Shown: piece by piece, positions 1 to 64,000 of the stretch
Layout of the letters: each line of letters begins with the position of its first letter
Position numbering within the stretch: the stretch's first letter is position 1
Assembly: GCF_030268085.1 (NCBI RefSeq)
Contig: NZ_BSDE01000003.1
Location: 434,001 to 498,000, forward strand
DNA from: Geothrix limicola
GTDB lineage: Bacteria > Acidobacteriota > Holophagae > Holophagales > Holophagaceae
Direction: 5' to 3'
Length of the DNA: 64,000 nucleotides
Program-made: the position numbers and the translations under genes
Notes under the pieces: model-generated
Databases searched by the model: none
What the model was told of the DNA's origin: nothing
Seen by the model: the letters and a program-made list of their open reading frames with translations, nothing else

Positions 1-1
1 T

Positions 2-547
2 AGCGAGTACCGAATCGAGCAGGCAGGTTCTATCGAGGAATCCGGCAAAGCGAACAAGGCGATGTTGCCGCTGTTCCCGATCATGCTGGCAATGACCCTG
101 TTGATCATCATCCTCCAAGTGCGCTCGATTTCGGCCATGGTCATCGTGTTTTTGACCAGTCCTCTGGGTCTTATCGGCGTGGTGCCGACCCTGATCCTCT
201 TCCAGAAGCCCTTCGGTATCAATGCACTGGTAGGTCTGATCGCGCTTTCGGGGATCCTGATGCGCAACACACTGATTCTGATTGGGCAGATCTCCCACAA
301 TGAACAAGCGGGGCTTGACCCATTCACCGCGGTGGTGGAGGCGACCGTGCAAAGAGCCCGGCCAGTCGTCCTGACCGCGTTGGCCGCGATCCTTGCTTTC
401 ATCCCGCTGACCCATTCGGTGTTCTGGGGAACGCTCGCTTACACCTTGATCGGAGGCACACTCGCCGGAACGATCCTAACTCTGGTGTTCCTGCCAGCCA
501 TGTATGCCATTTGGTACAAGATCAAGCCAGTCCACGTCCATAGCTGA
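2..547 (+). CDS. RND efflux transporter, C-terminal part (truncated by window edge)
   Basis: This is the last 181 residues of an inner-membrane resistance-nodulation-division pump of the AcrB/MexB (HAE1) kind. Such pumps use proton flow to drive drugs or toxic organics out through a periplasmic adaptor and an outer-membrane channel. The frame is already open at base 2, so the start lies outside the window. What is seen are the final transmembrane helices. They include a hydrophobic stretch near MLPLFPIMLAMTLLIII, the GLIALSGILMRNTLILI helix and a last helix ending LVFLPAMYAIWY, all typical of the RND C-terminus. The adaptor and outer-membrane genes would lie upstream. The base composition is lower in GC than the second half of the window, and the next gene starts 43 bases downstream. 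The family call is secure; the substrate cannot be told from this end. Confidence 0.9.
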   Translation, partial: SEYRIEQAGSIEESGKANKAMLPLFPIMLAMTLLIIILQVRSISAMVIVFLTSPLGLIGVVPTLILFQKPFGINALVGLIALSGILMRNTLILIGQISHNEQAGLDPFTAVVEATVQRARPVVLTALAAILAFIPLTHSVFWGTLAYTLIGGTLAGTILTLVFLPAMYAIWYKIKPVHVHS

Positions 548-589
548 TTTGCCATCCATCTCAATCCACCCACGCAGAAAGGAACTGTC

Positions 590-1396
590 ATGTCGAACCC
601 TAAGGTTGTCGTTATTACCGGCGTATCTTCAGGTATCGGACGTATCACGGCGTTTGCCTTGGCCAGGCGGGGTTGTCAGGTATTTGGAACCGTGCGTAAT
701 ACCGCCAACGTCAACCCACTTCCCGGAATTGAACTCATCGAGATGGACGTCCGAGACGAGAAGTCCGTTCAACAAGGAATCCAGGCCATTATTGCTCAGG
801 CCAAGCGCATCGACGTGCTTGTGAATAGCGCAGGTGTGGCTCTTCTGGGAGCGACGGAAGAAACGTCGGTAGCGGAAGCCCAGGCGCTGTTCGACACCAA
901 TGTTTTTGGCATTTTGCGCACAACCCAAGCCGTGCTGCCGCATATGCGCGAGCAGCGTTCCGGCCGCATCGTCAACATCAGCTCGGTGTTGGGCTTTCTT
1001 CCGGCCCCGTACATGGGGCTCTATTCGGCATCGAAGCATGCTGTTGAAGGACTGTCTGAGACCTTGGATCATGAGGTGCGCCAATTCGGAATCCGTGTAG
1101 CGCTCGTCGAACCTTCCTTCACCAAAACGAACCTGGATATCAATGCGCCCCAGGCGGCTTCTAAAATTCAAGCCTACGATAACGAGCGCAACATCGTTTC
1201 CCAGGCCATTCAAAAAAATGTCCATAAAGCTCCAGAGCCCAATGGCGTTGCCGATACAATCGTCGAGGCAGCATTGGGCGCATGGAAAATGCGGCGTACG
1301 CCAAAGGGCGAGGCCACGCTTCTGCGCAGACTGCGCCGCTTCATGCCCGCTGGCCCCGTCGATTCAGGCCTGCGGAAATCATTCGGTCTTAATTAA
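590..1396 (+). CDS. Short-chain dehydrogenase/reductase
   Basis: A 268-residue classical SDR that should oxidise or reduce an alcohol/carbonyl with NAD(P)(H) in the cytoplasm. The N-terminal Rossmann glycine motif TGVSSGIG is at residues 10-17, the NSAG motif at 79-82, a catalytic serine is near 131-132, and the YSASK motif places Tyr145 and Lys149. The length fits classical SDRs. AAGGAAC lies a few bases before the ATG. The gene follows the RND pump by 43 bases and may be co-transcribed with it and with the thioesterase downstream. The substrate cannot be predicted. Codon use resembles the first gene more than the GC-rich half of the window. Confidence 0.9.
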   Translation: MSNPKVVVITGVSSGIGRITAFALARRGCQVFGTVRNTANVNPLPGIELIEMDVRDEKSVQQGIQAIIAQAKRIDVLVNSAGVALLGATEETSVAEAQALFDTNVFGILRTTQAVLPHMREQRSGRIVNISSVLGFLPAPYMGLYSASKHAVEGLSETLDHEVRQFGIRVALVEPSFTKTNLDINAPQAASKIQAYDNERNIVSQAIQKNVHKAPEPNGVADTIVEAALGAWKMRRTPKGEATLLRRLRRFMPAGPVDSGLRKSFGLN

Positions 1397-1484
1397 ATAC
1401 TTGGGAAGTTTGCAAAGAGGCCACAGACCAACCCAAAGCTTTTCGTGTTCGAGAATAATGCGCGCGCCCCATCGAGGAGAACCT

Positions 1485-2030
1485 ATGACCTCTCCAAACA
1501 CAGACTGGACCGCCCAGCAGGAAGCCGCACTGCAACGATCGGTTGCCGGTGGGGGCGGCCCTGGTCTTGCTCGAGTGGAACAACTCATCAACAAGAGCGG
1601 ACGCGCGATTCTCGAAGCCATGATGTCGGGAGAGTTGCCCTATCCACCCATGAACCAAACCATGAACATGACGTTGCTGGAGGTGGATAACGGTCGCGCC
1701 GTCTTTCAAGGCATACCGCAACGAGAACACTACAACCCGTTGGGCACGGTGCATGGCGGGTGGTTTGCAACGCTGCTGGATTCAGCCATGGGCTGCGCTG
1801 TTCAAACCACGCTGCCAGCCGGGCGCTCCTATACGACGGCCGGACTCAACGTGAACATCGTCCGGCCTGCCTCTCATACGACTGGTCCCCTACGCGCGAT
1901 TGGTGCCGTGATTCATGGCGGCCGACAGATCGTCACAGCCGAAGCTCGTATCGAGGACGAGCGTGGCAGGCTGTACGCCCACGCGACCGCAACCTGCTTT
2001 CTCTTCGAGGTTCCAACCGGTTGTGAGTAA
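1485..2030 (+). CDS. PaaI-type hotdog-fold thioesterase
   Basis: A 181-residue protein of the PaaI/YigI hotdog thioesterase family, which hydrolyses acyl-CoA thioesters in the cytoplasm. The diagnostic part is GTVHGGWFATLLDSAMG around residues 87-103, where the HGG turn and the following helix form the family's active-site hairpin. The segment GLNVNIVRPA matches the usual strand after it. The start was placed at the ATG at 1485 because GAGGAGA sits just upstream; the frame is open further upstream, but only as an overlap with the preceding gene region. The first 45 or so residues form a non-conserved leader. The true substrate is unknown; together with the dehydrogenase it suggests some acyl or aromatic metabolism (inference). 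Confidence 0.82.
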   Translation: MTSPNTDWTAQQEAALQRSVAGGGGPGLARVEQLINKSGRAILEAMMSGELPYPPMNQTMNMTLLEVDNGRAVFQGIPQREHYNPLGTVHGGWFATLLDSAMGCAVQTTLPAGRSYTTAGLNVNIVRPASHTTGPLRAIGAVIHGGRQIVTAEARIEDERGRLYAHATATCFLFEVPTGCE

Positions 2031-2489
2031 GTGGCCATTGCGAGCAAGGTCAGCCGATGTGCGTTCGAGATCGATTTTTATTGAACTGGTGTGGGGGCTG
2101 GATGGTGGCACCGAGCGCTCCGATGCTGGACCAAATGGTTATTAAATGAAGTTCAAGATTTTTGATCGCAACATTTGCATGTTCATTGTGGGAATTGCAG
2201 GTTCAATGGTTTCCTGACAGTGTCCTGTCTTATTCCAGGTGCTCGTGCCTCATACGAAATGCATTTGGGCAATTTGAGTTGTTATACAAATGTAATCAAT
2301 ATGGTTAGGCGGCGGCCCCCTTTCTGTGAAACCGAGCCGACTCCTTCGAGATTTGGACAGCGCTGGTTGCCCGCCATTCAGTGGCAGGGAGGTCGGAGAT
2401 CCGACATTCATCCTGCTGCCGGTCTTTCCTTCCACCTCCCAAGAATCGCCCACGGGGCCCGTCGAATCCCCAGGACGTCCAGAACCCGA
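2031..2489. other. Intergenic stretch between convergent genes, no gene recognised
   Basis: About 460 bases between the ends of the thioesterase gene and the AraC-type regulator gene. Part of it (about 2140-2310) is visibly AT-richer than its surroundings. No convincing coding frame, RNA gene or repeat family is seen. The only structure noted is an imperfect hairpin near 2383-2420. It may be a scar of a rearrangement, since gene composition and strand both change here. Confidence 0.5.
2383..2420. terminator. Possible bidirectional terminator hairpin
   Basis: The perfect palindromic core GTCGGA-GA-TCCGAC (2392-2405) is flanked by GGCAGG (2383-2388) and CCTGCTGCC (2412-2420), which can extend the stem imperfectly. 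It lies between two converging genes, where a shared terminator is expected. There is no T-tract, so this is a weak call. Confidence 0.3.
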
Positions 2490-3452
2490 CTAGCTCTCTG
2501 GAACCGTGACATCCACCCCCGCCCGCTGCTGGAGTAGGATGATGTCCTTGGTGGGCGGGTTGCCGAAGAACCGGCCGTATTCCCGGGTGAACTGGGGCAC
2601 GCTCTGGTAGCCGACCTTTCGACCGGCAGAGCCCACGTCCATCCGCAGGATCAACATCAGACGCCTAGCCTCCTGGAGGCGAAGGGCCTTCTGGTACTGC
2701 AGGGGGCTCATCTCCGTGACCGACTTGAAGTGCTGATGGAAGGAGGATGGGCTCATGTGGACGAGGGCGGCCAACCGCTCGACATCGAGGGGCTGGTCGA
2801 AGTTGGACCTCACCCAGGCCACGGCTTGGGAGATGCGATGGACCTTGCTCTTCTCCTGGCCCACCATGGCCAGCTTCACACCAAGCGAGCTGTTGAGCAG
2901 GCGGATGAGGATCTCATCCATGACCAGCGGGGCCAGCAGCTCCGCTTCACCTGGTTGTGAGGCGAGGTCGAGGATGCGGACCACGGCGTTGATCACCCGG
3001 TCATCCACCTGGTCCACGCAGATGGCGTGTCCCTCCCCTTTTGAAGGAAGACCGTTCGGGTAGACCTTCGCCGTCAGTTCCGCGATCCGGGCTGGATCGA
3101 TGTCCAGACGCACGCTGAGGTAGGGATCGTCCAGGCTGGCCTGTGTCACCTGCCCCGTCACGGGCACATCCATGGCATAGACCAACATCCGGGAGGCGTC
3201 GTAGTCGTAGATCTCTTTCCCGAGCATCACCCGTTTTGCACCCTGAGCCACGAGGCACAAAGAGGGCTGGGCGATGGCATGGTTGAAGGTCTTCTGGGCA
3301 CGGGAAGCCCGAGAGATGTGGACACCGGGCACACGAAGATCAAAGGTTCCGTCGATGGGCGCATGAGCCTGGATCAGTCGCGCGAGGCGCTCCAGATCGG
3401 TCAGTTCCTCGATCGTGCCCGCATGCTTGGACCCAGCATTCAGCTTGCTCAT
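2490..3452 (-). CDS. AraC-family transcriptional regulator with AraC_N domain (YqhC-like architecture)
   Basis: A 320-residue transcription factor. The N-terminal half (about 35-190) fits the AraC_N domain (PF06719 type), with the segment around VPGVHISRASRAQKTFNHAI and the later LSVRLDIDPARIAEL. The C-terminal 100 residues are the two helix-turn-helix AraC DNA-binding domain (LAALVHMSPSSFHQHFK, then KVGYQSVPQFTREYGRFFG). The start at 3452 was chosen because AAGGA precedes it by about eight bases; the frame is open upstream, but that extra protein has no family character. E. coli YqhC, with the same architecture, activates an alcohol dehydrogenase and an aldo-keto reductase gene in response to aldehydes. 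Here the same enzyme types lie just upstream on the same strand, so control of that operon is a reasonable inference. Confidence 0.88.
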   Translation of the reverse strand: MSKLNAGSKHAGTIEELTDLERLARLIQAHAPIDGTFDLRVPGVHISRASRAQKTFNHAIAQPSLCLVAQGAKRVMLGKEIYDYDASRMLVYAMDVPVTGQVTQASLDDPYLSVRLDIDPARIAELTAKVYPNGLPSKGEGHAICVDQVDDRVINAVVRILDLASQPGEAELLAPLVMDEILIRLLNSSLGVKLAMVGQEKSKVHRISQAVAWVRSNFDQPLDVERLAALVHMSPSSFHQHFKSVTEMSPLQYQKALRLQEARRLMLILRMDVGSAGRKVGYQSVPQFTREYGRFFGNPPTKDIILLQQRAGVDVTVPES

Positions 3453-3603
3453 CTTCACCGTCCTTAGAACAGCCACATCGAAGGGAGATTCTAGAGCGCT
3501 CGCCGTGACCCATCGCTTCAATCTGTGGGCTCGAACAGCGCCCCTTCCGTAGTCCTCGTGGTCGAGGGGGGTGAGGCGGCCACACGTCTGCCTCGGTCCA
3601 TTC

Positions 3604-3951
3604 TTACCCCGGTTGACCATCGTCCACCGCCAGAACTTCCTTGGCGATCAGGATAGCCGTCATGCTACTGGGCCATCCTGCATAGAAGGCAAGGTGCGTG
3701 ATCACCTCGATCAATTCTTCTCGGGTCATCCCGTGCTCCTGGGCGTATCGCAGATGGAATCGAAGCTGGTCCGGCCGATGGAGGGCGATGAGCGCCGAGA
3801 CGGTTGCCAGGCACCGGTCGCGCTTGGAGAGTTCGGGCCGCTCCCAGACATCTCCGAATAGAACGTCATCCGTGAGCTGGACGAGCATCGGAGCGAAGGA
3901 ACCGAGCATCTGTTGAGCCGGCGTGTTTTTCGAGGTCAATTCCTTTTCCAC
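3604..3951 (-). CDS. Carboxymuconolactone decarboxylase-like protein
   Basis: A 115-residue alpha-helical protein of the carboxymuconolactone decarboxylase (CMD) fold. The family pattern is seen in RDRCLATVSALIALHRP, followed by REELIEVITHLAFYAGWPS, which matches the gamma-CMD branch. There is no CxxC pair, so it is not an AhpD-type peroxidase. The start is a GTG with GAGGAG seven bases upstream. It lies 14 bases after the MFS gene in a five-gene run. Members of this branch linked to aldo-keto reductases are often annotated as decarboxylases without proof; the real reaction here is unknown, and a role in handling a reactive carbonyl or quinone is inference. Confidence 0.85.
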   Translation of the reverse strand: MEKELTSKNTPAQQMLGSFAPMLVQLTDDVLFGDVWERPELSKRDRCLATVSALIALHRPDQLRFHLRYAQEHGMTREELIEVITHLAFYAGWPSSMTAILIAKEVLAVDDGQPG

Positions 3952-3965
3952 GTTTCATCTCCTCA

Positions 3966-5183
3966 TCAGGGAACGAGCGCGGGTTCAGGGTGTTGGATCG
4001 CGGGGTCCTGACCACGCCAAAGGTGAAAGGTCATTCCGGCAGCCCCCAAGGCCAGGAGACCACTCGCCATGAACACGGAGGCGAGCCCTGTCCTTCCGGC
4101 CATCCACCCCAGAGCCGGTGCCGAGACTCCCAGGGATAGATCGAAGAACGCGGTGAACGTTCCCATGGCCGTGCCTCGTGCCCGCTGGGATGTGCGGCGC
4201 ATGACCTCTGCACCGAGCCCCGGGTAGACCAGGGAATACCCGAGTCCGCCCAGGATCACACCAGCCAGCGCCACGCCGGACCAAGGCGCCGACCAGACCA
4301 GGAACAGGCCAAAGGCCTGGATCAGGATGCACACCATGGCGACCCTGGCCCCACCCAACCGGTCCGGCAGGTGCCCCAGCAGACCACGCCCGGCCATGAA
4401 GGCGACGCTCATGGCCGTCAGGCAGAACCACGCGGAGCCCCACCCGCGAGCCACGTAGAGGAGGCTCACGAAGGTGGTCACAGCCCCGAAGCCCACGCCG
4501 CTCAACGACAGGGCCACTCCGGGTTGCCACACCTGCCTCGCCACCTCCACGAAGGGGACATGGTCGCCCTTGACTGCTTCAGCCTTAGGCAGGGACAGGA
4601 CCAGCGGTAGGGTCACCAAGGGGAGCAAGGTGGTCACCCCGGCGATCCCCGTGAAGGTGTAGCCGTGGTAGAGGAGTGTTCCCAGGGGCGCCCCTGCGCC
4701 ATAGGCGGCGTAGATGGCCGTTCCAACCCAGGCGATGGTCCGGCCAGAGTGGCTCGGGCCCAGCAGCCCCATTCCCCAACTGAGGGCACCCGTGATGATG
4801 AAACTCTCCGCCGCACCCAGGAGAAGGCGACCCAGAACAAGGACTCCCAGGCAGACCATGCGTTCCTTGGAGAAGGCCATGGAGAGCAGGTAGAAGCCTC
4901 CTGAGGCGATGGCTAAGGAGAGCCCGAATACCACGGCGTCTCGCCCGCCCCTTTGGTCCGTGAAGCGCCCCGCCAGGAGCCGTGAGAACAGCGCCGCGGC
5001 AAAGGGGGCGCCCGCCACGAGGCCAACCACGAACGTATCAAATCCCAGGTCCTGGTGGATGTGCAGAGGAAGCACAGGCATGGCCAGACCGATGTTCAGG
5101 TAGACCATGAACACGAACGCCATGATCGGCATCAGCACCCGGATCGGTGATTGCGCCAGCCTGCCTGTGTCTTGCGTTCTCAA
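3966..5183 (-). CDS. MFS transporter, drug/sugar-efflux type
   Basis: A 405-residue inner-membrane protein with about twelve hydrophobic helices, typical of the 12-helix major facilitator superfamily. The loop between helices 2 and 3 carries a version of motif A (LLAGRFTDQRGGRDAVV), and the middle of the second half carries its echo (GLLGHLPDRLGGARVA). The overall look is that of proton-driven exporters such as the arabinose/drug efflux (YfcJ/YhhS) group. The start is a TTG preceded by a strong GGAGGGAG, which explains why no ATG is found at the N-terminus. It sits 24 bases after the aldo-keto reductase gene. Export of a toxic metabolite handled by the neighbouring oxidoreductases is the likely role (inference). 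Confidence 0.9.
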   Translation of the reverse strand: MRTQDTGRLAQSPIRVLMPIMAFVFMVYLNIGLAMPVLPLHIHQDLGFDTFVVGLVAGAPFAAALFSRLLAGRFTDQRGGRDAVVFGLSLAIASGGFYLLSMAFSKERMVCLGVLVLGRLLLGAAESFIITGALSWGMGLLGPSHSGRTIAWVGTAIYAAYGAGAPLGTLLYHGYTFTGIAGVTTLLPLVTLPLVLSLPKAEAVKGDHVPFVEVARQVWQPGVALSLSGVGFGAVTTFVSLLYVARGWGSAWFCLTAMSVAFMAGRGLLGHLPDRLGGARVAMVCILIQAFGLFLVWSAPWSGVALAGVILGGLGYSLVYPGLGAEVMRRTSQRARGTAMGTFTAFFDLSLGVSAPALGWMAGRTGLASVFMASGLLALGAAGMTFHLWRGQDPAIQHPEPALVP

Positions 5184-5207
5184 GGGACTCCCTCCTGGGT
5201 GGGCGGG

Positions 5208-6824
<1,617 letters not shown>

Positions 6825-6826
6825 AC

Positions 6827-7882
6827 TCACCCCTTGAGCGTGGCCATGTCGATAACGAAGCGGTACTTCACGTCGCTCTTCAGCAGGCGTTCGTAGGCCG
6901 CGTTGATCCCGTCCATGCGGATGACCTCCACGTCGGAGGTGATGCCATGCTCTCCACAGAAATCGAGCATCTCCTGGGTCTCCCTAGTCCCCCCGATGAG
7001 GGATTCCGCCACGGACTTCCGGCTCAGCACCATGGAGGTCGTGTTGAGGAAGGGATCCAGGGGGCCCAGGTAGCCCACCAACACCAGGGTCCCGTCCGTG
7101 GCCAGGGTCGGCAGGTACGGATTCAGGTCGTGCACGTAGGGGACGGTGTCGATGATGAGGTCGAAGCGGTCCGAGACGGCTGCCATCTGCTCCGTGTCCG
7201 TCGAGAGCACGATGCGGTCCGCCCCCAGCTTGCGGGCATCTGCCTCCTTGCCCTTGGAGCGGGTGAACAGCGTCACCTCCGCACCCAACGCCTTGGCCAG
7301 CTTCAGCCCCATGTGCCCGAGACCGCCAAGGCCAACGACGGCCACCTGGCTGCCCGGGCCGACCTTCCAGTGCCGCAGGGGCGACCAGGTGGTGATGCCG
7401 GCGCAGAGCAGCGGCGCCGCGCCCCTGAGATCCAGCGTCTCCGGGACCTTCAGCACAAACCGTTCAGACACCACGATCCGGTCCGAGTAGCCGCCTTGGG
7501 TGAAGGAGCCATCGTGGCGGTCCTTGCCGCCATAGGTGAAGGTGGAGCCTTCCTTGCAGTACTGCTCTTCCTCATGCTCGCAGGGCTTGCAGTGGCGGCA
7601 GGAATCCACCATGCAGCCCACGCCCACGGGGTCGCCTGCCTTGAACCGAGTGACCTGTGCGCCGACCTCGCGGACCCGGCCGATGATTTCGTGTCCCGGC
7701 ACGATGGGATAGGCGGTCCAGCCCCAGTCGTTCCGGGCGGTGTGCAGGTCCGAGTGACAGACCCCGCAGTAGAGGATGTCGATCACCACGTCGTCCGGTC
7801 GGGGATCCCGGCGTTCGAAGTGGAAGGGGGCCAGATCCGAAGTCGCGCTCTGCGCCGCGTAGCCGATTGCCGTGTGAGCCAT
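6827..7882 (-). CDS. Zinc-dependent NAD(P) alcohol dehydrogenase, YahK/CAD type
   Basis: A 351-residue medium-chain zinc alcohol dehydrogenase of the cinnamyl-alcohol/YahK aldehyde reductase branch, probably reducing aldehydes with NADPH. Catalytic zinc ligands are in CGVCHSDLHTARNDWG and PGHEIIGRV. The structural zinc cysteine cluster is CMVDSCRHCKPCEHEEEQYC, and the coenzyme motif is VVGLGGLGHMGLKLAKA. The start at 7882 has GGAG six bases upstream; another ATG twelve bases earlier lacks a good ribosome site, and the longer upstream open frame is non-coding. This is the first gene of the operon that ends with the AraC-type regulator. It probably starts from the promoter region that also holds the direct and inverted repeats at 7959-7995. 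Confidence 0.93.
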   Translation of the reverse strand: MAHTAIGYAAQSATSDLAPFHFERRDPRPDDVVIDILYCGVCHSDLHTARNDWGWTAYPIVPGHEIIGRVREVGAQVTRFKAGDPVGVGCMVDSCRHCKPCEHEEEQYCKEGSTFTYGGKDRHDGSFTQGGYSDRIVVSERFVLKVPETLDLRGAAPLLCAGITTWSPLRHWKVGPGSQVAVVGLGGLGHMGLKLAKALGAEVTLFTRSKGKEADARKLGADRIVLSTDTEQMAAVSDRFDLIIDTVPYVHDLNPYLPTLATDGTLVLVGYLGPLDPFLNTTSMVLSRKSVAESLIGGTRETQEMLDFCGEHGITSDVEVIRMDGINAAYERLLKSDVKYRFVIDMATLKG

Positions 7883-8331
7883 TGGGTTCTCCATGACCGC
7901 GACCGTGTTTGATCGCGAAGCAGAGAGAAGTCTAGAAAGGCCCGACCACCTGGGCTTGCCTGATCCTATGAATTGCTTTCCTGATCCTGCAATTCGGTGC
8001 CTCGGGAGGATCATCAAGGCGAATGGAGATCCCTCCCCCCATGGGTCGGCATCAGGATCTGCGGCCGCCTGCGTAGGCCAAAGACTTGCGGGGGGCAGGG
8101 CGGATCCGGGGCGCCAATTCGTGCCTACGGCAAGGTCACCCCCCCCATTCTCCTTGTGACGCCATCCGGACTGACCAGCCCAGAACGGAACGGGCCGGAC
8201 CAATTGGAAACCTCAGAACCGGACGGGTGCTCGCCGGGGTTTCGCCCGAAGACTAGGACGAGGACAACCAGCCCGGGCGTCCTCGCCTTGCCCCTCGAGT
8301 GCTTCATCGCGCTCATGTCTGAGAGAAACCC
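7883..8331. other. Divergent intergenic region
   Basis: About 450 bases between the dehydrogenase operon (leftward) and dsbD (rightward). Near the left end it holds the repeat structure at 7959-7995. The rest (8000-8331) contains C- and G-runs but no recognisable gene or RNA motif. GAGAG about seven bases before the dsbD ATG is the likely ribosome site. Confidence 0.55.
7959..7995 (-). promoter_or_regulatory. Candidate operator: 21-bp-period direct repeat overlapping an inverted repeat
   Basis: CCTGATCCT occurs perfectly at 7959-7967 and 7980-7988, exactly 21 bases apart. GAATTGC (7970-7976) and GCAATTC (7989-7995) form a perfect 7-base dyad with 12 bases between the arms. Both lie 77-113 bases upstream of the dehydrogenase start. 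AraC-family activators typically bind two same-orientation half-sites about two helical turns apart, so the direct repeat fits a site for the regulator encoded at the end of this operon. On the - strand TTGCAG and TAGGAT are spaced by 18 bases, giving a weak promoter candidate through the same place. Confidence 0.45.
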
Positions 8332-10092
8332 ATGAGACTCACACGTCTGTTCATGTTCCTGGCCATGTTTGGGACATTCACCGCGTCGGCGTTCGGGTTC
8401 GAGCCTGACCAAGATGTGGCCGTCGCCTTCCAGAAGGGCGCCGTCGTCATCGCCGTTCCCCAGGGTGCCCACATCAAGAAGTCCTTTACGGACGTCACCC
8501 TGGCGTCGGGACCCGGAAGCCTGAAGGTCGGCCCCCTTCCCAAGAGCGACGCCAAAGATGAGCTTGGTGAAGAGGTCTATCACGGAACCATCCGCATCCC
8601 TCTGACGGGCACGGGCCTGAAGGGAGATGTACGCCTGAATGTCCAATTCCAGGCCTGCACCGAAGGGGAAGGTGGGAACTGCTTCCCTCCCACGACGAGG
8701 ACCCTGAGCGTCAAAGCCTCGGACATCCCGGGCTCGGCGAAGGCAGAGATCGCCTCAAGGGAGGTGAAGGGTGAGACCGCAGGAGAGTCGTCGGGGGTTG
8801 GACAACCCTCCGGGACGGTCGCCGTTGTGCCCGTGGACGTGCCCTCATCGACGACCACGTCGACTACGGCGAGCGCGCCGGAGCCTCAGCGGGGGCTCTT
8901 GGTTGCGCTGCTGCTGGTTTTCTTCGCGGGGATGGGTGCCAGCCTGACGCCCTGTGTCTATCCCATGATTCCCATCACGATGGCCATCATCGGGGCAAAG
9001 GGCGGCGGCAAGCTCAAGGGCTTCGCCCTTTCCCTGGTGCTGGTGCTGGGGATGGCCCTGACCTATACCACCCTGGGCGTGGTGGCAGCCAAGAGTGGTG
9101 CGGCCTTTGGAGCCTTTGCCCAGAAGCCGGCCTTCCTCATTCCCGTGTCGGCGCTCTTCGGACTCTTTGCGCTTTCCCTTTTCGGGGCCTTCGAAATCGC
9201 CCTGCCCCAGGGGCTTCAGAGCCGCCTGCAGGGAAGTGGTCCGCGCAAAGGCTATGGAGGCGCCTTCCTCATGGGCATGGTGCTGGGACCCATCTCCGCG
9301 CCGTGCGTCGGCCCCATCATTGGCGCGGTACTGGTGGGTATCGCTCAGCAGGGCAGCGTCGTCCAGGGTGGACTGCAGCTCTTCACCTTCGCGTTGGGCA
9401 TGGGCGTCCTGTTCCTGGTGGTGGGCACCTTCTCGGCCGCCCTTCCCAAGAGCGGCGAATGGCTCACGCGCTTCAAATACATCATGGGCCTCACGGTGCT
9501 TGGCTTCGCAGCCTGGAATGTGCGGCTGATCGTGCCTGAAGCATTGAATCTCGCCATGTGGACCGTCGTGCTGCTGGTGGGCGCAGCGGTGTTCGGCGCT
9601 TTCGGAACCGGCGACGGACTTGTGGCCCAGTTCAGAAAAGGCTTCGCCATTCTCCTTCTCATCCTGGCCCTGGTGCTGGGCATCAAGGCCACGGAGGCGG
9701 GACTGAACCTTCACCTCTTGCCCGCGGGCGGGACTGCTGCCGCGGAGAAAACCGAAAACCCATGGATCAGCCAGGACTATGAAAAGGCGTTGGCGATCGC
9801 CAAGGCCGAGAACAAGCTCGTGCTCTTGGATACCTACGCCGAGTGGTGCGCCCAGTGCAAGGAGTTGAACGAGAAGACCTGGCCGGATTCCCAGGTGAGT
9901 GGCTGGATCAAGGATCATGCGGTGCCCGTGAAGGTGGATGCCGACAAGGTGCGCCCCGATCTCGCCAAGAGCCTTGGCATCCGAAGCTTCCCCACGGTGA
10001 TCCTGCTCGATGCGCAGGGCCATGAGGTACAGCGGAGTCTGGGGTTCCAGAAACCAGCCGGGATGTTGGCCTGGCTCCGTCAATCGCGTTGA
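8332..10092 (+). CDS. dsbD: Thiol:disulfide interchange protein DsbD
   Basis: A 586-residue membrane reductant conduit that carries electrons from cytoplasmic thioredoxin to periplasmic thiol proteins. All three modules are seen. After a signal peptide (ending near residue 22) comes a periplasmic alpha domain with its cysteine pair Cys109 and Cys117. Then follow eight or so membrane helices (about 190-450) holding the paired cysteines Cys208 in LTPCVYP and Cys325 in SAPCVGP. Last is a C-terminal thioredoxin-like gamma domain with WCAQC (Cys506, Cys509). A Ser/Thr-rich linker (about 170-185) separates the alpha domain from the membrane part. It heads a run with a cysteine-synthase-like gene 17 bases downstream and a complete thioredoxin system, which would supply its electrons. 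Confidence 0.96.
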
Positions 10093-10109
10093 GTCTCGAG
10101 GAGACCGCC

Positions 10110-11144
10110 ATGTCCCTATCCGCGCTTCATTCCGACTTTCTAGAAAAAACCGCCCACGCGCTCGTGGGGCGCACCCCCCTCTTGACCCTGAACTATCGCT
10201 ACCTGGGCCGCCTCCGTCGCGTTTATGTGAAGGCCGAGCATTTCAACCTCACCGGAAGTGTGAAGGACCGCATGGCCCTCCACATCCTCCGTCGAGCCTA
10301 TGAACGCGGTGTGTTAAAGCCCGGTGACCCGATCGCCGAGGCCACCAGCGGGAACACGGGGATTTCATTTGCGGCCCTGGGCCGGGCCCTGGGCCATCCC
10401 GTCACCATCTTCATGCCGAACTGGATGAGTCAGGAGCGGAAGGATCTGATCCAAAGCCTCGGAGCCAGCATCCGTCTGGTGAGCCATCGAGAGGGTGGAT
10501 TTCTTGGCAGTGTCCGGCTCAGCCAGGAGATGAAGGAATCGAATCCCGCCTGCTTCCTCCCGAGCCAGTTCTCGAACGAAGACAACGTCGCGGCCCATCG
10601 GGAATCGACGGGTCCGGAAATCCAGTTCCAGCTGGCCCAAATGGGATTGCGTCCCGAGGCATTCGTAGCCGGTGTCGGAACCGGGGGAACGGTGATGGGT
10701 GTTGGCTCTTACCTCAGGGAATCCTTCCCGGCGGTGGGGATTCATCCCTTGGAACCGGCCAACTCACCGACCCTAAGCACCGGTTACAAGGTCGGAAAGC
10801 ACCGCATCCAGGGAATCTCCGACGAATTCATTCCCGACATTGTAAAACTGGAGAAGCTGGATGACGTGGTCTCCGTGGATGATGGCGATGCCATCATCAT
10901 GGCCCAGATGCTGGCGGCTCAGCTGGGTCTGGCGGTGGGGATCTCCAGTGGCGCCAATCTGCTCGGCGCCATCAAGATCCAGGAGCAGATGGGAGGAGAT
11001 GCCGTCGTCGTGACGCTCTTCCCTGACGACAACAAAAAGTATCTCAGCACGGACCTCATGCGTGAGGAGCCCGTGAAACCTGCGTTCCTTTCCCCTTTTA
11101 TCGAACTGGTTTCCTATGAGGCGACCCGCCGATTCACGCCCTGA
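10110..11144 (+). CDS. Cysteine-synthase-like PLP enzyme (fold type II)
   Basis: A 344-residue PLP-dependent beta-replacement enzyme of the cysteine synthase / cystathionine beta-synthase family. The PLP lysine is Lys52 in [10 protein letters not shown]. The substrate-binding TSGNTG loop is at 79-84, and the phosphate-cradle glycines are in [14 protein letters not shown]. The C-terminal [10 protein letters not shown] matches the family. The ATG at 10110 has GAGGAGA five bases upstream. Members of this group make cysteine from O-acetylserine and sulfide, or act as cysteine- or cystathionine-converting enzymes; which one applies cannot be read from the sequence. It lies between dsbD and the thioredoxin reductase gene and in the same run as a cysteine desulfidase, so a function in cysteine/sulfide exchange is likely (inference). 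Confidence 0.88.
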
Positions 11145-11182
11145 CAGAGGTCCTCGGCAAAAGCGTTGACCTCGAAAAGGAA

Positions 11183-11213
11183 GCAACCCCACGTTTGGTT
11201 GACTTGGGGTTGC
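11183..11213 (+). terminator. Hairpin between the cysteine-synthase-like gene and trxB
   Basis: GCAACCCCA (11183-11191) and TGGGGTTGC (11205-11213) form a perfect 9-base stem around a 13-base loop. No T-tract follows, so it may be a weak or Rho-assisted terminator, an RNA-processing site or an operator. It divides the thiol cluster into a dsbD part and a trxB part. Confidence 0.4.
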
Positions 11214-11281
11214 AACTCTCTCGCCCGGCTCTTGGGGGGGACGGGCGGGAGGATTTATTTTGACATCCCCATGGAACGACC

Positions 11282-12250
11282 ATGACATCGACCCATCACC
11301 GCCTGGTCATCATCGGTACTGGCCCTGCAGGTTACACCGCAGCCATCTATGCCAGCCGCGCCGGCCTGGAACCCCTCGTTTTCGAAGGGTCCCAGCCCGG
11401 AGGCCAGCTCACCATCACGACAGAAGTCGAGAATTTCCCTGGGTTCACAACGGGCATTTCAGGGCCGGTCCTCATGGAGGAAATGCGCGAGCAGGCCCTT
11501 CGTTTCGGAACGAAGCTCCGGTCGGAAACCGTCGAGAAGGTCGATCTCAAGTGCCGTCCATTCCGGCTGACCACGAATGTCGGAGAGTACACGACCGAGG
11601 CCATCATCATTGCCACCGGAGCCTCGGCCAAGTGGCTGGGCCTTGGCAAGGACCTGGAGTTGAGCCGTCACGGAGGAGGCGTATCCGCCTGTGCGACGTG
11701 TGATGGGTTTTTCTTTCGGGGGATGGAGATCGCGGTCGTGGGTGGCGGAGACACGGCCCTCGAAGAAGCGCTCTATCTCACCAAGTTCGCCACAAAGGTC
11801 CATCTCATTCATCGTCGTGATTCCTTTCGAGCCTCAAAGGCCATGCAGGTCCGCACGCTGGCGCATGAAAAGATCAAGCTTCACTGGAACAAGGAAATCA
11901 CCCACCTTCAGACGATCCGAACTGAAAATTCGTTCGGAGAGGCTGTCGAGAAACTGTCGTCCCTGATCTTGAAAGACACGGTGGACGGTGGGCTGTCCTC
12001 CCTGTCCGTAAAGGGGCTCTTCGTGGCCATCGGGCACCAGCCCAACACGAGCCTGTTCGAGGACCAGCTCCCGTTGGATCCATCCGGGTATGTGCTTGTG
12101 GAGAAGGGTTCGTCGCGAACGATCATTCCAGGCGTCTTCGCCGCGGGCGATGTGGCCGACCATACCTATCGTCAGGCCATCACTGCCGCGGGCAGTGGCT
12201 GCATGGCCGCCATCGATGCCGAGCGTTGGCTCGGTGAGCAGGGTCAATAA
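11282..12250 (+). CDS. trxB: Thioredoxin-disulfide reductase
   Basis: A 322-residue FAD enzyme that reduces thioredoxin with NADPH. It has the FAD-binding GTGPAGYTAAIYAS motif near the N-terminus, the redox pair CATCD (Cys137, Cys140), the NADPH-binding GGGDTALEEALYL segment and the C-terminal FAD motif GVFAAGDVADHTYRQA, in the usual order and at the usual length. The ribosome site is weak: GGAA lies seven bases before the ATG, and a stronger GGAGG lies about 30 bases upstream. A thioredoxin gene follows 11 bases after the stop, so reductase and substrate are made together. Confidence 0.96.
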   Translation: MTSTHHRLVIIGTGPAGYTAAIYASRAGLEPLVFEGSQPGGQLTITTEVENFPGFTTGISGPVLMEEMREQALRFGTKLRSETVEKVDLKCRPFRLTTNVGEYTTEAIIIATGASAKWLGLGKDLELSRHGGGVSACATCDGFFFRGMEIAVVGGGDTALEEALYLTKFATKVHLIHRRDSFRASKAMQVRTLAHEKIKLHWNKEITHLQTIRTENSFGEAVEKLSSLILKDTVDGGLSSLSVKGLFVAIGHQPNTSLFEDQLPLDPSGYVLVEKGSSRTIIPGVFAAGDVADHTYRQAITAAGSGCMAAIDAERWLGEQGQ

Positions 12251-12261
12251 AAGGAGGCGTC

Positions 12262-12579
12262 ATGTCCCAATTGAAGATCGTTGAAAGCCGCGATTTCAGC
12301 ACCACCATCGCATCGGGCACCGTACTCGTGGATTTCGGTGCTCCCTGGTGTGCTCCCTGCAAGGCGCTGGAACCCTTGCTGTGCCGTCTAGGTGATGAAT
12401 TTGAGGGCCGCCTCTCCATCGTGAAGGTGGATGTGGATGCCACACCCGACCTGGCCGAGCAGTGCGGCATTATGTCCGTGCCTGCCCTCATGCTCTTTAA
12501 AGATGGGAAGAGGGTGGCAGGACGGACCGGCCCACAAACGCTGGATCAGCTTCGGACCTTCGTGCAGCCGGTGCTCTGA
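12262..12579 (+). CDS. trxA: Thioredoxin
   Basis: A 105-residue cytoplasmic thioredoxin. The active site reads WCAPC (Cys30, Cys33) instead of the canonical WCGPC, and the cis-proline region SVPALMLF is present. AAGGAGG precedes the ATG. It lies directly after trxB and three bases before the cysteine desulfidase gene. It would pass electrons to cytoplasmic targets and to the DsbD encoded upstream. Confidence 0.95.
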   Translation: MSQLKIVESRDFSTTIASGTVLVDFGAPWCAPCKALEPLLCRLGDEFEGRLSIVKVDVDATPDLAEQCGIMSVPALMLFKDGKRVAGRTGPQTLDQLRTFVQPVL

Positions 12580-12582
12580 GCC

Positions 12583-13878
12583 ATGAGCATCGATTCAGGC
12601 GGGGCAACCCTGCTGATGTCTGAATACCTCGCGGCGGAATGGAAACCAGCGCTGGGTTGCACGGAGCCGGCGGCGGTGGCATGGGCCACCGCCCTGGCCG
12701 CTGGCATTTGTGAGGGGGCCATCAAAGAGATTCGCCTGACCTGCGACCCAAGGATCTACAAGAACTGCTACGCGGTGGGTCTCCCGAATTCCGGTGGCCG
12801 GCAGGGTATTCTCTGGACTTTGGCCATTGGATCCCAATTGAAAGACAGTTCGTTGGGCCTCCGCTGTTTTGAAGGAGCCGACGCGGAAGCGCTGGTCCAG
12901 GCTCAGGACCTCATGGATCGTTGTGCAGTCCGTGTGGACGTCCATCCGATCCGGGCTGACCTGTTCATCGATGTCACGGTGGTGCGCGAAGGCGGAACCG
13001 GGCGGGCCGTGGTGGAGGGAGACCATACAAATCTGACTCGCCTTGAACGGAACGGCATCCTGACCTCAGCAGCCGCGTCGAGGAGCGTTCCCTGCCGTGT
13101 TTCATCCCTAAGGGCTTCGATCGCGGGAATGAGCATTCAGGAGACGATGGCCCTTGCGCGATCCCTCACGGAAGAAGACCGAGCCGCCCTGCGGGAAGGC
13201 ATTGCCTGCAACGTCGAGGTGGCCAGGGACGGAATGTCGCTGGTCCCTGAGCACCTCGTCTATTCCCAGATGCGCGACGGCCAGAGTCGGGCGGAGATGT
13301 ACGTCGGAGCCGGAGTCAGGGCCCGCATGTCGGGCCTATCAAGGACCGTGATGACCCTGGCCGGATCAGGCAACAAGGGCATCACCGTCTCCATTCCCAT
13401 TTGGCTGTGGGGAAGAGAATCCGGGCATTCCGATCATCACATCGACGAAGCCCTGGCCTTTGCGTGCTTGATCACCTCGGCCACCACCTTCCGTTTGGGA
13501 ACCCTATCTGCGGCCTGCGGATCCGCCATCGCAGCCGGGGCCGGAATTGCAGCGGGACTGGTCATGTTGGAAGGCGGGAGCGCCCACAAAGCGGGCCTGG
13601 CCATAAGCACCGTCGTCGGAACCCTCGCGGGCATGATCTGCGATGGGGCGAAGACCGGGTGCTCGATGAAGACAGTGACGGGTGTGGAGGTCGCGTTCCG
13701 AGCCGCCAACCACGCAATGCTCGGCGAAGGCATCCCCGAGACCAACGGTATCGTCGGCCATGATGGCGAAACCTCCTTGGTCTACTTGGGCCTGGTCGTG
13801 ACCAAAGGCATGGCCAGCGTGGATGCCGAAATCCTCGACATCATGCAACAGAAACTCACGTCGTCCGGAAATTATTGA
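12583..13878 (+). CDS. L-cysteine desulfidase (CyuA/YhaM family)
   Basis: A 431-residue protein of the UPF0597/CyuA family, whose members split L-cysteine into pyruvate, ammonia and sulfide using an oxygen-labile [4Fe-4S] cluster. The family's diagnostic GCTEPAAVA motif holds Cys26. Further conserved cysteines are Cys312 (SAACGSAIAAGAGI) and Cys353/Cys360 (ICDGAKTGCSMK), the expected cluster ligands. The gene starts three bases after trxA, so it is certainly in the same transcript. Having an enzyme that destroys cysteine in one run with a cysteine-synthase-like enzyme and thioredoxin is notable and suggests handling of excess cysteine or sulfide release. Confidence 0.9.
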   Translation: MSIDSGGATLLMSEYLAAEWKPALGCTEPAAVAWATALAAGICEGAIKEIRLTCDPRIYKNCYAVGLPNSGGRQGILWTLAIGSQLKDSSLGLRCFEGADAEALVQAQDLMDRCAVRVDVHPIRADLFIDVTVVREGGTGRAVVEGDHTNLTRLERNGILTSAAASRSVPCRVSSLRASIAGMSIQETMALARSLTEEDRAALREGIACNVEVARDGMSLVPEHLVYSQMRDGQSRAEMYVGAGVRARMSGLSRTVMTLAGSGNKGITVSIPIWLWGRESGHSDHHIDEALAFACLITSATTFRLGTLSAACGSAIAAGAGIAAGLVMLEGGSAHKAGLAISTVVGTLAGMICDGAKTGCSMKTVTGVEVAFRAANHAMLGEGIPETNGIVGHDGETSLVYLGLVVTKGMASVDAEILDIMQQKLTSSGNY

Positions 13879-13929
13879 CCCTGAGGCAACCGTCCGCGCC
13901 TCTTTCTTGACTGAATTAGCGAGAACCTA

Positions 13930-15456
13930 ATGCTGCGACCTCTTACTCATGCACGCCTTCTTGCCTTTGTGGCGACGCTTCCCATGACAGCACAGGCCAT
14001 TCCGGTGATCGAGAAAACCTTATCCAACGGAATGCGGGTTTTAATGGTGGAGCGCCATGATGAGCCAACCATCGCCGCAGGCTGGGTCGTTCGTGCAGGG
14101 AGTGCGGATGAGCGCCCCGGGATGACTGGCATCGCCCACCTCTTCGAGCACTTGATGTTCAAAGGGACCAAGACCATTGGCACACGCGATTCGAAACGCG
14201 ATGCTGAATTGAACGACTCCCAAGACAACATTCAATCAAAGATCCGTGAAGAATGGGATGTTCTTCGAGAAAAACAGCGGCGAGGCGAAATCGCCGACAT
14301 GCTCGATCCAGCATCCCGAACCCCGAGATTACAACGCCTCATGGCCGAGTTCGATTCTCTGGTCAAACAACAGCGGGCCCTCACGGTAAAGGATGAATTG
14401 GACAGGATCTATAAGCAGGCCGGGGCCCGCGGCATGAATGCCAACACCACATCAGACCGGACCTTTTTCCACATTGAGCTGCCTAGCAACAAAGTCGAAC
14501 TTTGGGCTTGGCTTGAATCGGATCGGCTGAAGAATGCCGTCTTTCGGGAATTCTATTCCGAGCGAGACGTAGTCATCGAAGAACGCCGCCTTCGAGTCGA
14601 TGCGACTCCCACAGGCAAGGCAGGCGAGGCCTTCACCGCCATGGTCTGGCAGGCTCACCCTTATTCATGGCCTGTCATTGGCTGGATCAGCGATGTTACG
14701 CAGATGACCCGGGACCAGGCGAACGAGTTTTTCGCGACCTATTACGCCCCCAATAACATCACTGCCGTGCTTGTGGGGGATTTCAACCCCGGCGAAGTCC
14801 TGCAAATGCTTGAGCGCTACTTCGGGCGCATCCCTGCCAACCCAAAGAATCCGCCTAAAGTCATCACGCAGGAGCCAGTCCAAACCGCCGAACAACGTCT
14901 GAATGCCGAAGTCGAATCCAATCCCAGCACCATCATCGCCTTCAAAACCGTGCCATCAGTGCATCGGGACGCTGCGGCCTTGGAGGTTCTCGGGTCATTG
15001 TTGAATGGGAAGTCCGGCCGTTTGTATAAGGAATTGGTCCTGAACCAGAAATCGGCCGTCGGAGTTGGCGCCTTCTATCACGGGATGAAATATGGAGGCA
15101 CGTTCTCCCTATATGCCATGTCGGCCCCGGATCGTCGCCCTGAGGATCTGGAACCTATGCTTTATGCGGAGATCGAAAAGATTGCCAGGGAAGGCCTGAC
15201 AGAACATGAACTTCAAGGTGTTAAGAACAGGGTGCGTGCCGAGTCTTTTTCACGAATGGAAGGCCATGCGGCGTTGCGAGATGCCTTAGCTGAGGCAGAA
15301 GGCCGAGGAACCTACAAGGATTTCCTAGATGAACCTGATCGCCTAACAGTCGTGACGAACGAGGATGTCAAGCGCGTGGCCAACGTCTATTTCAAGAAAG
15401 AGCGAAGTAACGTCATGACCATCCACCGCAAGGCTAAGGAACATGAGGTCAAATAA
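13930..15456 (+). CDS. M16 family zinc peptidase, catalytic subunit, exported
   Basis: A 508-residue insulinase/pitrilysin-type metallopeptidase with an N-terminal signal sequence (cleavage near AQA, residues 21-23). The inverted zinc motif HLFEH is at residues 70-74, and the likely third ligand is in DVVIEERRLRVD (Glu217 or Glu218). The HxxEH-to-glutamate distance is about 145 residues, roughly twice the usual 76 or so, because of a charged helical insert at about residues 85-175. Such inserts are known in some bacterial exported M16 proteins. It overlaps its partner gene by one base (TAATG), which points to an obligate two-subunit peptidase in the periplasm. It may process small peptides; the link to the thiol genes is only by position. 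Confidence 0.9.
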   Translation: MLRPLTHARLLAFVATLPMTAQAIPVIEKTLSNGMRVLMVERHDEPTIAAGWVVRAGSADERPGMTGIAHLFEHLMFKGTKTIGTRDSKRDAELNDSQDNIQSKIREEWDVLREKQRRGEIADMLDPASRTPRLQRLMAEFDSLVKQQRALTVKDELDRIYKQAGARGMNANTTSDRTFFHIELPSNKVELWAWLESDRLKNAVFREFYSERDVVIEERRLRVDATPTGKAGEAFTAMVWQAHPYSWPVIGWISDVTQMTRDQANEFFATYYAPNNITAVLVGDFNPGEVLQMLERYFGRIPANPKNPPKVITQEPVQTAEQRLNAEVESNPSTIIAFKTVPSVHRDAAALEVLGSLLNGKSGRLYKELVLNQKSAVGVGAFYHGMKYGGTFSLYAMSAPDRRPEDLEPMLYAEIEKIAREGLTEHELQGVKNRVRAESFSRMEGHAALRDALAEAEGRGTYKDFLDEPDRLTVVTNEDVKRVANVYFKKERSNVMTIHRKAKEHEVK

Positions 15457-16940
15457 TGTTTAGAGATGTCTGTCTCAATCTGGCATTTTCCGTCTCGACC
15501 CTATTTGGGCAATCCATTCCGATACGACCGGAGGAGCTAGTCTATAAACCGATGGCATTCCAGGCTCCACGCAGCCATGAATTCGAAGGAAAACTGGACA
15601 ACGGAATCCCCGTCTTTCTGGCCCCTGATCCACACGGGGCTCCATTTATCCGCCTAAATCTAAAAATCAGAGGCGGGCGTTACCTGGTACCCAAGGGCAA
15701 GGAGGGCCTGGCCGAACTGACTGGATCACTCTGGCGTGCTGGGGGAACGATGCAGGTTCCCGCTGACAAGCTCGATGATCGGATCGAATTCCTGGCAGGG
15801 ACCATTAGTACCAGCATTGATGACTCAAGCAGCTCTATCTCCATGCGGTTCATGGAACAGGATCTGAAGGAAGGGTTGGATCTCTTCATGCAGGTATTGC
15901 TTCAACCTGCCTTCGCCCAAAATCGCATCGACCTAGCAAAAATGAATATGCGGAAGAGTCTGGATTCCCGAAATGACAGCGCGAGCAGCATCACGAACTA
16001 CCAGCTGGGGTATCTGCTGAACGGGGAGAATCACTATTCAACGGCCGCCATGACTACTTCAAGCTTGGATTCGCTGACTCGGGACGATTGCCGTTCATTC
16101 CATCAGGGCCTGATGCATCCCGGAAACATGGCGATTGCCGTTTCCGGAAGGTTTGAGAAGAAAACCATGCTCGACATCCTGAATGCAACCGTTGGACGCC
16201 TCAAGCCGATGGGTGAGGCCCGGATCAGCCGGAAGGTCCCTGCCCCGGAGCACACTCGGCAACCGGGCATCTACGTCGTGGACAAGAATGTCCCCCAAAG
16301 TACCGTTCGAATTGTTATCCCCGGCCTGCGTCGCACGGATTCGGACTGGCACGCTGCGGTGGTGATGAACCAAATACTAGGTGGCGGTGGATTCTCAAGT
16401 CGTTTGATGAAGCACCTTCGCTCCGACGAAGGGCTGACTTATGGGGTGGAAACCAGGGTCAGCCCAGGCACTTATTGGACTGGTGATTTCATATGCGGCC
16501 TCCAGACCAAAAACCGTTCGGTTCCCTATGCCCTGCGGCTGATCCTCGATGAGATCGACCTGATCAGGCGCAGTCCTGTCGCTGACGACGAGTTAAAGGT
16601 GATCAAGGATGCCATCGTCCAAGCCTACCCATCTGAGTGGGGAAATAAACAGGCTGTGGCCAACCGTTTGGCAGAAGAATGGATGGAGGGCTGGCCTGTC
16701 GATTGGTGGGTGAATTATCGAGAAAAAATCCAATCCGTTACAGCAGAGGAGGTTCTGCGGGTCGCCAAGAAATACTTGGATCCTACCCGTGTCGTGATCC
16801 TGGTCGTTGGGAAAGCAGCCGAAGTCGAAGCCGGGGACGAGAAGGATCATCCAGGCCTGCTCAAAGACGTTGCCAACCTGCCGCTTCGGCGACTGTCACT
16901 TCGGGATCCCGAAACGAACCGAATCGTAGATTCAAAATAG
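15456..16940 (+). CDS. M16 family peptidase, non-catalytic partner subunit
   Basis: A 494-residue M16-fold protein with a putative signal sequence (first 18 or so residues). Where the catalytic homologue has HxxEH, this one reads EGLAELTGSLWRAGGT, so it lacks zinc ligands. It keeps the second-domain features of M16 proteins, including the LGGGGFSSRLMKHLRSDEGLTYGVE segment in two parts, which contains the R/Y substrate-binding pair. Such inactive partners combine with an active subunit to close the peptidase chamber. The start codon overlaps the stop codon of the catalytic gene, giving one-to-one coupling. Confidence 0.88.
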   Translation: MFRDVCLNLAFSVSTLFGQSIPIRPEELVYKPMAFQAPRSHEFEGKLDNGIPVFLAPDPHGAPFIRLNLKIRGGRYLVPKGKEGLAELTGSLWRAGGTMQVPADKLDDRIEFLAGTISTSIDDSSSSISMRFMEQDLKEGLDLFMQVLLQPAFAQNRIDLAKMNMRKSLDSRNDSASSITNYQLGYLLNGENHYSTAAMTTSSLDSLTRDDCRSFHQGLMHPGNMAIAVSGRFEKKTMLDILNATVGRLKPMGEARISRKVPAPEHTRQPGIYVVDKNVPQSTVRIVIPGLRRTDSDWHAAVVMNQILGGGGFSSRLMKHLRSDEGLTYGVETRVSPGTYWTGDFICGLQTKNRSVPYALRLILDEIDLIRRSPVADDELKVIKDAIVQAYPSEWGNKQAVANRLAEEWMEGWPVDWWVNYREKIQSVTAEEVLRVAKKYLDPTRVVILVVGKAAEVEAGDEKDHPGLLKDVANLPLRRLSLRDPETNRIVDSK

Positions 16941-17085
16941 AGGGGATCTGGTCTGTTGGAACGCTCGGTGTTCAGGATATAGAAACATCTTGGCCCAAAA
17001 GCTTCGGACATCTACCAAAGCTGATTGATCGAGACGCTGTTCCGATCGGCTGAACACCCATCGCTACAGAAACGAAACTTTTAAG

Positions 17086-18093
17086 ATGGGACTTCCTGTG
17101 ACTTCGATCTGCACCTTGGACCTTCTAATCGTCGGGGCGGGGCCAGCCGGGCTTTCCGCCGCCGTGGAAGCGCGCCGAGCTGGCATCGAGCAGATGAAAG
17201 TGATCGAAAAGGGGCCGACGCACAGTTTGACGCTCGAGCAGCTCTACACGCCGCGAAAGCGTGTCGACAAGGTCTACCTGGGCCAGGATGTTCCTTGCGA
17301 AGGAAGGGTATGCATCGAGGATGGATCACGTGAAACCGTGCTTCAAACCATGAATGATTACATCCGAGACTTTGCGCTTCCGATCCAGTACGACACCGAG
17401 GTGACTTCCATCCGACGTCGAGAGGACGGCCGGTTCCAGGTGGACACGGCTGGGATGGACACCTACCTCGCCCGAACCGTTGTCGTTGCCATCGGTGTCT
17501 TCGGCCGCCCCAACCGCCCGGACTATCCGCTACCCGGGTCGCTCAAGAGAAACGTGCATTTCGACCTGACCCAACCTCTTCCCGAAGGTGAAAGCATCCT
17601 TGTCGTGGGAGGCGGCAACACGGCCCTGGAATATGTGGACTTTCTGCACAGGAAACATCCGGTGGTGCTGGCCTACCGCGGAAACGTCTTCGCGCGCGCC
17701 AATGAAGTCAACCGGCGGATCTTGGAGGAGATCCAGGGGCGTGGTCTGGCCGAGGTTTGGATGCAGGCGGATATCCGGATGGTCCTGGATACCGGAGTGG
17801 CCCCACGGGTCCAGGCGATCTTCAAAGATGGCCGGAGTCTTTGCACTGATCACGTGGTCTACGCCATCGGAGGATCCACGCCTCTGGGTTTCCTCCAACA
17901 GGCAGGCATCCAACTGGATGGAAAGCACGCCGTCGTGGACCATCGTGGTGAGACCAATCAGCGGGGGCTCTATTTGGCGGGCGACCTGGTTGCCGGCGGG
18001 AAGGGCACCCTTGTGAAGGCCTTCAATTCGGGACATCGGGTCGTGTGGGGAGGCCTTTGCCAGAGCCACTTCTCGTGTCATCCGCCCAGCTGA
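17086..18093 (+). CDS. FAD/NAD(P)-binding oxidoreductase, YpdA/thioredoxin-reductase-like without CxxC
   Basis: A 335-residue two-dinucleotide-binding-domain flavoprotein. The FAD motif VGAGPAGLSAAVEARRAG is at the N-terminus, the NAD(P) motif VVGGGNTALEYVDFLHRK in the middle, and the FAD motif LYLAGDLVAGGKGTLVKAFNSG at the end. It lacks the CxxC of thioredoxin reductases. That combination resembles YpdA/Bdr, the flavoprotein proposed to recycle bacillithiol disulfide, and related ferredoxin-NADP reductase-like proteins. The ATG has a poor ribosome site; a GTG at 17098 is an alternative. It ends the rightward half of the thiol cluster, just before a strong terminator hairpin. A function in low-molecular-weight thiol reduction is plausible but unproven. 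Confidence 0.75.
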   Translation: MGLPVTSICTLDLLIVGAGPAGLSAAVEARRAGIEQMKVIEKGPTHSLTLEQLYTPRKRVDKVYLGQDVPCEGRVCIEDGSRETVLQTMNDYIRDFALPIQYDTEVTSIRRREDGRFQVDTAGMDTYLARTVVVAIGVFGRPNRPDYPLPGSLKRNVHFDLTQPLPEGESILVVGGGNTALEYVDFLHRKHPVVLAYRGNVFARANEVNRRILEEIQGRGLAEVWMQADIRMVLDTGVAPRVQAIFKDGRSLCTDHVVYAIGGSTPLGFLQQAGIQLDGKHAVVDHRGETNQRGLYLAGDLVAGGKGTLVKAFNSGHRVVWGGLCQSHFSCHPPS

Positions 18094-18180
18094 AATGCGA
18101 TCCGCCGTCTTGGGCGGGGCGGCGAATCTGCTGATCAAGGAATGGGATCAAGGGACGAGATCTCAGAGTGCTTCAAGAAT

Positions 18181-18210
18181 GGGGCCCTCAGTCAAGATCC
18201 TGAGGGCCCC
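18181..18210. terminator. Bidirectional terminator hairpin
   Basis: GGGGCCCTCAG (18181-18191) and CTGAGGGCCCC (18200-18210) form a perfect 11-base stem with an 8-base loop, placed between converging genes. ATTCTT follows it on the - strand and GTGCTGCTTT on the + strand. It most likely terminates both the YpdA-like and the TlpA-like transcripts. Confidence 0.75.
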
Positions 18211-18249
18211 GTGCTGCTTTCATGAAGGCTGTCGCCTGCACTGGCAGAA

Positions 18250-19599
18250 CTACTTCTTGGCTGCCTGGTACTTCTTGAGCGCCGCCTCGGCATCCAGCAC
18301 GTAGGCCGCCGGGGCCTTCTTGCCATTCAGGAAGGAGATCCACTTCTCCTGCGCCTGAATGGCCTCTTCCACCCTGCCCAGGTAGAAGTAGACCTTGGCA
18401 AGGTTGCCCAAGGGACCGATGCCCATCGCGGGGTTCTTCGTCTGCTCCTCCAGATTGACCCGGGCGATCTCCAACCAGGCCTTGCTCACGCCTTCGCCTT
18501 CGATCCAGTTGATCAACTCGTTCGCACGTTGGGGATCCTTCGCCTTGGCCGCCTCGTAGATGGCGTGGGCCCGGGCGTCGTCCACATGGATCAGGAAGGG
18601 GAAACGCCAGGCGTCGTAGTCTTTCCCCTTGTCCGTATCGAGGGCGGCGGCCTTGTCCAGGTAGGCCAGGCCGAGCTCATTCCAGCGGCGGCCCTTCTCA
18701 CGCAGTGCCAGGAGGGCTCCCGCCGCGCTCATGTAGGACTGCACCGAGGGTTCTGTGAAATCCTTCTCCAGCAAGGGCTGTACCTTGTCGGGGGCCGAGC
18801 CGGCGAGGGCCTGGATGCGGAGGGGCTTCGCCATCTGATGCACCCGCTTCAAGTCGGGGTATTTGCTCTCGGCTTCGTCGCAGAGGCGCAGTGCCGTGGC
18901 CCAGTCGTTAGCCAGGAGCGCCTTCCTGATGGGGATATCGAAGGGCTCGAAGGCCTTGGAGGCGGTCTCCCATTCCTTGGCCCTCTGCGCCACGGCGGCG
19001 ACATCCGCCTTGGCCTCCTGGAGCTTGAACGTGCCCGCGACGATCTTCTCCAGGAACTTGTCCAGCTCCGTAGGATGTCCCTCCCAGACGATGCGGCCTT
19101 CCCGATCCACGATGAAGCTCTGGGGGATGCCTTCATGCCCCCCCGCCTTCATCCATGTCTTGTCCATGAAGCTGTCGCGCGTGTCCTGGGCGACGGTGTA
19201 ACCCATCTTGTCACCCATCCCCTCCACGAACTTGGAGACCTTGGCATCCACGGCTTCGGGACTTCCAGACTCCTTGATGTTCACCCCGATGAAGGTCACC
19301 TTGCCCGCGTATTTCTTCGCCAGTTCCGTGAGGTGGGGCATGGCCGCCTTGCAGGGCCCGCACCAGGTCGCCCAGAACTCGACGACATAGAGCTCTCCCT
19401 TCTTGAGGGCCTCGACCGGCTGGCCCTTCACCCAGCGAGAGACCTTCAAGGCCGGTGCGTGGTCGCCCACCTTCAGCGTCACCGCTTGAGCCTGAGCCGG
19501 GGAAGCTTTCGGCGACTCCGCGGCGGGTAACTGGACCGCCAGCAGGCCGGCGGCCACCAGTGCCACAGCCAGTCGGCTGTTGAACAGATGTGAGGTCAT
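18250..19599 (-). CDS. TlpA-like thioredoxin-family protein with long helical C-terminal extension
   Basis: A 449-residue exported protein. A signal sequence (about residues 1-27) precedes a redoxin/TlpA domain (about 40-185) with the active site WCGPC (Cys80, Cys83) and the cis-Pro region GIPQSFIVD. The remaining 260 residues are helical and tetratricopeptide-like, with repeats such as AKVYFYLGRVEEAIQAQEKWISFL cut into two helices. The start at 19599 has GGAG six bases upstream and the signal peptide follows at once; the frame is open further upstream without family character. Likely a periplasmic thiol reductant fed by DsbD. It points leftward toward the DsbD cluster and shares its terminator. 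Confidence 0.87.
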   Translation of the reverse strand: MTSHLFNSRLAVALVAAGLLAVQLPAAESPKASPAQAQAVTLKVGDHAPALKVSRWVKGQPVEALKKGELYVVEFWATWCGPCKAAMPHLTELAKKYAGKVTFIGVNIKESGSPEAVDAKVSKFVEGMGDKMGYTVAQDTRDSFMDKTWMKAGGHEGIPQSFIVDREGRIVWEGHPTELDKFLEKIVAGTFKLQEAKADVAAVAQRAKEWETASKAFEPFDIPIRKALLANDWATALRLCDEAESKYPDLKRVHQMAKPLRIQALAGSAPDKVQPLLEKDFTEPSVQSYMSAAGALLALREKGRRWNELGLAYLDKAAALDTDKGKDYDAWRFPFLIHVDDARAHAIYEAAKAKDPQRANELINWIEGEGVSKAWLEIARVNLEEQTKNPAMGIGPLGNLAKVYFYLGRVEEAIQAQEKWISFLNGKKAPAAYVLDAEAALKKYQAAKK

Positions 19600-19715
19600 G
19601 AGTGTCTCCAGAAGATGGGCCCTCAAAGGGATCGAGAGGCTCTCATCCTGGTCCTTTTCACGCCCACACCCTTGGTCCGGTTTGAACAATGCAAACCGGG
19701 CCGGTAGGGCATCCT

Positions 19716-21218
19716 TCAGCTGCCCTGAATCGCCGTCAGCGCCCTTGCCAATCGTTCGACAGCGTCCTGAAGCTCGCCTTCGTTTGCCTGGGCGAATCCC
19801 ATGCGGAAGGCCGGCTCGGGGGTTCCGAGGAAGAAGTGGGAAGGTGAATTGAGCACAAGCCCATGGGCGCGGGCGGAGCGAATCCATGCGTCGGGATCTA
19901 TTCCTGGTCGCACGTGGATCCAGAGCCCCATGCCTCCTTCGGGAACATCGACGTCCAGGTGGTCGCCCAATCTGTCTCGGAGGAGCGCCACCAGGTGATC
20001 CCGCCGTGACATGTAGATCTTTCGTGTCTTTCGAAGGTGCCGCGCGAGCTCCCCATCCCGGATGAGGTCGGCCAGTGCCCACTCGAGCACGGGATCGCCA
20101 TGCTCGTCGAGGTTGCGCCTCACGCGAGCCAGAATGGGCGAGAGTGCGGCCGGGAACACCATGTAGCCCAATCGAAGGCCAGGCGCCAGCAGGCGGGAGA
20201 GGGATCCGATATGGAGAACCTGTCCCGTGGTGTCCTGGGCCAGCAAGGGTTCCGGGCGCTGATCCGTGTAGGTGAACTCGCCGTCGTAATCATCCTCGAC
20301 CACGGCAAGGCGGTATTTTTGAGCCAGGCTCAGGATCGCAGCCCCTCGCTTCCGCGAAAGACTCGCCCCCGTAGGGAACTGCCTGCGGGCCATGAGGAAG
20401 AGGAGCCGGATCCGCTCCCGCGTCAGCAGCTCTTCCAGTGCGATGGGATCCATACCCTCCTGATCGATGGGGACCGGCCTGAGGCCCAACCGAGCATCCC
20501 GCTGGAAGATATCCCAGGCCCCTCGATTTCCGGGGTTCTCCACCGCCGCGAGATCGTTCGGCCGGAACAGGGAATGCGCCACGAGGTTCAGGGCCCCCCG
20601 GCTGCCCCGCGTAATGAGAATCCGCTCCGGCTCCACGCGGATGCCGTGGCGCTCTGAGATCCAGGCAGCCAGGGTCTCGCGCAAGAGGGGCGTGCCGAGG
20701 GGATCCCGATCCTGGAGCAGCTTGGATCCATGGCGAAGCATGGCCCTTTGATATCCCCTCGATAATTCGACCGCCGGCGCCAGGCGCGGATCGGCGGCAC
20801 CATCGGCGAGGAGCAGGGCCCCAGATGGATGGGTGGATACGGGCTGCAGCAGGCTGGGGAGATCGAAGCCGACCGAGGTCGAGCCCTGCGTTGGTTCCGC
20901 AACCCTGGAACGCTTGGCCTGTGAGGGGAGTTCTTCCGCCACGAACGTCCCGCGGTTGGGGAGCGTCACCAGCCAACCTTGCGCTTCCAAGTCCTGGAGC
21001 GCAGAAACCACGGTCTGCCGGTGGACTCCCAGCCGATCCGCCAGGACACGTGAGCCAGGTAGAGCCGTGCCGGGTGTCAGACGGCCCTCCAGGATCGCCC
21101 GGTGCAGCGCGTTCACGATTCGCTGCCCCAACGAAAGTTCCGGGGAATCATCCAGGGTGAGAAGCAGGTCGCGTGCGCGCATGTGAACCAGGAAATTCGG
21201 GCTTGGAGAGCCATTCAT
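19716..21218 (-). CDS. MocR/PdxR-type GntR regulator with degenerate PLP site
   Basis: A 500-residue fusion of an N-terminal GntR winged helix (about 25-95, with ALPGSRVLADRLGVHRQTVV) and an aminotransferase-fold domain (about 130-495). In MocR proteins the second domain binds PLP through a lysine in a (T/S)FSK motif. Here the aligned segment reads GSLSRLLAPGLRLGY, so the lysine is replaced by Arg342. The TPSHQFPTG loop reads MARRQFPTG, and TSGSQQAL is ITRGSRGAL. DDYDGEF (about 309-315) is retained. It may therefore sense something other than PLP aldimines, or be insensitive. It is the last of three leftward genes with a kinase gene in the middle, 70 bases from the kinase stop. Confidence 0.9.
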   Translation of the reverse strand: MNGSPSPNFLVHMRARDLLLTLDDSPELSLGQRIVNALHRAILEGRLTPGTALPGSRVLADRLGVHRQTVVSALQDLEAQGWLVTLPNRGTFVAEELPSQAKRSRVAEPTQGSTSVGFDLPSLLQPVSTHPSGALLLADGAADPRLAPAVELSRGYQRAMLRHGSKLLQDRDPLGTPLLRETLAAWISERHGIRVEPERILITRGSRGALNLVAHSLFRPNDLAAVENPGNRGAWDIFQRDARLGLRPVPIDQEGMDPIALEELLTRERIRLLFLMARRQFPTGASLSRKRGAAILSLAQKYRLAVVEDDYDGEFTYTDQRPEPLLAQDTTGQVLHIGSLSRLLAPGLRLGYMVFPAALSPILARVRRNLDEHGDPVLEWALADLIRDGELARHLRKTRKIYMSRRDHLVALLRDRLGDHLDVDVPEGGMGLWIHVRPGIDPDAWIRSARAHGLVLNSPSHFFLGTPEPAFRMGFAQANEGELQDAVERLARALTAIQGS

Positions 21219-21288
21219 CCAATCATTCAGGATCGCCGTGAGTCAGCACCGCCAGTGGTCCGGGAACAGAAACGATGGGTGGTCCGGT

Positions 21289-24200
21289 TCATCCTCCTCT
21301 CAGGGCGGGCTGGGTGGCAAGCCTGTGGGCGTCCTGGATGAACGGGGCCAAAGGGTTCCGCAGGTTCCCATTCCGATGAATGGCGTCCACGAAGGCCTCC
21401 TGGGCCTGCAACGCCCAACGGCGCCTCTTTTCTGGAGCTTCCACCCGGGCCAAAGCGAGGAGCAATTCTCCCCGCATGGCGAGCACCCGCCCCAGGTGTG
21501 GCAGCCCCTCCAAGCCCTGGAAATTGGCCTGGGTGCGGATGGCACGGGCCGCCCTGTCCTGGCTGCCTGGACGGATGACTTGCAGGATCTGATCCGTCTC
21601 CTCCAGGCCCTTGCGGAGAGGTTCCGCGGCCCCTTCGGTGACCCGGCTCTCGATCAAGCAGAGTTCCGCCATGCGCAGCCTCAGGTTGAGGAGTGCCGGG
21701 GCGGATGCTTTCCGCATGGCCGCTTCCAGGGACCCTCGCGTGAGCCGGAGCAGCGGAACGGCGTCTTCTCCCACGTCATGTTTATGCCGGGCGAGGAGAA
21801 GGCTTCCTTTCGTGAGCAAATCAAGCCCTTGCGAACTGGGTCGCTGTCCTTGATCAGACCTCATCCCAGTCAGGAGAGCGTCAAGTGCCTCCCAGTCTTC
21901 GGTCCGCCCGAAGACCTTAGCCTGAAGCAACCTCAATTCAAGTTCGGTTTGATGCTCGGAAGAGGCACGCGCGCGTTCCTGCCAGATGTGTTCTGCCAGC
22001 CGAAGCGGGCCAGAGGCATCGGCACCGATCGTGTTCAGGTAATCCGCCTGAAGCAGATTCATTTGAAGAAGCTGCACGTCGGCGCGGTCCCCCGCCCCCG
22101 AATCGCCGGATTCGCCCGCAAACGCCAGATATGGCGTGGGGTCACCACCCAGCTCGAGGGCGAACTGCCCAGCCTTCAACAAAAAAACAGGAAGGATGCG
22201 CAAGGCTGAAAGCTGCAGAGATCCTTCTCTTGGATGCTCCTTCAACAGGTGCAGTGCCTCGTTCTCGAACTCAAGGGAAGCCTGTCCATGCCACTCGCAG
22301 GTTTGGGTGTAGTTGAGGATCGAGAACAGAAGTTGATCCACCAGCTCGCCGTTTCCTGTGGCGAAACTGTCGCGCATGAATGCGCGGAATTCCCGTTCAA
22401 TCGGCTCCCGGCTTAACCCGCGGCTCAATCTGAAATCCAGAGCCTCCCCGCAGAGATAGCCCGCATATACCGCGTTGAGACTTAGATTCTGGGCCGAAAC
22501 CCTCCGCCCCTGGTCGAGCCACCTTCGAGCCTGCTCCAGCACGGCCTCACGATCCAAGAGGGATTCGGTCGGAAGGCGGATCTGAATGAGGCTGGCCCGA
22601 GCCAGCCGCATGTAGATTCCGGGATGACTCGGGGCAATCCGAAGCGCCTGCTCTAAAAGGTGTCCGATCCTTTCCCGAAGCGGGCCTACTTCCGTATCAC
22701 ATGGGGGCGGCCACGCAGGTGAGGCATCGGCGGAGCGCCTCCATAGTTGATTCGCCTTTTGAGTGAGGGCATCCACTTCTTCCAACCATCCGTCGAGATC
22801 GTCAGGAAAACGGGCGCGATACATTCTGGCGAGCGCAATGGCCCGATCGGGATCAGGGTTCTCTCGGGCCCAAACCTCAGCCTGTTCCGCCAGGTGAGAA
22901 AGGCGAGCCTGGTCCGAATCTCTGCGGCCCTGCAGCATTCGGCGTGCAGGCTCCAGATACTGTTGCCGCGCGGTGTCTCGAATGCGTTCTGCGGCCACTT
23001 TGTCCTGCACCGTCCAGGCATCGGTCTGTGCTTTCCGGAAGGCCCCCAGAAGGGAGAACGCCAGCCAGGTGCGTGCGCCTTCCGTCTGGAATCCCAGGTC
23101 CCATGCGGTCTGGAATTGGCGTGCGGCAGCGGGATCCTGGGGATTCAGGAGCAGCATGGCCTGACCTAGGGCCAGGTACCCTGGCCCCTTGGAAGCGCGA
23201 CCATTGCTCTTCATTTCCGTTTCAATGGTCTTGAGGATCGTTCTGGCCTGGACCAGTTCAGGCTCGATGTCATGGGCCGGAAGTCGATAGGCGTGGTCCA
23301 GCAGGCTGCGCATATCTCCAAGGAGCTTCTGGAAGTGGTGGTCCCATTCCGCCCGTTGATAGACGTACCGGGAATACTGAATTCCGAACCCGGAACTGAC
23401 CAGGAGCGCCGTCAACCCCAGACCAATCGCCCACCCCATCCGACGGTGCCGGCGGATCCACTTCCCTGTCCGATAGAGCCAGGAGGAACCCATGACCGAT
23501 AACGCCTCACCGGCAAGGAACCGATCCAGCTCCAGGGCCAGTTCCCTTGCAGAGCCGTAGCGTGCATCGGGGTTCTTCTGCATGCAGCGGCGAACGACGG
23601 CCTCCAGATCTCTCGGGACGTTCGGCACGCGCTGTCGAAGGGGAACAGGATCTTCTTGGGAGATGCATTCGAGCAGGCGCTTGAAATCCATGGCATCGAA
23701 CGGAATGCATCCGGCGATCAGAACGTACAGCATGACGCCGAGCGAATAGACGTCCGTGTGAGGACCCAAGCGGGAAACATCCCCTGCGAGTTGCTCAGGG
23801 CTTGTGTAGGGGGGTGTCCCCATGGGACATGAATCGAAACGCTCTGCGGCGTGCGACAGGACCATTCCGAAGTCGCCCACCACCGGTTGGTAGGTTCCGT
23901 CCGCAGCGGCCTGCATCAGGATGTTGTTGAGCTTTAAATCCAAATGAACCAGACCCCGCTGGTGGGCCGCGTGAATCCCCTGGGCGATGTCCCGCATGAG
24001 CCGCAGCTTCGACGTCAGGTCCAGGGTCGGGGCCAGCCGGGCCAGGGTGGCCCCCTCCATCAGCTGCATGACGATGAAGTTCTGCCCGACCTCGTAGATC
24101 CGGCAAACATTTGGATGCTCCACCTGCGCCTGGGCGCGCGCCTCCGCGAGCGCTGTGGCATCTTTGTCCTTGAGAACCTTGAGGGCGACCTGGCGTTGCA

Positions 24201-24576
24201 GCAGCGTGTCCATGGCCTTGAACACCTGCGCCGTGGCCCCTTCACCAATGAGCACGAGGTCCCGGTAGCGGTCCCCCAGGCCCGGCAGATCACCAACGGG
24301 TGTGGGGCCTTGAAAGAGCGGGTCGACCCAGGATCCGACCTCGCCGCCGATGGCATCCCAGGCGAGGGACCTCAGGTTTTCTTCGGTCAACCGCCTCGTG
24401 CCCACGAGCGAAAGCAGCCGGTCTCCCCAGAGGCTGGTTCCTGGGATCGCAGTGCTTTGTGCTTCGCCCCGAGGCGTCTCATTTGGCTTCACATCCTGCA
24501 CGAGACCACGAGCCTGGGCCTCCTGGAGAATCCTGGATTCTAGGTCTTGGGAGAACACGATGGAAGGATACTCCAT
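21289..24576 (-). CDS. Membrane serine/threonine protein kinase with large C-terminal TPR-like domain
   Basis: A 1095-residue Hanks-type kinase. After about 100 residues of leader, the kinase domain (about 105-355) shows GEGATAQV at 111-118, VALKVL with Lys134, and HLDLKLNN with Asp213 and Asn218. It also shows GDFG with Asp235 and the GTPPYTSPEQL activation segment. The usual HRD arginine is leucine here. A single membrane helix lies at about 381-400, and the outer part (about 690 residues) is rich in helical repeats. Bacterial kinases of this plan are common in acidobacteria and often lie next to ECF sigma factors. Here they sit between two MocR-like regulators. Targets and signal are unknown. 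Confidence 0.92.
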   Translation of the reverse strand: MEYPSIVFSQDLESRILQEAQARGLVQDVKPNETPRGEAQSTAIPGTSLWGDRLLSLVGTRRLTEENLRSLAWDAIGGEVGSWVDPLFQGPTPVGDLPGLGDRYRDLVLIGEGATAQVFKAMDTLLQRQVALKVLKDKDATALAEARAQAQVEHPNVCRIYEVGQNFIVMQLMEGATLARLAPTLDLTSKLRLMRDIAQGIHAAHQRGLVHLDLKLNNILMQAAADGTYQPVVGDFGMVLSHAAERFDSCPMGTPPYTSPEQLAGDVSRLGPHTDVYSLGVMLYVLIAGCIPFDAMDFKRLLECISQEDPVPLRQRVPNVPRDLEAVVRRCMQKNPDARYGSARELALELDRFLAGEALSVMGSSWLYRTGKWIRRHRRMGWAIGLGLTALLVSSGFGIQYSRYVYQRAEWDHHFQKLLGDMRSLLDHAYRLPAHDIEPELVQARTILKTIETEMKSNGRASKGPGYLALGQAMLLLNPQDPAAARQFQTAWDLGFQTEGARTWLAFSLLGAFRKAQTDAWTVQDKVAAERIRDTARQQYLEPARRMLQGRRDSDQARLSHLAEQAEVWARENPDPDRAIALARMYRARFPDDLDGWLEEVDALTQKANQLWRRSADASPAWPPPCDTEVGPLRERIGHLLEQALRIAPSHPGIYMRLARASLIQIRLPTESLLDREAVLEQARRWLDQGRRVSAQNLSLNAVYAGYLCGEALDFRLSRGLSREPIEREFRAFMRDSFATGNGELVDQLLFSILNYTQTCEWHGQASLEFENEALHLLKEHPREGSLQLSALRILPVFLLKAGQFALELGGDPTPYLAFAGESGDSGAGDRADVQLLQMNLLQADYLNTIGADASGPLRLAEHIWQERARASSEHQTELELRLLQAKVFGRTEDWEALDALLTGMRSDQGQRPSSQGLDLLTKGSLLLARHKHDVGEDAVPLLRLTRGSLEAAMRKASAPALLNLRLRMAELCLIESRVTEGAAEPLRKGLEETDQILQVIRPGSQDRAARAIRTQANFQGLEGLPHLGRVLAMRGELLLALARVEAPEKRRRWALQAQEAFVDAIHRNGNLRNPLAPFIQDAHRLATQPALRGG

Positions 24577-24655
24577 GTCGTTCCAGGGGGCGGCCCCTGG
24601 CGCAGCGATGCGTGAATATCCGATTGCTTGAGATCAGGCATTGCGGAATCCAGGT

Positions 24656-26122
24656 TCAACGAATCAAGCGACCCAAGTGTTCGATCGCCCGGCGAGTGGT
24701 CGCCGGATCGCACGTAGAGACATTCAGCCGAAGGCAGTTGGTTCCGCGGCCATCGGGGAAGAATAGCGGCCCAGGTGCGAAGCTGATGCCGCGCTTGAGG
24801 GCTTTGGCCTGCAGATCGACAGCAGAACAATCCTCCGGGAGAACGACCCAAAGGTGCAGCCCTCCCTTGGGTTCGGAGATCTGGGTGTCGGGTGGAAAGT
24901 GCGTGACGACGGCTTCGATCATGGCCTCTTTGCGAGCCTTGATCGTGCGGCGCAACCGACCCACATGACGGCGGAAGCCGCCGGAATCAAGAAACCGTGC
25001 CACGACGGCTTGCGTGAGGGGCGCCAATGCGATGGCCTGCGATTCCTGAATGGGCGCCATTCGACGGAGAAGGGGCTCCTTTGCGATCAGGTAGCCAAGC
25101 CGCAATCCAGCGGCCAAGGATTTTGAGAAACTGCCCAATTGGATGACGTGATCCGAACCATCCAGTTGCCGATTGGACGGATGGTGAAGGCCTGAAAAGC
25201 GAAGGTCCGCATAGGTGGAGTCCTCAACGACGAGGACGCCACGGGCCCTTGTCAAGGCGAGGATGCGTTCTCGCCGCCCCCTGGGCTGGATCGTTCCGGT
25301 GGGGTTTTGGAATGTCGGTACCGTGAATAGAACCTTTGCATCGACGTATTTCAAAATGGACTCGAGGCGATCGGGATCTACGCCATGTTGATCCAAAGGC
25401 ATGGGGACGGCTTCCCGTCCAAGGGCCCGAACCAGTGCCAGGAGACCCGCCTGACCTGGGCTTTCGACCAGCACGCGGTCCCCGGGGACCGTGAAGGTTT
25501 CCAGGGTCAGAGCCAATCCTGCTTGGGCACCGGGGATCGCCCGAATTCCCCAACCCTCTTCAACCGGCTCTCCTTGGCTGGCCAACCATCGGCCGACGGC
25601 CTCAAGGTAGGGCGCAAAGCCAGCGGGTTCGGAATATTGCCAAAGTTCGGGTCCCAGTTCCCGGAGGGCCTGCCTTGTCATGCTCCGGAGTGCGTCATGC
25701 GGAAGCAGGTCGGGGGGGGCGGTTTCGGCCGAGAAATTCAATAATTCGCAATCCTGTGGCTGCTCCAGAGTCTCGCAAATCCACGAGCCGACAGCCCCTT
25801 TGCGGACGGTCGCGGATGACCCTTCAAAGGGGTGGTGGTTGGCCGTTTTCCCGCCCTGGAATTCGGGCAGTTTCGAAGCGACGAAGGTTCCTCGCCCATT
25901 GAAGGTCTGAACCCATCCTGCATGCTTCAAACCTGCCAAGGCCTTCAACACCGTGAGTCGGTTGACGCCGTGATGGCGGGCCAGTTCCGACACCGTGGGA
26001 AGCTGGCTTTCGGGCTTCCACAGCCCCTGTTGGATCAGTGTGCGGATTCGCCTCCGGAGCTGGATGTACAGAGGGCTCGCCATCTCAGGTTCGAGCATCG
26101 AATTGCTCAAGGCGTTGGTCAT
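24656..26122 (-). CDS. MocR/PdxR-type GntR regulator with intact PLP lysine
   Basis: A 488-residue regulator with a GntR winged helix (about 15-85: LPTVSELARHHGVNRLTVL) joined to an aminotransferase-like domain. The PLP lysine is Lys334 in QLGSFSKSLAAGLRLGY, and the substrate loop PTFQNPTG is at 269-276, with VVEDSTYADLRF before the lysine. It should therefore bind PLP, unlike its relative downstream. Typical targets of the family are vitamin B6 or amino-acid genes, none of which are recognisable nearby. Its stop is 79 bases before the kinase start. Confidence 0.92.
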   Translation of the reverse strand: MTNALSNSMLEPEMASPLYIQLRRRIRTLIQQGLWKPESQLPTVSELARHHGVNRLTVLKALAGLKHAGWVQTFNGRGTFVASKLPEFQGGKTANHHPFEGSSATVRKGAVGSWICETLEQPQDCELLNFSAETAPPDLLPHDALRSMTRQALRELGPELWQYSEPAGFAPYLEAVGRWLASQGEPVEEGWGIRAIPGAQAGLALTLETFTVPGDRVLVESPGQAGLLALVRALGREAVPMPLDQHGVDPDRLESILKYVDAKVLFTVPTFQNPTGTIQPRGRRERILALTRARGVLVVEDSTYADLRFSGLHHPSNRQLDGSDHVIQLGSFSKSLAAGLRLGYLIAKEPLLRRMAPIQESQAIALAPLTQAVVARFLDSGGFRRHVGRLRRTIKARKEAMIEAVVTHFPPDTQISEPKGGLHLWVVLPEDCSAVDLQAKALKRGISFAPGPLFFPDGRGTNCLRLNVSTCDPATTRRAIEHLGRLIR

Positions 26123-26190
26123 GCTTGATGCCTTTCAAATAGAACTGGCGCTGTTGTCAGTCCCCGGATCCGTGGCTGTTCCATGCACGT

Positions 26191-26225
26191 CGCACCCCGG
26201 GGCAGATGGGCCGCCCCGGGGTGCG
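26191..26225 (-). terminator. Strong GC hairpin downstream of the TonB receptor gene
   Basis: CGCACCCCGGGGC (26191-26203) and GCCCCGGGGTGCG (26213-26225) form a perfect 13-base stem around a 9-base loop. It begins 20 bases after the receptor stop codon on the - strand. No T-tract follows, so it could act with Rho or as an mRNA 3' end stabiliser. Confidence 0.65.
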
Positions 26226-26244
26226 ATGACACGAACAGAAGCGA

Positions 26245-29200
26245 CTAGAAAGTCACGGACACGCCCGCGGTGACGGCGCGCCCATCCACCCAGTACCGCG
26301 GCAGTCCGAAGTTGGGATCGGGCTGTGCGACGTTCATGAAGTACCCCGTCGCCCTCTGGGTGAAGTAGCCGGTGATGGGCCGGGTGTTGAAGAGGTTCGT
26401 GATGCTGCAGCTGGGCGTGACAGTCACGCGGCGGCCCACCTTAAGGGCGCTGCTCAGGTTCAGGTCCACGTTGAGGGTGGAGGGCGTATGGCCCATGTCA
26501 TCGCGCTGATTGCTTGCGTTCGCGCTCAGGAAGGGATTCAGGCCGTGGGTGAACCAGGCGGCCATGTTGGCAAGGTACAGGCTGCCCAGCGACTGTCCTG
26601 AGGTGAGGCCATACCCTGAGTGCCAGGTGAGCGTGGGGCCCAGGTCCACCTTCTGGCCCCACAGGGAGAGGGTGTAGTTGCCCACGACCTTCAGTTCGTG
26701 GACCGGGCTGCCTTCGTAGTTGCCCGATTGAATGGTCTTGTTCCAGTCGAATTCTGAGGTGGCGTTCGAATTGACGCCCATGGCGGTGTTGCTGCCGGTA
26801 TTGGCGGCCACCATGTTCATGCCCGATCCCCGGTAATTGCCGTAGTGGTGGGTCCAGGTGTAGTCCACGGACAGGAAGTGATTCTCCCCCTGGTGTCGGG
26901 CGTGCAGGTTGAGGCTGACGAACTTGTCCACAGGATTCGGATAGGGGCTGTTCCAGGTATGGAGCACCCCGTTCTGGTCGTAGAAATCCACATTCCCGGA
27001 GCGGGGGTTCCACGTGACCTTCGTATTGGCTAGGACCGGAAAGGCTCTCGTGCCGTCGTCGTTCAGGAAGTAGCTGTCATCCAGCACGTCCTTCATGGTC
27101 CAGTACTTCCAGGTGGTTCCGGCACTCCAGCCCTTGGGAAGGGTCCAGTCGCCGCCCAGGGTGAGCGTGTCCTTGTGGGGGAGACGGATGTCTGAGGCAT
27201 GGGGCAGGGGCTTGCCAACGGTCCCGGAAGCTTGAACGTAGTCCGGTGCGTAGGGCTGGCCGGTGGCCGGGTTGGTCAGGATCGTGTAGGGGCTCTGGCC
27301 GTTGCTGTAGTCCTGGTTGTACGTCCAGTGACCCGCAGCCCAGCCGCTCTGGGACGACGTGGAAGCCTTGGCCCAGCTGACGGAGTTCATCGGCAGGGTT
27401 TCGAAGAAGCGGCCCCAGTGGGCGTAGATCTTGGTCTTGCCATCGTTGTTCGGATCCCACGTGACGCCGATGCGCGGCTGGAGCTGTCGGCCGAAATTGG
27501 CGTACTTGGATAGTTCCACGCCATCGAAGGACCCGGATCCGCCCACCATGCGGGAGGGGTCGTACCGCACGCCGGCGTCCACCCGCACGCCGGGCACGAC
27601 TTCCCAAAGATCCTTCAAGTAGTAGCTCTTGAAGTAGCCCTTGATGACTGAATTCGTGGGCCCGTACCAGGACTGGTCCAGCACCCGGTAATCCCCATAC
27701 GGGCTGTAGGTGTCCCCGTTGACGGCATTGCGAATGGAGGTCGACAGGGAAGCGGGAGAACGGTCCTCCGTCCTGGCATCCTGCTGCATGTAGCCGGCCT
27801 TCACCTGGTGGGTGCCGTGGGACCACGTGAGATCGACCCGGAACTGCGTATTGGGATTGTCGGAGTACTGGCCGCCGTTGGTGCCCGTGCCCGTGATGTA
27901 CGTCCAGATTTCGGGGGTGCTGGGGATGTTCGCGGCGGTCCGGCCGGGCCCGTCGATCCAGTAGCGGCTGTCACTCACCGAATACGTGGCTGCGCCGGGC
28001 GCGGCCCCATTGGGTGTGACCCGGCTGGGGCTGGTGTATTTCCCGAGGCTCGTCACGAGGAAAAGCTCGGGAGAGACCAGCCAGTTCCAGGTGAGGTTGA
28101 CGGTCTGACTGGTGGCCGTGTGGTTGGTGCCGTAATCGAGGGTTCCGGCCGACCAGCTGCTGGCGGCGGGGTACTGATGTCCGTCGTTCTGCTCCGTGTG
28201 GGCGCGGGTCGCCGAGAGCACGAGCTGGTGGTCCTGGGTGAGGAACCAGTTCATCTTGAGTGAAACGAGATCGGGACCATCCGTGGTTCGGTTCGTCGAG
28301 GCCAGCCCGTTCCAGTTGGTGCCTCCGTTCGTGCTCGGGGGCAGCTTGTCCTTGAATCCCTGGTAGCCGAGGAAGAAGAAGAGCTTGTCCTTCACGAGGG
28401 GGCCACTCACCGTGGCTCCGTAACGGTGGTACTTGTCCACGGGGAGGGGCTCGGTATCCGGGAACGGGCGGGCGTTGGCCTGCCATTTGGGCTTGGCGAT
28501 GGAGTTGGGGAAGTTCGTCGCGTAGAAGGCGCTGCCGGACCAATTGTTGGTGCCGGACTTGGTCAGGACGTTGATGGCACCACCCAGCACGTTGTACTCG
28601 GCGCCAAAGGCGCCCGTGACAACCTCCACGTTCTCCATGAACTCTTTCGGTGGCTGAAGCGAAACGGCGAGCGTGCTCGTGGTGAAACCCCTGGGCAAGG
28701 CGGTTCCGCCGCTCCCCTGATTGGTGCGGGTCTGGTTGGTGATGTTGCCGTCCACCACGAACAGGTTCTGATCGTGGGTGGCGCCGCCGATGTAGTACAC
28801 GTTGTTCCCGGCGCTCTGGACACCGGGAACGGTCGTCATGATGCCGTCCAGTGCATTGAGGCTGGTCATGTTCGAAGGGATCTTGGAGAGGGTCTCCGCC
28901 GTGAGGTTGGTGGCGGTCTGGGTGGTTGTCACGTCCAAATCCCCAGCCTGTCCCACGACGACCACCGTGACCTCGGCCACGGGACGTAACTGGAAATTGA
29001 TGGTCAGGGTTTCATTGACGTTGACCGTGGTTTTGGCTGTGCTGGTCTGAAAGCCCTGGCGGACCACGGTCAGGGTCCAGGCGCCCGGGTTCATCAGAGG
29101 CAGACGGAATTCGCCTTTGCCATTGGTGGTCACCGTGCGACCGACCTGGCCCGATGTGGCCCGGACCTGGACCTCCGCCATGGGCTGGCCATCGGCGCCC

Positions 29201-29307
29201 TTCACGACGCCGATCAGGGCCCCCGTTTGCAGGCTCTGCCCCATGAGCATCTGCCCACCGACGAGAAGGACGGCCAAGGTAGATAAGGGTTGGAAAGTTC
29301 GGCGCAT
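26245..29307 (-). CDS. Oar-like TonB-dependent outer-membrane receptor
   Basis: A 1020-residue outer-membrane protein. A signal peptide (about residues 1-23) is followed by a carboxypeptidase-regulatory-like Ig domain (about 28-110: GVVKGADGQPMAEVQVRA). Next comes a TonB plug region (about 125-250), where the segment VDGNITNQTRTNQG and the VEVVTGAFGAEYNVLGG motif are seen. A beta-barrel ends in AGVSVTF, with the usual C-terminal aromatic. This is the Oar/CarboxypepD_reg architecture common in acidobacteria and Bacteroidota. AAGGAA lies eight bases before the ATG. It diverges from two glycosidase genes, so import of a glycan fragment is plausible (inference). It carries no recognisable SusD partner, and the barrel is of atypical length for small siderophores. 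Confidence 0.92.
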   Translation of the reverse strand: MRRTFQPLSTLAVLLVGGQMLMGQSLQTGALIGVVKGADGQPMAEVQVRATSGQVGRTVTTNGKGEFRLPLMNPGAWTLTVVRQGFQTSTAKTTVNVNETLTINFQLRPVAEVTVVVVGQAGDLDVTTTQTATNLTAETLSKIPSNMTSLNALDGIMTTVPGVQSAGNNVYYIGGATHDQNLFVVDGNITNQTRTNQGSGGTALPRGFTTSTLAVSLQPPKEFMENVEVVTGAFGAEYNVLGGAINVLTKSGTNNWSGSAFYATNFPNSIAKPKWQANARPFPDTEPLPVDKYHRYGATVSGPLVKDKLFFFLGYQGFKDKLPPSTNGGTNWNGLASTNRTTDGPDLVSLKMNWFLTQDHQLVLSATRAHTEQNDGHQYPAASSWSAGTLDYGTNHTATSQTVNLTWNWLVSPELFLVTSLGKYTSPSRVTPNGAAPGAATYSVSDSRYWIDGPGRTAANIPSTPEIWTYITGTGTNGGQYSDNPNTQFRVDLTWSHGTHQVKAGYMQQDARTEDRSPASLSTSIRNAVNGDTYSPYGDYRVLDQSWYGPTNSVIKGYFKSYYLKDLWEVVPGVRVDAGVRYDPSRMVGGSGSFDGVELSKYANFGRQLQPRIGVTWDPNNDGKTKIYAHWGRFFETLPMNSVSWAKASTSSQSGWAAGHWTYNQDYSNGQSPYTILTNPATGQPYAPDYVQASGTVGKPLPHASDIRLPHKDTLTLGGDWTLPKGWSAGTTWKYWTMKDVLDDSYFLNDDGTRAFPVLANTKVTWNPRSGNVDFYDQNGVLHTWNSPYPNPVDKFVSLNLHARHQGENHFLSVDYTWTHHYGNYRGSGMNMVAANTGSNTAMGVNSNATSEFDWNKTIQSGNYEGSPVHELKVVGNYTLSLWGQKVDLGPTLTWHSGYGLTSGQSLGSLYLANMAAWFTHGLNPFLSANASNQRDDMGHTPSTLNVDLNLSSALKVGRRVTVTPSCSITNLFNTRPITGYFTQRATGYFMNVAQPDPNFGLPRYWVDGRAVTAGVSVTF

Positions 29308-29971
29308 GGATGGGTTCCTTTAAGATGGGAGGCTTCTCGGACGAAGCCTTGAGTGGGCATCGTGGCGAGAAGCGGAACGGTGCTGACGTAATGGGATGGG
29401 TTTCAGAGAACGATTCAGGAATTCTCAGTTCAACCTCCAAGGCGGGGATGGTCCGGATGTAAGAAAGGGCACTGGTCCGGTTCAACGGGCGCCTCTGAAC
29501 GTCGCGGTCGAGCAGGGTTCTCGAGTCGGGGTTCATTCAAGTCACGATGGGCGGGTTGAGCGGGCTGGAGCCATTCTGGACCTGAGCGCCAGGGGTGGAG
29601 ACCGACGAACCGCTAGGCCCGCTGCACCCCTGGTGGACTTGGTGCGATGAACGCTCGTTTCGGACGAATCAGCCGCGCCGAATGCTCAAAGCGTCCTTCG
29701 AAGTGGACGAGCCTGGCCGTCGCTTTTCGGTACTGGGCGGAAGGACAGGCAGAGGCCAGGAACCTTTGTGTTGGTTCATTTCGATTGCCGAAGGTTTCTC
29801 CAGCATTCCACTCGAAGGGGGAGCGGCATGCGGGAAAATAATTGGGTTCGCAAGCTGCGTGATATTTAAAAATACAGTCTAGATTCGATCGAACGACATC
29901 GAAGGGAACTTCGACATCAGTCGTCGTGAGGGCTCCGACCTGATATATCAGAAGATGTCCTGGGGGATCCC
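29308..29971. other. Divergent intergenic region with a small dyad
   Basis: About 660 bases between the TonB receptor (leftward) and the GH2 gene (rightward). No convincing gene. Around 29855-29895 it is AT-rich compared with the surroundings (GATATTTAAAAATACAG), a likely promoter zone. A perfect dyad TCGAAG-GGAA-CTTCGA (29899-29914) lies about 60 bases before the GH2 start and could be an operator for a sugar-responsive regulator. Composition changes sharply just after this region. Confidence 0.5.
29899..29914. promoter_or_regulatory. Possible operator dyad upstream of the glycosidase genes
   Basis: TCGAAG at 29899-29904 and CTTCGA at 29909-29914 surround GGAA. It is short but perfect, and lies close to the expected promoter of the GH2 gene. 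It has no other copy near the TonB receptor start that I could see. Confidence 0.3.
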
Positions 29972-32767
29972 GTGCGCGTTCGTGCTTGGTCGGTGGGCCT
30001 GTTGATCGTCCTGACTTCCTGGGGGAGTCTCCGGGCGGCGGATATCGATCTCAACGGCCCCTGGAAGATGAAGGACTTCACGCGGGGGATGGGCGTCCAG
30101 AAGGGGGTGCAGCGGCCGGGCCACTCCCAGGCGGGCTTCCTGAACGTGACGGTGCCCACGACGGAGCGGGCGGCTCTGCTGAAGGCCGGAGAGATCCCGG
30201 ATCCCTACGTGGGCACGAACAACGAGGGGAGCCTCTGGACCGAGGAGAAAGAGTGGTGGTTCCTCAAGGCGTTCACGGTGCCCGCGGCGCTGCGGGGCCA
30301 GAGCATCGACGTGGTGTTCGACGGAATCGTCTATCGCGGCGAGGTCTGGCTCAACGGCGAGCCCCTGGGCCGCATGGAAGGCATGTTCAACCCCTTCGCC
30401 TTCCCGGTCTCGAAGGCCCTGCGCTATGGAGAAAAGAATTACCTCGCCGTGCGCCTGGAGGCCCCCGAGGACGCGACCCAGCGCAACCTCGTGCGCGGCT
30501 ATCAGTACGACCTGCAGCCGGACCGCCCCCAGCGCCACGTTATCAGCCAAAGCCTCTACTGCTGGGACTGGGCGCCCCACATGGTGGTCACGGGCATCTG
30601 GCGCCCCGTGCGCCTGCGCGTGAGCGGGCCCCTGCGCGTGGAGCGGCCCTGGGTGCGAAGCACCCTCATGCCGGCGCGCAGTACCCTCATTCCGGTGCGC
30701 AGCACGCTGAAGGGGGATCCCGCCCGCCCGGACGCCCGCCTGGACATCCAGGTGGAGACGACCAACACGACGGACCAGGATCAGGAGGCCACCCTCATCG
30801 CCACCCTGAAGCCGAAGACCTTCAATGGGGAATCGCGCTTCCTTCGGCAATCCCTGCGCCTGGCGCCCCGGGCCACGGTGCAGGCGCGCTTCGAGGTGGA
30901 TCTGATCGCGCCGCGCCTCTGGTGGCCCAACGGCATGGGCGACCCGGACCTCTACACCTGCGAGGTGAAGGTCCTGTGCGGCGGAAGACCCAGCGAATCG
31001 GCGACCACCTCCTTCGGCATCCGCGAGCTGAAGATCGTGGCCAATGAGAACACCGAGGCCTTCCTGAAGAGCATGGCCGACAGCGTTCAGACCGGCGCCA
31101 GTTCGACAGACCTGGTGGCCGTGCAGCACCTGGGCAAGGTGGTGGGGGCCTATCCGTGGACCTTCCAGATCAACGGCAAGAAGATGTTCGCCAAGGGCAG
31201 CAACTGGGTGCCCGCGGATCAGATGCTGCGCCTCGACCGGGCGCGCTACGCGCACCTGCTGGACCTGGCCAGGGACGCGCACTTCAACCTCTTCCGCGTC
31301 TGGGGCGGGGGTCTCTTCGAAACGGAGGACTTCTACGAACTCTGCGACGAGAAGGGCCTGCTCAACTGGTTCGAATTCCTGTCCAGCAGCGACTTCTCCG
31401 GGATCGACCGGGACCGCTTCACCCAGGCGGCGCGTGCGGCCCTGCGGCGCATCCGCAATCATCCGAGCCTCACCTACTACTGCGGCGGCAATGAATTCGA
31501 TCCCGACGACAAGGGCGTGAAGGATCTCATCGACCGCCTGGGCGAGGTGGTGAAGGCCGAGGATCCGGATCGCGAATTCCACCGCGCCTCGCCCTACATG
31601 GGCGACGATCATTACTGGGGTGTCTGGCATCGCTTCGCGCCCTACACGGAATACCGCCGCGTGCGGCCCTTCCGCAGCGAGGCGGGCTTGAACGCGCTGC
31701 CCGTGCTGGAGAACTACCGGAAGTTCACACCCGATGACAAGCTTTGGCCCGTGGACGCGCAGTGGCTCGAATACCGCGGCTCCTACCAGGTGAACTTCAG
31801 TCACCTGCCCAAACAGGACCGCTACGCCAACGAGTTCGGTCCCGCGAGCGGCATCGCCGAGTACATCCGCCACTCACAGATGGCCCAGGCTCTGGCGGAC
31901 GGCTTCAACATCGAGTTCTGCCGCTCGAAGAAGTTCCAGAACAGCGGCGTGCTCATCTGGCAGTTCAACGATGCCTACCCCTGCGCTTCATGGTCCCTCG
32001 TGGACTGGTACGGCACGCCGAAGGCCGCCTACTACGCCGCCCGCCGCGCCTGCAGGCCCCTCCACGTGGCGGCGGATTTCGAAACCTACCTGTGGAAGCC
32101 CGGCGCCACCTTCAAGGCCGCGCTGAGCCTGCTGAATGACCTCGATCTGCCTCAGTCGCACCTGAAGGTGGAATCGATCCTCATGGACCTGCAGGGCCAC
32201 CTGCTGGACCGTCAGGAGAGCTCCGGCGACGTGGGCGCCAACGCCTCCCGCCCCGTGCTGACGCACACCTGGCGCATCCCTGAAAACATGGAAGGCCGCA
32301 GCTTCCTGCTGGCCGTGCGCCTGCGCGACGCGGCGGGAACCCTGATCAGCGAACTGCTTTATCCCATGGCGGCCCGCACGACGACGCCCATCCAGGCCAC
32401 GCCCGAGCAGGCGAAGGACCGCGGCTTCAACCGATTCGCCCACTACGCAAACATCCTCGACGAATGCCAGAAGCTGCCCAGGGTCGAACCCGACCTGAGG
32501 GCGGAGGCCCTGCCGGGCGAGGCGAGGGTCTGGCGCATCACCCTGCGCAACCCCGGATCGGGGCCGCTCTTCGATGCGAGGCTGCGCCTGGACGGCGAGG
32601 ACGAGACCTTCCGGGCCGCCTACAGCGACAACCACCTCAGCCTCCTCCCCGGCGAGGAGCGGCGCCTGACGGTCCGCCTGACGCCCTTGAAGCCGGGGCC
32701 GCTGACCGTTCCCCATCTCCAGCTGGAGGCCTGGAACGCCAGCGCCGCCTGCGTCTTGGCGCGCTAG
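29972..32767 (+). CDS. Exported glycoside hydrolase family 2, beta-mannosidase-like
   Basis: A 931-residue protein beginning at a GTG, with GGGGGA a few bases upstream and a signal peptide (about 1-22). The N-terminal sugar-binding domain, an Ig-like domain and a TIM barrel follow. The catalytic acid/base is in YCGGNEFDP (Glu508) and the nucleophile in YANEFGPAS (Glu621). The segment SGVLIWQFNDAYPCASWSLV matches the beta-mannosidase/exo-glucosaminidase group rather than beta-galactosidases. The C-terminal 200 residues form beta-sandwich domains. It probably removes beta-mannosyl or related residues from oligosaccharides in the periplasm. The second glycosidase follows after 46 bases. Confidence 0.88.
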   Translation: MRVRAWSVGLLIVLTSWGSLRAADIDLNGPWKMKDFTRGMGVQKGVQRPGHSQAGFLNVTVPTTERAALLKAGEIPDPYVGTNNEGSLWTEEKEWWFLKAFTVPAALRGQSIDVVFDGIVYRGEVWLNGEPLGRMEGMFNPFAFPVSKALRYGEKNYLAVRLEAPEDATQRNLVRGYQYDLQPDRPQRHVISQSLYCWDWAPHMVVTGIWRPVRLRVSGPLRVERPWVRSTLMPARSTLIPVRSTLKGDPARPDARLDIQVETTNTTDQDQEATLIATLKPKTFNGESRFLRQSLRLAPRATVQARFEVDLIAPRLWWPNGMGDPDLYTCEVKVLCGGRPSESATTSFGIRELKIVANENTEAFLKSMADSVQTGASSTDLVAVQHLGKVVGAYPWTFQINGKKMFAKGSNWVPADQMLRLDRARYAHLLDLARDAHFNLFRVWGGGLFETEDFYELCDEKGLLNWFEFLSSSDFSGIDRDRFTQAARAALRRIRNHPSLTYYCGGNEFDPDDKGVKDLIDRLGEVVKAEDPDREFHRASPYMGDDHYWGVWHRFAPYTEYRRVRPFRSEAGLNALPVLENYRKFTPDDKLWPVDAQWLEYRGSYQVNFSHLPKQDRYANEFGPASGIAEYIRHSQMAQALADGFNIEFCRSKKFQNSGVLIWQFNDAYPCASWSLVDWYGTPKAAYYAARRACRPLHVAADFETYLWKPGATFKAALSLLNDLDLPQSHLKVESILMDLQGHLLDRQESSGDVGANASRPVLTHTWRIPENMEGRSFLLAVRLRDAAGTLISELLYPMAARTTTPIQATPEQAKDRGFNRFAHYANILDECQKLPRVEPDLRAEALPGEARVWRITLRNPGSGPLFDARLRLDGEDETFRAAYSDNHLSLLPGEERRLTVRLTPLKPGPLTVPHLQLEAWNASAACVLAR

Positions 32768-32813
32768 ATCGCCGGATCCCTCCGTGACCCAACCTTGATC
32801 CCATGAGGACACC

Positions 32814-34559
32814 ATGAACGCTTTGAAGACCACAGCCATTCTCGCCGGATTCCTGGGCCTCCTGTCCCTGCAGGCCGAAGAGGCACGCCACCCCTTTTCC
32901 GTGGATCTGCGCCACACCTACTTCAGCCGCCGTGAATCCTGGATGACGCTCTACCCCACGGAGCAGGCGGCCACGCTGCGCTACTACTTCGCCCGCATGT
33001 ACAACACCCGGGGTGAGTGGCTGGACCTGACCTTTCTGCAGGGCGGGAAGGCGCGCCCGGTGGCCTTCGCGGCGAGCGCGAGCGAGCTTTCGATCAGGGC
33101 CGGTGGGGAAGGGGCGCCCTCGGCGCGGGCCTACTTCGTCGGCCCCTTGGACACCGTGGTGGACGGGCGGGGCTTCGACCTGCGAATCGGTGCCGTGAAG
33201 GAGGGCCTGGACCTGGCAACCTCGCGGATGGAGACGCCCGGCCAGATCGCCTTCGAATCCGAAGGTTGGACCTGTCGCATCGAAGTGAAACAGGGGCGAG
33301 CCGAGCGGGAGGGGAAGGGTTGGGTCCTGCGGGCCGTGGATGGACGTCTTCGAGTGGCTTTCCGCCTCTTTCGCGGCCAGGCACCTGCGCCCCTCGCCGT
33401 CGATCCGGATCACGACGTGGCGGCGATCCAGAAGGGCTGGGAGAGCTGGCGGGCCAAGATGCCGGCCGTGGCGCCGGAACGCACGCACATGGCCGAGACG
33501 GCCTGGTGGAACCTCTGGAGCCTCTACGCGCCGAAGGATGATGTCTTCGTGACGCCCGCGGTCTTGGAGGCCAAGGCCCACATGAATTCGGAGTGGCCCT
33601 GGGACCACTGTTTCGTGGCCCAGGCCCTTGGCATGGCGGACCTGGATGCGGCCCTGGACGAGTTCATGATTCCCTTCGCGAACATGGATGCGAAGGGACA
33701 ATTGCCGGATCGCATGCTTCCCGACGAGATCTACCGGGGCGCTTCCAAGCCGCCCATTCACGGCTGGACGCTCATGCAACTCATGAAGCGCCACGCCTTC
33801 ACGCAGGCCCAGCTTGAGCGCGTCTACGGCCCCCTCGTGAAGTGGACGGAGTTCTGGTTCGCCCAGCGGGACCTCGACCAGAACGGCCTGCCGGCCTACG
33901 GTGGCGAGCACAGCGGCTGGGAGAGCGGTTGGGACAATGCCACCGTCCTGGGAAACCCCAAGGCCAAGTACGAATCCCCGGATCTGCAGGCCTACCTGGT
34001 GCTCCAGATGAAGGCCCTCGGCCACATCGCCGGGCTCTTGGGCAAGGCCGAAGAGGCGAAGCGCTGGGAGACTCGCGCCGTCGCCCATCAGAAGCTGCTC
34101 ATGAAGGAACTCTGGAACGGGCAGTCCTTCACCGTGAGGGAGGAGGCGACGCACGCCGCCAAGACGGATTCCGCCTGTCTGCTGCCTTACATGCCGCTGA
34201 TCCTGGGCGAGCACCTGGACAAGGCGGTATTCAATCGCCTGGCGGATGATCTGGAGGCCCGCTTCCTCACGCCCTTCGGCCCGGCGACGGAGGCGCCCAC
34301 CAGCCCCGCCTACACTCCGGACGGCTATTGGCGCGGCCCCATCTGGGGGCCCACGACCTTCATCCTGGTCGACGGTCTGGCGCGCGGGGGACGGAAGGAT
34401 CTGGCCCGCGAAATCGCCCGGCGCTTCAGTGACATGGTCCAGCGCGTCGGCGGGCACTACGAAAACTACGATGCGCTGACGGGCCAGCCGCTTTGTTGCA
34501 AGGGCTACGCCTGGACGGCGGCCGTGGACCTGCTCTTCGCCCACGACTACCTGCGTTGA
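32814..34559 (+). CDS. Exported six-hairpin glycosidase, GH63/trehalase-like
   Basis: A 581-residue protein with a signal peptide (about 1-21). The C-terminal 360 residues form an (alpha/alpha)6 barrel with the signatures WPWDHCFVAQAL, GWESGWDNATVLG and YWRGPIWGPTTFILVDGL. These fit GH63 and related (GH37/mannosylglycerate hydrolase) enzymes, which cut alpha-glucosyl or alpha-mannosyl bonds by inversion. The acids in WPWDH and GWESGWD are the likely catalytic neighbourhood. The first 200 residues are a beta-sandwich domain. GAGGA precedes the ATG. Together with the GH2 gene it suggests stepwise breakdown of a mixed glycan. The exact family is less certain than the fold. Confidence 0.78.
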   Translation: MNALKTTAILAGFLGLLSLQAEEARHPFSVDLRHTYFSRRESWMTLYPTEQAATLRYYFARMYNTRGEWLDLTFLQGGKARPVAFAASASELSIRAGGEGAPSARAYFVGPLDTVVDGRGFDLRIGAVKEGLDLATSRMETPGQIAFESEGWTCRIEVKQGRAEREGKGWVLRAVDGRLRVAFRLFRGQAPAPLAVDPDHDVAAIQKGWESWRAKMPAVAPERTHMAETAWWNLWSLYAPKDDVFVTPAVLEAKAHMNSEWPWDHCFVAQALGMADLDAALDEFMIPFANMDAKGQLPDRMLPDEIYRGASKPPIHGWTLMQLMKRHAFTQAQLERVYGPLVKWTEFWFAQRDLDQNGLPAYGGEHSGWESGWDNATVLGNPKAKYESPDLQAYLVLQMKALGHIAGLLGKAEEAKRWETRAVAHQKLLMKELWNGQSFTVREEATHAAKTDSACLLPYMPLILGEHLDKAVFNRLADDLEARFLTPFGPATEAPTSPAYTPDGYWRGPIWGPTTFILVDGLARGGRKDLAREIARRFSDMVQRVGGHYENYDALTGQPLCCKGYAWTAAVDLLFAHDYLR

Positions 34560-34572
34560 GGCTTTCTCGAAC

Positions 34573-34598
34573 AGGGGCGCCCATCCAGGTCCGCCCCT
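34573..34598. terminator. Hairpin between convergent genes
   Basis: AGGGGCG (34573-34579) pairs perfectly with CGCCCCT (34592-34598), with a 12-base loop. It lies between the converging ends of the GH63-like and GlxA-like genes and touches the stop codon of the latter. Likely a bidirectional terminator, though no T-run is present. Confidence 0.45.
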
Positions 34599-35569
34599 CA
34601 TCTCCCCCGGAAGCTGCGCCGGTAGGCGATGGGAGCGGTGCCGAGGGCTTCGCGGAAGCGCAGGCGCAGGGAGACGGCGGATCCGAAACCGGCCAGCGTC
34701 GCCACGTGGTCGATGGGGTGATCCGTCGTCTCCAGCAGGCGCTGGGCGAAGGCGAGACGCTGCTGCATGAGCCAGCTCCAGACGGTGGTTCCGGTCTCCT
34801 TCTGGAAGCGGCGTGTGAAGGAGCGTCGGCTCATGCGCGCGCGCTCGGCCAGGCTGTCGAGGGAGTGCGGCCGGTCCAGGTGGGCGCGCGCCCATGCCAG
34901 GGTTTCGGTGAAGGGATTGAGCTCAGGCGAGGGCGGCACCGGCTGCTCGATGAACTGGGCCTGGCCCCCTTGGCGGTGAGGCTGGACCACCATGCGGCGG
35001 GCCACGGCGTTGGCCACCTCGGCGCCGCAGCGGCTCCGCAGCAGGTGCAGGCAGCAGTCGATGCCCGCGGCCGCGCCCGCCGAAGTCAGCACCTCGCCGT
35101 CATCCACGTAGAGCACGTCGGCGTCGAGGCGGACCTGGGGAAAACGGCGGGAGAACAGATCCGCCCAATGCCAGTGGGTGGTGGCGGGGCGGCCGTCGAG
35201 CAGGCCCGCCTCGGCCAGCACGAAGGCGCCCAGGCAGAGCCCCACGATGCGCGCGCCACGGGCGTGGGCCCGCTGCAGGGCCCGCAGCAGGGTCTCGGGC
35301 GGGCGCTCCAGGGGATCCCGCCAGCTGGGCACGATGATGGTATCGGCCCAGGAAAGGGCCCCCAGGCCATGCCGCGTGCGGATCTCAAAGCCCGCCGAGG
35401 TGCGTAGCGGCCCCGGCTCCGCGCCGCAGACCCGGAGGTTGTAGGGCGGCACGCCGAGATCGGGCCGGGCTTCGAAGACGGCGCAGGGCACCGAGAGGTG
35501 GAAGGGACTGATGCGATCAAAGGCGATCACGGCGAGGTTGCAGGGGGGAATGGGCGTTTCTGGAGCCAT
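34598..35569 (-). CDS. GlxA-like transcriptional regulator (DJ-1/PfpI domain + AraC DNA-binding domain)
   Basis: A 323-residue fusion. The N-terminal half (about 10-180) is a DJ-1/PfpI class I glutamine-amidotransferase-like sensor with the nucleophile-elbow segment GLCLGAFVLAEAGLL. The C-terminal 90 residues carry the AraC helix-turn-helix pair (LAERARMSRRSFTRRFQKETG and VATLAGFGSAVSLRLRFRE). GlxA-family regulators usually respond to quaternary amines or small nitrogen compounds. It diverges from the isochorismatase-family hydrolase gene with 104 bases between the starts, so control of that gene is likely. Confidence 0.9.
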   Translation of the reverse strand: MAPETPIPPCNLAVIAFDRISPFHLSVPCAVFEARPDLGVPPYNLRVCGAEPGPLRTSAGFEIRTRHGLGALSWADTIIVPSWRDPLERPPETLLRALQRAHARGARIVGLCLGAFVLAEAGLLDGRPATTHWHWADLFSRRFPQVRLDADVLYVDDGEVLTSAGAAAGIDCCLHLLRSRCGAEVANAVARRMVVQPHRQGGQAQFIEQPVPPSPELNPFTETLAWARAHLDRPHSLDSLAERARMSRRSFTRRFQKETGTTVWSWLMQQRLAFAQRLLETTDHPIDHVATLAGFGSAVSLRLRFREALGTAPIAYRRSFRGR

Positions 35570-35673
35570 GGCCCAATTCTATCGAAGATTGTCCTTCGGG
35601 CCACTTTCGGGAAGGGGGCGCTGAACCCACTCTGACGCCGTCCGGTCGTCCCGGACCTTTTCAGGAGCCTCCC

Positions 35674-36327
35674 ATGAACCCTTCCATCAATCCTTCCCTC
35701 AGGCGCGCCCTCGTGGTCATCGACGTTCAGGAGGAGTACGTCACCGGCGGCCTTCTGATCGAATACCCGCCCATCCAGGAGTCGTTGGCCAACATCGGAA
35801 GGGCCATGGATGCCGCCCGCGCCGCGGCCATTCCCATCGTCGTCGTCCAGCACACCGCGCCGCCCTCGGCGCCGGTCTTCGTCAAGGGCACCCCGGCCTG
35901 GGAGCTGCATGAGGTCGTGAGCTCCAGGCCGCGGGATCACTACGTCGAGAAGGCGTTCCCCAGCGCCTTCGCGGGCACGGACCTGGCTGCGTGGCTGAAG
36001 GCCCGGGGCGTCGACACGATCACGGTGGTGGGCTACATGACCCAGAACTGCGACGATTCCACCCTCAAGCAGGCGGAGAGCGCGGGCCTGAAGGCCGAGT
36101 TCCTCCAGGACGCCTCCGGGGCCGTGCCCTACGAGAATCGCGCGGGCTTCGCCAGCGCCGAAGAGATCCACCGCGTCTACTCCGTCGTGCTCCAGTCCCG
36201 CTTCGCCTCGGTGATGAGCACGGAGGCCTGGATCGAGGCCGTCAGCCACAACACGCCGGCGCCGGCCGTCGAGACGATCTTCGATTCCAACCAGCGCGCG
36301 CGGCGCCGCCAGGGGGTTCCCGCCTGA
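35674..36327 (+). CDS. Isochorismatase-family cysteine hydrolase
   Basis: A 217-residue hydrolase of the isochorismatase/nicotinamidase superfamily, cutting an amide or ester in the cytoplasm. The catalytic triad is visible: Asp17 in VVIDVQEEY, Lys93 in VEKAFPSAF and Cys126 in VVGYMTQNCDDST. GGAG lies before the ATG. Its substrate cannot be read; relatives next to GlxA-type regulators are often of unknown role. Divergent from the regulator, 143 bases before the YciI gene. Confidence 0.9.
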   Translation: MNPSINPSLRRALVVIDVQEEYVTGGLLIEYPPIQESLANIGRAMDAARAAAIPIVVVQHTAPPSAPVFVKGTPAWELHEVVSSRPRDHYVEKAFPSAFAGTDLAAWLKARGVDTITVVGYMTQNCDDSTLKQAESAGLKAEFLQDASGAVPYENRAGFASAEEIHRVYSVVLQSRFASVMSTEAWIEAVSHNTPAPAVETIFDSNQRARRRQGVPA

Positions 36328-36470
36328 CCGGATCGTCCCGAAAGTGCCCGGCCTGAGCCTTGAAGGGCAGCCCAAAAAAAACTGTTCCGACCTGTCCAAA
36401 CGGGGCACCGTGGAGCGTCATGAGGGTGAAGGGTGGCATGGGGCCCCCGCGGTTCGACAAGGAGGTTCCG

Positions 36471-36860
36471 GTGCAGTACATGCTTCTGGACTATGTGAGG
36501 GAAGAAGGCTGGACCGCCCTGACCAAGGTCGAGCAGGTGACGTGGCTGGGCGCCTACAAGGCCTATCTGGAGGCCATGGCGGAAGCCGGTGTGCTCAAGC
36601 ACAGCCTGGGCCTCCACCCCACCGCGTCGGCGACGACCCTGCGCACCGTGGAGGGCGACCTCCAGGTGCTCGACGGGCCCTACGCCGATTCCAAGGAGCA
36701 GCTGGGCGGCTTTCACCTCATCGAGGCGCCGGACCTGGATGCGGCCATCGCCTGGGCCGCCCGCTGTCCGACGGTGCGCCACGGGGTGGTGGAAGTGCGC
36801 CCGGTGATGAACGTGGATCTTGCCACCCTGATCCAGCAGATCCAAGGCTCGGACACCTGA
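36471..36860 (+). CDS. YciI-like (DGPF domain) protein
   Basis: A 129-residue protein of the YCII/DGPF family. The name-giving motif appears as VLDGPYADSKEQLGGFHLIE. The GTG at 36471 is the start, because AAGGAGG ends six bases before it; the frame is open further upstream without family character. In many genomes a DGPF protein lies next to an ECF42 sigma factor gene, as here two genes downstream. The function is unknown, probably small-molecule binding. Confidence 0.87.
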   Translation: MQYMLLDYVREEGWTALTKVEQVTWLGAYKAYLEAMAEAGVLKHSLGLHPTASATTLRTVEGDLQVLDGPYADSKEQLGGFHLIEAPDLDAAIAWAARCPTVRHGVVEVRPVMNVDLATLIQQIQGSDT

Positions 36861-36914
36861 GGCCTGCACCGATTCGATCCGTTTCCTTCCGGTGCTTACG
36901 ATCAAGGAGCAGAC

Positions 36915-37475
36915 ATGCGCAAGCTCAGGGTGTTCAACCATGTGTCGCTGGACGGCTACATCGCCGACGCGAAGGGCGACATGAGCTGGGCCCACCAGCA
37001 GGATGAGGAATGGAACGCCTTCGTGGCGGGCAACGCCCAGGGCGAAGCGGAGTTCCTGTTCGGCCGGCGGACCTACGAACTGATGGCCTCCTTCTGGCCG
37101 ACGCCCATGGCCCTGGAGCGGATGCCCGTGGTGGCCGAAGCGATGAACGGGAATCCGAAGGTGGTTTTCTCGCGCACGCTTGAACGGGCCACCTGGAACC
37201 GCACGCGGCTGGTGAAGACGGATCCCGTCGCGGAAGTCCTGAGGATGAAGCAGACCCCGGGGCCCGACCTGATGATCTTCGGGAGCGGCAGCCTCATCGC
37301 GCCGCTGGCGGAGGCGGGCCTCATCGACAGCTTCCAGCTGGTGGTCAACGCCCTCGCCCTCGGCGGCGGCACGCCGATGTTCGGAGGGCTCCAGGCGCCG
37401 CTTCGGCTGAAGCGGACGGACCTGCGCGCCTTCGGCAACGGCAACGTGCTGCTCAGCTTCGAGCCGCTGCGGTGA
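36915..37475 (+). CDS. Dihydrofolate-reductase-like (RibD C-terminal) protein
   Basis: A 186-residue protein of the RibD_C/YyaP dihydrofolate-reductase-like family. Start MRKLRVFNHVSLDGYIADA, then EFLFGRRTYELMASFWP and the C-terminal LIFGSGSLIAPLAEAGLID segment match the family; this class is distinct from folate-pathway DHFR. AAGGAG precedes the ATG. It lies between the YciI gene and the ECF sigma gene. It likely uses NADPH on an unknown substrate. Confidence 0.86.
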   Translation: MRKLRVFNHVSLDGYIADAKGDMSWAHQQDEEWNAFVAGNAQGEAEFLFGRRTYELMASFWPTPMALERMPVVAEAMNGNPKVVFSRTLERATWNRTRLVKTDPVAEVLRMKQTPGPDLMIFGSGSLIAPLAEAGLIDSFQLVVNALALGGGTPMFGGLQAPLRLKRTDLRAFGNGNVLLSFEPLR

Positions 37476-37494
37476 CGGCGGCGAGGCGGCGCGC

Positions 37495-38745
37495 ATGACG
37501 CAGCGCGAAGACGAGGCCCATCGCGCCCTCGAAACCGCGGCGCGGCAAAGCTACGGCAAGCTCATCGCCTGCCTGGCGGCGGGCACGCGGGACATCGCCC
37601 TGGCCGAAGACGCGCTGTCCGAGGCCTTCGCCGCCGCGCTGGCCGCCTGGACAGACCAGGGTTGTCCCGCCCGTCCCGAAGGCTGGCTTCTGACCGTGGC
37701 GCGCCGGAAGATGATCGATCAGTATCGCGGTCGCCGCCGGGACGAGCTGGCCGCCGAGCAGTGGCGGATCCTGGTCGAGGACGCGGCCACGGAGACCGCG
37801 GAGGCCGACCTTCCGGACCGCCGCCTCGCGCTGATGTTCGCCTGCGCCCACCCCGCCATCGAGGCTTCCGTCCGGGCGCCGCTCATGCTGCAGACCGTGG
37901 TGGGGCTGGACGCGAAGCAGATCGCTTCAGGTTTCCTCATGTCGCCTTCGGCCATGGGCAAGCGGCTCGTCCGGGCCAAGGAGAAGATCCGCCGGGCGGC
38001 CATCCCCTTCCGCATTCCCGAGCGCACGGAATTGCCCGCCCGCCTCGATGCGGTGCTGGAGGCCATCTACGCGGCCTTCACGGAAGGCTGGTCCGATCCC
38101 GCAGGAACGGATGCGCAGCGGCGGGGGCTCACGGAGGAGGCGCTGTTCCTCGCGCGTGTGGCGGTGGACCTGTTGCCGAAGGAGCCCGAGGCCCTCGGTC
38201 TGCTCGCCCTCCTGCTGCACCTGGAGGCCCGTCGCCGCGCGCGGCGCGACGGACAGGGCGACTACGTGCCCTTCGCCGATCAGGACACGGCCCTGTGGGA
38301 CGCGCCCATGATCGCCGAGGCCGAGGCCGTGCTTCAGCGCGCCGGCGCCATGGGCGCGCCGGGCCGGTACCAGCTCGAAGCCGCGCTGCAGTCGGCCCAC
38401 GTGCACCGCCGGCTCAGGGGCGGAGCTCCCTGGGCGGAGGTCCTGCGGCTCTACGATGCGCTCTTCGCGATCACGGGATCCCCCGTGGTGGCGATCAACC
38501 GCGCCATGGCCCTGGCCGAGCTGGAGGGACCGACGCGGGCCCTCGAAGCCCTGTCCGAGGTGGCCGCCGATGCGCGGCTGGTGGAGTACCAGCCCTACTG
38601 GGCCGTTCGCGCAGACCTGCTGGCCCGGGCGGGGGAGCGCGCCGAGGCACGCCACGCCTACGAGGTGGCCATCGGCCTGCAGCGGGATCCAGCCGTGCGC
38701 CGTTTCCTGCAGGGGCGGTTGTCTTCTTTGCAGGAAGATTCCTGA
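37495..38745 (+). CDS. ECF42-type RNA polymerase sigma factor with C-terminal extension
   Basis: A 416-residue sigma factor. Regions 2 and 4 (about 15-85 and 115-180) show VARRKMIDQYRGRRRDEL and the segment FLMSPSAMGKRLVRAKEKIR. The remaining 230 residues form the helical, TPR-like C-terminal extension that defines the ECF42 group. This group is known for carrying its own regulatory extension in place of an anti-sigma factor and for nearby DGPF genes, both seen here. There is no anti-sigma gene in the vicinity. It likely activates the YciI and reductase genes upstream. Confidence 0.9.
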   Translation: MTQREDEAHRALETAARQSYGKLIACLAAGTRDIALAEDALSEAFAAALAAWTDQGCPARPEGWLLTVARRKMIDQYRGRRRDELAAEQWRILVEDAATETAEADLPDRRLALMFACAHPAIEASVRAPLMLQTVVGLDAKQIASGFLMSPSAMGKRLVRAKEKIRRAAIPFRIPERTELPARLDAVLEAIYAAFTEGWSDPAGTDAQRRGLTEEALFLARVAVDLLPKEPEALGLLALLLHLEARRRARRDGQGDYVPFADQDTALWDAPMIAEAEAVLQRAGAMGAPGRYQLEAALQSAHVHRRLRGGAPWAEVLRLYDALFAITGSPVVAINRAMALAELEGPTRALEALSEVAADARLVEYQPYWAVRADLLARAGERAEARHAYEVAIGLQRDPAVRRFLQGRLSSLQEDS

Positions 38746-38828
38746 TCGCTGTCTGGGGGAACAAGGGCGGCGACCCGCTTCGGGACTTCGGGCATGACAG
38801 GGGGCGGGGCCTGCCCTAGGCTGCTCGA

Positions 38829-39896
38829 ATGCGACTGCCGACCCTGCCTTCCATCGACCTGACCCAGCGGACCGCCTTCCAGGCCCACCTGGACGACCTC
38901 ACCAAGCCCCTGGGCGCCCTGGGCGGTCTGGAGCGGTTGGGCCTGCGCCTGGCGCTCATCGCGGGGACCTGCCGCCCCCAGGATCCACCGGCCTTCCTGC
39001 TGACCTTCGCGGGCGACCACGGCATCACGCGGCACGGCGTCTCCGCCTATCCGGCCGAAGTCACGCCGCAGATGGTGGCGAACCTCGCGGCGGGCGGCGC
39101 GGCGAGTTCGGTGCTCTGCCGGCTCAACCGCATCACGCACCGCGTGGTGGACGTGGGCGTGGCCGCGCCCTGCGACTTCCCGGGCGTCATCCAACGCAAC
39201 GTCGTGCGCGGCACCGCCGATCCCCTGCAGGGCCCGGCCATGATCCGCGCGGAGGCCGAAGCCTGCCTGCAGGCGGGCCTGGACGAGGTGGCCTCCCTGC
39301 CCGAGCACGCCTTCGCCCTGCTCGCCGTCGGGGAAATGGGCATCGGTAATTCCGCCGTGGCGGCCCTGCTCTGTTGCGCGCTCGGGGGGCTCAGCCCCGA
39401 AGCGGCCGTGGGCCCGGGCACGGGCGTCCAGGGCGAAGCTCTCGCGCAGAAGGTGCGCGTGGTGGCCCAGGTGCTGGCCCATCACGCACCCGACGCCAAG
39501 GATCCCCTCGGCGTGCTGGCGGCCATCGGCGGCGCCGAGTTCGGCGCCATGGCGGGCGCCATGCTGGGCGCCGCGTCGCGCGGCTGGGCCGTGGTGGTGG
39601 ACGGCTACATCGCGGGAGCGGCGGCCCTCGTCGCGCTGCGCCTCGATCCGAAACTCGAGGATTTCCTCGTGTGGTCCCACCGCAGCGCCGAGCCCGGTGC
39701 GAGCCGCCTGATGGAACGGTTGGGCGCGGAGCCCGTGCTTGATCTGGGACTGCGCCTGGGCGAAGGCAGCGGCGCGGCGCTGGCCGTGCCCATCCTGCGG
39801 GCGGCCTGCGCGGTGATGCGCGAGATGGCCACCTTTTCGGGCGCCGGCGTGTCCACGGCCCTGGAGCCCGAAGCCTCGAACGCCGACGCCTCGTGA
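38829..39896 (+). CDS. cobT: Nicotinate-nucleotide-dimethylbenzimidazole phosphoribosyltransferase
   Basis: A 355-residue enzyme that joins dimethylbenzimidazole to ribose phosphate, making alpha-ribazole phosphate for the lower ligand of cobalamin. It shows the family features: DDLTKPLGALGGLERL near the N-terminus, FAGDHGITRHGVSAYP, AVGEMGIGNSAVAALL and the catalytic-glutamate segment LRLGEGSGAALAVPI near the C-terminus. It overlaps cobS by four bases. bluB, encoded about 10 kb downstream, would provide its substrate. Confidence 0.95.
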   Translation: MRLPTLPSIDLTQRTAFQAHLDDLTKPLGALGGLERLGLRLALIAGTCRPQDPPAFLLTFAGDHGITRHGVSAYPAEVTPQMVANLAAGGAASSVLCRLNRITHRVVDVGVAAPCDFPGVIQRNVVRGTADPLQGPAMIRAEAEACLQAGLDEVASLPEHAFALLAVGEMGIGNSAVAALLCCALGGLSPEAAVGPGTGVQGEALAQKVRVVAQVLAHHAPDAKDPLGVLAAIGGAEFGAMAGAMLGAASRGWAVVVDGYIAGAAALVALRLDPKLEDFLVWSHRSAEPGASRLMERLGAEPVLDLGLRLGEGSGAALAVPILRAACAVMREMATFSGAGVSTALEPEASNADAS

Positions 39897-40624
39897 GAAC
39901 CCTGCTCGCGGCCCTCCGCTTCCTCACGCGCCTGCCCCTGCCAGGACGACCCACGGAAGTCCACGAGATCCAGGGTGCCGTGGTCTGGTTTCCCCTGGTG
40001 GGCGCCGGCGTGGGCGCCTTCACGGGCTGGATCCACGTGCTGGGCTGCCGACTCTGGCCCCCCACCGTCGCGGCGGCCTTGGCGGTGGCGGCGGGCCTGC
40101 TGCTCACGGGCGGCTTCCATGAGGACGGGCTGACGGACGCGGTGGACGGCCTGGGCGGCGGATTCACGAAGGAGAAGGTGCTCACGATCATGAAGGACAG
40201 CCGCATCGGCGCCTACGGCAGCATGGCCCTCGTGTGCGCGCTGCTGCTGCGCTGGAGCCTGCTGGTGGCGCTCGGGAATCGCGCCGTGCCCGTGTTCGCC
40301 CTGGCCATGGCCCTCGGACGTTGGAGCATCCTCCACGTGCTGACGTTGCTTTCGCCCATCGCCGAAGGGCTGGCGAAGGAAGTTCACCGTCGCGGGAGCT
40401 TCGGCCCCTGGCTTGGCGGCACGGCGCTCATGCTGGTTCTCGCGGGGGGAGGCTACGCGCTGAGTCTTCCGCGCATTCCCCTCGCGATCCTCGCGGCGAC
40501 GGCGGCGAGCCTGCTCTGGGCCTGGCGCCTGAAGGTGCGTCTCGGTGGCCACTGCGGCGACGCGCTGGGCGCCACGGCCATGCTGGCGGAAGCCGCGGCC
40601 CTGCTGGTGTGGGTCGCGCGTTGA
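39893..40624 (+). CDS. cobS: Adenosylcobinamide-GDP ribazoletransferase
   Basis: A 243-residue inner-membrane cobalamin synthase that joins GDP-cobinamide and alpha-ribazole (phosphate). It is rich in hydrophobic helices and carries the metal-binding motif GGFHEDGLTDAVDGLGGG (about residues 74-91). The start is a GTG overlapping the cobT stop (GTGA), showing translational coupling. The next gene overlaps its stop in turn. Confidence 0.95.
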   Translation: MRTLLAALRFLTRLPLPGRPTEVHEIQGAVVWFPLVGAGVGAFTGWIHVLGCRLWPPTVAAALAVAAGLLLTGGFHEDGLTDAVDGLGGGFTKEKVLTIMKDSRIGAYGSMALVCALLLRWSLLVALGNRAVPVFALAMALGRWSILHVLTLLSPIAEGLAKEVHRRGSFGPWLGGTALMLVLAGGGYALSLPRIPLAILAATAASLLWAWRLKVRLGGHCGDALGATAMLAEAAALLVWVAR

Positions 40625-41250
40625 CGCGGCTCATGCTGCTGCGCCACGGCCCCACGACCGCGAGCCAGGGCGGCGCGCCGCTGGGCAGGCTGGACCTGCC
40701 CGTGAGTCCCGAGGGCGAGGCGCGCTGGCCCGAGGTGAAGCGCCACCTCCAGGCCCTGAATCCGGAGCGTGTGCTGTGCTCGCCGCTTCAGCGCAGCCGC
40801 CGCCATGCCGAGGACCTGGGATTTCCCCTCACGGTATTGGAGGATCTGTCGGAGCAGGCATTCGGCACTTGGGAAGGCCGTCCCTGGGATGAACTCTGCG
40901 CCGCGGAACCCACCGCCACAACCGCATTCTTCGAGGCACCCTTTGAGTCACCCGCGCCGAATGGCGAATCCTTCGACGCGGTGACGCGTCGTGCCCTGCG
41001 CGCCTTCGAGGGCGCCTGGGATCCCGCGCGCACCACGCTCGTGCTCGCCCACGCGGGGCCCCTGCGCGCGATCCTCACGCACCTGCTCGGCGAGCCTCGC
41101 GAACGGGCGTTGGAGGTGGTCTGGCAACCCTTCGGCCTCACCTGCCTGGAGGTGGATGAGGAAGGGCGCGCAGGGCTGTGCTGGCATAACCACGTGCTGC
41201 CAGGAATGCCTTGTGATCCGGAAAGCCCCGTGTTTAGATCGGGGTTCTGA
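40621..41250 (+). CDS. cobC: Alpha-ribazole phosphatase (histidine phosphatase family)
   Basis: A 209-residue phosphatase that removes the phosphate from alpha-ribazole-5'-phosphate or the cobalamin phosphate. The family motif LMLLRHGPTT at the N-terminus holds the catalytic histidine, and LVLAHAGPLRAILTHLL the second histidine. A TTG overlapping the cobS stop (TTGA) gives the family-like beginning TRLMLLRHG and was chosen as start; the ATG at 40633 is an alternative. The B12 riboswitch begins six bases after its stop. Confidence 0.88.
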   Translation: MTRLMLLRHGPTTASQGGAPLGRLDLPVSPEGEARWPEVKRHLQALNPERVLCSPLQRSRRHAEDLGFPLTVLEDLSEQAFGTWEGRPWDELCAAEPTATTAFFEAPFESPAPNGESFDAVTRRALRAFEGAWDPARTTLVLAHAGPLRAILTHLLGEPRERALEVVWQPFGLTCLEVDEEGRAGLCWHNHVLPGMPCDPESPVFRSGF

Positions 41251-41256
41251 CATCGC

Positions 41257-41419
41257 GTCCTGTGATGTTCGGGAAGCCGGTGAGATTCCGGCACTGCCCC
41301 GCAACGGTAAGCGCCATCCCCCGGGATGAGACCGCAAGCCCAGCCACTGAGATTTCTTGGGAAGGCTGGGGGGATCGCCAAGATCCTGTCGCGCGCAAGT
41401 CCGGAGACCGGTCCAGGAC
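41257..41419 (+). promoter_or_regulatory. Cobalamin (B12) riboswitch aptamer
   Basis: An adenosylcobalamin-type riboswitch. The conserved core is clear: GGGAAGCCGGTGAGATTCCG (from 41271), then the B12 box GCCCCGCAACGGTAAGC, and at the far end AAGTCCGGAGACCGGTCC. The ends pair through GTCCTG (41257-41262) with CAGGAC (41414-41419). It lies upstream of btuB, so it should lower expression of btuB-btuF-cobO-cbiB-cobD when B12 is plentiful. Confidence 0.95.
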
Positions 41420-41448
41420 CTAGACCCCCGTCGCGGGAGCGGGCGGTT

Positions 41449-41465
41449 CGGATCCCTAGGATCCG
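41449..41465 (+). terminator. Expression-platform hairpin of the B12 riboswitch
   Basis: CGGATCC (41449-41455) and GGATCCG (41459-41465) form a perfect 7-base stem around CTA, and flanking GCGG/CCGT bases can lengthen it. There is no T-run after it, so control may be by blocking translation or by Rho rather than by intrinsic termination. Confidence 0.5.
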
Positions 41466-41498
41466 TCCGTCTCCCCGACCTTCATGCGTGGAGACATG

Positions 41499-43448
41499 AT
41501 GCGTCTGACCTCACTCACCCTTCTGCTTGCCGTCGGCACCCTGGGCGCGGCCGCGCCGGAAGGCGATGCCGAACGCCGCACGGAACCTTCGGCCACCGTC
41601 ACCGTCACCGCCGAAGGCCAGCCGGTCGAACTGGCGAAGACGCCCAATCCCGTGAAGGTGATCACGCGCGAGCAGATCGACCGCTCGGGCACGACCAACC
41701 TCCGCGACCTGCTCCAGACCCTGTACCCGGGCCAGCTCGTGAGCAACGGCGGTCTCGGTACGGCCACCTCCTTCAACCTCGGCGGCGCCCGCAACCAGGA
41801 CGTGGTGGTGCTGCTGGACGGCCTCCGCCTCACGGACGCCTCGGGCCTGGGCTCGGTGAATCCCGCCTCCATCGGCCTCGTGGGCATCGAGCGCATCGAG
41901 GTGGAGCAGGGGCCCTGCTCCACGCGCTTCGGCGCCGAGGCCGCGGGCGGCGTCGTGGCGCTCTACACCGCCGCACCCGCCGTGGGCCTTAGCGGCCGCC
42001 TGCAGGGCGCCCTGGGCACGCGCAGTCTGCGCGGCGGCCAGGCCGAGATCGGCTACGGCGGCAACCAGGGCCTCTGGTTCCGCGCCGGGGTCGCGGCGGA
42101 ATCGGAAGAACAGGCTCTGGAAGCCACCAACCCTTACCGGAATGCGGGCGTGCACCTGGCCCTGGGCCTGCAGGATGGCGGCGCCGCGGCCTACACCCTG
42201 ACCTACCGCAACACCTACGTGGGCGTGCCCATCCCCTGGGCGAAGAGCACCTTCCCCCGCGTCTTCGCCGAAGATCGCGAAACGCGCACGCGACAGGAGC
42301 AGGTCATCGGCAATGTGCGCGTGGACCTCGGCCACCAGTGGCTGCTGGACCTGAGCCTGGGCCAGGCCACCCAGGCCCGCCAGGAGCCCAACTACATGGC
42401 GCCCTACACGCCCTACTCGCCCTATGACAGCCGCCGCAACCAGGCCAACGCGAGCCTCGCCTGGCACGGCGAGAACACGGGCGCCACCACCACCCTGACG
42501 GCCTACGAAGAACACGGCTACGCGCCGGGCTACCCCAGCGGCACGGATCACGGCGTGGGGCGCCATGTGGGCCTCAGCCAGGAGGGCTGGTTCGAGCCCG
42601 TGCCTTCGCTGCGCCTCTCGGCGGGCCTGCGCCAGCAGTGGGACCGCCAGACCTTCCTCGTCGATGCGGGCCCGCAGCCCGACGAGATGAAGGCCTCGAC
42701 CCTCACGGGCCGCCTCGGCGCCACCTGGCAGATGGGGGGTGGTTTCCGAAGCTATGCGAGCGTGGGCACGGCCTTCGGCCTGCCCTTCCTGTCGGCCGTG
42801 ATGTACAACCAGCAGAACGGCGGCGAGGCCCTCGACCGCGAAAAGAGCCGCTTCGCCCAGGTGGGCGCGGCCTGGGAGGGCGGCCCCTGGTACGCCAAGC
42901 TGGAGGCCAGCCGCACCCAGCACGACAACCTCGTGATCTTCGACCTGGATTCCTACCTCTACGCAAACGCAGGCGCCATGAGGATCCAGGGGACCGAGGC
43001 GACCCTGGGCTACAGGCAGGAGGGTTTCCTGCTGGAAGGTTTCTACCGCAACCAGGAGGCCCGCGACACCCGCGCGCCCCAGGCGGTGCAGCTCCAGACC
43101 AGCGGCGTCATCCGCCGTCCCTTCCAGAGCCTCGGCCTGAAGGGCTCACGCACCCTCGGAGCCTGGCGCGGCGACCTCGGCTGGGGCTGGTCGGGTGCGT
43201 CGTACGAGAACTTCGGGAACGGCATCCGCGCCTCGCGCACCCACTTCAACCAGCTCGACGCGGCCCTGGCCTACAAGCCCAGGCCCGCCTGGGAGATCAC
43301 GCTGCGCGGCGCGCACCTACTGCAGCGGGCCTGGTCCGTCGCCGAGTGGAAGGCCGGCCTGATGGACGGCCGCAACGATGCCGCCCTCATCGCCGGCTAC
43401 CCCGCCCAGCCCCGCACGGTCAGCCTTGAAGCGGCCTACCGCTTCTGA
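41499..43448 (+). CDS. btuB: TonB-dependent vitamin B12 receptor
   Basis: A 649-residue outer-membrane receptor that should take up cobalamins or cobinamides with TonB energy. A signal peptide (about 1-19) is followed by a TonB-box/plug region containing KVITREQIDRSGTTNLRDLL and RIEVEQGPCSTRFGAEAAGG, then a 22-strand barrel with a C-terminal F (EAAYRF). The start at 41499 was chosen over ATGs at 41484 and 41496 because GGAG lies five bases before it. The riboswitch directly upstream and the BtuF gene one base downstream support B12 as substrate. Confidence 0.92.
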   Translation: MRLTSLTLLLAVGTLGAAAPEGDAERRTEPSATVTVTAEGQPVELAKTPNPVKVITREQIDRSGTTNLRDLLQTLYPGQLVSNGGLGTATSFNLGGARNQDVVVLLDGLRLTDASGLGSVNPASIGLVGIERIEVEQGPCSTRFGAEAAGGVVALYTAAPAVGLSGRLQGALGTRSLRGGQAEIGYGGNQGLWFRAGVAAESEEQALEATNPYRNAGVHLALGLQDGGAAAYTLTYRNTYVGVPIPWAKSTFPRVFAEDRETRTRQEQVIGNVRVDLGHQWLLDLSLGQATQARQEPNYMAPYTPYSPYDSRRNQANASLAWHGENTGATTTLTAYEEHGYAPGYPSGTDHGVGRHVGLSQEGWFEPVPSLRLSAGLRQQWDRQTFLVDAGPQPDEMKASTLTGRLGATWQMGGGFRSYASVGTAFGLPFLSAVMYNQQNGGEALDREKSRFAQVGAAWEGGPWYAKLEASRTQHDNLVIFDLDSYLYANAGAMRIQGTEATLGYRQEGFLLEGFYRNQEARDTRAPQAVQLQTSGVIRRPFQSLGLKGSRTLGAWRGDLGWGWSGASYENFGNGIRASRTHFNQLDAALAYKPRPAWEITLRGAHLLQRAWSVAEWKAGLMDGRNDAALIAGYPAQPRTVSLEAAYRF

Positions 43449-43449
43449 G

Positions 43450-44277
43450 ATGCGGGCCCTCCTGCTGGTCCTGTTCGTTGCGGTGGCCTGTTTCGGCGGG
43501 CCGCCGCGGCGCGTCGTCTCCCAGACCGTGGGCAGCGACGAACTGCTGCTGGCCCTGGCGGATCCGGATCAGATCGCGGCCCTCTCGCACCTCAGCCGGA
43601 ACGGGGATTTCAGCCTCACGGCGAAGGAGGCCGAGCGCCATCCCCAGCTGCTCGGCCAGGACGCCGAGGCCATCCTGCGCCACCATCCGGACCTCGTGCT
43701 GGTGGCCTCCTACTCGCAGGCCGAACTCGTCGCCCAGCTTCGGCGCGCGGGCATTCGGATGATCTGCTTCGAGCATTTCGAATCCCTCGAAGAGAGCTAC
43801 GCGAACCTGCGCCTGCTGGGCCGGGAGCTCGGCCATCCCGAGCGGGCCGAGGCCCTCATCCAGGCCTGCCAGACGCGGGCCACGGCGCTGGCCCGGCGCC
43901 TGCAGGGCGTGAAGCCCGTGCGGGTGCTCTGCCCCTCGATCTACGGCTACACGGCGGGGCGCGGAACGACCTTCCAGGACATCTGCGATCACACCGGGGC
44001 CCTCAACGTGGCGGCGGAGGCGGGCCTCGTCGGCCACATGCCCACGCCCGCCGAACGCGTGCTGACCTGGAATCCCGAGGTGCTCGTCGTTTCGGGGCGC
44101 AGCTGCGAGGAAGGCCTGGCGCCCTACCGGGAGCGCATCCCCTACAGGTCCCTGCCCGCGCTGCGCCAGTCCCGCTGCGCCTTGCTGCCCCGCAACCTCA
44201 TGAGCTGCGTCACCCACCGCCGCGTGGAAGCCTACGAGCAGCTCGCCCGCGCGCTGCACCCCGAGCGTTTCCGCTAA
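43450..44277 (+). CDS. btuF: Cobalamin-binding periplasmic protein, BtuF-like
   Basis: A 275-residue exported protein (signal peptide about 1-17) of the class III solute-binding (PBP2/BtuF/FhuD) fold. The N-lobe starts RRVVSQTVGSDELLLALADP, with the LRHHPDLVLVASYSQAELVAQLRRAGI segment in two parts and the C-lobe VLTWNPEVLVVSGR. It begins one base after the btuB stop. No BtuC/BtuD permease genes are in the window, so the ABC partners must be elsewhere. Other metal-chelate ligands cannot be excluded. Confidence 0.85.
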   Translation: MRALLLVLFVAVACFGGPPRRVVSQTVGSDELLLALADPDQIAALSHLSRNGDFSLTAKEAERHPQLLGQDAEAILRHHPDLVLVASYSQAELVAQLRRAGIRMICFEHFESLEESYANLRLLGRELGHPERAEALIQACQTRATALARRLQGVKPVRVLCPSIYGYTAGRGTTFQDICDHTGALNVAAEAGLVGHMPTPAERVLTWNPEVLVVSGRSCEEGLAPYRERIPYRSLPALRQSRCALLPRNLMSCVTHRRVEAYEQLARALHPERFR

Positions 44278-44305
44278 TCACCAGAACCCATCCGAGAGGT
44301 TTCCG

Positions 44306-44905
44306 ATGACCGACGCTCCGCTTCATCAGATCCGCATGCAGAAGCTCCAGGCCGCCATGCAGGCTCGCATGGCCCGCGCCACGGAAAAACGCGGCCTCCT
44401 CCTCGTCCACACGGGAAACGGCAAGGGCAAGAGCACGGCGGCCCTCGGCATGCTGGTGCGCAGCCTGGGCCACGGCTTCAAGTGCGCCGTCGTGCAGTTC
44501 ATCAAGGGCAGCCAGCCCACGGCGGAAACCGCGCTGGTGCAAGCCTTCCCAGGCCTGTTGAGTTGGGACCGCTGCGGCGACGGCTTCACCTGGGACACGC
44601 AGGACCGCGAGGGCGACGTGGCGCGCGTTCGCGAAGGCTGGGAGATCGTGAAGGCCCATCTCGCCGATCCGGACCTGCGCTTCCTGATGCTCGATGAATT
44701 CAACGTCGTGCTGCAGCACCGCTACTTCCCCGTGGAGGAGCTGCTGGAGGCCCTGGCGGCGCGGCCCGACCACCTCCACGTGGTGCTCACCGGTCGCGGC
44801 GCGCCCCAGGTCCTCATCGACGCCGCGGACCTCGTCACCGAGATGCGCATGGTCAAGCACCCCTTCGCGGCCGGCGTGCAGGCCCAGCCTGGACTCGAGT
44901 TTTGA
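44306..44905 (+). CDS. cobO: Cob(I)yrinic acid a,c-diamide adenosyltransferase
   Basis: A 199-residue enzyme of the CobO/BtuR type, which puts the upper adenosyl ligand onto the corrinoid with ATP. The P-loop is GNGKGKST (residues 37-44), followed by the family's AALGMLVRSLGHGFKCAVVQ and, further on, LMLDEFNVVLQ. GAGG lies upstream of the ATG. Its stop codon lies inside the first copy of a 14-base tandem duplication. Confidence 0.95.
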   Translation: MTDAPLHQIRMQKLQAAMQARMARATEKRGLLLVHTGNGKGKSTAALGMLVRSLGHGFKCAVVQFIKGSQPTAETALVQAFPGLLSWDRCGDGFTWDTQDREGDVARVREGWEIVKAHLADPDLRFLMLDEFNVVLQHRYFPVEELLEALAARPDHLHVVLTGRGAPQVLIDAADLVTEMRMVKHPFAAGVQAQPGLEF

Positions 44906-44921
44906 GGCTCGAGTTTTGAGG
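44894..44921 (+). repeat. 14-bp perfect tandem duplication
   Basis: CTCGAGTTTTGAGG at 44894-44907 is repeated exactly at 44908-44921. The first copy includes the cobO stop codon, and the second fills the gap before cbiB. A recent slippage event is the simplest explanation. Confidence 0.85.
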
Positions 44922-44932
44922 CGCGAATCCTG

Positions 44933-45874
44933 ATGGTTCTCCTGGCGGCGGGCCTGCTGGACGAGCTGGTGGGCGATCCCGAAGGCTGGCCCCATCCCGT
45001 GCGCGTCCTCGGCTGGATCATCCAGCGTCTGGACCGCGCGCGGCGTACCGTCACCTCGCGCGTCGTGCTGCGCGTCATGAGCTCTCGGGCCGCTGTTCGC
45101 GGCCTGGGCCTGCTGCTGGCCCTGGGGCTCTGCCTGCTGTCGGGCGGAACCGCGTGGCTGGCGCATCGTGCCGCGGGCCCCTGGGGCTGGGTCGTGGACA
45201 TAGTGCTCGGCGCCTGGATGCTGTCGGGCCGCAGCCTGCGGGTGGCCGTGGCGCGGGTGGCGGAGGCCCTGGAGGCGGGTGACCTAGGGTGCGCACGCCA
45301 GGCCGTGGGCCGCGTGGTGGGCCGCGATACCCAGGATCTCGATGAAGGTGGCGTGGTCCGCGCGGGCCTCGAGACCCTGGGCGAAAGCCTTTGCGATGGC
45401 GTGGTGGCGCCGCTCTTCTGGTTTGCCATGGGCGGGCTGCCGGGACTCTGGGCCTTCAAGGCCGCCAGCACCCTCGACAGCATGGTAGGCCACCGCGAGG
45501 CGCCATGGACGGACTTCGGCTGGGCTTCGGCGCGCCTGGATGACCTGCTGAACCTGGTGCCGGCGCGGTTCACGGCGCTCTTCATCGCGCTCGTCTTCCT
45601 TCGCGTGGAACCGCTGCGTGCCGCCTGGCGCGAGGCGCGGCGCCACGCCAGTCCCAACGCGGGCTGGGGCGAGGCCGCACTGGCCGCGGCGCTGAACGTG
45701 CAACTTGGTGGCCTCAACCACTACGATGGCGTGCCTCATCAGGGCCCGACTTTCGGCCGCGTCGAAAAACCGCTGGAGGAGGCGCGTCTGCGGGAGGGAC
45801 TGGCCCTGGGCCTGCGGGTGAACCTCGCGGCCCTCCTTTCGATGGCCCTGCTGGGGAGGCTGCTCCATGGCTGA
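44933..45874 (+). CDS. cbiB: Adenosylcobinamide-phosphate synthase
   Basis: A 313-residue membrane enzyme that couples adenosylcobyric acid with aminopropanol (phosphate). The beginning LLDELVGDPEGWPHPVRVLG is the family signature in two parts, and the internal RDTQDLDEGGVVRAGLETL and GLWAFKAASTLDSMVGHR are typical. Several hydrophobic helices are present. It overlaps the following aminotransferase-like gene by eight bases. Also called cobD in another naming scheme. Confidence 0.93.
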   Translation: MVLLAAGLLDELVGDPEGWPHPVRVLGWIIQRLDRARRTVTSRVVLRVMSSRAAVRGLGLLLALGLCLLSGGTAWLAHRAAGPWGWVVDIVLGAWMLSGRSLRVAVARVAEALEAGDLGCARQAVGRVVGRDTQDLDEGGVVRAGLETLGESLCDGVVAPLFWFAMGGLPGLWAFKAASTLDSMVGHREAPWTDFGWASARLDDLLNLVPARFTALFIALVFLRVEPLRAAWREARRHASPNAGWGEAALAAALNVQLGGLNHYDGVPHQGPTFGRVEKPLEEARLREGLALGLRVNLAALLSMALLGRLLHG

Positions 45875-46934
45875 GAGCCAAGCCACCCATGGCGGCCGGG
45901 TGTACGAAGTCGCGCGCGAGCTGGGAGTCGCACCGGAGGCGATCCTGGATTTCAGCGCCAACCTGAACCCGCTGGGTCCACCGCCGGGCGTGATCGGCGT
46001 ACTTCGCCAGGCCCTGCCCGAAGCGCTCCTGGCCTATCCCGACGCGGATCCCGCAGGCCTGAAGGCGCGGCTCTGCGCCCGCCATGGCGCCCGCGAGGAG
46101 CACCTGGTCCTGGGCGCAGGCGGGGCGGCCCTTCTGCATCTCGCCCTGCGCGCGCTGGCGCCGCGGCGGGTGGCGCTGCCCCTTCCGGCCTTCTCCGAAC
46201 AGGCCCGGGCTGTGGCGGCGGCGGGGGCCGACCTCCTGCCGTTGAGTGTCGGCCTGCCCCTGGATCTGGTGCGCCTGTCGGCCCAGTTGAACGACGCGGA
46301 CGTGCTCATCCTCACCAATCCCCACAACCCCACGGGACAGCTGTTGGACGCCGCGGCACTGCGCGATTGGCTGGAGGCCCATCCCCATCTCGCCCTCGTG
46401 CTCGATGAAGCCTTCATGGACTACGCGCCCTGGGCCACCCAGCTGCCGGGTCGGCTGGCGCGCCCGCGCACGGTGGTCCTGCGCAGCCTCACGAAGTTCT
46501 ACGCCATGCCGGGCCTGCGGGTGGGCCATGCCTTCGCCGATCCCGCCACGGCGGCCCGCATGCGGGCGCTGCAGGAGGGCTGGCCCGTGGGACAGCTCGC
46601 CCTGCTGGCGGCGGAGGCGGCCCTTCAAGATGAAGCCTTCGAAGCCCGCAGCCTCGCCGCTTTCCGCGAGACCCAGCCCATCTGGAAGAAACAGTTGGAG
46701 GGCCTGCCCGGCGTGTTCGTCCATCCCAGCGCCGCGCCTTTCTTCCTGCTGCGCCTCGCGGGTCCCTGGGGCACGCGGCTGGCGTCGGCGCTGCGGCGCG
46801 AGGGCATCCTCATCCGCACCTGCGAGGCCTGGCCCGGTCTCGATGACCATCATATCCGTCTCGCCGTGAAGGATGAGGCGGCCCACGCACGCCTGCTGCC
46901 GCGGCTGAACGCACTCCTTTCGACCTGCCCCTAG
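45867..46934 (+). CDS. cobD: L-threonine-O-3-phosphate decarboxylase-type PLP enzyme (HisC-like)
   Basis: A 355-residue PLP enzyme of the HisC/CobD aminotransferase-fold group. In cobalamin pathways it makes (R)-1-aminopropan-2-ol phosphate for the CbiB step. The PLP lysine lies in RSLTKFYAMPGLRVG. The N-terminal HGGRVYEVARELGV and LDFSANLNPLGPP are typical of CobD rather than HisC. It overlaps cbiB by eight bases. Its stop codon overlaps the stop of the convergent cbiA gene. In Pseudomonas-style naming the gene is cobC. No threonine kinase gene (pduX-like) is seen nearby. Confidence 0.9.
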   Translation: MAESQATHGGRVYEVARELGVAPEAILDFSANLNPLGPPPGVIGVLRQALPEALLAYPDADPAGLKARLCARHGAREEHLVLGAGGAALLHLALRALAPRRVALPLPAFSEQARAVAAAGADLLPLSVGLPLDLVRLSAQLNDADVLILTNPHNPTGQLLDAAALRDWLEAHPHLALVLDEAFMDYAPWATQLPGRLARPRTVVLRSLTKFYAMPGLRVGHAFADPATAARMRALQEGWPVGQLALLAAEAALQDEAFEARSLAAFRETQPIWKKQLEGLPGVFVHPSAAPFFLLRLAGPWGTRLASALRREGILIRTCEAWPGLDDHHIRLAVKDEAAHARLLPRLNALLSTCP

Positions 46935-48301
46935 CCGCGCCAGACCCGCATGCGCGCCATCCAGTGCTCGGCCCATGCAGGATTCGCGGCGAAGTGCAGG
47001 TGGACGTACGAGGCCATGCAGTTGCCGGCGGCGTGGCCTTCGAGGCGCCCTTCGCCGCGGAGGGGCGTGGCTTCATAGGCGGGCGATTCGAGGCTGCCCT
47101 CCCAGGTGGAGTGGTGGAATTCGTGGCCCCGCCCTTCGCTGCCGGCGGGGCCCAGCAGGCAGTCCCGCTCGAGGCGCAGCTGCTTGTAGCCGAATTGCTG
47201 CAGGCGCGACGTCATGCGCACGCGCCCGGGGATGAGGCCCGCCATGGGGTGGGCGCGGCCTTCCGCATCTTCCAGGCTGTCCGCCAGGATCATGTAGCCG
47301 CCGCACTCGGCGTAGCAGGGCAGTCCCGTGTGAATGCGCTCGCGCAGGGCGTCCAGGAAGGCTCGGTTGAGGCTGAGGGCCTCGGCGTGCAGTTCGGGAT
47401 AGCCGCCGGGCAGGTACACGCCGGCCACGCCTTCGGGCAGCGGATCGCGCAGGGGCGAGAAGGGCACCCAGCGCACGCCCAGGGCGGACAGGCGGTCCAG
47501 TGTGTCGGCATAGACGAAGCTGAAGGCTTCGTCCTGAGCGAGGGCCACGGGCAGGTCGCCGCCGGTTTGAGACGTGATTGGCGCGGGACTTCCGGGAGCA
47601 GGGCGCGTGGCGAGCTTAGCCATCGCGACCAGATCCACCGTGGCTTCCAGCTGATCCGCCAGGGCACCGAGTCGATCCTCCAGATCCGGCAGATCGTGGG
47701 GGCGGTGGAGGCCCAGGTGGCGCTCAGGCAGGTGCCAGCGCGCGTCCGGCGGCACGAAGCCGAGAGGACGCACGTCCGTGTGGGCGTGCACGGCTTCGGC
47801 CAGCAGGCGGTAGTGGCCCTCGCTGCCGACGCGGTTGAAGAGCACGCCCTTCAATTGGAGGTCGGGCCACAACGTGGCATGTCCGAGCACTGTGGCCGCC
47901 ACGCTGCCTGCGACGTTCTGGGCGTCCACCACGAGCACCACGGGAAGGCCCAGGCGCCGCGCCAGGTCGGCGGTGGAGCCCTGGAAGCTGACGGGATCGG
48001 CGCCGTCGAAGAGGCCCATCACGCCCTCCACCAGGCCCAGGTTGGCCCCCGCGCCGCCCCGCACCCAGGCGTCGCGCAGGCCCGCGTCGTCCATGAACCA
48101 GCCATCCAGGTTCCAGCTCGGGCGCCCCGCCGCCGCGCCGTGCAGCAGGGGATCGAGGTAGTCAGGGCCCGCCTTGAAGGGCGCCACCACGTGGCCCCGC
48201 CGCCGGAAGGCCGTCAGCAGGCCCGCCGTGAGCGTGGTCTTGCCCGAACCGGAATTGGGCGCCGCCAGTACGAGACCGGGCATGGGTTGACTCGTCATCA
48301 T
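46931..48301 (-). CDS. cbiA: Cobyrinate a,c-diamide synthase
   Basis: A 456-residue ATP-dependent amidotransferase (CbiA/CobB) amidating the a and c side chains of cobyrinate with glutamine. The N-terminal P-loop (LAAPNSGSGKTTLTAGLL) and the class I glutaminase domain with CYAECGGYMILADSLED (the cysteine nucleophile) are clear. The segment MTSRLQQFGYKQLRL is the family's C-terminal marker. The start codon overlaps the cobQ stop (ATGATGA), so the two are translated together. Its stop overlaps the stop of the gene on the other strand. Confidence 0.94.
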   Translation of the reverse strand: MMTSQPMPGLVLAAPNSGSGKTTLTAGLLTAFRRRGHVVAPFKAGPDYLDPLLHGAAAGRPSWNLDGWFMDDAGLRDAWVRGGAGANLGLVEGVMGLFDGADPVSFQGSTADLARRLGLPVVLVVDAQNVAGSVAATVLGHATLWPDLQLKGVLFNRVGSEGHYRLLAEAVHAHTDVRPLGFVPPDARWHLPERHLGLHRPHDLPDLEDRLGALADQLEATVDLVAMAKLATRPAPGSPAPITSQTGGDLPVALAQDEAFSFVYADTLDRLSALGVRWVPFSPLRDPLPEGVAGVYLPGGYPELHAEALSLNRAFLDALRERIHTGLPCYAECGGYMILADSLEDAEGRAHPMAGLIPGRVRMTSRLQQFGYKQLRLERDCLLGPAGSEGRGHEFHHSTWEGSLESPAYEATPLRGEGRLEGHAAGNCMASYVHLHFAANPAWAEHWMARMRVWRG

Positions 48302-49800
48302 GCGGGCCTCGCGGCCGCCAGCAGGCGTTCCCAGGCCCCGGGCCGCAGGCTGCGACGCAGGTGTTCGGCCCAGCGCTGGATGCGGTTCTCCAGGGGATCG
48401 GCGACGGACACGGCGCGGGTGGGCAGTCCGCGGGAGCTGCGGATCTGGTTGAGCAGGGCGGCGCGCCAGGCATCATTGCCGAGGAGGCCGTGCAGGTAGG
48501 ATCCGAGCGCGCGCTCGCCGTGCCAGCCCGCCTCGGCGCCAATGTCCATCAACAGCGGCGAGCCGCCTGCATTCACCAATTCTGTCTGGCCATGATGAAT
48601 TTCATAGCCCGAGAGCGCGTGCCCCGCCTCGGGCCAGAGGCTTTCGAAATCCGAAGGCCGCGTCGCCTTTTCGGTGCGGAACACGGTGCGGGTGGGCAGC
48701 AGGCCGAGGCCGGGCCACGAGGCAGGCCCGCCCTCGGTGCCGGCTTCATCCAGCAGCGATTGCCCCAGCATCTGGTAGCCGCCGCAGAGGCCCAGTATCC
48801 AGGCGCCGCGTGCGTGAGCCTGGCGCACGGCTTCGGCGAGTCCCGTGGAGGCGTGGTGCGCGAGGTCGGCCACCGTGGCCTTGGATCCGGGCAGGATGAG
48901 CAGGTCCTGCTCCAGCGCGCGCCTGGGATCCGTGATCCAGGTGAGGTAGAGATCGGGCTCCGCCAGCAGGGGCGCCAGGTCCTCGGTGTTGCTCACGCGG
49001 GGCGAGAGCAGGGCGCCCACCTTCAGCGTGCCTGCGGGTGCCGCGGCATCCACGGGGATGCGGAAGGGACGGTCCTCCTCGTCCAGGGCATGGTCCAGGT
49101 GGGGCACGACGGCCAGCACGGGCACGCCGGTGATGGCTTCCAACTGCGTGATGCCCGCTTCGAAGAGCGAGGCGTCGCCCTTGAAGCGGTTCACCACCAG
49201 GCCGATGACGCGGGATCGATCCTCGGGCGGCAGCAGGTCCAGCGTGCCCTTGGCCTGGGCGAAGACGCCGCCCTTGTGGATGTCCAGCACCAGCACGAGG
49301 GCCCCCGCGAGGCGGCGCGCCGGGCGCAGGTTCACGAAGTCGCGGTCCATGAGGTTGAGTTCGACGGGAGATCCGGCGCCTTCCATCACGATGAGTTCGT
49401 GGCGCGCCGCCAGGCGCAGCAGGGCCGCGTCCGCGAGGCCCGCCAGCTGCGAGGTGTCGCGGAAATAATCCTTCGCCTCCTGGATGCCCGCGGCCCGGCC
49501 GAGCACGATCACCTGGGCGCCGGTCTGGTTGAGGGGCTTGAGGAGCACGGGCCCCATGTCCACGTGGGGCGCGAGGCGGCAGGCCTGGGCCTGCAGGATC
49601 TGGGCGCGCGGCATCTCCAGCCCCTCGGGAGTGACGCCGGCCTGGTTGGCCATGTTCTGGGCCTTGAAGGGCGCCACGTCGAGGCCCGCGTCGCTGAAGA
49701 GGCGGCAAAGGCCCGCGGCGACGAGGCTCTTGCCCACGTCCGAGGCGCTGCCGAGCACGGCGATCGCACGAGCCAGTTGTGCATCGTGGGCAGGGTTCAA
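48298..49800 (-). CDS. cobQ: Cobyric acid synthase
   Basis: A 500-residue glutamine amidotransferase that amidates the four remaining side chains of adenosylcobyrinate diamide. The AIAVLGSASDVGKSLVAAGL segment is the dethiobiotin-synthetase-like ATP site, and WILGLCGGYQMLGQSL the glutaminase nucleophile elbow. YEIHHGQTEL and ALGSYLHGLLGND end the domain. The start at 49800 is a TTG overlapping the bluB stop (TTGA); a longer upstream frame exists but overlaps bluB. The length fits the family. Confidence 0.92.
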   Translation of the reverse strand: MNPAHDAQLARAIAVLGSASDVGKSLVAAGLCRLFSDAGLDVAPFKAQNMANQAGVTPEGLEMPRAQILQAQACRLAPHVDMGPVLLKPLNQTGAQVIVLGRAAGIQEAKDYFRDTSQLAGLADAALLRLAARHELIVMEGAGSPVELNLMDRDFVNLRPARRLAGALVLVLDIHKGGVFAQAKGTLDLLPPEDRSRVIGLVVNRFKGDASLFEAGITQLEAITGVPVLAVVPHLDHALDEEDRPFRIPVDAAAPAGTLKVGALLSPRVSNTEDLAPLLAEPDLYLTWITDPRRALEQDLLILPGSKATVADLAHHASTGLAEAVRQAHARGAWILGLCGGYQMLGQSLLDEAGTEGGPASWPGLGLLPTRTVFRTEKATRPSDFESLWPEAGHALSGYEIHHGQTELVNAGGSPLLMDIGAEAGWHGERALGSYLHGLLGNDAWRAALLNQIRSSRGLPTRAVSVADPLENRIQRWAEHLRRSLRPGAWERLLAAARPA

Positions 49801-50429
49801 CGGCGCTCCAGCACATCGGCCAGGGGGCGGCGCTGTTCCCAGCCCTCGGCCTCCAGCTCGGGGATGTCGAGGAAGGCCTCGGGCCATCCGACGCAGAGGT
49901 AGGCCACCCACTCCCAGGTGGGCGGCAGGTCGAAGGCTTCGCGCAGGCCCTGGGGATCGAGGATGCTCACCCAGCCGATGCCGAGGCCCTCGGCGCGGGC
50001 CGCCAGCCACAGGATCTGGATGGCGCAGACGACGCTGTCGCGCAGGGTCTGGGGCTGGGTCTGGCGGCCCAGGCCGTGACCCTGGGCGGGCGCCGTCTCA
50101 CAGCAGATGAGCAGGTGCTCGGGGGCCTGGCCGAGGCCCTCCAGCTTGAGCCGCTTGTAGGTCTCGGCGCGGGCGCCCTCGTAGCCCGAGGCCGCCGCCG
50201 CATTGGCCGCCTCGAAGGCCGTGGCCACGGCCGCGCGAAGCTTCGGGCTCTGCACGCGGATGAAGCGCCAGGGCTGGCTCAGGCCCACGCTGGGCGCCAG
50301 ATTGGCCTGCTCCAGCAGGTGCAGCAGCAGGGGTTCGGGCACGGGGTCCCGCCGGAAGCGCCGCACGTCCCGGCGGGCCCTGAGAAGGGCATCCAGCTCG
50401 GCGCGGAAGGCTTCGGAAAAGGCGTGCAT
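49797..50429 (-). CDS. bluB: 5,6-dimethylbenzimidazole synthase
   Basis: A 210-residue nitroreductase-fold flavin-destroying enzyme that makes DMB, the lower ligand of B12. The family features are RARRDVRRFRRDPVPEPLL near the start, NLAPSVGLSQPWRFIRVQ, then GIGWVSILDPQGLREAFDLP and YLCVGWPEAFLDIPEL. The start at 50429 was selected because the frame upstream of it overlaps the neighbouring divergent gene. cobU starts 34 bases away on the other strand. It allows DMB to be made in oxygen. Confidence 0.92.
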   Translation of the reverse strand: MHAFSEAFRAELDALLRARRDVRRFRRDPVPEPLLLHLLEQANLAPSVGLSQPWRFIRVQSPKLRAAVATAFEAANAAAASGYEGARAETYKRLKLEGLGQAPEHLLICCETAPAQGHGLGRQTQPQTLRDSVVCAIQILWLAARAEGLGIGWVSILDPQGLREAFDLPPTWEWVAYLCVGWPEAFLDIPELEAEGWEQRRPLADVLERR

Positions 50430-50463
50430 TCCACCATTCTCGCGGAGAAGGGTTAAATGGAAC

Positions 50464-50982
50464 ATGGCTGAGATCATCTATGTCACCGGACCGGTCCGCA
50501 GCGGGAAGAGCCGCTACGCCGTCGAGCGCGCCTCGGCCTGGGGCCCGGGCGTCGTGTTTGCCGCCACCTACCTGGCCGATCCGCGCGACGCGGAGATGAC
50601 CGAGCGGGTGCGGCGGCACAAGGAAGAGCGGCCCGCGGACTGGCGGACGCTGGAGGCTCCCGAAGACGTGGCCGGCGCCCTGCGGGGCCTCCAGCCGCCA
50701 CCCTCGGGCCTGCTTCTGGACTGTCAGACCCTCTGGCTGTCCGCCCGCCTGGATCGTTCTGACGAGGCTCTGCTGCGCGAATGGCAGGAACTGCTCGACG
50801 CCCTGCGCGAGGCGCCCTATCCCGCCCTCCTCGTGGGCAACGAAGTGGGTTGGAGCCCCGTGCCCGAATCCGCCGAGCTCCGCCGCTGGCGCGATCTGGC
50901 GGGCTGGATGGGACAGCGCAGCGCCGCCGCCGCCGCCGAGGTCTGGCTGCTGGTGGCGGGCTGTCCCTTGCGCCTGAAATAG
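50464..50982 (+). CDS. cobU: Adenosylcobinamide kinase / adenosylcobinamide-phosphate guanylyltransferase
   Basis: A 172-residue bifunctional CobU/CobP enzyme that phosphorylates adenosylcobinamide and adds GMP. The P-loop is TGPVRSGKSRYAVERA (Gly9 to Ser16), followed by ATYLADPRDAEMTERVRRHK, where the covalent-GMP histidine lies, and LLLDCQTLWLSARL. The ATG at 50464 is chosen by fit to the family start; the frame runs further upstream. The gene points away from bluB with only 34 bases between. Confidence 0.93.
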   Translation: MAEIIYVTGPVRSGKSRYAVERASAWGPGVVFAATYLADPRDAEMTERVRRHKEERPADWRTLEAPEDVAGALRGLQPPPSGLLLDCQTLWLSARLDRSDEALLREWQELLDALREAPYPALLVGNEVGWSPVPESAELRRWRDLAGWMGQRSAAAAAEVWLLVAGCPLRLK

Positions 50983-51080
50983 GCGTTTGAAGTCGGTGTC
51001 TGAAGCCGATTCTCGGGTTTCTGACAAGTTCCTCTGTCCGGACATCGAAATCGGATGAGATCTGCTAGGATTCCAGATGT

Positions 51081-51593
51081 ATGGGATCCCAAACAAAGCT
51101 CCCCAAGGCCGACGCCGCCACGCGGCGCATCCTCCAATCCCTGCGGGCCATCGTGCGGGACCTGCGCCTGGCCTCCGTGTCCTGCGAGAGGCGCTTCGGC
51201 CTGAGCGCCGCCCAGCTCTTCGTGCTCCAGGTCCTGCAGGATCAGCCGGGCCTGAGCCTGGGCGAGGTGGCCGAGCGCACGGGCACGGATCAAAGCTCGG
51301 TATCCGTGGTGGTGCGCAAGCTCCAGGAGAAGCAGCTCGTGCAGAAGCAGGCCTCCCCCGAAGACGCGCGGCGCCTGGTGATCCACCCGACCGCCGCCGG
51401 AAGTCGCCTCGCGCAGTCGGCGCCGCCCGCCGTGCAGGGCCAACTGATCCAGCGCCTGGCGGCGTTGGGAACACGAGACCGGGCCCAGCTCGCGGAGCTG
51501 CTGGAACGCTTTGCGCCGGCGGATGCCGAGGCGCAGCCGATGTTCTTCGAAGAAGCGGCGGGCACGACGAAGAAAGGGAAAGCACGTGACTGA
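51081..51593 (+). CDS. MarR-family transcriptional regulator
   Basis: A 170-residue regulator with a MarR winged helix: LSAAQLFVLQVLQDQPGLSL, GTDQSSVSVVVRKLQEKQLV (recognition helix) and the wing SPEDARRLVIHPTAAG. The C-terminal tail is Lys-rich. It overlaps the chloride-channel gene by eight bases and probably controls it. No ribosome site is visible before the ATG. A TAGGAT box lies about ten bases upstream, so the message could be almost leaderless. Confidence 0.88.
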   Translation: MGSQTKLPKADAATRRILQSLRAIVRDLRLASVSCERRFGLSAAQLFVLQVLQDQPGLSLGEVAERTGTDQSSVSVVVRKLQEKQLVQKQASPEDARRLVIHPTAAGSRLAQSAPPAVQGQLIQRLAALGTRDRAQLAELLERFAPADAEAQPMFFEEAAGTTKKGKARD

Positions 51594-53427
51594 ACCCACC
51601 TCACCCTATGGTCTGTCCGGGGAAGGGATCCCCGTGGCGCCGAGTCTGGAGCCTTCCCTCAAGAACGCCCGGGTGCCTCTCGTCACGGCGGTCCTCGACG
51701 GCCGCACGGCCTTCCTGGGGCTTCTCGCCCTGGGCCTCGGCGTGGTGGCGGGCTACCTCGCGGACGTGCTGATCAAGCTCATCGGCCTCGTGACGAACCT
51801 CGCCTACTACCACCGCGTGTCCACGAGCTTTGCCTCCCCGGCGGGGCATCACCTGGGCTGGCCCGCGATCTTCATTCCCGTGGCGGGCGGGCTCATCGTG
51901 GGCCTCATGGCCCGCTACGGATCGCGGGCCATCCGCGGTCACGGCATCCCGGAAGCGATGGAGCAGGTGCTGCTGAATGAAAGCCGGATCCCGGCGCGCA
52001 TCACGCTGCTGAAGCCGCTGTCCGCGGCCATCGCCATCGGCACGGGCGGGCCCTTCGGCGCGGAGGGCCCCATTATCGCCACCGGCGGCGCGCTGGGTTC
52101 CCTGATTGGACAGTTGTTGTCCACGACGGCGCTGGAACGCAAGACGCTCCTGGCCGCGGGCGCGGCGGCGGGCATGGCGGCCACCTTTGGGGCCCCGGTC
52201 TCGGCGGTGTTGCTGGCGGTGGAACTGCTGCTCTTCGAGATGCGCCCGCGCTCCATCATCCCCGTGGCCCTCGCGGCCGTGGCGGCCACGGGTGTGCGCT
52301 ACTCGCTCGTGGGCATCCAGCCGGTCTTTCCCATGCCCGCACTGTCGGCGCCCAGTGGCATCGCCCTGGCGATCTACGTGCTCATCGGCGCGCTGGTGGG
52401 CGTGGCCTCCGTGGGCGTGACGCGGGCCGTCTACTGGATCGAGGATAGCTTCGAGCGGCTGCCCATCCACTGGATGTGGTGGCCCGCGCTCGGCGGTCTG
52501 GCGGTGGGCGGCATCGGGTACTTCGTGCCGCGCAGCATGGGCGTGGGTTACGACAACATCCAGTCCATCCTTTCGGCGAACCTCGTCGGCGTCACCCTCC
52601 TGACCCTCTGCCTGGCCAAGTTCGTCTCCTGGGCGGTTTCGCTGGGCAGTGGCACCTCCGGCGGCACGCTCGCGCCCCTCTTCACCCTCGGCGGCGCTCT
52701 GGGCGCCCTCGCCGGAGGTCTCATCGCCGCGGCCTTCCCGCAGGCGGGTGTGGATCCGCGCATCTGCGCCCTGGTGGGCATGGCCGCGATCTTCGCCGGG
52801 GCTTCGCGGGCCCTGCTGGCCTCGGCCATCTTCGCCTTCGAGATCACGCTTCAGCCCCTGGGCCTCCTGCCCCTGCTGGGCGGCTGCTCGGCGGCCTACC
52901 TGATTTCCGCCCTGCTGATGAAGCACAGCATCATGACGGAGAAGCTGGCCCGGCGGGGCGTCCGCGTACCCGAAGACTACTCGGCGGATTTCCTGGACCA
53001 GGTCCTCGTGAAGGAGGCGGCCTCGAAGCGGGTCGTCACCCTGGACGCCCGGCAGACCCTCGGCGAGGCGCGGGCCTGGATGGGCGCCGGCGCCGGAGGC
53101 GCGACGCACCACGGCTTTCCGATCCTGGAGGGCACCCGCCTGATCGGACTGCTCACGCGCCGGGACCTGCTGGAGGCGCAACACGATGAGGCTTCGCCCC
53201 TGCGGGATCTCATCCATCGCGACCTCGCCGTGGCCTACGAGGGGCATTCCCTTCGCGAGGCCGCGGACCACATGGTGCGCGAGAAGGTGGGCCGTCTCCC
53301 CGTGGTGGACGCGCACGCGCAGCTCGTGGGCATCCTCACGCGCAGCGATCTGCTGGAGGCCCATGCGGCGAGGCTCGCCTCCTCCGAAAAGGCCGAGCGC
53401 AGCCTGGTTCCGGCCCGGAGGGGCTAG
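51586..53427 (+). CDS. CLC-type chloride channel/transporter with C-terminal CBS pair
   Basis: A 613-residue membrane protein. The CLC pore region (about 30-440) holds the motifs RGHGIPEAMEQVL (for GSGIP), IGTGGPFGAEGPIIATGG (keeping the gating Glu of GxEGP) and LGSGTSGGTLAPLF. The C-terminus (about 490-605) has two CBS domains (KEAASKRVVTLDARQTLGEA and REKVGRLPVVDAHAQLVGIL). The first serine of the anion site is a histidine, as in the GHGVP subgroup. The GTG at 51586 has AAGGGA upstream and overlaps marR. Confidence 0.92.
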   Translation: MTEPTSPYGLSGEGIPVAPSLEPSLKNARVPLVTAVLDGRTAFLGLLALGLGVVAGYLADVLIKLIGLVTNLAYYHRVSTSFASPAGHHLGWPAIFIPVAGGLIVGLMARYGSRAIRGHGIPEAMEQVLLNESRIPARITLLKPLSAAIAIGTGGPFGAEGPIIATGGALGSLIGQLLSTTALERKTLLAAGAAAGMAATFGAPVSAVLLAVELLLFEMRPRSIIPVALAAVAATGVRYSLVGIQPVFPMPALSAPSGIALAIYVLIGALVGVASVGVTRAVYWIEDSFERLPIHWMWWPALGGLAVGGIGYFVPRSMGVGYDNIQSILSANLVGVTLLTLCLAKFVSWAVSLGSGTSGGTLAPLFTLGGALGALAGGLIAAAFPQAGVDPRICALVGMAAIFAGASRALLASAIFAFEITLQPLGLLPLLGGCSAAYLISALLMKHSIMTEKLARRGVRVPEDYSADFLDQVLVKEAASKRVVTLDARQTLGEARAWMGAGAGGATHHGFPILEGTRLIGLLTRRDLLEAQHDEASPLRDLIHRDLAVAYEGHSLREAADHMVREKVGRLPVVDAHAQLVGILTRSDLLEAHAARLASSEKAERSLVPARRG

Positions 53428-53554
53428 ACGCGAACCTCCGTGGCCGCCGTTCACCGGGCGGCTCGGGCCGTTCGCCGATACGGGACCCCGCCTGGCCGAA
53501 GCCGCTTTGGGGGCCCACGAAACGTGGCCATCCTTGAGCTTTCCGGAGATCGCC

Positions 53555-53761
53555 ATGCAAGAGATCCTGTCGAGTTCATACATCGTTCCCCTCGGCGCCT
53601 TCCTGCTGGCCGGCGTCACCGGCTGCTTCGCCATCTGGCGGAAGGTGCGCGAAGCCGAACTGGCCCATGACCGGGAGCTGCGCCTCAAGGAGATGGAGCA
53701 CGCCCAGCGCATGAAGGAACTGGAGCTGGAAAGCCTGCGCCTCGGGGCCGAAGGCAAGTAG
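53555..53761 (+). CDS. Small membrane-anchored coiled-coil protein
   Basis: A 68-residue protein. An N-terminal membrane helix (about 10-28, IVPLGAFLLAGVTGCFAIW) is followed by a charged helical tail (REAELAHDRELRLKEMEHAQ and so on) suited to a coiled coil. CGGAG lies six bases before the ATG. It follows the chloride channel by 127 bases and precedes the lactamase gene by 72. No known family was recognised; it may modulate a membrane complex. Confidence 0.68.
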   Translation: MQEILSSSYIVPLGAFLLAGVTGCFAIWRKVREAELAHDRELRLKEMEHAQRMKELELESLRLGAEGK

Positions 53762-53833
53762 CCGGAACTGCCCTCGCGGGCTTTGACGGCCGCATCCTAG
53801 GATGGAGGTTCGGCAACCTTGCGGAGGACCTGG

Positions 53834-54628
53834 GTGGACACAAGGCGGATCTTCTTGGCGCTGCTGCTGGGCCTGGCCCCGGCCTCCCTGCCCGCAGGCC
53901 CCCAGGACTGGTCCTCCCTGAGCCCGCAGGCGCAGCCTGCCCCGGGCCCCACGGTGGAGATCGGCACGGATCTCAGCGCGACGGAACTCCTCCCGAAGGT
54001 CTGGATCCTCGCCAGCACCTCCGAACTGGAGGGTTTCGGCCGCGTGTCCTCCAACGCCCTGCTGGTGGCCGGGCCCCGGGAAAGCCTGCTGGTGGACGTG
54101 CCGGCCACCGAGGCGCAGACGCGGCTGCTGCTGGATTGGGCGGCCCACACGCTGAAGCGTCCCGTGGGCGCGGTGCTCTGCACCCACGCCCATGCCGACC
54201 GCATCGGCGGCCTGTCGGCGGCCCACGCGCGGGGCATCGAATCCTACGGGCTTCCGCTCACACAGCGTTTCGCGGCGGACTATCACCGGCAGGCGCCCCG
54301 GCGCAGCCTCGGGCCGGAGGAGACCCGCAAGTTGTGCGGCATCCCGCTCCAGACCCTGTTTCCCGGCGCGGGTCACACGCCGGACAACCTCGTCGTGTGG
54401 CTGCCCTCCGTCAAGGTGCTCTTCGGCGGATGCCTCATCAAGGAGGCCGCCAGCACCGGCCTGGGCAACCTCGCGGACGCCGATCCTGTCTCCTGGAAGC
54501 GGGCCGTGGCCCTGGTCCAGGCCCGCTACCCCGAGGCGCGCTGGGTGGTGCCCGGGCACGGGGCCCCGGGGGGCCAGGATCTGCTCGCCCACACGCGCGG
54601 CCTGCTGGAAGCCCAGCCCGCGAAGTGA
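53834..54628 (+). CDS. Subclass B1-type metallo-beta-lactamase
   Basis: A 264-residue exported protein (signal peptide about 1-21) of the metallo-beta-lactamase fold, which hydrolyses beta-lactam rings with two zinc ions. The complete B1 ligand set is seen: His118, His120 and Asp122 in THAHADRIGG, His181 in GAGHTPDNLVVWLP, Cys200 in GGCLIKEAAS and His242 in VVPGHG. The B1 substrate-binding lysine (GGCLIK) and asparagine (GLGNLADAD) are kept too. The GTG at 53834 was selected over an upstream TTG because GGAGG ends six bases before it. Spacing and motifs match BcII-like enzymes, though activity is untested. A hairpin follows 20 bases after the stop. Confidence 0.9.
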   Translation: MDTRRIFLALLLGLAPASLPAGPQDWSSLSPQAQPAPGPTVEIGTDLSATELLPKVWILASTSELEGFGRVSSNALLVAGPRESLLVDVPATEAQTRLLLDWAAHTLKRPVGAVLCTHAHADRIGGLSAAHARGIESYGLPLTQRFAADYHRQAPRRSLGPEETRKLCGIPLQTLFPGAGHTPDNLVVWLPSVKVLFGGCLIKEAASTGLGNLADADPVSWKRAVALVQARYPEARWVVPGHGAPGGQDLLAHTRGLLEAQPAK

Positions 54629-54647
54629 GCTCGGCGAAAGCTCGCTC

Positions 54648-54675
54648 CTGGGACACAGCGTCCCAGAAATGGGAC
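54648..54675. promoter_or_regulatory. Array of symmetric TGGGAC boxes
   Basis: Three copies of one 6-base box alternate in orientation: TGGGAC (54649-54654), GTCCCA (54660-54665) and TGGGAC (54670-54675). The first two form a 7-base stem CTGGGAC/GTCCCAG around ACAGC, the last two a dyad with spacer GAAA. Position just before the efflux operon suggests binding of a dimeric activator or repressor. It could also serve as a terminator for the lactamase transcript. Confidence 0.6.
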
Positions 54676-54683
54676 GGGTGTCG

Positions 54684-54699
54684 TGGGGGCAGATTTGCT
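54684..54699 (+). promoter_or_regulatory. Possible sigma-54 (-24/-12) promoter of the efflux operon
   Basis: TGG at 54684-54686 and TTGCT at 54695-54699 fit the -24/-12 consensus with the required GG-N10-GC spacing (GG at 54685-54686, GC at 54697-54698). The middle of the -24 box (GGG) departs from CAC. Transcription would begin near 54710, which leaves too little leader for the ATG at 54717 and favours the ATG at 54768 as start. Confidence 0.5.
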
Positions 54700-54767
54700 A
54701 ACTGCATAAATGGCGGATGTTGAAAGCTGGCATCGCTTTGGCTGAGAACCGGGCTGGAGTCCCGGTC

Positions 54768-55988
54768 ATGGATATCGTTCTTCCCAAGCGCAGTCCCCTT
54801 CGCAAACGCCTCTGGATGGGCGCGGCCGCCCTGGGCGTGCTGGCCCTGATCTTCGGCCTGAGCCGGCTGAAGCCCGCGGCGCCGGAGGTGGACCGCCAAA
54901 GCCTGCTGCTCGACCGGGTCCAGGAGGGCGCCATGGTCTTCCAGGTGCGCGGCACGGGAACGCTGGTGCCCGTGGACGTGCGCATGATCACGGCCCAGGT
55001 GCCCTGCAAGGTCGAGCGCATCCTCCTCTTCCCCGGCACCGAGGTGCGTGAGGACAGCATCATCGCCGAGCTCTCCAGTCCCGAACTGCAGCAGTCGGCC
55101 CAGGACGCCTTCTGGAGCCTCAAGCGCGCCGAATCCGATTACAGCGTGAGCGCCCTGAACCAGAAGGGCACCGTGGCCTCGGCCCGCGCGGCGGAAAAGG
55201 AGGCGGCGGCCACGCTGAAGGCCTACCAGAAGCTCTTCAAGGAAGGGCTCCAGTCCGAAAGCGACGTACTGCGCGCCAACGCGAAGTACGAGGACTGCGC
55301 CGCGCGCCTCGCCACCGAAGAGGCCCGCATGGCGCTCTTCGAGGGGCGGGGTGGCCAGCTGGCGCCGGCCCGCGCCGCGCTGGAGCAGGCCCGCGCCCAG
55401 TACGCGCTGAAGCAGGCGCAGACCGCCTCGCTGCATGTGCGCGCGGGCATGGCGGGCATGCTGCAGCAGGTGCCCCTGCAGGTGGGCCAGCAGCTGGCGC
55501 CGGGCGCGAACCTTGCAAAGGTCGCCAAGCCCATGCCGTTGAAGGCCGAGCTGAAGGTCAGCGAAACCCAGGCCAAGGACATCCAGGTGGGGCAGGCCGT
55601 GGCCGTGGACACGCGCAACGGCATCGTGCAGGGCCGCGTCATCCGCATCGACCCCAGCGTGCAGAACGGCACCGTCACCGTGGATGCGAGCCTCGAAGGC
55701 GCGCTGCCCAAGGGCGCCCGCCCCGATCTCAGCGTGGAAGGCATCATCGAACTGGATCACGCGGACCGCGCCATCAAGGTGGGCCGACCCGTGCAGGCCC
55801 AGTCCTTCGCCACGCTGTCGCTCTTCAAGCTTTCGCCCGACGGCCGCGAGGCCACGCGGATCAAGGTCCGCCTGGGCCGGGCCTCCGTGAGCACCATCGA
55901 AGTGCTCGAAGGCCTGCATCCCGGCGACCAGGTGATCCTCAGCGACACCAGCGCCTGGGACGGCGTCGACCGCATCCGAATCCACTAG
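54768..55988 (+). CDS. HlyD/RND-type periplasmic adaptor subunit
   Basis: A 406-residue membrane-fusion protein bridging inner-membrane ABC permeases to an outer-membrane channel. It has an N-terminal membrane anchor (about 16-34, LWMGAAALGVLALIFGL), a lipoyl/barrel-sandwich part and a long hairpin (about 95-220, rich in Ala, Lys and Glu). The beta-barrel segment GAMVFQVRGTGTLVPVDVRM starts the periplasmic half. The start at 54768 was chosen from GGAG about nine bases upstream, family-like start and promoter position; an ATG at 54717 is an alternative. It heads a transport operon. Confidence 0.88.
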   Translation: MDIVLPKRSPLRKRLWMGAAALGVLALIFGLSRLKPAAPEVDRQSLLLDRVQEGAMVFQVRGTGTLVPVDVRMITAQVPCKVERILLFPGTEVREDSIIAELSSPELQQSAQDAFWSLKRAESDYSVSALNQKGTVASARAAEKEAAATLKAYQKLFKEGLQSESDVLRANAKYEDCAARLATEEARMALFEGRGGQLAPARAALEQARAQYALKQAQTASLHVRAGMAGMLQQVPLQVGQQLAPGANLAKVAKPMPLKAELKVSETQAKDIQVGQAVAVDTRNGIVQGRVIRIDPSVQNGTVTVDASLEGALPKGARPDLSVEGIIELDHADRAIKVGRPVQAQSFATLSLFKLSPDGREATRIKVRLGRASVSTIEVLEGLHPGDQVILSDTSAWDGVDRIRIH

Positions 55989-55998
55989 GGGCTGATCT

Positions 55999-58380
55999 AT
56001 GGACCACCTGCTTCAGGAATGTCGCCTCGCCCTGCGCAACCTGCGCCGCATGCCCCAGTTCACGGTGTCGGTGCTGATCGTGCTGGCCCTGGGCCTGGGC
56101 GCTACGGCGGGCGCGCTGGGCACCCTGCGGACGGTCTTCTTCACGGAGCTTCCCTTCGTGGATTCCCAGCGGATCCACGCGCTGTGGTGGACCGACCGCG
56201 AGGGGAAGGGCTCGCAGGTGACGAACTCCTGGCCCCTCTACCAGGAACTGAAGACGCGGCTCCAGGGCACCGGGGACGTGGAAGGCATCACGAGCATGAA
56301 CATGAACCTCGCCGGCGAGGGGGATCCCGAGATCGTCATGGCGGGGAAGGTGACGCCCGGCTTCTTCGATGTCTTCTTCACCCGGCCGCTGCTGGGCTCG
56401 CTCCATTGGGGCGCGGAAACCACCCGCGGCGCGGTGCTGGGCGAGAAGCTCTGGACCTCGCGCTTCGGCCGCGATCCGGGCGTGCTGGGCCGCACGGTGC
56501 GGCTCAACGGCGTCGAGCATCCGATTCTCGGCGTGCTTCCGGCCTCTGCGCAGATCCGTGGCGCCGAGCTGTTCATCCCGCTGGTGCCGACGGCCAGCCA
56601 GCTGGGTGGCCGCTACAACCGCTTCATGACGACCTACCTGCGCCTGGCGCCCGGGGTGGGTGAGGCCCAGATCAAAGCGCGCCTGGACGCGCTGTCGCAG
56701 AGCCTGGCCGAAGAACATCCCGGCGAGCCCGAAACGATCACGAAGCTGGTCAGCCGCTCGGAGATCTCCGTGCGGCGGGCCTCCCAGCGCACGCTGGGCG
56801 CGATCCTCGGCCTGGCCACGGGGCTGCTCGTGATCCTCACCCTGGTCAACCTGGCCAATGCCGTGCTGGCCCGGGCCCTGGCGGCCACGGAGGAAACGGC
56901 CCTGCGCCTGGCCCTGGGCGCCAGTGCCTGGAAGGCCATCCGGCCGCGGCTCATGGAATCGCTCCTGCTGGGCCTGGGGGGCGCCGTCGCGGGCCTCGGC
57001 GTGGCCCAGGCCACGCTCTCGCTGCTGCGGCCCGTCGTGAGCCGGGACCTGCAGGCGGCGCGTCCCCTCGCGCTGGACGGCGCCCTGCTGGGGTGGACCA
57101 CCCTGGCCGCCCTGGCGGTGGCCCTGGGCATGGCCGCCATTCCGGGCCTGCTCATCTCCCGCATCCGCCTGGGCCGCCTCCTCAACGCCGGAGGCCGGGG
57201 CGCGGGACGCAGCGCCTCGCCACGCCTGCGCGTCGCCCTGGTGGTGGCCCAGGTCGCCCTGGCCCTCACGCTGCTGGCCTCCTTCGGGTCCCTGGAAGGC
57301 ACCTTCCTGCGCCTGGCGGGAACCCCCCTGGGCCTGCGCACCAAGGGCGTGGCGGTCTTCACCTGCGACACCAGCGCCAAGGACGAGGCGGGCGAACGGC
57401 TGGCCATGGCCAAGGCCACGGACCTGATGGCGCGGCTCAGGGCCGTGCCGGGCGTGAGCCGCGTGGGCAGCATCGCCCTCCTGCCCGTGGACGATTTCGG
57501 ATGGGCCTACACCACCGAAAGCCACGAGCACCCCATGCGCCAGGACGAGTACGTGGAGATGCGTACCGTGAGTCCGGGGCTCTTCGATACCCTCGGCATC
57601 CGCCTGCTTGGCGGCCGCGACTTCGGTTCCGCCGACATCACGTCCCCGGTCAGCACGGCCATCGTCAGCGAGTCCATGGCCCGCACCTTCTGGCCCGGTA
57701 GCGATCCCATCGGCCAGGAGTTCAAATCCCCGAACGACCAGTGGGTGCGCGTCGTGGGCCTGGTGGCGGACGTGCGCAACGCGGGCCCCGCGAACGCCGG
57801 GCACCAGATGACCGCCTACTTCGCCTCGCCCACCGGATTCGTCACCACCACCTTCGTCGTGCAGTTCGATAACCCGCGCCTGATGAACCTGCAGGCCCTC
57901 CGCGGCGCTGTGCGCGAGGTGGCGCCGGAGTGGCCGGTGAAGGGGCTGCGGCGCATGGATGACGTGATTGCCGCGAAGCTGGAAGCCACCGCCACCCAGA
58001 CGCGCTTGATGGGCTTCGCGGGCGGCCTGGCCCTGCTGCTGGCGCTGGCCGGACTGCACGGCCTGCTGGCCTACCTCGTGGCCCAGCGCACGCGGGAATT
58101 CGGCATCCGCGCGGCCCTGGGGGCCAGCGCGGGCCAGATCTTCCGCCTGGTGCTGAAACGCGGCCTCTGGACCAGCCTGCTCGGCATCCTGGCGGGCCTG
58201 GCCGGGGCCCTGGCCGCGGGGCGGCTGCTGGCGGCCGTCCTCGCCGAGGCCCGACCCTCCAGTGCCAACGGCCTGCTCGGCGCCGCGGCCGTCCTGCTGC
58301 TGGGCTCCGTGGCGGCCAGTCTCCTCCCCGCCTTCCGCGCCGCGAGCATCCAGCCCGCCGAAGCCCTTCGCCAGAACTGA
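55999..58380 (+). CDS. ABC transporter permease, MacB/FtsX type with two FtsX domains (ADOP-like)
   Basis: A 793-residue permease with an N-terminal membrane helix, a MacB-like periplasmic core (about 60-240), an FtsX four-helix part, a second periplasmic core and a second FtsX part. This is the duplicated arrangement known from acidobacterial orphan permeases. Conserved pieces include ETALRLALGASAWKAIRPRL and, at the end, REFGIRAALGASAGQIFRLV and RAASIQPAEALRQN. It starts ten bases after the adaptor stop. No nucleotide-binding domain is fused, so it depends on the ATPase encoded two genes downstream. Confidence 0.9.
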   Translation: MDHLLQECRLALRNLRRMPQFTVSVLIVLALGLGATAGALGTLRTVFFTELPFVDSQRIHALWWTDREGKGSQVTNSWPLYQELKTRLQGTGDVEGITSMNMNLAGEGDPEIVMAGKVTPGFFDVFFTRPLLGSLHWGAETTRGAVLGEKLWTSRFGRDPGVLGRTVRLNGVEHPILGVLPASAQIRGAELFIPLVPTASQLGGRYNRFMTTYLRLAPGVGEAQIKARLDALSQSLAEEHPGEPETITKLVSRSEISVRRASQRTLGAILGLATGLLVILTLVNLANAVLARALAATEETALRLALGASAWKAIRPRLMESLLLGLGGAVAGLGVAQATLSLLRPVVSRDLQAARPLALDGALLGWTTLAALAVALGMAAIPGLLISRIRLGRLLNAGGRGAGRSASPRLRVALVVAQVALALTLLASFGSLEGTFLRLAGTPLGLRTKGVAVFTCDTSAKDEAGERLAMAKATDLMARLRAVPGVSRVGSIALLPVDDFGWAYTTESHEHPMRQDEYVEMRTVSPGLFDTLGIRLLGGRDFGSADITSPVSTAIVSESMARTFWPGSDPIGQEFKSPNDQWVRVVGLVADVRNAGPANAGHQMTAYFASPTGFVTTTFVVQFDNPRLMNLQALRGAVREVAPEWPVKGLRRMDDVIAAKLEATATQTRLMGFAGGLALLLALAGLHGLLAYLVAQRTREFGIRAALGASAGQIFRLVLKRGLWTSLLGILAGLAGALAAGRLLAAVLAEARPSSANGLLGAAAVLLLGSVAASLLPAFRAASIQPAEALRQN

Positions 58381-58391
58381 ACGGATTCCCC

Positions 58392-60767
58392 ATGCGACCC
58401 GCTTCCCTGCTGAAATCCCTCCTCCGCGAACCGCGCACGGCGCTGCCGGCCCTGATCCTCCTGGCGCTGGGGATCGGCGGCTTCGCGTGGATGATGGCCC
58501 TGCACCGCAGTCTGATGGTGCGCAGTCTGCCTGCGCCTCGTCCCGATCGGCTCCTGAGCCTGTGGAACGGATCTGCGGCCGTCCCGGAGCGCCACGGCAC
58601 ACCTTCCACGGGCGACCTGCAGCTCATGCGTGGGTTTCCGCAGGTCTTCAAGGGCGTGGCGGCCTGGGAACCCACCCACGCGAACCTCGGCTTCGAAGTG
58701 CCGGTCCGCGTCCGCCTGGACCGCGTGACGGCTAACTACTTCGACGTGCTGGAAGTGCAGCCGGCCCTGGGGCGGGGCTTCACGGCGGCCGACGACGAGG
58801 CGGGCGCCCCGTCCACGCTGCTGATCTCGCACCGCGCCTGGCGCGACCGGTTTGGCGCCGACCCGGGCCTGGTGGGGCGCAGCCTCAGCGTGGATGGCGC
58901 CAGCGCCCAGGTGATCGGCGTGCTGCCCGAAGGCTTCCATACGCCCCAGGGCACCGAACTCTTCCAGCCCTTCCAGTGGACCGCCGCGCGGCGCGACAAC
59001 CACGGCCCGCATTTCCTGCGGGTGGTCGCGCGCCTGCAGGACAACGCCACCCCGGCCCAGGCCCGGGCGGCCATGGCCCAGGTGGCGGGGCGCATTCGCG
59101 AGCTGTTCGCTGGGGAAGCCCCGAAGGATCTGCTGGACCAGGTGCGCTACGGCGTCACGCCCCTCGTCGACGAGGCGCTGGGGCAGGGGCTCCGGCTGTT
59201 GCGCCTGCTGCGCTGGGCGACGGCCCTCGTGCTGCTGTTGGCCGCCTACAACGCCGGCTCCCTGCTGCTGGCCCGGGGCCTGGGACGGCGCAACGAGATG
59301 GCCGTGCGCAGCGCCCTCGGCGCCGAACCGGCCGACCTGCGGCGCCTGCTGGTGGCCGAAGGCGCGCTGCTGGGCGGCCTCGGTGCCCTCGGGGGCCTGC
59401 TGCTCGCGCACCTGAGCCTGGGCCTCACGGGGAGGATCCTCGGCTGGAGCTTTCCCGACCTGGCGCTCGACGGCCTTTCCCTCGACGGGCCCTCGCTCCT
59501 CGGGGCGGCCCTGCTGGGCCCGCTCCTGGGTGCGGTCTGCGCCCTCGCGGCCCAGCCCGGACACCAGCTGGCGGCCCTGCTCCGCGTGGGCGGACGCGCG
59601 CCGCGGCTGGGCGGGCAGGGCCGGGCGCGGCGCCTGTTCGTGGGCGCGCAGCTGGTGCTGGGAGGCGCGCTGCTGCTGGGAGCGCTCTCCCTGCAGCACG
59701 GCCTGGGGCGCCTGGCGGCGGCGGATCCGGGCTTCGACCTGGCGCGCGTCTGGAGCTTCCAGATCCAGCCCGCCAGGCGGATGCCGCTGGAATCCCGCGC
59801 GCGGCTGGCCGAGGCGATCACCGCGCGCCTCGCAGCCTTGCCCGGGGTGCAGGCCGCGGGGGCCTGCAACGGCCTGCCCATGAGCGGCTTCCGCAGCGAC
59901 CTCCACACGGTCCTTCCCGACGGCCGGAACCTGGATCCCGAAGCCCGGGCCCTGACGCCCGGCCTGCTGAAGGCCCTGGGCCTGCGCCTCCTGCGCGGCC
60001 GAGATGTGGACGTCACGGACCAGGCGGGTTCGGATCCGGTGATGCTGGTGACGCGGGCCCTGGCCTTGGAGGCCTTCGGTTCCGACGACGTCGTGGGCCG
60101 GCGTCTCCCCTTCGGCGACCAATCCTTCACCATCGTGGGCGTGCTGGCGGATCTGCGGGAATTCGGCCCGGCCCAGCCTGCGCCGCCCCTCTTCTACGTG
60201 CCCCTGGCCCAGTCGGGCATGGTCTGGCACGGGGATCTCTACCTCGTGTTCCGCACGTTGGGCCCGGCGCCCACCGGAGCTCAGCTGCAGGCCCTGCTGC
60301 GCGAGGCGGCACCGGGTCTCGCGCTGGACCGCTACCTGCCCATGGAAGACCTCCTGAAGGCGCAGTTGGGCCCCCAGCGCATGGCCCTCGCCTTCATCGG
60401 CGCCTTCGCGGCCCTGGCCCTCCTGCTGGCGGCGGGCGGCGTCTTCGGCATCATGGCGGCCTCGGTGTCGGCGCGCCGGGCCGAGTTTGGCGTCCGCTCC
60501 GCGCTGGGTGCGTCGCCGCTGGCGATCCTCGGTCAGATCCTGAAGGAAACGGTGCGCCTGGCCTTGCTGGCGAGCCTGGCGGGCGTGCTCCTTGGCGGGC
60601 TGCTGGAACGCCTGGGCCGCGAGGCCCTGGGCGCCTGGCCCAGCCCGCCCCTTCAGCTCAGCCTGCTGGCCCTAGGCACCCTCGTGGGCGCCGCGCTCGC
60701 CTCGGCCCTCCTGCCCGCCCTTCGCGCCGCGCGCATGTCGCCCGCCGAGGCCCTGCGGGACGACTAG
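58392..60767 (+). CDS. ABC transporter permease, MacB/FtsX type (second copy)
   Basis: A 791-residue permease with the same duplicated plan as its neighbour. The conserved NEMAVRSALGAEPADLRRLL and AEFGVRSALGASPLAILGQI coupling segments lie in the two FtsX parts, and the end reads RAARMSPAEALRDD. It is clearly diverged from the first copy, so it is not a recent tandem duplication. It lies 11 bases after it and 56 bases before the ATPase. Confidence 0.9.
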   Translation: MRPASLLKSLLREPRTALPALILLALGIGGFAWMMALHRSLMVRSLPAPRPDRLLSLWNGSAAVPERHGTPSTGDLQLMRGFPQVFKGVAAWEPTHANLGFEVPVRVRLDRVTANYFDVLEVQPALGRGFTAADDEAGAPSTLLISHRAWRDRFGADPGLVGRSLSVDGASAQVIGVLPEGFHTPQGTELFQPFQWTAARRDNHGPHFLRVVARLQDNATPAQARAAMAQVAGRIRELFAGEAPKDLLDQVRYGVTPLVDEALGQGLRLLRLLRWATALVLLLAAYNAGSLLLARGLGRRNEMAVRSALGAEPADLRRLLVAEGALLGGLGALGGLLLAHLSLGLTGRILGWSFPDLALDGLSLDGPSLLGAALLGPLLGAVCALAAQPGHQLAALLRVGGRAPRLGGQGRARRLFVGAQLVLGGALLLGALSLQHGLGRLAAADPGFDLARVWSFQIQPARRMPLESRARLAEAITARLAALPGVQAAGACNGLPMSGFRSDLHTVLPDGRNLDPEARALTPGLLKALGLRLLRGRDVDVTDQAGSDPVMLVTRALALEAFGSDDVVGRRLPFGDQSFTIVGVLADLREFGPAQPAPPLFYVPLAQSGMVWHGDLYLVFRTLGPAPTGAQLQALLREAAPGLALDRYLPMEDLLKAQLGPQRMALAFIGAFAALALLLAAGGVFGIMAASVSARRAEFGVRSALGASPLAILGQILKETVRLALLASLAGVLLGGLLERLGREALGAWPSPPLQLSLLALGTLVGAALASALLPALRAARMSPAEALRDD

Positions 60768-60823
60768 ACCGCGCATTCACCACGATCCCCTTCCTCGTCC
60801 TCTTCCCTCTTCACGGAGTCCCC

Positions 60824-61528
<705 letters not shown>

Positions 61529-61562
61529 CTCATTCCGCTGCCCTTTCCTCGAAAGGCCTCCC

Positions 61563-63974
61563 ATGTTCACCCTGCTCTTCGACCTCCGCCAATCCTTCCG
61601 CAGCCTCCTGCGCTCGCCGGGCTTCCTGATCACCACCACCCTGTGCCTGGCCCTCGGCATCGGCGCCAACCTCGCCGTGATCTCGCACGTGGACCGCCTG
61701 GTGCTGCGTCCGCTGCCCTACCCGGACAGCGGGCGTCTGGCGGTGATCCAGCCCATGGACAACCAGACGGGCGAGATCGGTCCCATGACCATGGCCGACT
61801 TCCTGGACGTGCAGGCCCAGACGACGGGGGGCCCGGGCAAGGGCTTCCAGGCCATGGCGGCCTGCACCTCGCGCAACCGTACGCTCACAGGCCTGGGCGA
61901 GCCCCTCCGCGTGGACGTGGGCATGGTGACCGCAGACTTCTTCGGCCTGCTGGGCGTGAAGCCCGCTCTGGGGCGCGTCGTCTTCCGGCCCGACGAGGAA
62001 GTGCTGCCGGCCACCGTGGGCATCCTCCGCCACGATTTCTGGATGAGCCATTTCCACGGGGATCCCGGCGCGCTGGGACGCACCGTGGTGCTGGACGGCA
62101 AGGCCGTGCAGGTGGTCGGCGTGCTGCCTGCAGGATTCCGGTTCCATGAGCGCATCCAGGATTCCAAGATCTTCACGCCTGAAGCCACGCCCTTCGCGGG
62201 GCGGAACAACCGCGGCATGGGCACCTTCCTGGCCATCGGCCGCCTGCGTGCGGACGTGCCGTTCCAGCAGGCGCAGACGGAAGCCCACGTGGCCGCGGGG
62301 CGCATCGGCGCCTCCGTGGGCAACCCCCGCTTCGACCTCCGGGTGTCGAGCCTGCTCGAGCAGGCCGCCGCCGAATTCAAACAGGTGCTGCTGACTTTCC
62401 AGGGCGCCGTGGCCGTCGTGCTCCTCATCACCTGCTTCAACGTCGCGGGACTGCAGCTGGTGCGCGACATGGCCCGGCGCCGGGAACTGGCCATCCGCCA
62501 GGCCCTCGGTGCGGGGCAGGGCCAGTTGGGCCGGCTCTTCCTCGCCGAAAGCCTGGTCCTCGCGGGGCTGGGCGGCGGCCTGGGCATCGGGCTCAGCTAC
62601 TACCTGCAGCAGGCCCTCGGCTGGCTGATGAAGGACATCTCCCCCATTCCCGTGGAGGCCCAGCTCTACCCGGCCCTGGTGGTCGCGGCATTGGCGCTGA
62701 GCCTGCTCACGGGCCTCGGCCTGGCCTTCCTCTCCTGGTTCATGGCCCGGCGTTCGCACCTGATGGAAGCGCTGCGCGCCGGATCCCGCGGAGGCCACGC
62801 CCGCGGCCACTGGCGCATGCTCAAGGGCCTGGTGGTGGCCGAGGTGGCCCTGTCGGTGATGCTGCTGATGGGCGCCGGGCTGCTCATCCACACCCTGCTG
62901 AATCTGCGGAACACGAACCCCGGTTTCGAGGCCGAGCACGTCCTGACCGTGAACGTGCCCCTGCCGCCGCAGAAGTACACGCAGGATCTCCAGAAGATCT
63001 TCCTCGAGCAGCTGGAGCTCAGCCTGAAGGCCATCCCCGGCGTGCAGGAGGTGGGCGTCAACGACACGCTGCCCTTCGTGAAGGCCGTCAACGCGGGCTA
63101 TGCCCGGCTTGTTCCGCCCGGGCCCGACGGCTCGAGCACCGACGGCGCCATCCACAGCCGCGCCCACGTGGTGTCGCCGGGCTATTTTCAGGCCATGGGC
63201 ATTCCCATCCTCACGGGCCGGACCTTCCAGCCGGCCGAGCCCCGGGGCTGCATCCTCAGCCGCAGCCTGGCCGCGAAGCTCTGGCCCGGTGCGGATCCCA
63301 TCGGGCGGCCGGTCTACTTCGGCCCTCCCGAACCCTTCACCGTCTCGGCCGTGGTGGGTGATACGGCGGAGCACGATGTGAGCAAGAAGGAGGATCCTCA
63401 GTTCTACCTCTCCGCCGGAGTCCAAAGGCTCTTCGAGGGGCCCGTGGTGGTGGTGAAGGTGGCGGGGGCGCCCATCCGCTACGCCGCCCAGGTGAAGGCG
63501 GCCATCCGCGCCCTGGACCTGGATCTGGCCCTGCCGGAACCGCGGCCCCTGAAGGACATCCTGCGTGAAAACCTGGCCACCCAGGCCATGGCCAGCGTCC
63601 TGTTCTTCGCCTTCGGCGTGCTGGCCCTGCTCCTGTCGGCCGTCGGGCTCTACGGCGTGCTGGCCCAGATCGCCCTGCAGCGTCGCCGCGATATCGGCAT
63701 CCGCATGTCCCTGGGGGCGACCCGCGTCCAGGTGGTGGCGGAGATCCTCGCCGGCGCCGGCGGCATGGTGGGGCTCGGTCTGATCCTGGGCTCGGTCTTC
63801 GGATGGGGCATGGGCCGCGCCCTGGCCCAGTGGCTCTACGGCCTCAGCCAGGCCGGGCCGCTCATCTACCTCGGCGTCCTCGCCCTGCTGGTGCCCGCCG
63901 CCCTCCTCGCCTGCCTCATGCCCGCCTTGCGCGCCGCCCGCGTGAACCCCGCCGAAGTCCTGCGATCGGAATGA
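61563..63974 (+). CDS. ABC transporter permease, MacB/FtsX type (third copy)
   Basis: An 803-residue duplicated FtsX permease with the ADOP-like plan: N-terminal MFTLLFDLRQSFRSLLRSPG, a MacB-type core, RRELAIRQALGAGQGQLGRL and, at the end, RRDIGIRMSLGATRVQVVAE with RAARVNPAEVLRSE. It begins 34 bases after the ATPase. The N-terminus is of the LR-SLLRSPGF kind that marks acidobacterial orphan permeases. Confidence 0.9.
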   Translation: MFTLLFDLRQSFRSLLRSPGFLITTTLCLALGIGANLAVISHVDRLVLRPLPYPDSGRLAVIQPMDNQTGEIGPMTMADFLDVQAQTTGGPGKGFQAMAACTSRNRTLTGLGEPLRVDVGMVTADFFGLLGVKPALGRVVFRPDEEVLPATVGILRHDFWMSHFHGDPGALGRTVVLDGKAVQVVGVLPAGFRFHERIQDSKIFTPEATPFAGRNNRGMGTFLAIGRLRADVPFQQAQTEAHVAAGRIGASVGNPRFDLRVSSLLEQAAAEFKQVLLTFQGAVAVVLLITCFNVAGLQLVRDMARRRELAIRQALGAGQGQLGRLFLAESLVLAGLGGGLGIGLSYYLQQALGWLMKDISPIPVEAQLYPALVVAALALSLLTGLGLAFLSWFMARRSHLMEALRAGSRGGHARGHWRMLKGLVVAEVALSVMLLMGAGLLIHTLLNLRNTNPGFEAEHVLTVNVPLPPQKYTQDLQKIFLEQLELSLKAIPGVQEVGVNDTLPFVKAVNAGYARLVPPGPDGSSTDGAIHSRAHVVSPGYFQAMGIPILTGRTFQPAEPRGCILSRSLAAKLWPGADPIGRPVYFGPPEPFTVSAVVGDTAEHDVSKKEDPQFYLSAGVQRLFEGPVVVVKVAGAPIRYAAQVKAAIRALDLDLALPEPRPLKDILRENLATQAMASVLFFAFGVLALLLSAVGLYGVLAQIALQRRRDIGIRMSLGATRVQVVAEILAGAGGMVGLGLILGSVFGWGMGRALAQWLYGLSQAGPLIYLGVLALLVPAALLACLMPALRAARVNPAEVLRSE

Positions 63975-63976
63975 CC

Positions 63977-64000
63977 ATGTCCAACCTGCTGCTCGACCTG
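63977..64000 (+). CDS. Start of a probable fourth FtsX-type permease (cut by window edge)
   Basis: An ATG two bases after the preceding stop opens MSNLLLDL, which resembles the beginning of the third permease (MFTLLFDL). Only eight codons are inside the window, so the identity is inferred from resemblance and operon position. Confidence 0.45.

Follow-up and report, generated by a model that had tools for sequence, protein, structure and literature searches.

Organisation of the bla locus

The window, that is the whole stretch of 64,000 nucleotides analysed here, comes from Geothrix limicola. At 53834-54628 on its forward strand, the initial annotation had placed the gene of an environmental subclass B1 metallo-beta-lactamase (MBL), named bla hereafter. 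Direct reading of the sequence bears out this position and strand, the frame running without any internal stop to a stop codon at 54626-54628. Its overall GC content is 0.73, and its composition at the three codon positions (GC1/2/3 = 0.73/0.54/0.91) is of the coding type. A sigma-70-like promoter for bla was looked for and not found. The locus comprises the following features.

51081..53427, + strand: MarR regulator and ClC chloride channel with CBS domains, upstream; a unit kept elsewhere in the genus without bla
53555..53761, + strand: small membrane-protein-like ORF of 68 aa, the upstream neighbour; no Pfam or NCBIfam match
53762..54646, + strand: stretch unshared with relatives and holding little beyond bla (comparison with relatives; approximate, single genome copy)
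53823..53827, + strand: GGAGG Shine-Dalgarno-like site, 6 nt 5' of the bla GTG (read from the sequence)
53834..54628, + strand: bla, subclass B1 metallo-beta-lactamase CDS, 264 aa, GTG start (NF033088 match, CcrA fold match)
53834..53896, + strand: probable signal peptide VDTRRIFLALLLGLAPASLPA (judged by eye)
54185..54199, + strand: HAHAD zinc motif with H118, H120 and D122, equivalent to BBL H116, H118 and D120 (alignment)
54374..54376, + strand: zinc ligand H181, BBL H196 (alignment)
54431..54442, + strand: zinc ligand C200 (BBL C221) through K203 (BBL K224), the substrate-carboxylate lysine (alignment)
54467..54469, + strand: N212, BBL N233 (alignment)
54557..54559, + strand: zinc ligand H242, BBL H263 (alignment)
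54649..54675, + strand: conserved operator-like site TGGGAC-N5-GTCCCA-N4-TGGGAC of the downstream operon (comparison of genomes)
54729..54742, + strand: sigma-54-like GG-N10-GC promoter element, kept in 4 genomes (assignment to sigma-54 putative)
54768..55988, + strand: HlyD/RND-type membrane fusion protein (start at 54768 probable), downstream; it opens a MacB-like ABC efflux operon

The N-terminus of the protein is signal-peptide-like when judged by eye, with RR followed by IFLALLLGLAP and then SLPA. The segment TRRIFL (TRRIFLALLL) in this region resembles a twin-arginine motif, which is to be taken as a lead only; the host genome carries two TatC genes.

Besides the MarR-ClC pair and the small ORF, cobalamin-synthesis genes are also found upstream of bla. 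A cobalamin riboswitch at 41231-41431 precedes a large ORF, probably that of a TonB-type receptor, and cobalamin genes. On the other side, the MacB-like operon consists of the HlyD-type adaptor, two MacB-like permeases and an ATPase, and extends to about 61528. The first part of the window (1-29300) has a lower GC content per gene (about 0.54-0.66) than the rest (mostly 0.67-0.74) and looks like a genomic island; bla lies outside it. The contig is 746 kb long, and the proteins encoded on either side of bla are 83-89% identical to those of the genus, so contamination or misassembly is unlikely.

Evidence for subclass B1

The bla protein reaches 235.4 bits (E = 5.5e-70) against NF033088 (bla_subclass_B1), an equivalog-level model curated by NCBI with a cut-off of 200, and its best sequence match in the PDB is CcrA (E = 9e-54); these values exclude a chance resemblance. 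An AlphaFold2 model built with 28 aligned sequences has a mean pLDDT of 91.5, the first 30 residues being of low confidence, and shows the alpha-beta/beta-alpha MBL fold, closely resembling crystal structures of B1 enzymes. Foldseek superimposes it on CcrA and BcII over about 220-230 columns with TM-scores of 0.93-0.96 and rmsd values of 1.1-1.7 Å, the lowest for CcrA.

The six zinc ligands announced by the initial annotation are all present in the alignment, the residue numbers given there being those of the protein itself and not BBL numbers. They make up the HHH (BBL 116, 118, 196) and DCH (BBL 120, 221, 263) sets that define B1 enzymes, and their columns are invariant across a 22-sequence B1 alignment. 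The lysine and asparagine claimed alongside them, found in most B1 members at BBL 224 and 233, correspond to K203 and N212, and BBL D84 and N70 are retained as well. Two positions depart from the usual pattern. The near-invariant second-shell glycine BBL G71 (position 75 of the protein, after N74) is replaced by alanine in this protein only among the 22, and the DTPW-type segment that is common in relatives reads DVPA. Because of these two replacements, the substrate profile may differ.

In a tree, the query falls within the B1 set, and this set is split from four other MBL-fold proteins with a support of 100/99 and in 100% of the bootstrap trees; the four are same-phylum proteins, one of them from the host genome, and include no authentic B2 or B3 enzyme. 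A distant row, L145, with a branch of 9.2 and apparently misaligned, is excluded from this tree. Within B1, the query forms a long single branch devoid of a well-supported sister. Its grouping with the CfiA group, with VIM/NDM or with same-phylum subsets is not rejected (p 0.25-0.39, with 0.28 and 0.39 for clades of the query and some same-phylum rows). A single clade of all eight same-phylum B1 proteins is rejected (AU p = 2.8e-5), the protein of an Acidobacteriota MAG (L078) being assumed to be of the same phylum and counted among the eight.

The phylogeny against these four MBL-fold proteins and the structure model both uphold the B1 call, as do the curated model and the ligands, and the assignment of the protein as a genuine subclass B1 metallo-beta-lactamase is well supported.

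A B1 enzyme outside the named families

Membership of a family was taken as a score over the curated cut-off of that family or as an identity of at least 70%. On this basis, the bla protein falls in none of the named families considered (CfiA, MYX, PYX, COR, VIM, NDM, IMP, BcII and others). Its scores, in bits and followed by the cut-off, are 202/520 for MYX, 188/473 for PYX, 172/450 for COR, 176/550 for CfiA, 144/500 for VIM and 123/580 for NDM, and its full-length identity to CfiA, VIM-1 and NDM-1 is 35-39%. As the B1 model is passed and the family-specific models stay far under their cut-offs, the protein is assigned to B1 but to no named family.

A scan of 84,980 species genomes returned best relatives of about 42% identity among the matches listed. 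Among the matches listed from the data searched, the bla protein stands alone in what would be a new B1 family. In the plasmid search, the best relative was CfiA2 at 39%, with none closer, and the viral contigs searched contained no relative of bla; phage or plasmid cargo finds no support.

The gene occurs in one of the 47 genomes of the genus in a genus-wide search and in one of the 77 genomes of the family, and 7 of the 396 genomes sampled from the phylum carry a B1 gene over the cut-off. No second copy of bla and no B3 enzyme over the cut-off were found in the host genome, the other MBL-fold proteins of which, as far as examined, are not B1. These counts agree with the earlier statement that a B1 enzyme is unusual in this setting, and no account of a B1 enzyme from this host group turned up in a non-exhaustive literature search. 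A class A lactamase was also considered for the host genome, where the sole Beta-lactamase2 match is a D-Ala-D-Ala endopeptidase-like protein.

Several other B1 genes met in these searches have unusual structures. Two same-phylum genes, L023 (G181:C60) and L025 (G197:C1), contain one in-frame TAG each, which may stem from decay, assembly error or recoding, and the reading frame of L025 continues in from a sulfatase-like protein. In L029 (G084:C94), just the last third of a B1 gene is open, with 50% identity over 88 aa, and this may be a decayed copy. Fusions were also seen: in an alphaproteobacterial MAG (L105:1463-3652), a single open frame of 730 aa combines a B1 domain, a PF00144 serine Beta-lactamase-family domain and TPR; in the Acidobacteriota MAG already mentioned (L078:5947-7656), a B1 domain over the B1 cut-off is fused to a GH113 glycoside hydrolase; and in a member of the Bacteroidaceae (L071:5950-7515), a B1-like domain is fused to a GDSL lipase.

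Gain or inheritance

The initial annotation had described the neighbourhood of bla as native and not mobile. The native part stands as far as composition is concerned (GC 0.73, GC3 0.91, equal to the values of the genome and of the surrounding genes), and mobile elements were not seen nearby: the annotated neighbours include no integron, IS, transposon, plasmid or phage gene, and a repeat pair framing bla was looked for without any being found. The description as native is otherwise weakened: in the genomes searched, the gene is restricted to one species of the genus, where it occupies a species-specific junction that joins the MarR-ClC unit to the ABC efflux operon. The MarR-ClC pair, the small ORF (with homologues at other places in 6 other genomes of the genus) and the adaptor operon each exist in some relatives at separate places, so the gene order around bla is particular to this species. 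DNA shared with relatives resumes about 20 bp past bla, from which the unshared stretch is placed at roughly 53762-54646.

This confinement to one species and the position between segments that relatives keep apart make gain the most likely origin of bla, and a single-gene gain by this species is likelier than deep inheritance. That a common clade of all eight same-phylum B1 proteins is rejected also counts toward gain. As the GC and GC3 of bla match those of the surrounding genes, any gain would be old or from a GC-rich donor. The same composition, the lack of a framing element or repeat pair, the seven B1-carrying genomes of the phylum sample and the unrejected clades with some same-phylum rows would also suit a native locus, with a B1 gene that the ancestor of the genus or family already had and that almost every other species has since lost. 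This reading is unlikely, for it requires losses in 46 other genomes of the genus and in all 30 other family genomes searched, it fits poorly with the rejected common clade, and it leaves aside the rearrangement of the neighbouring segments around bla.

Relation to the efflux operon

Under the favoured single-gene gain, bla would have slotted in upstream of the efflux operon. The two are on the same strand and only 139 bp separate the bla stop from the probable first start of the operon, so that bla might belong to this operon and work with it, for example in export or self-protection. Such a partnership is very improbable and was rejected, because the operon occurs without bla, beside other genes, in three relatives (G020, G029 and G307) and because the conserved operator and sigma-54-like promoter that serve it lie 3' of the bla stop. 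The TGGGAC-N5-GTCCCA part of the operator-like site (54649-54665) directly follows this stop, and four genomes of the genus (that of the window and those of L135, L137 and L139) have the operator-like site and the GG-N10-GC element ahead of the adaptor gene. A similar operator-like site is also present in L143. Because the conserved GG-N10-GC element lies at 54729..54742, the operon promoter is located after bla, and because this element falls within the first ORF call, the adaptor probably starts at 54768. The combination of both elements suggests an enhancer-binding regulator controlling efflux, and bla itself is probably transcribed separately from the efflux operon.

Predicted function

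B1 enzymes hydrolyze beta-lactams with two zinc ions via a bridging hydroxide, a lysine holding the carboxylate of the substrate. The bla product is most likely a periplasmic di-zinc beta-lactamase of this kind. The protein would be exported and would bind Zn1 by H118/H120/H181 and Zn2 by D122/C200/H242; K203 would hold the beta-lactam carboxylate while the bridging hydroxide opens the ring, and the host may thereby be protected from natural beta-lactams. The product is probably active on carbapenems. Berglund et al. 2017, in probably the largest test of its kind, expressed 21 predicted B1 genes in E. coli and saw imipenem hydrolysis with 18 of them, including 6 of the 8 chromosomal ones from outside Proteobacteria (PMC5637372); these proportions are the ground for expecting activity here.

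The 3 predicted genes of 21 that were inactive in E. coli (PMC5637372) and the replacement of BBL G71 are what one would cite for a B1-shaped hydrolase with another real substrate and weak or absent lactamase activity. Nevertheless, the protein has every metal ligand of active B1 enzymes as well as their Lys and Asn, and the curated model that it passes is of equivalog level, which makes this possibility highly unlikely. It is also decidedly doubtful, taken as a whole, that the protein stands for a deep-branching B1 lineage without a name, spread over environmental phyla with few cultured members (Acidobacteriota, Planctomycetota and others close to the CfiA branch), and that it is exported by Tat rather than Sec and adapted to natural beta-lactams instead of clinical ones. 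The combined reading of a genuine B1 enzyme, an exported di-zinc lactamase of a new family, probably gained as a single gene and probably transcribed separately, is in turn held with high confidence.

Significance and comparison with known B1 enzymes

No close chromosomal source is known for the mobile B1 genes (PMC5637372). The present gene, which is very divergent and probably functional and comes from an environmental genus, extends the map of the environmental reservoir, and its probable gain as a single gene, with no visible mobile machinery, would illustrate how B1 genes enter lineages otherwise without them. The gene is a divergent addition to a well-known subclass and leaves the understanding of the enzyme class unchanged.

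The best solved match by both sequence and fold is CcrA/CfiA of Bacteroides fragilis, which has the ligands, the lysine and the asparagine in common with the query and aligns with the model over 219 residues (TM 0.94 by target, rmsd 1.1 Å). It differs in the phylum of its host, in an identity of 37-39% and at BBL 121, where the query has Arg and CcrA/CfiA has Cys; its grouping with the query in the tree is neither supported nor rejected. MYX, PYX and COR, the chromosomal B1 enzymes of Myxococcaceae, give some of the highest family-specific scores below that of the general B1 model, with about 38-41% identity, but the query remains far under their cut-offs. The mobile clinical enzymes VIM (39% identity) and NDM (35%) share subclass, ligands and fold with the query, whereas the latter is encoded on a chromosomal contig with no integron, plasmid or IS nearby. 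BcII of Bacillus cereus is also close in fold (TM 0.96, rmsd 1.2-1.3 Å, about 35-37% identity), and the THAHADRIGG motif of the query is presumably carried by BcII too, but the query stays outside the Bacillota branch of the tree. The nearest rows in the tree, with up to 42-43% identity, are the same-phylum B1 proteins (G197, G181, G411 and G272) and OFTM233 of Acidobacteriota. These same-phylum proteins belong to families other than that of the query, and they include two genes with an in-frame TAG and one glycoside hydrolase fusion.
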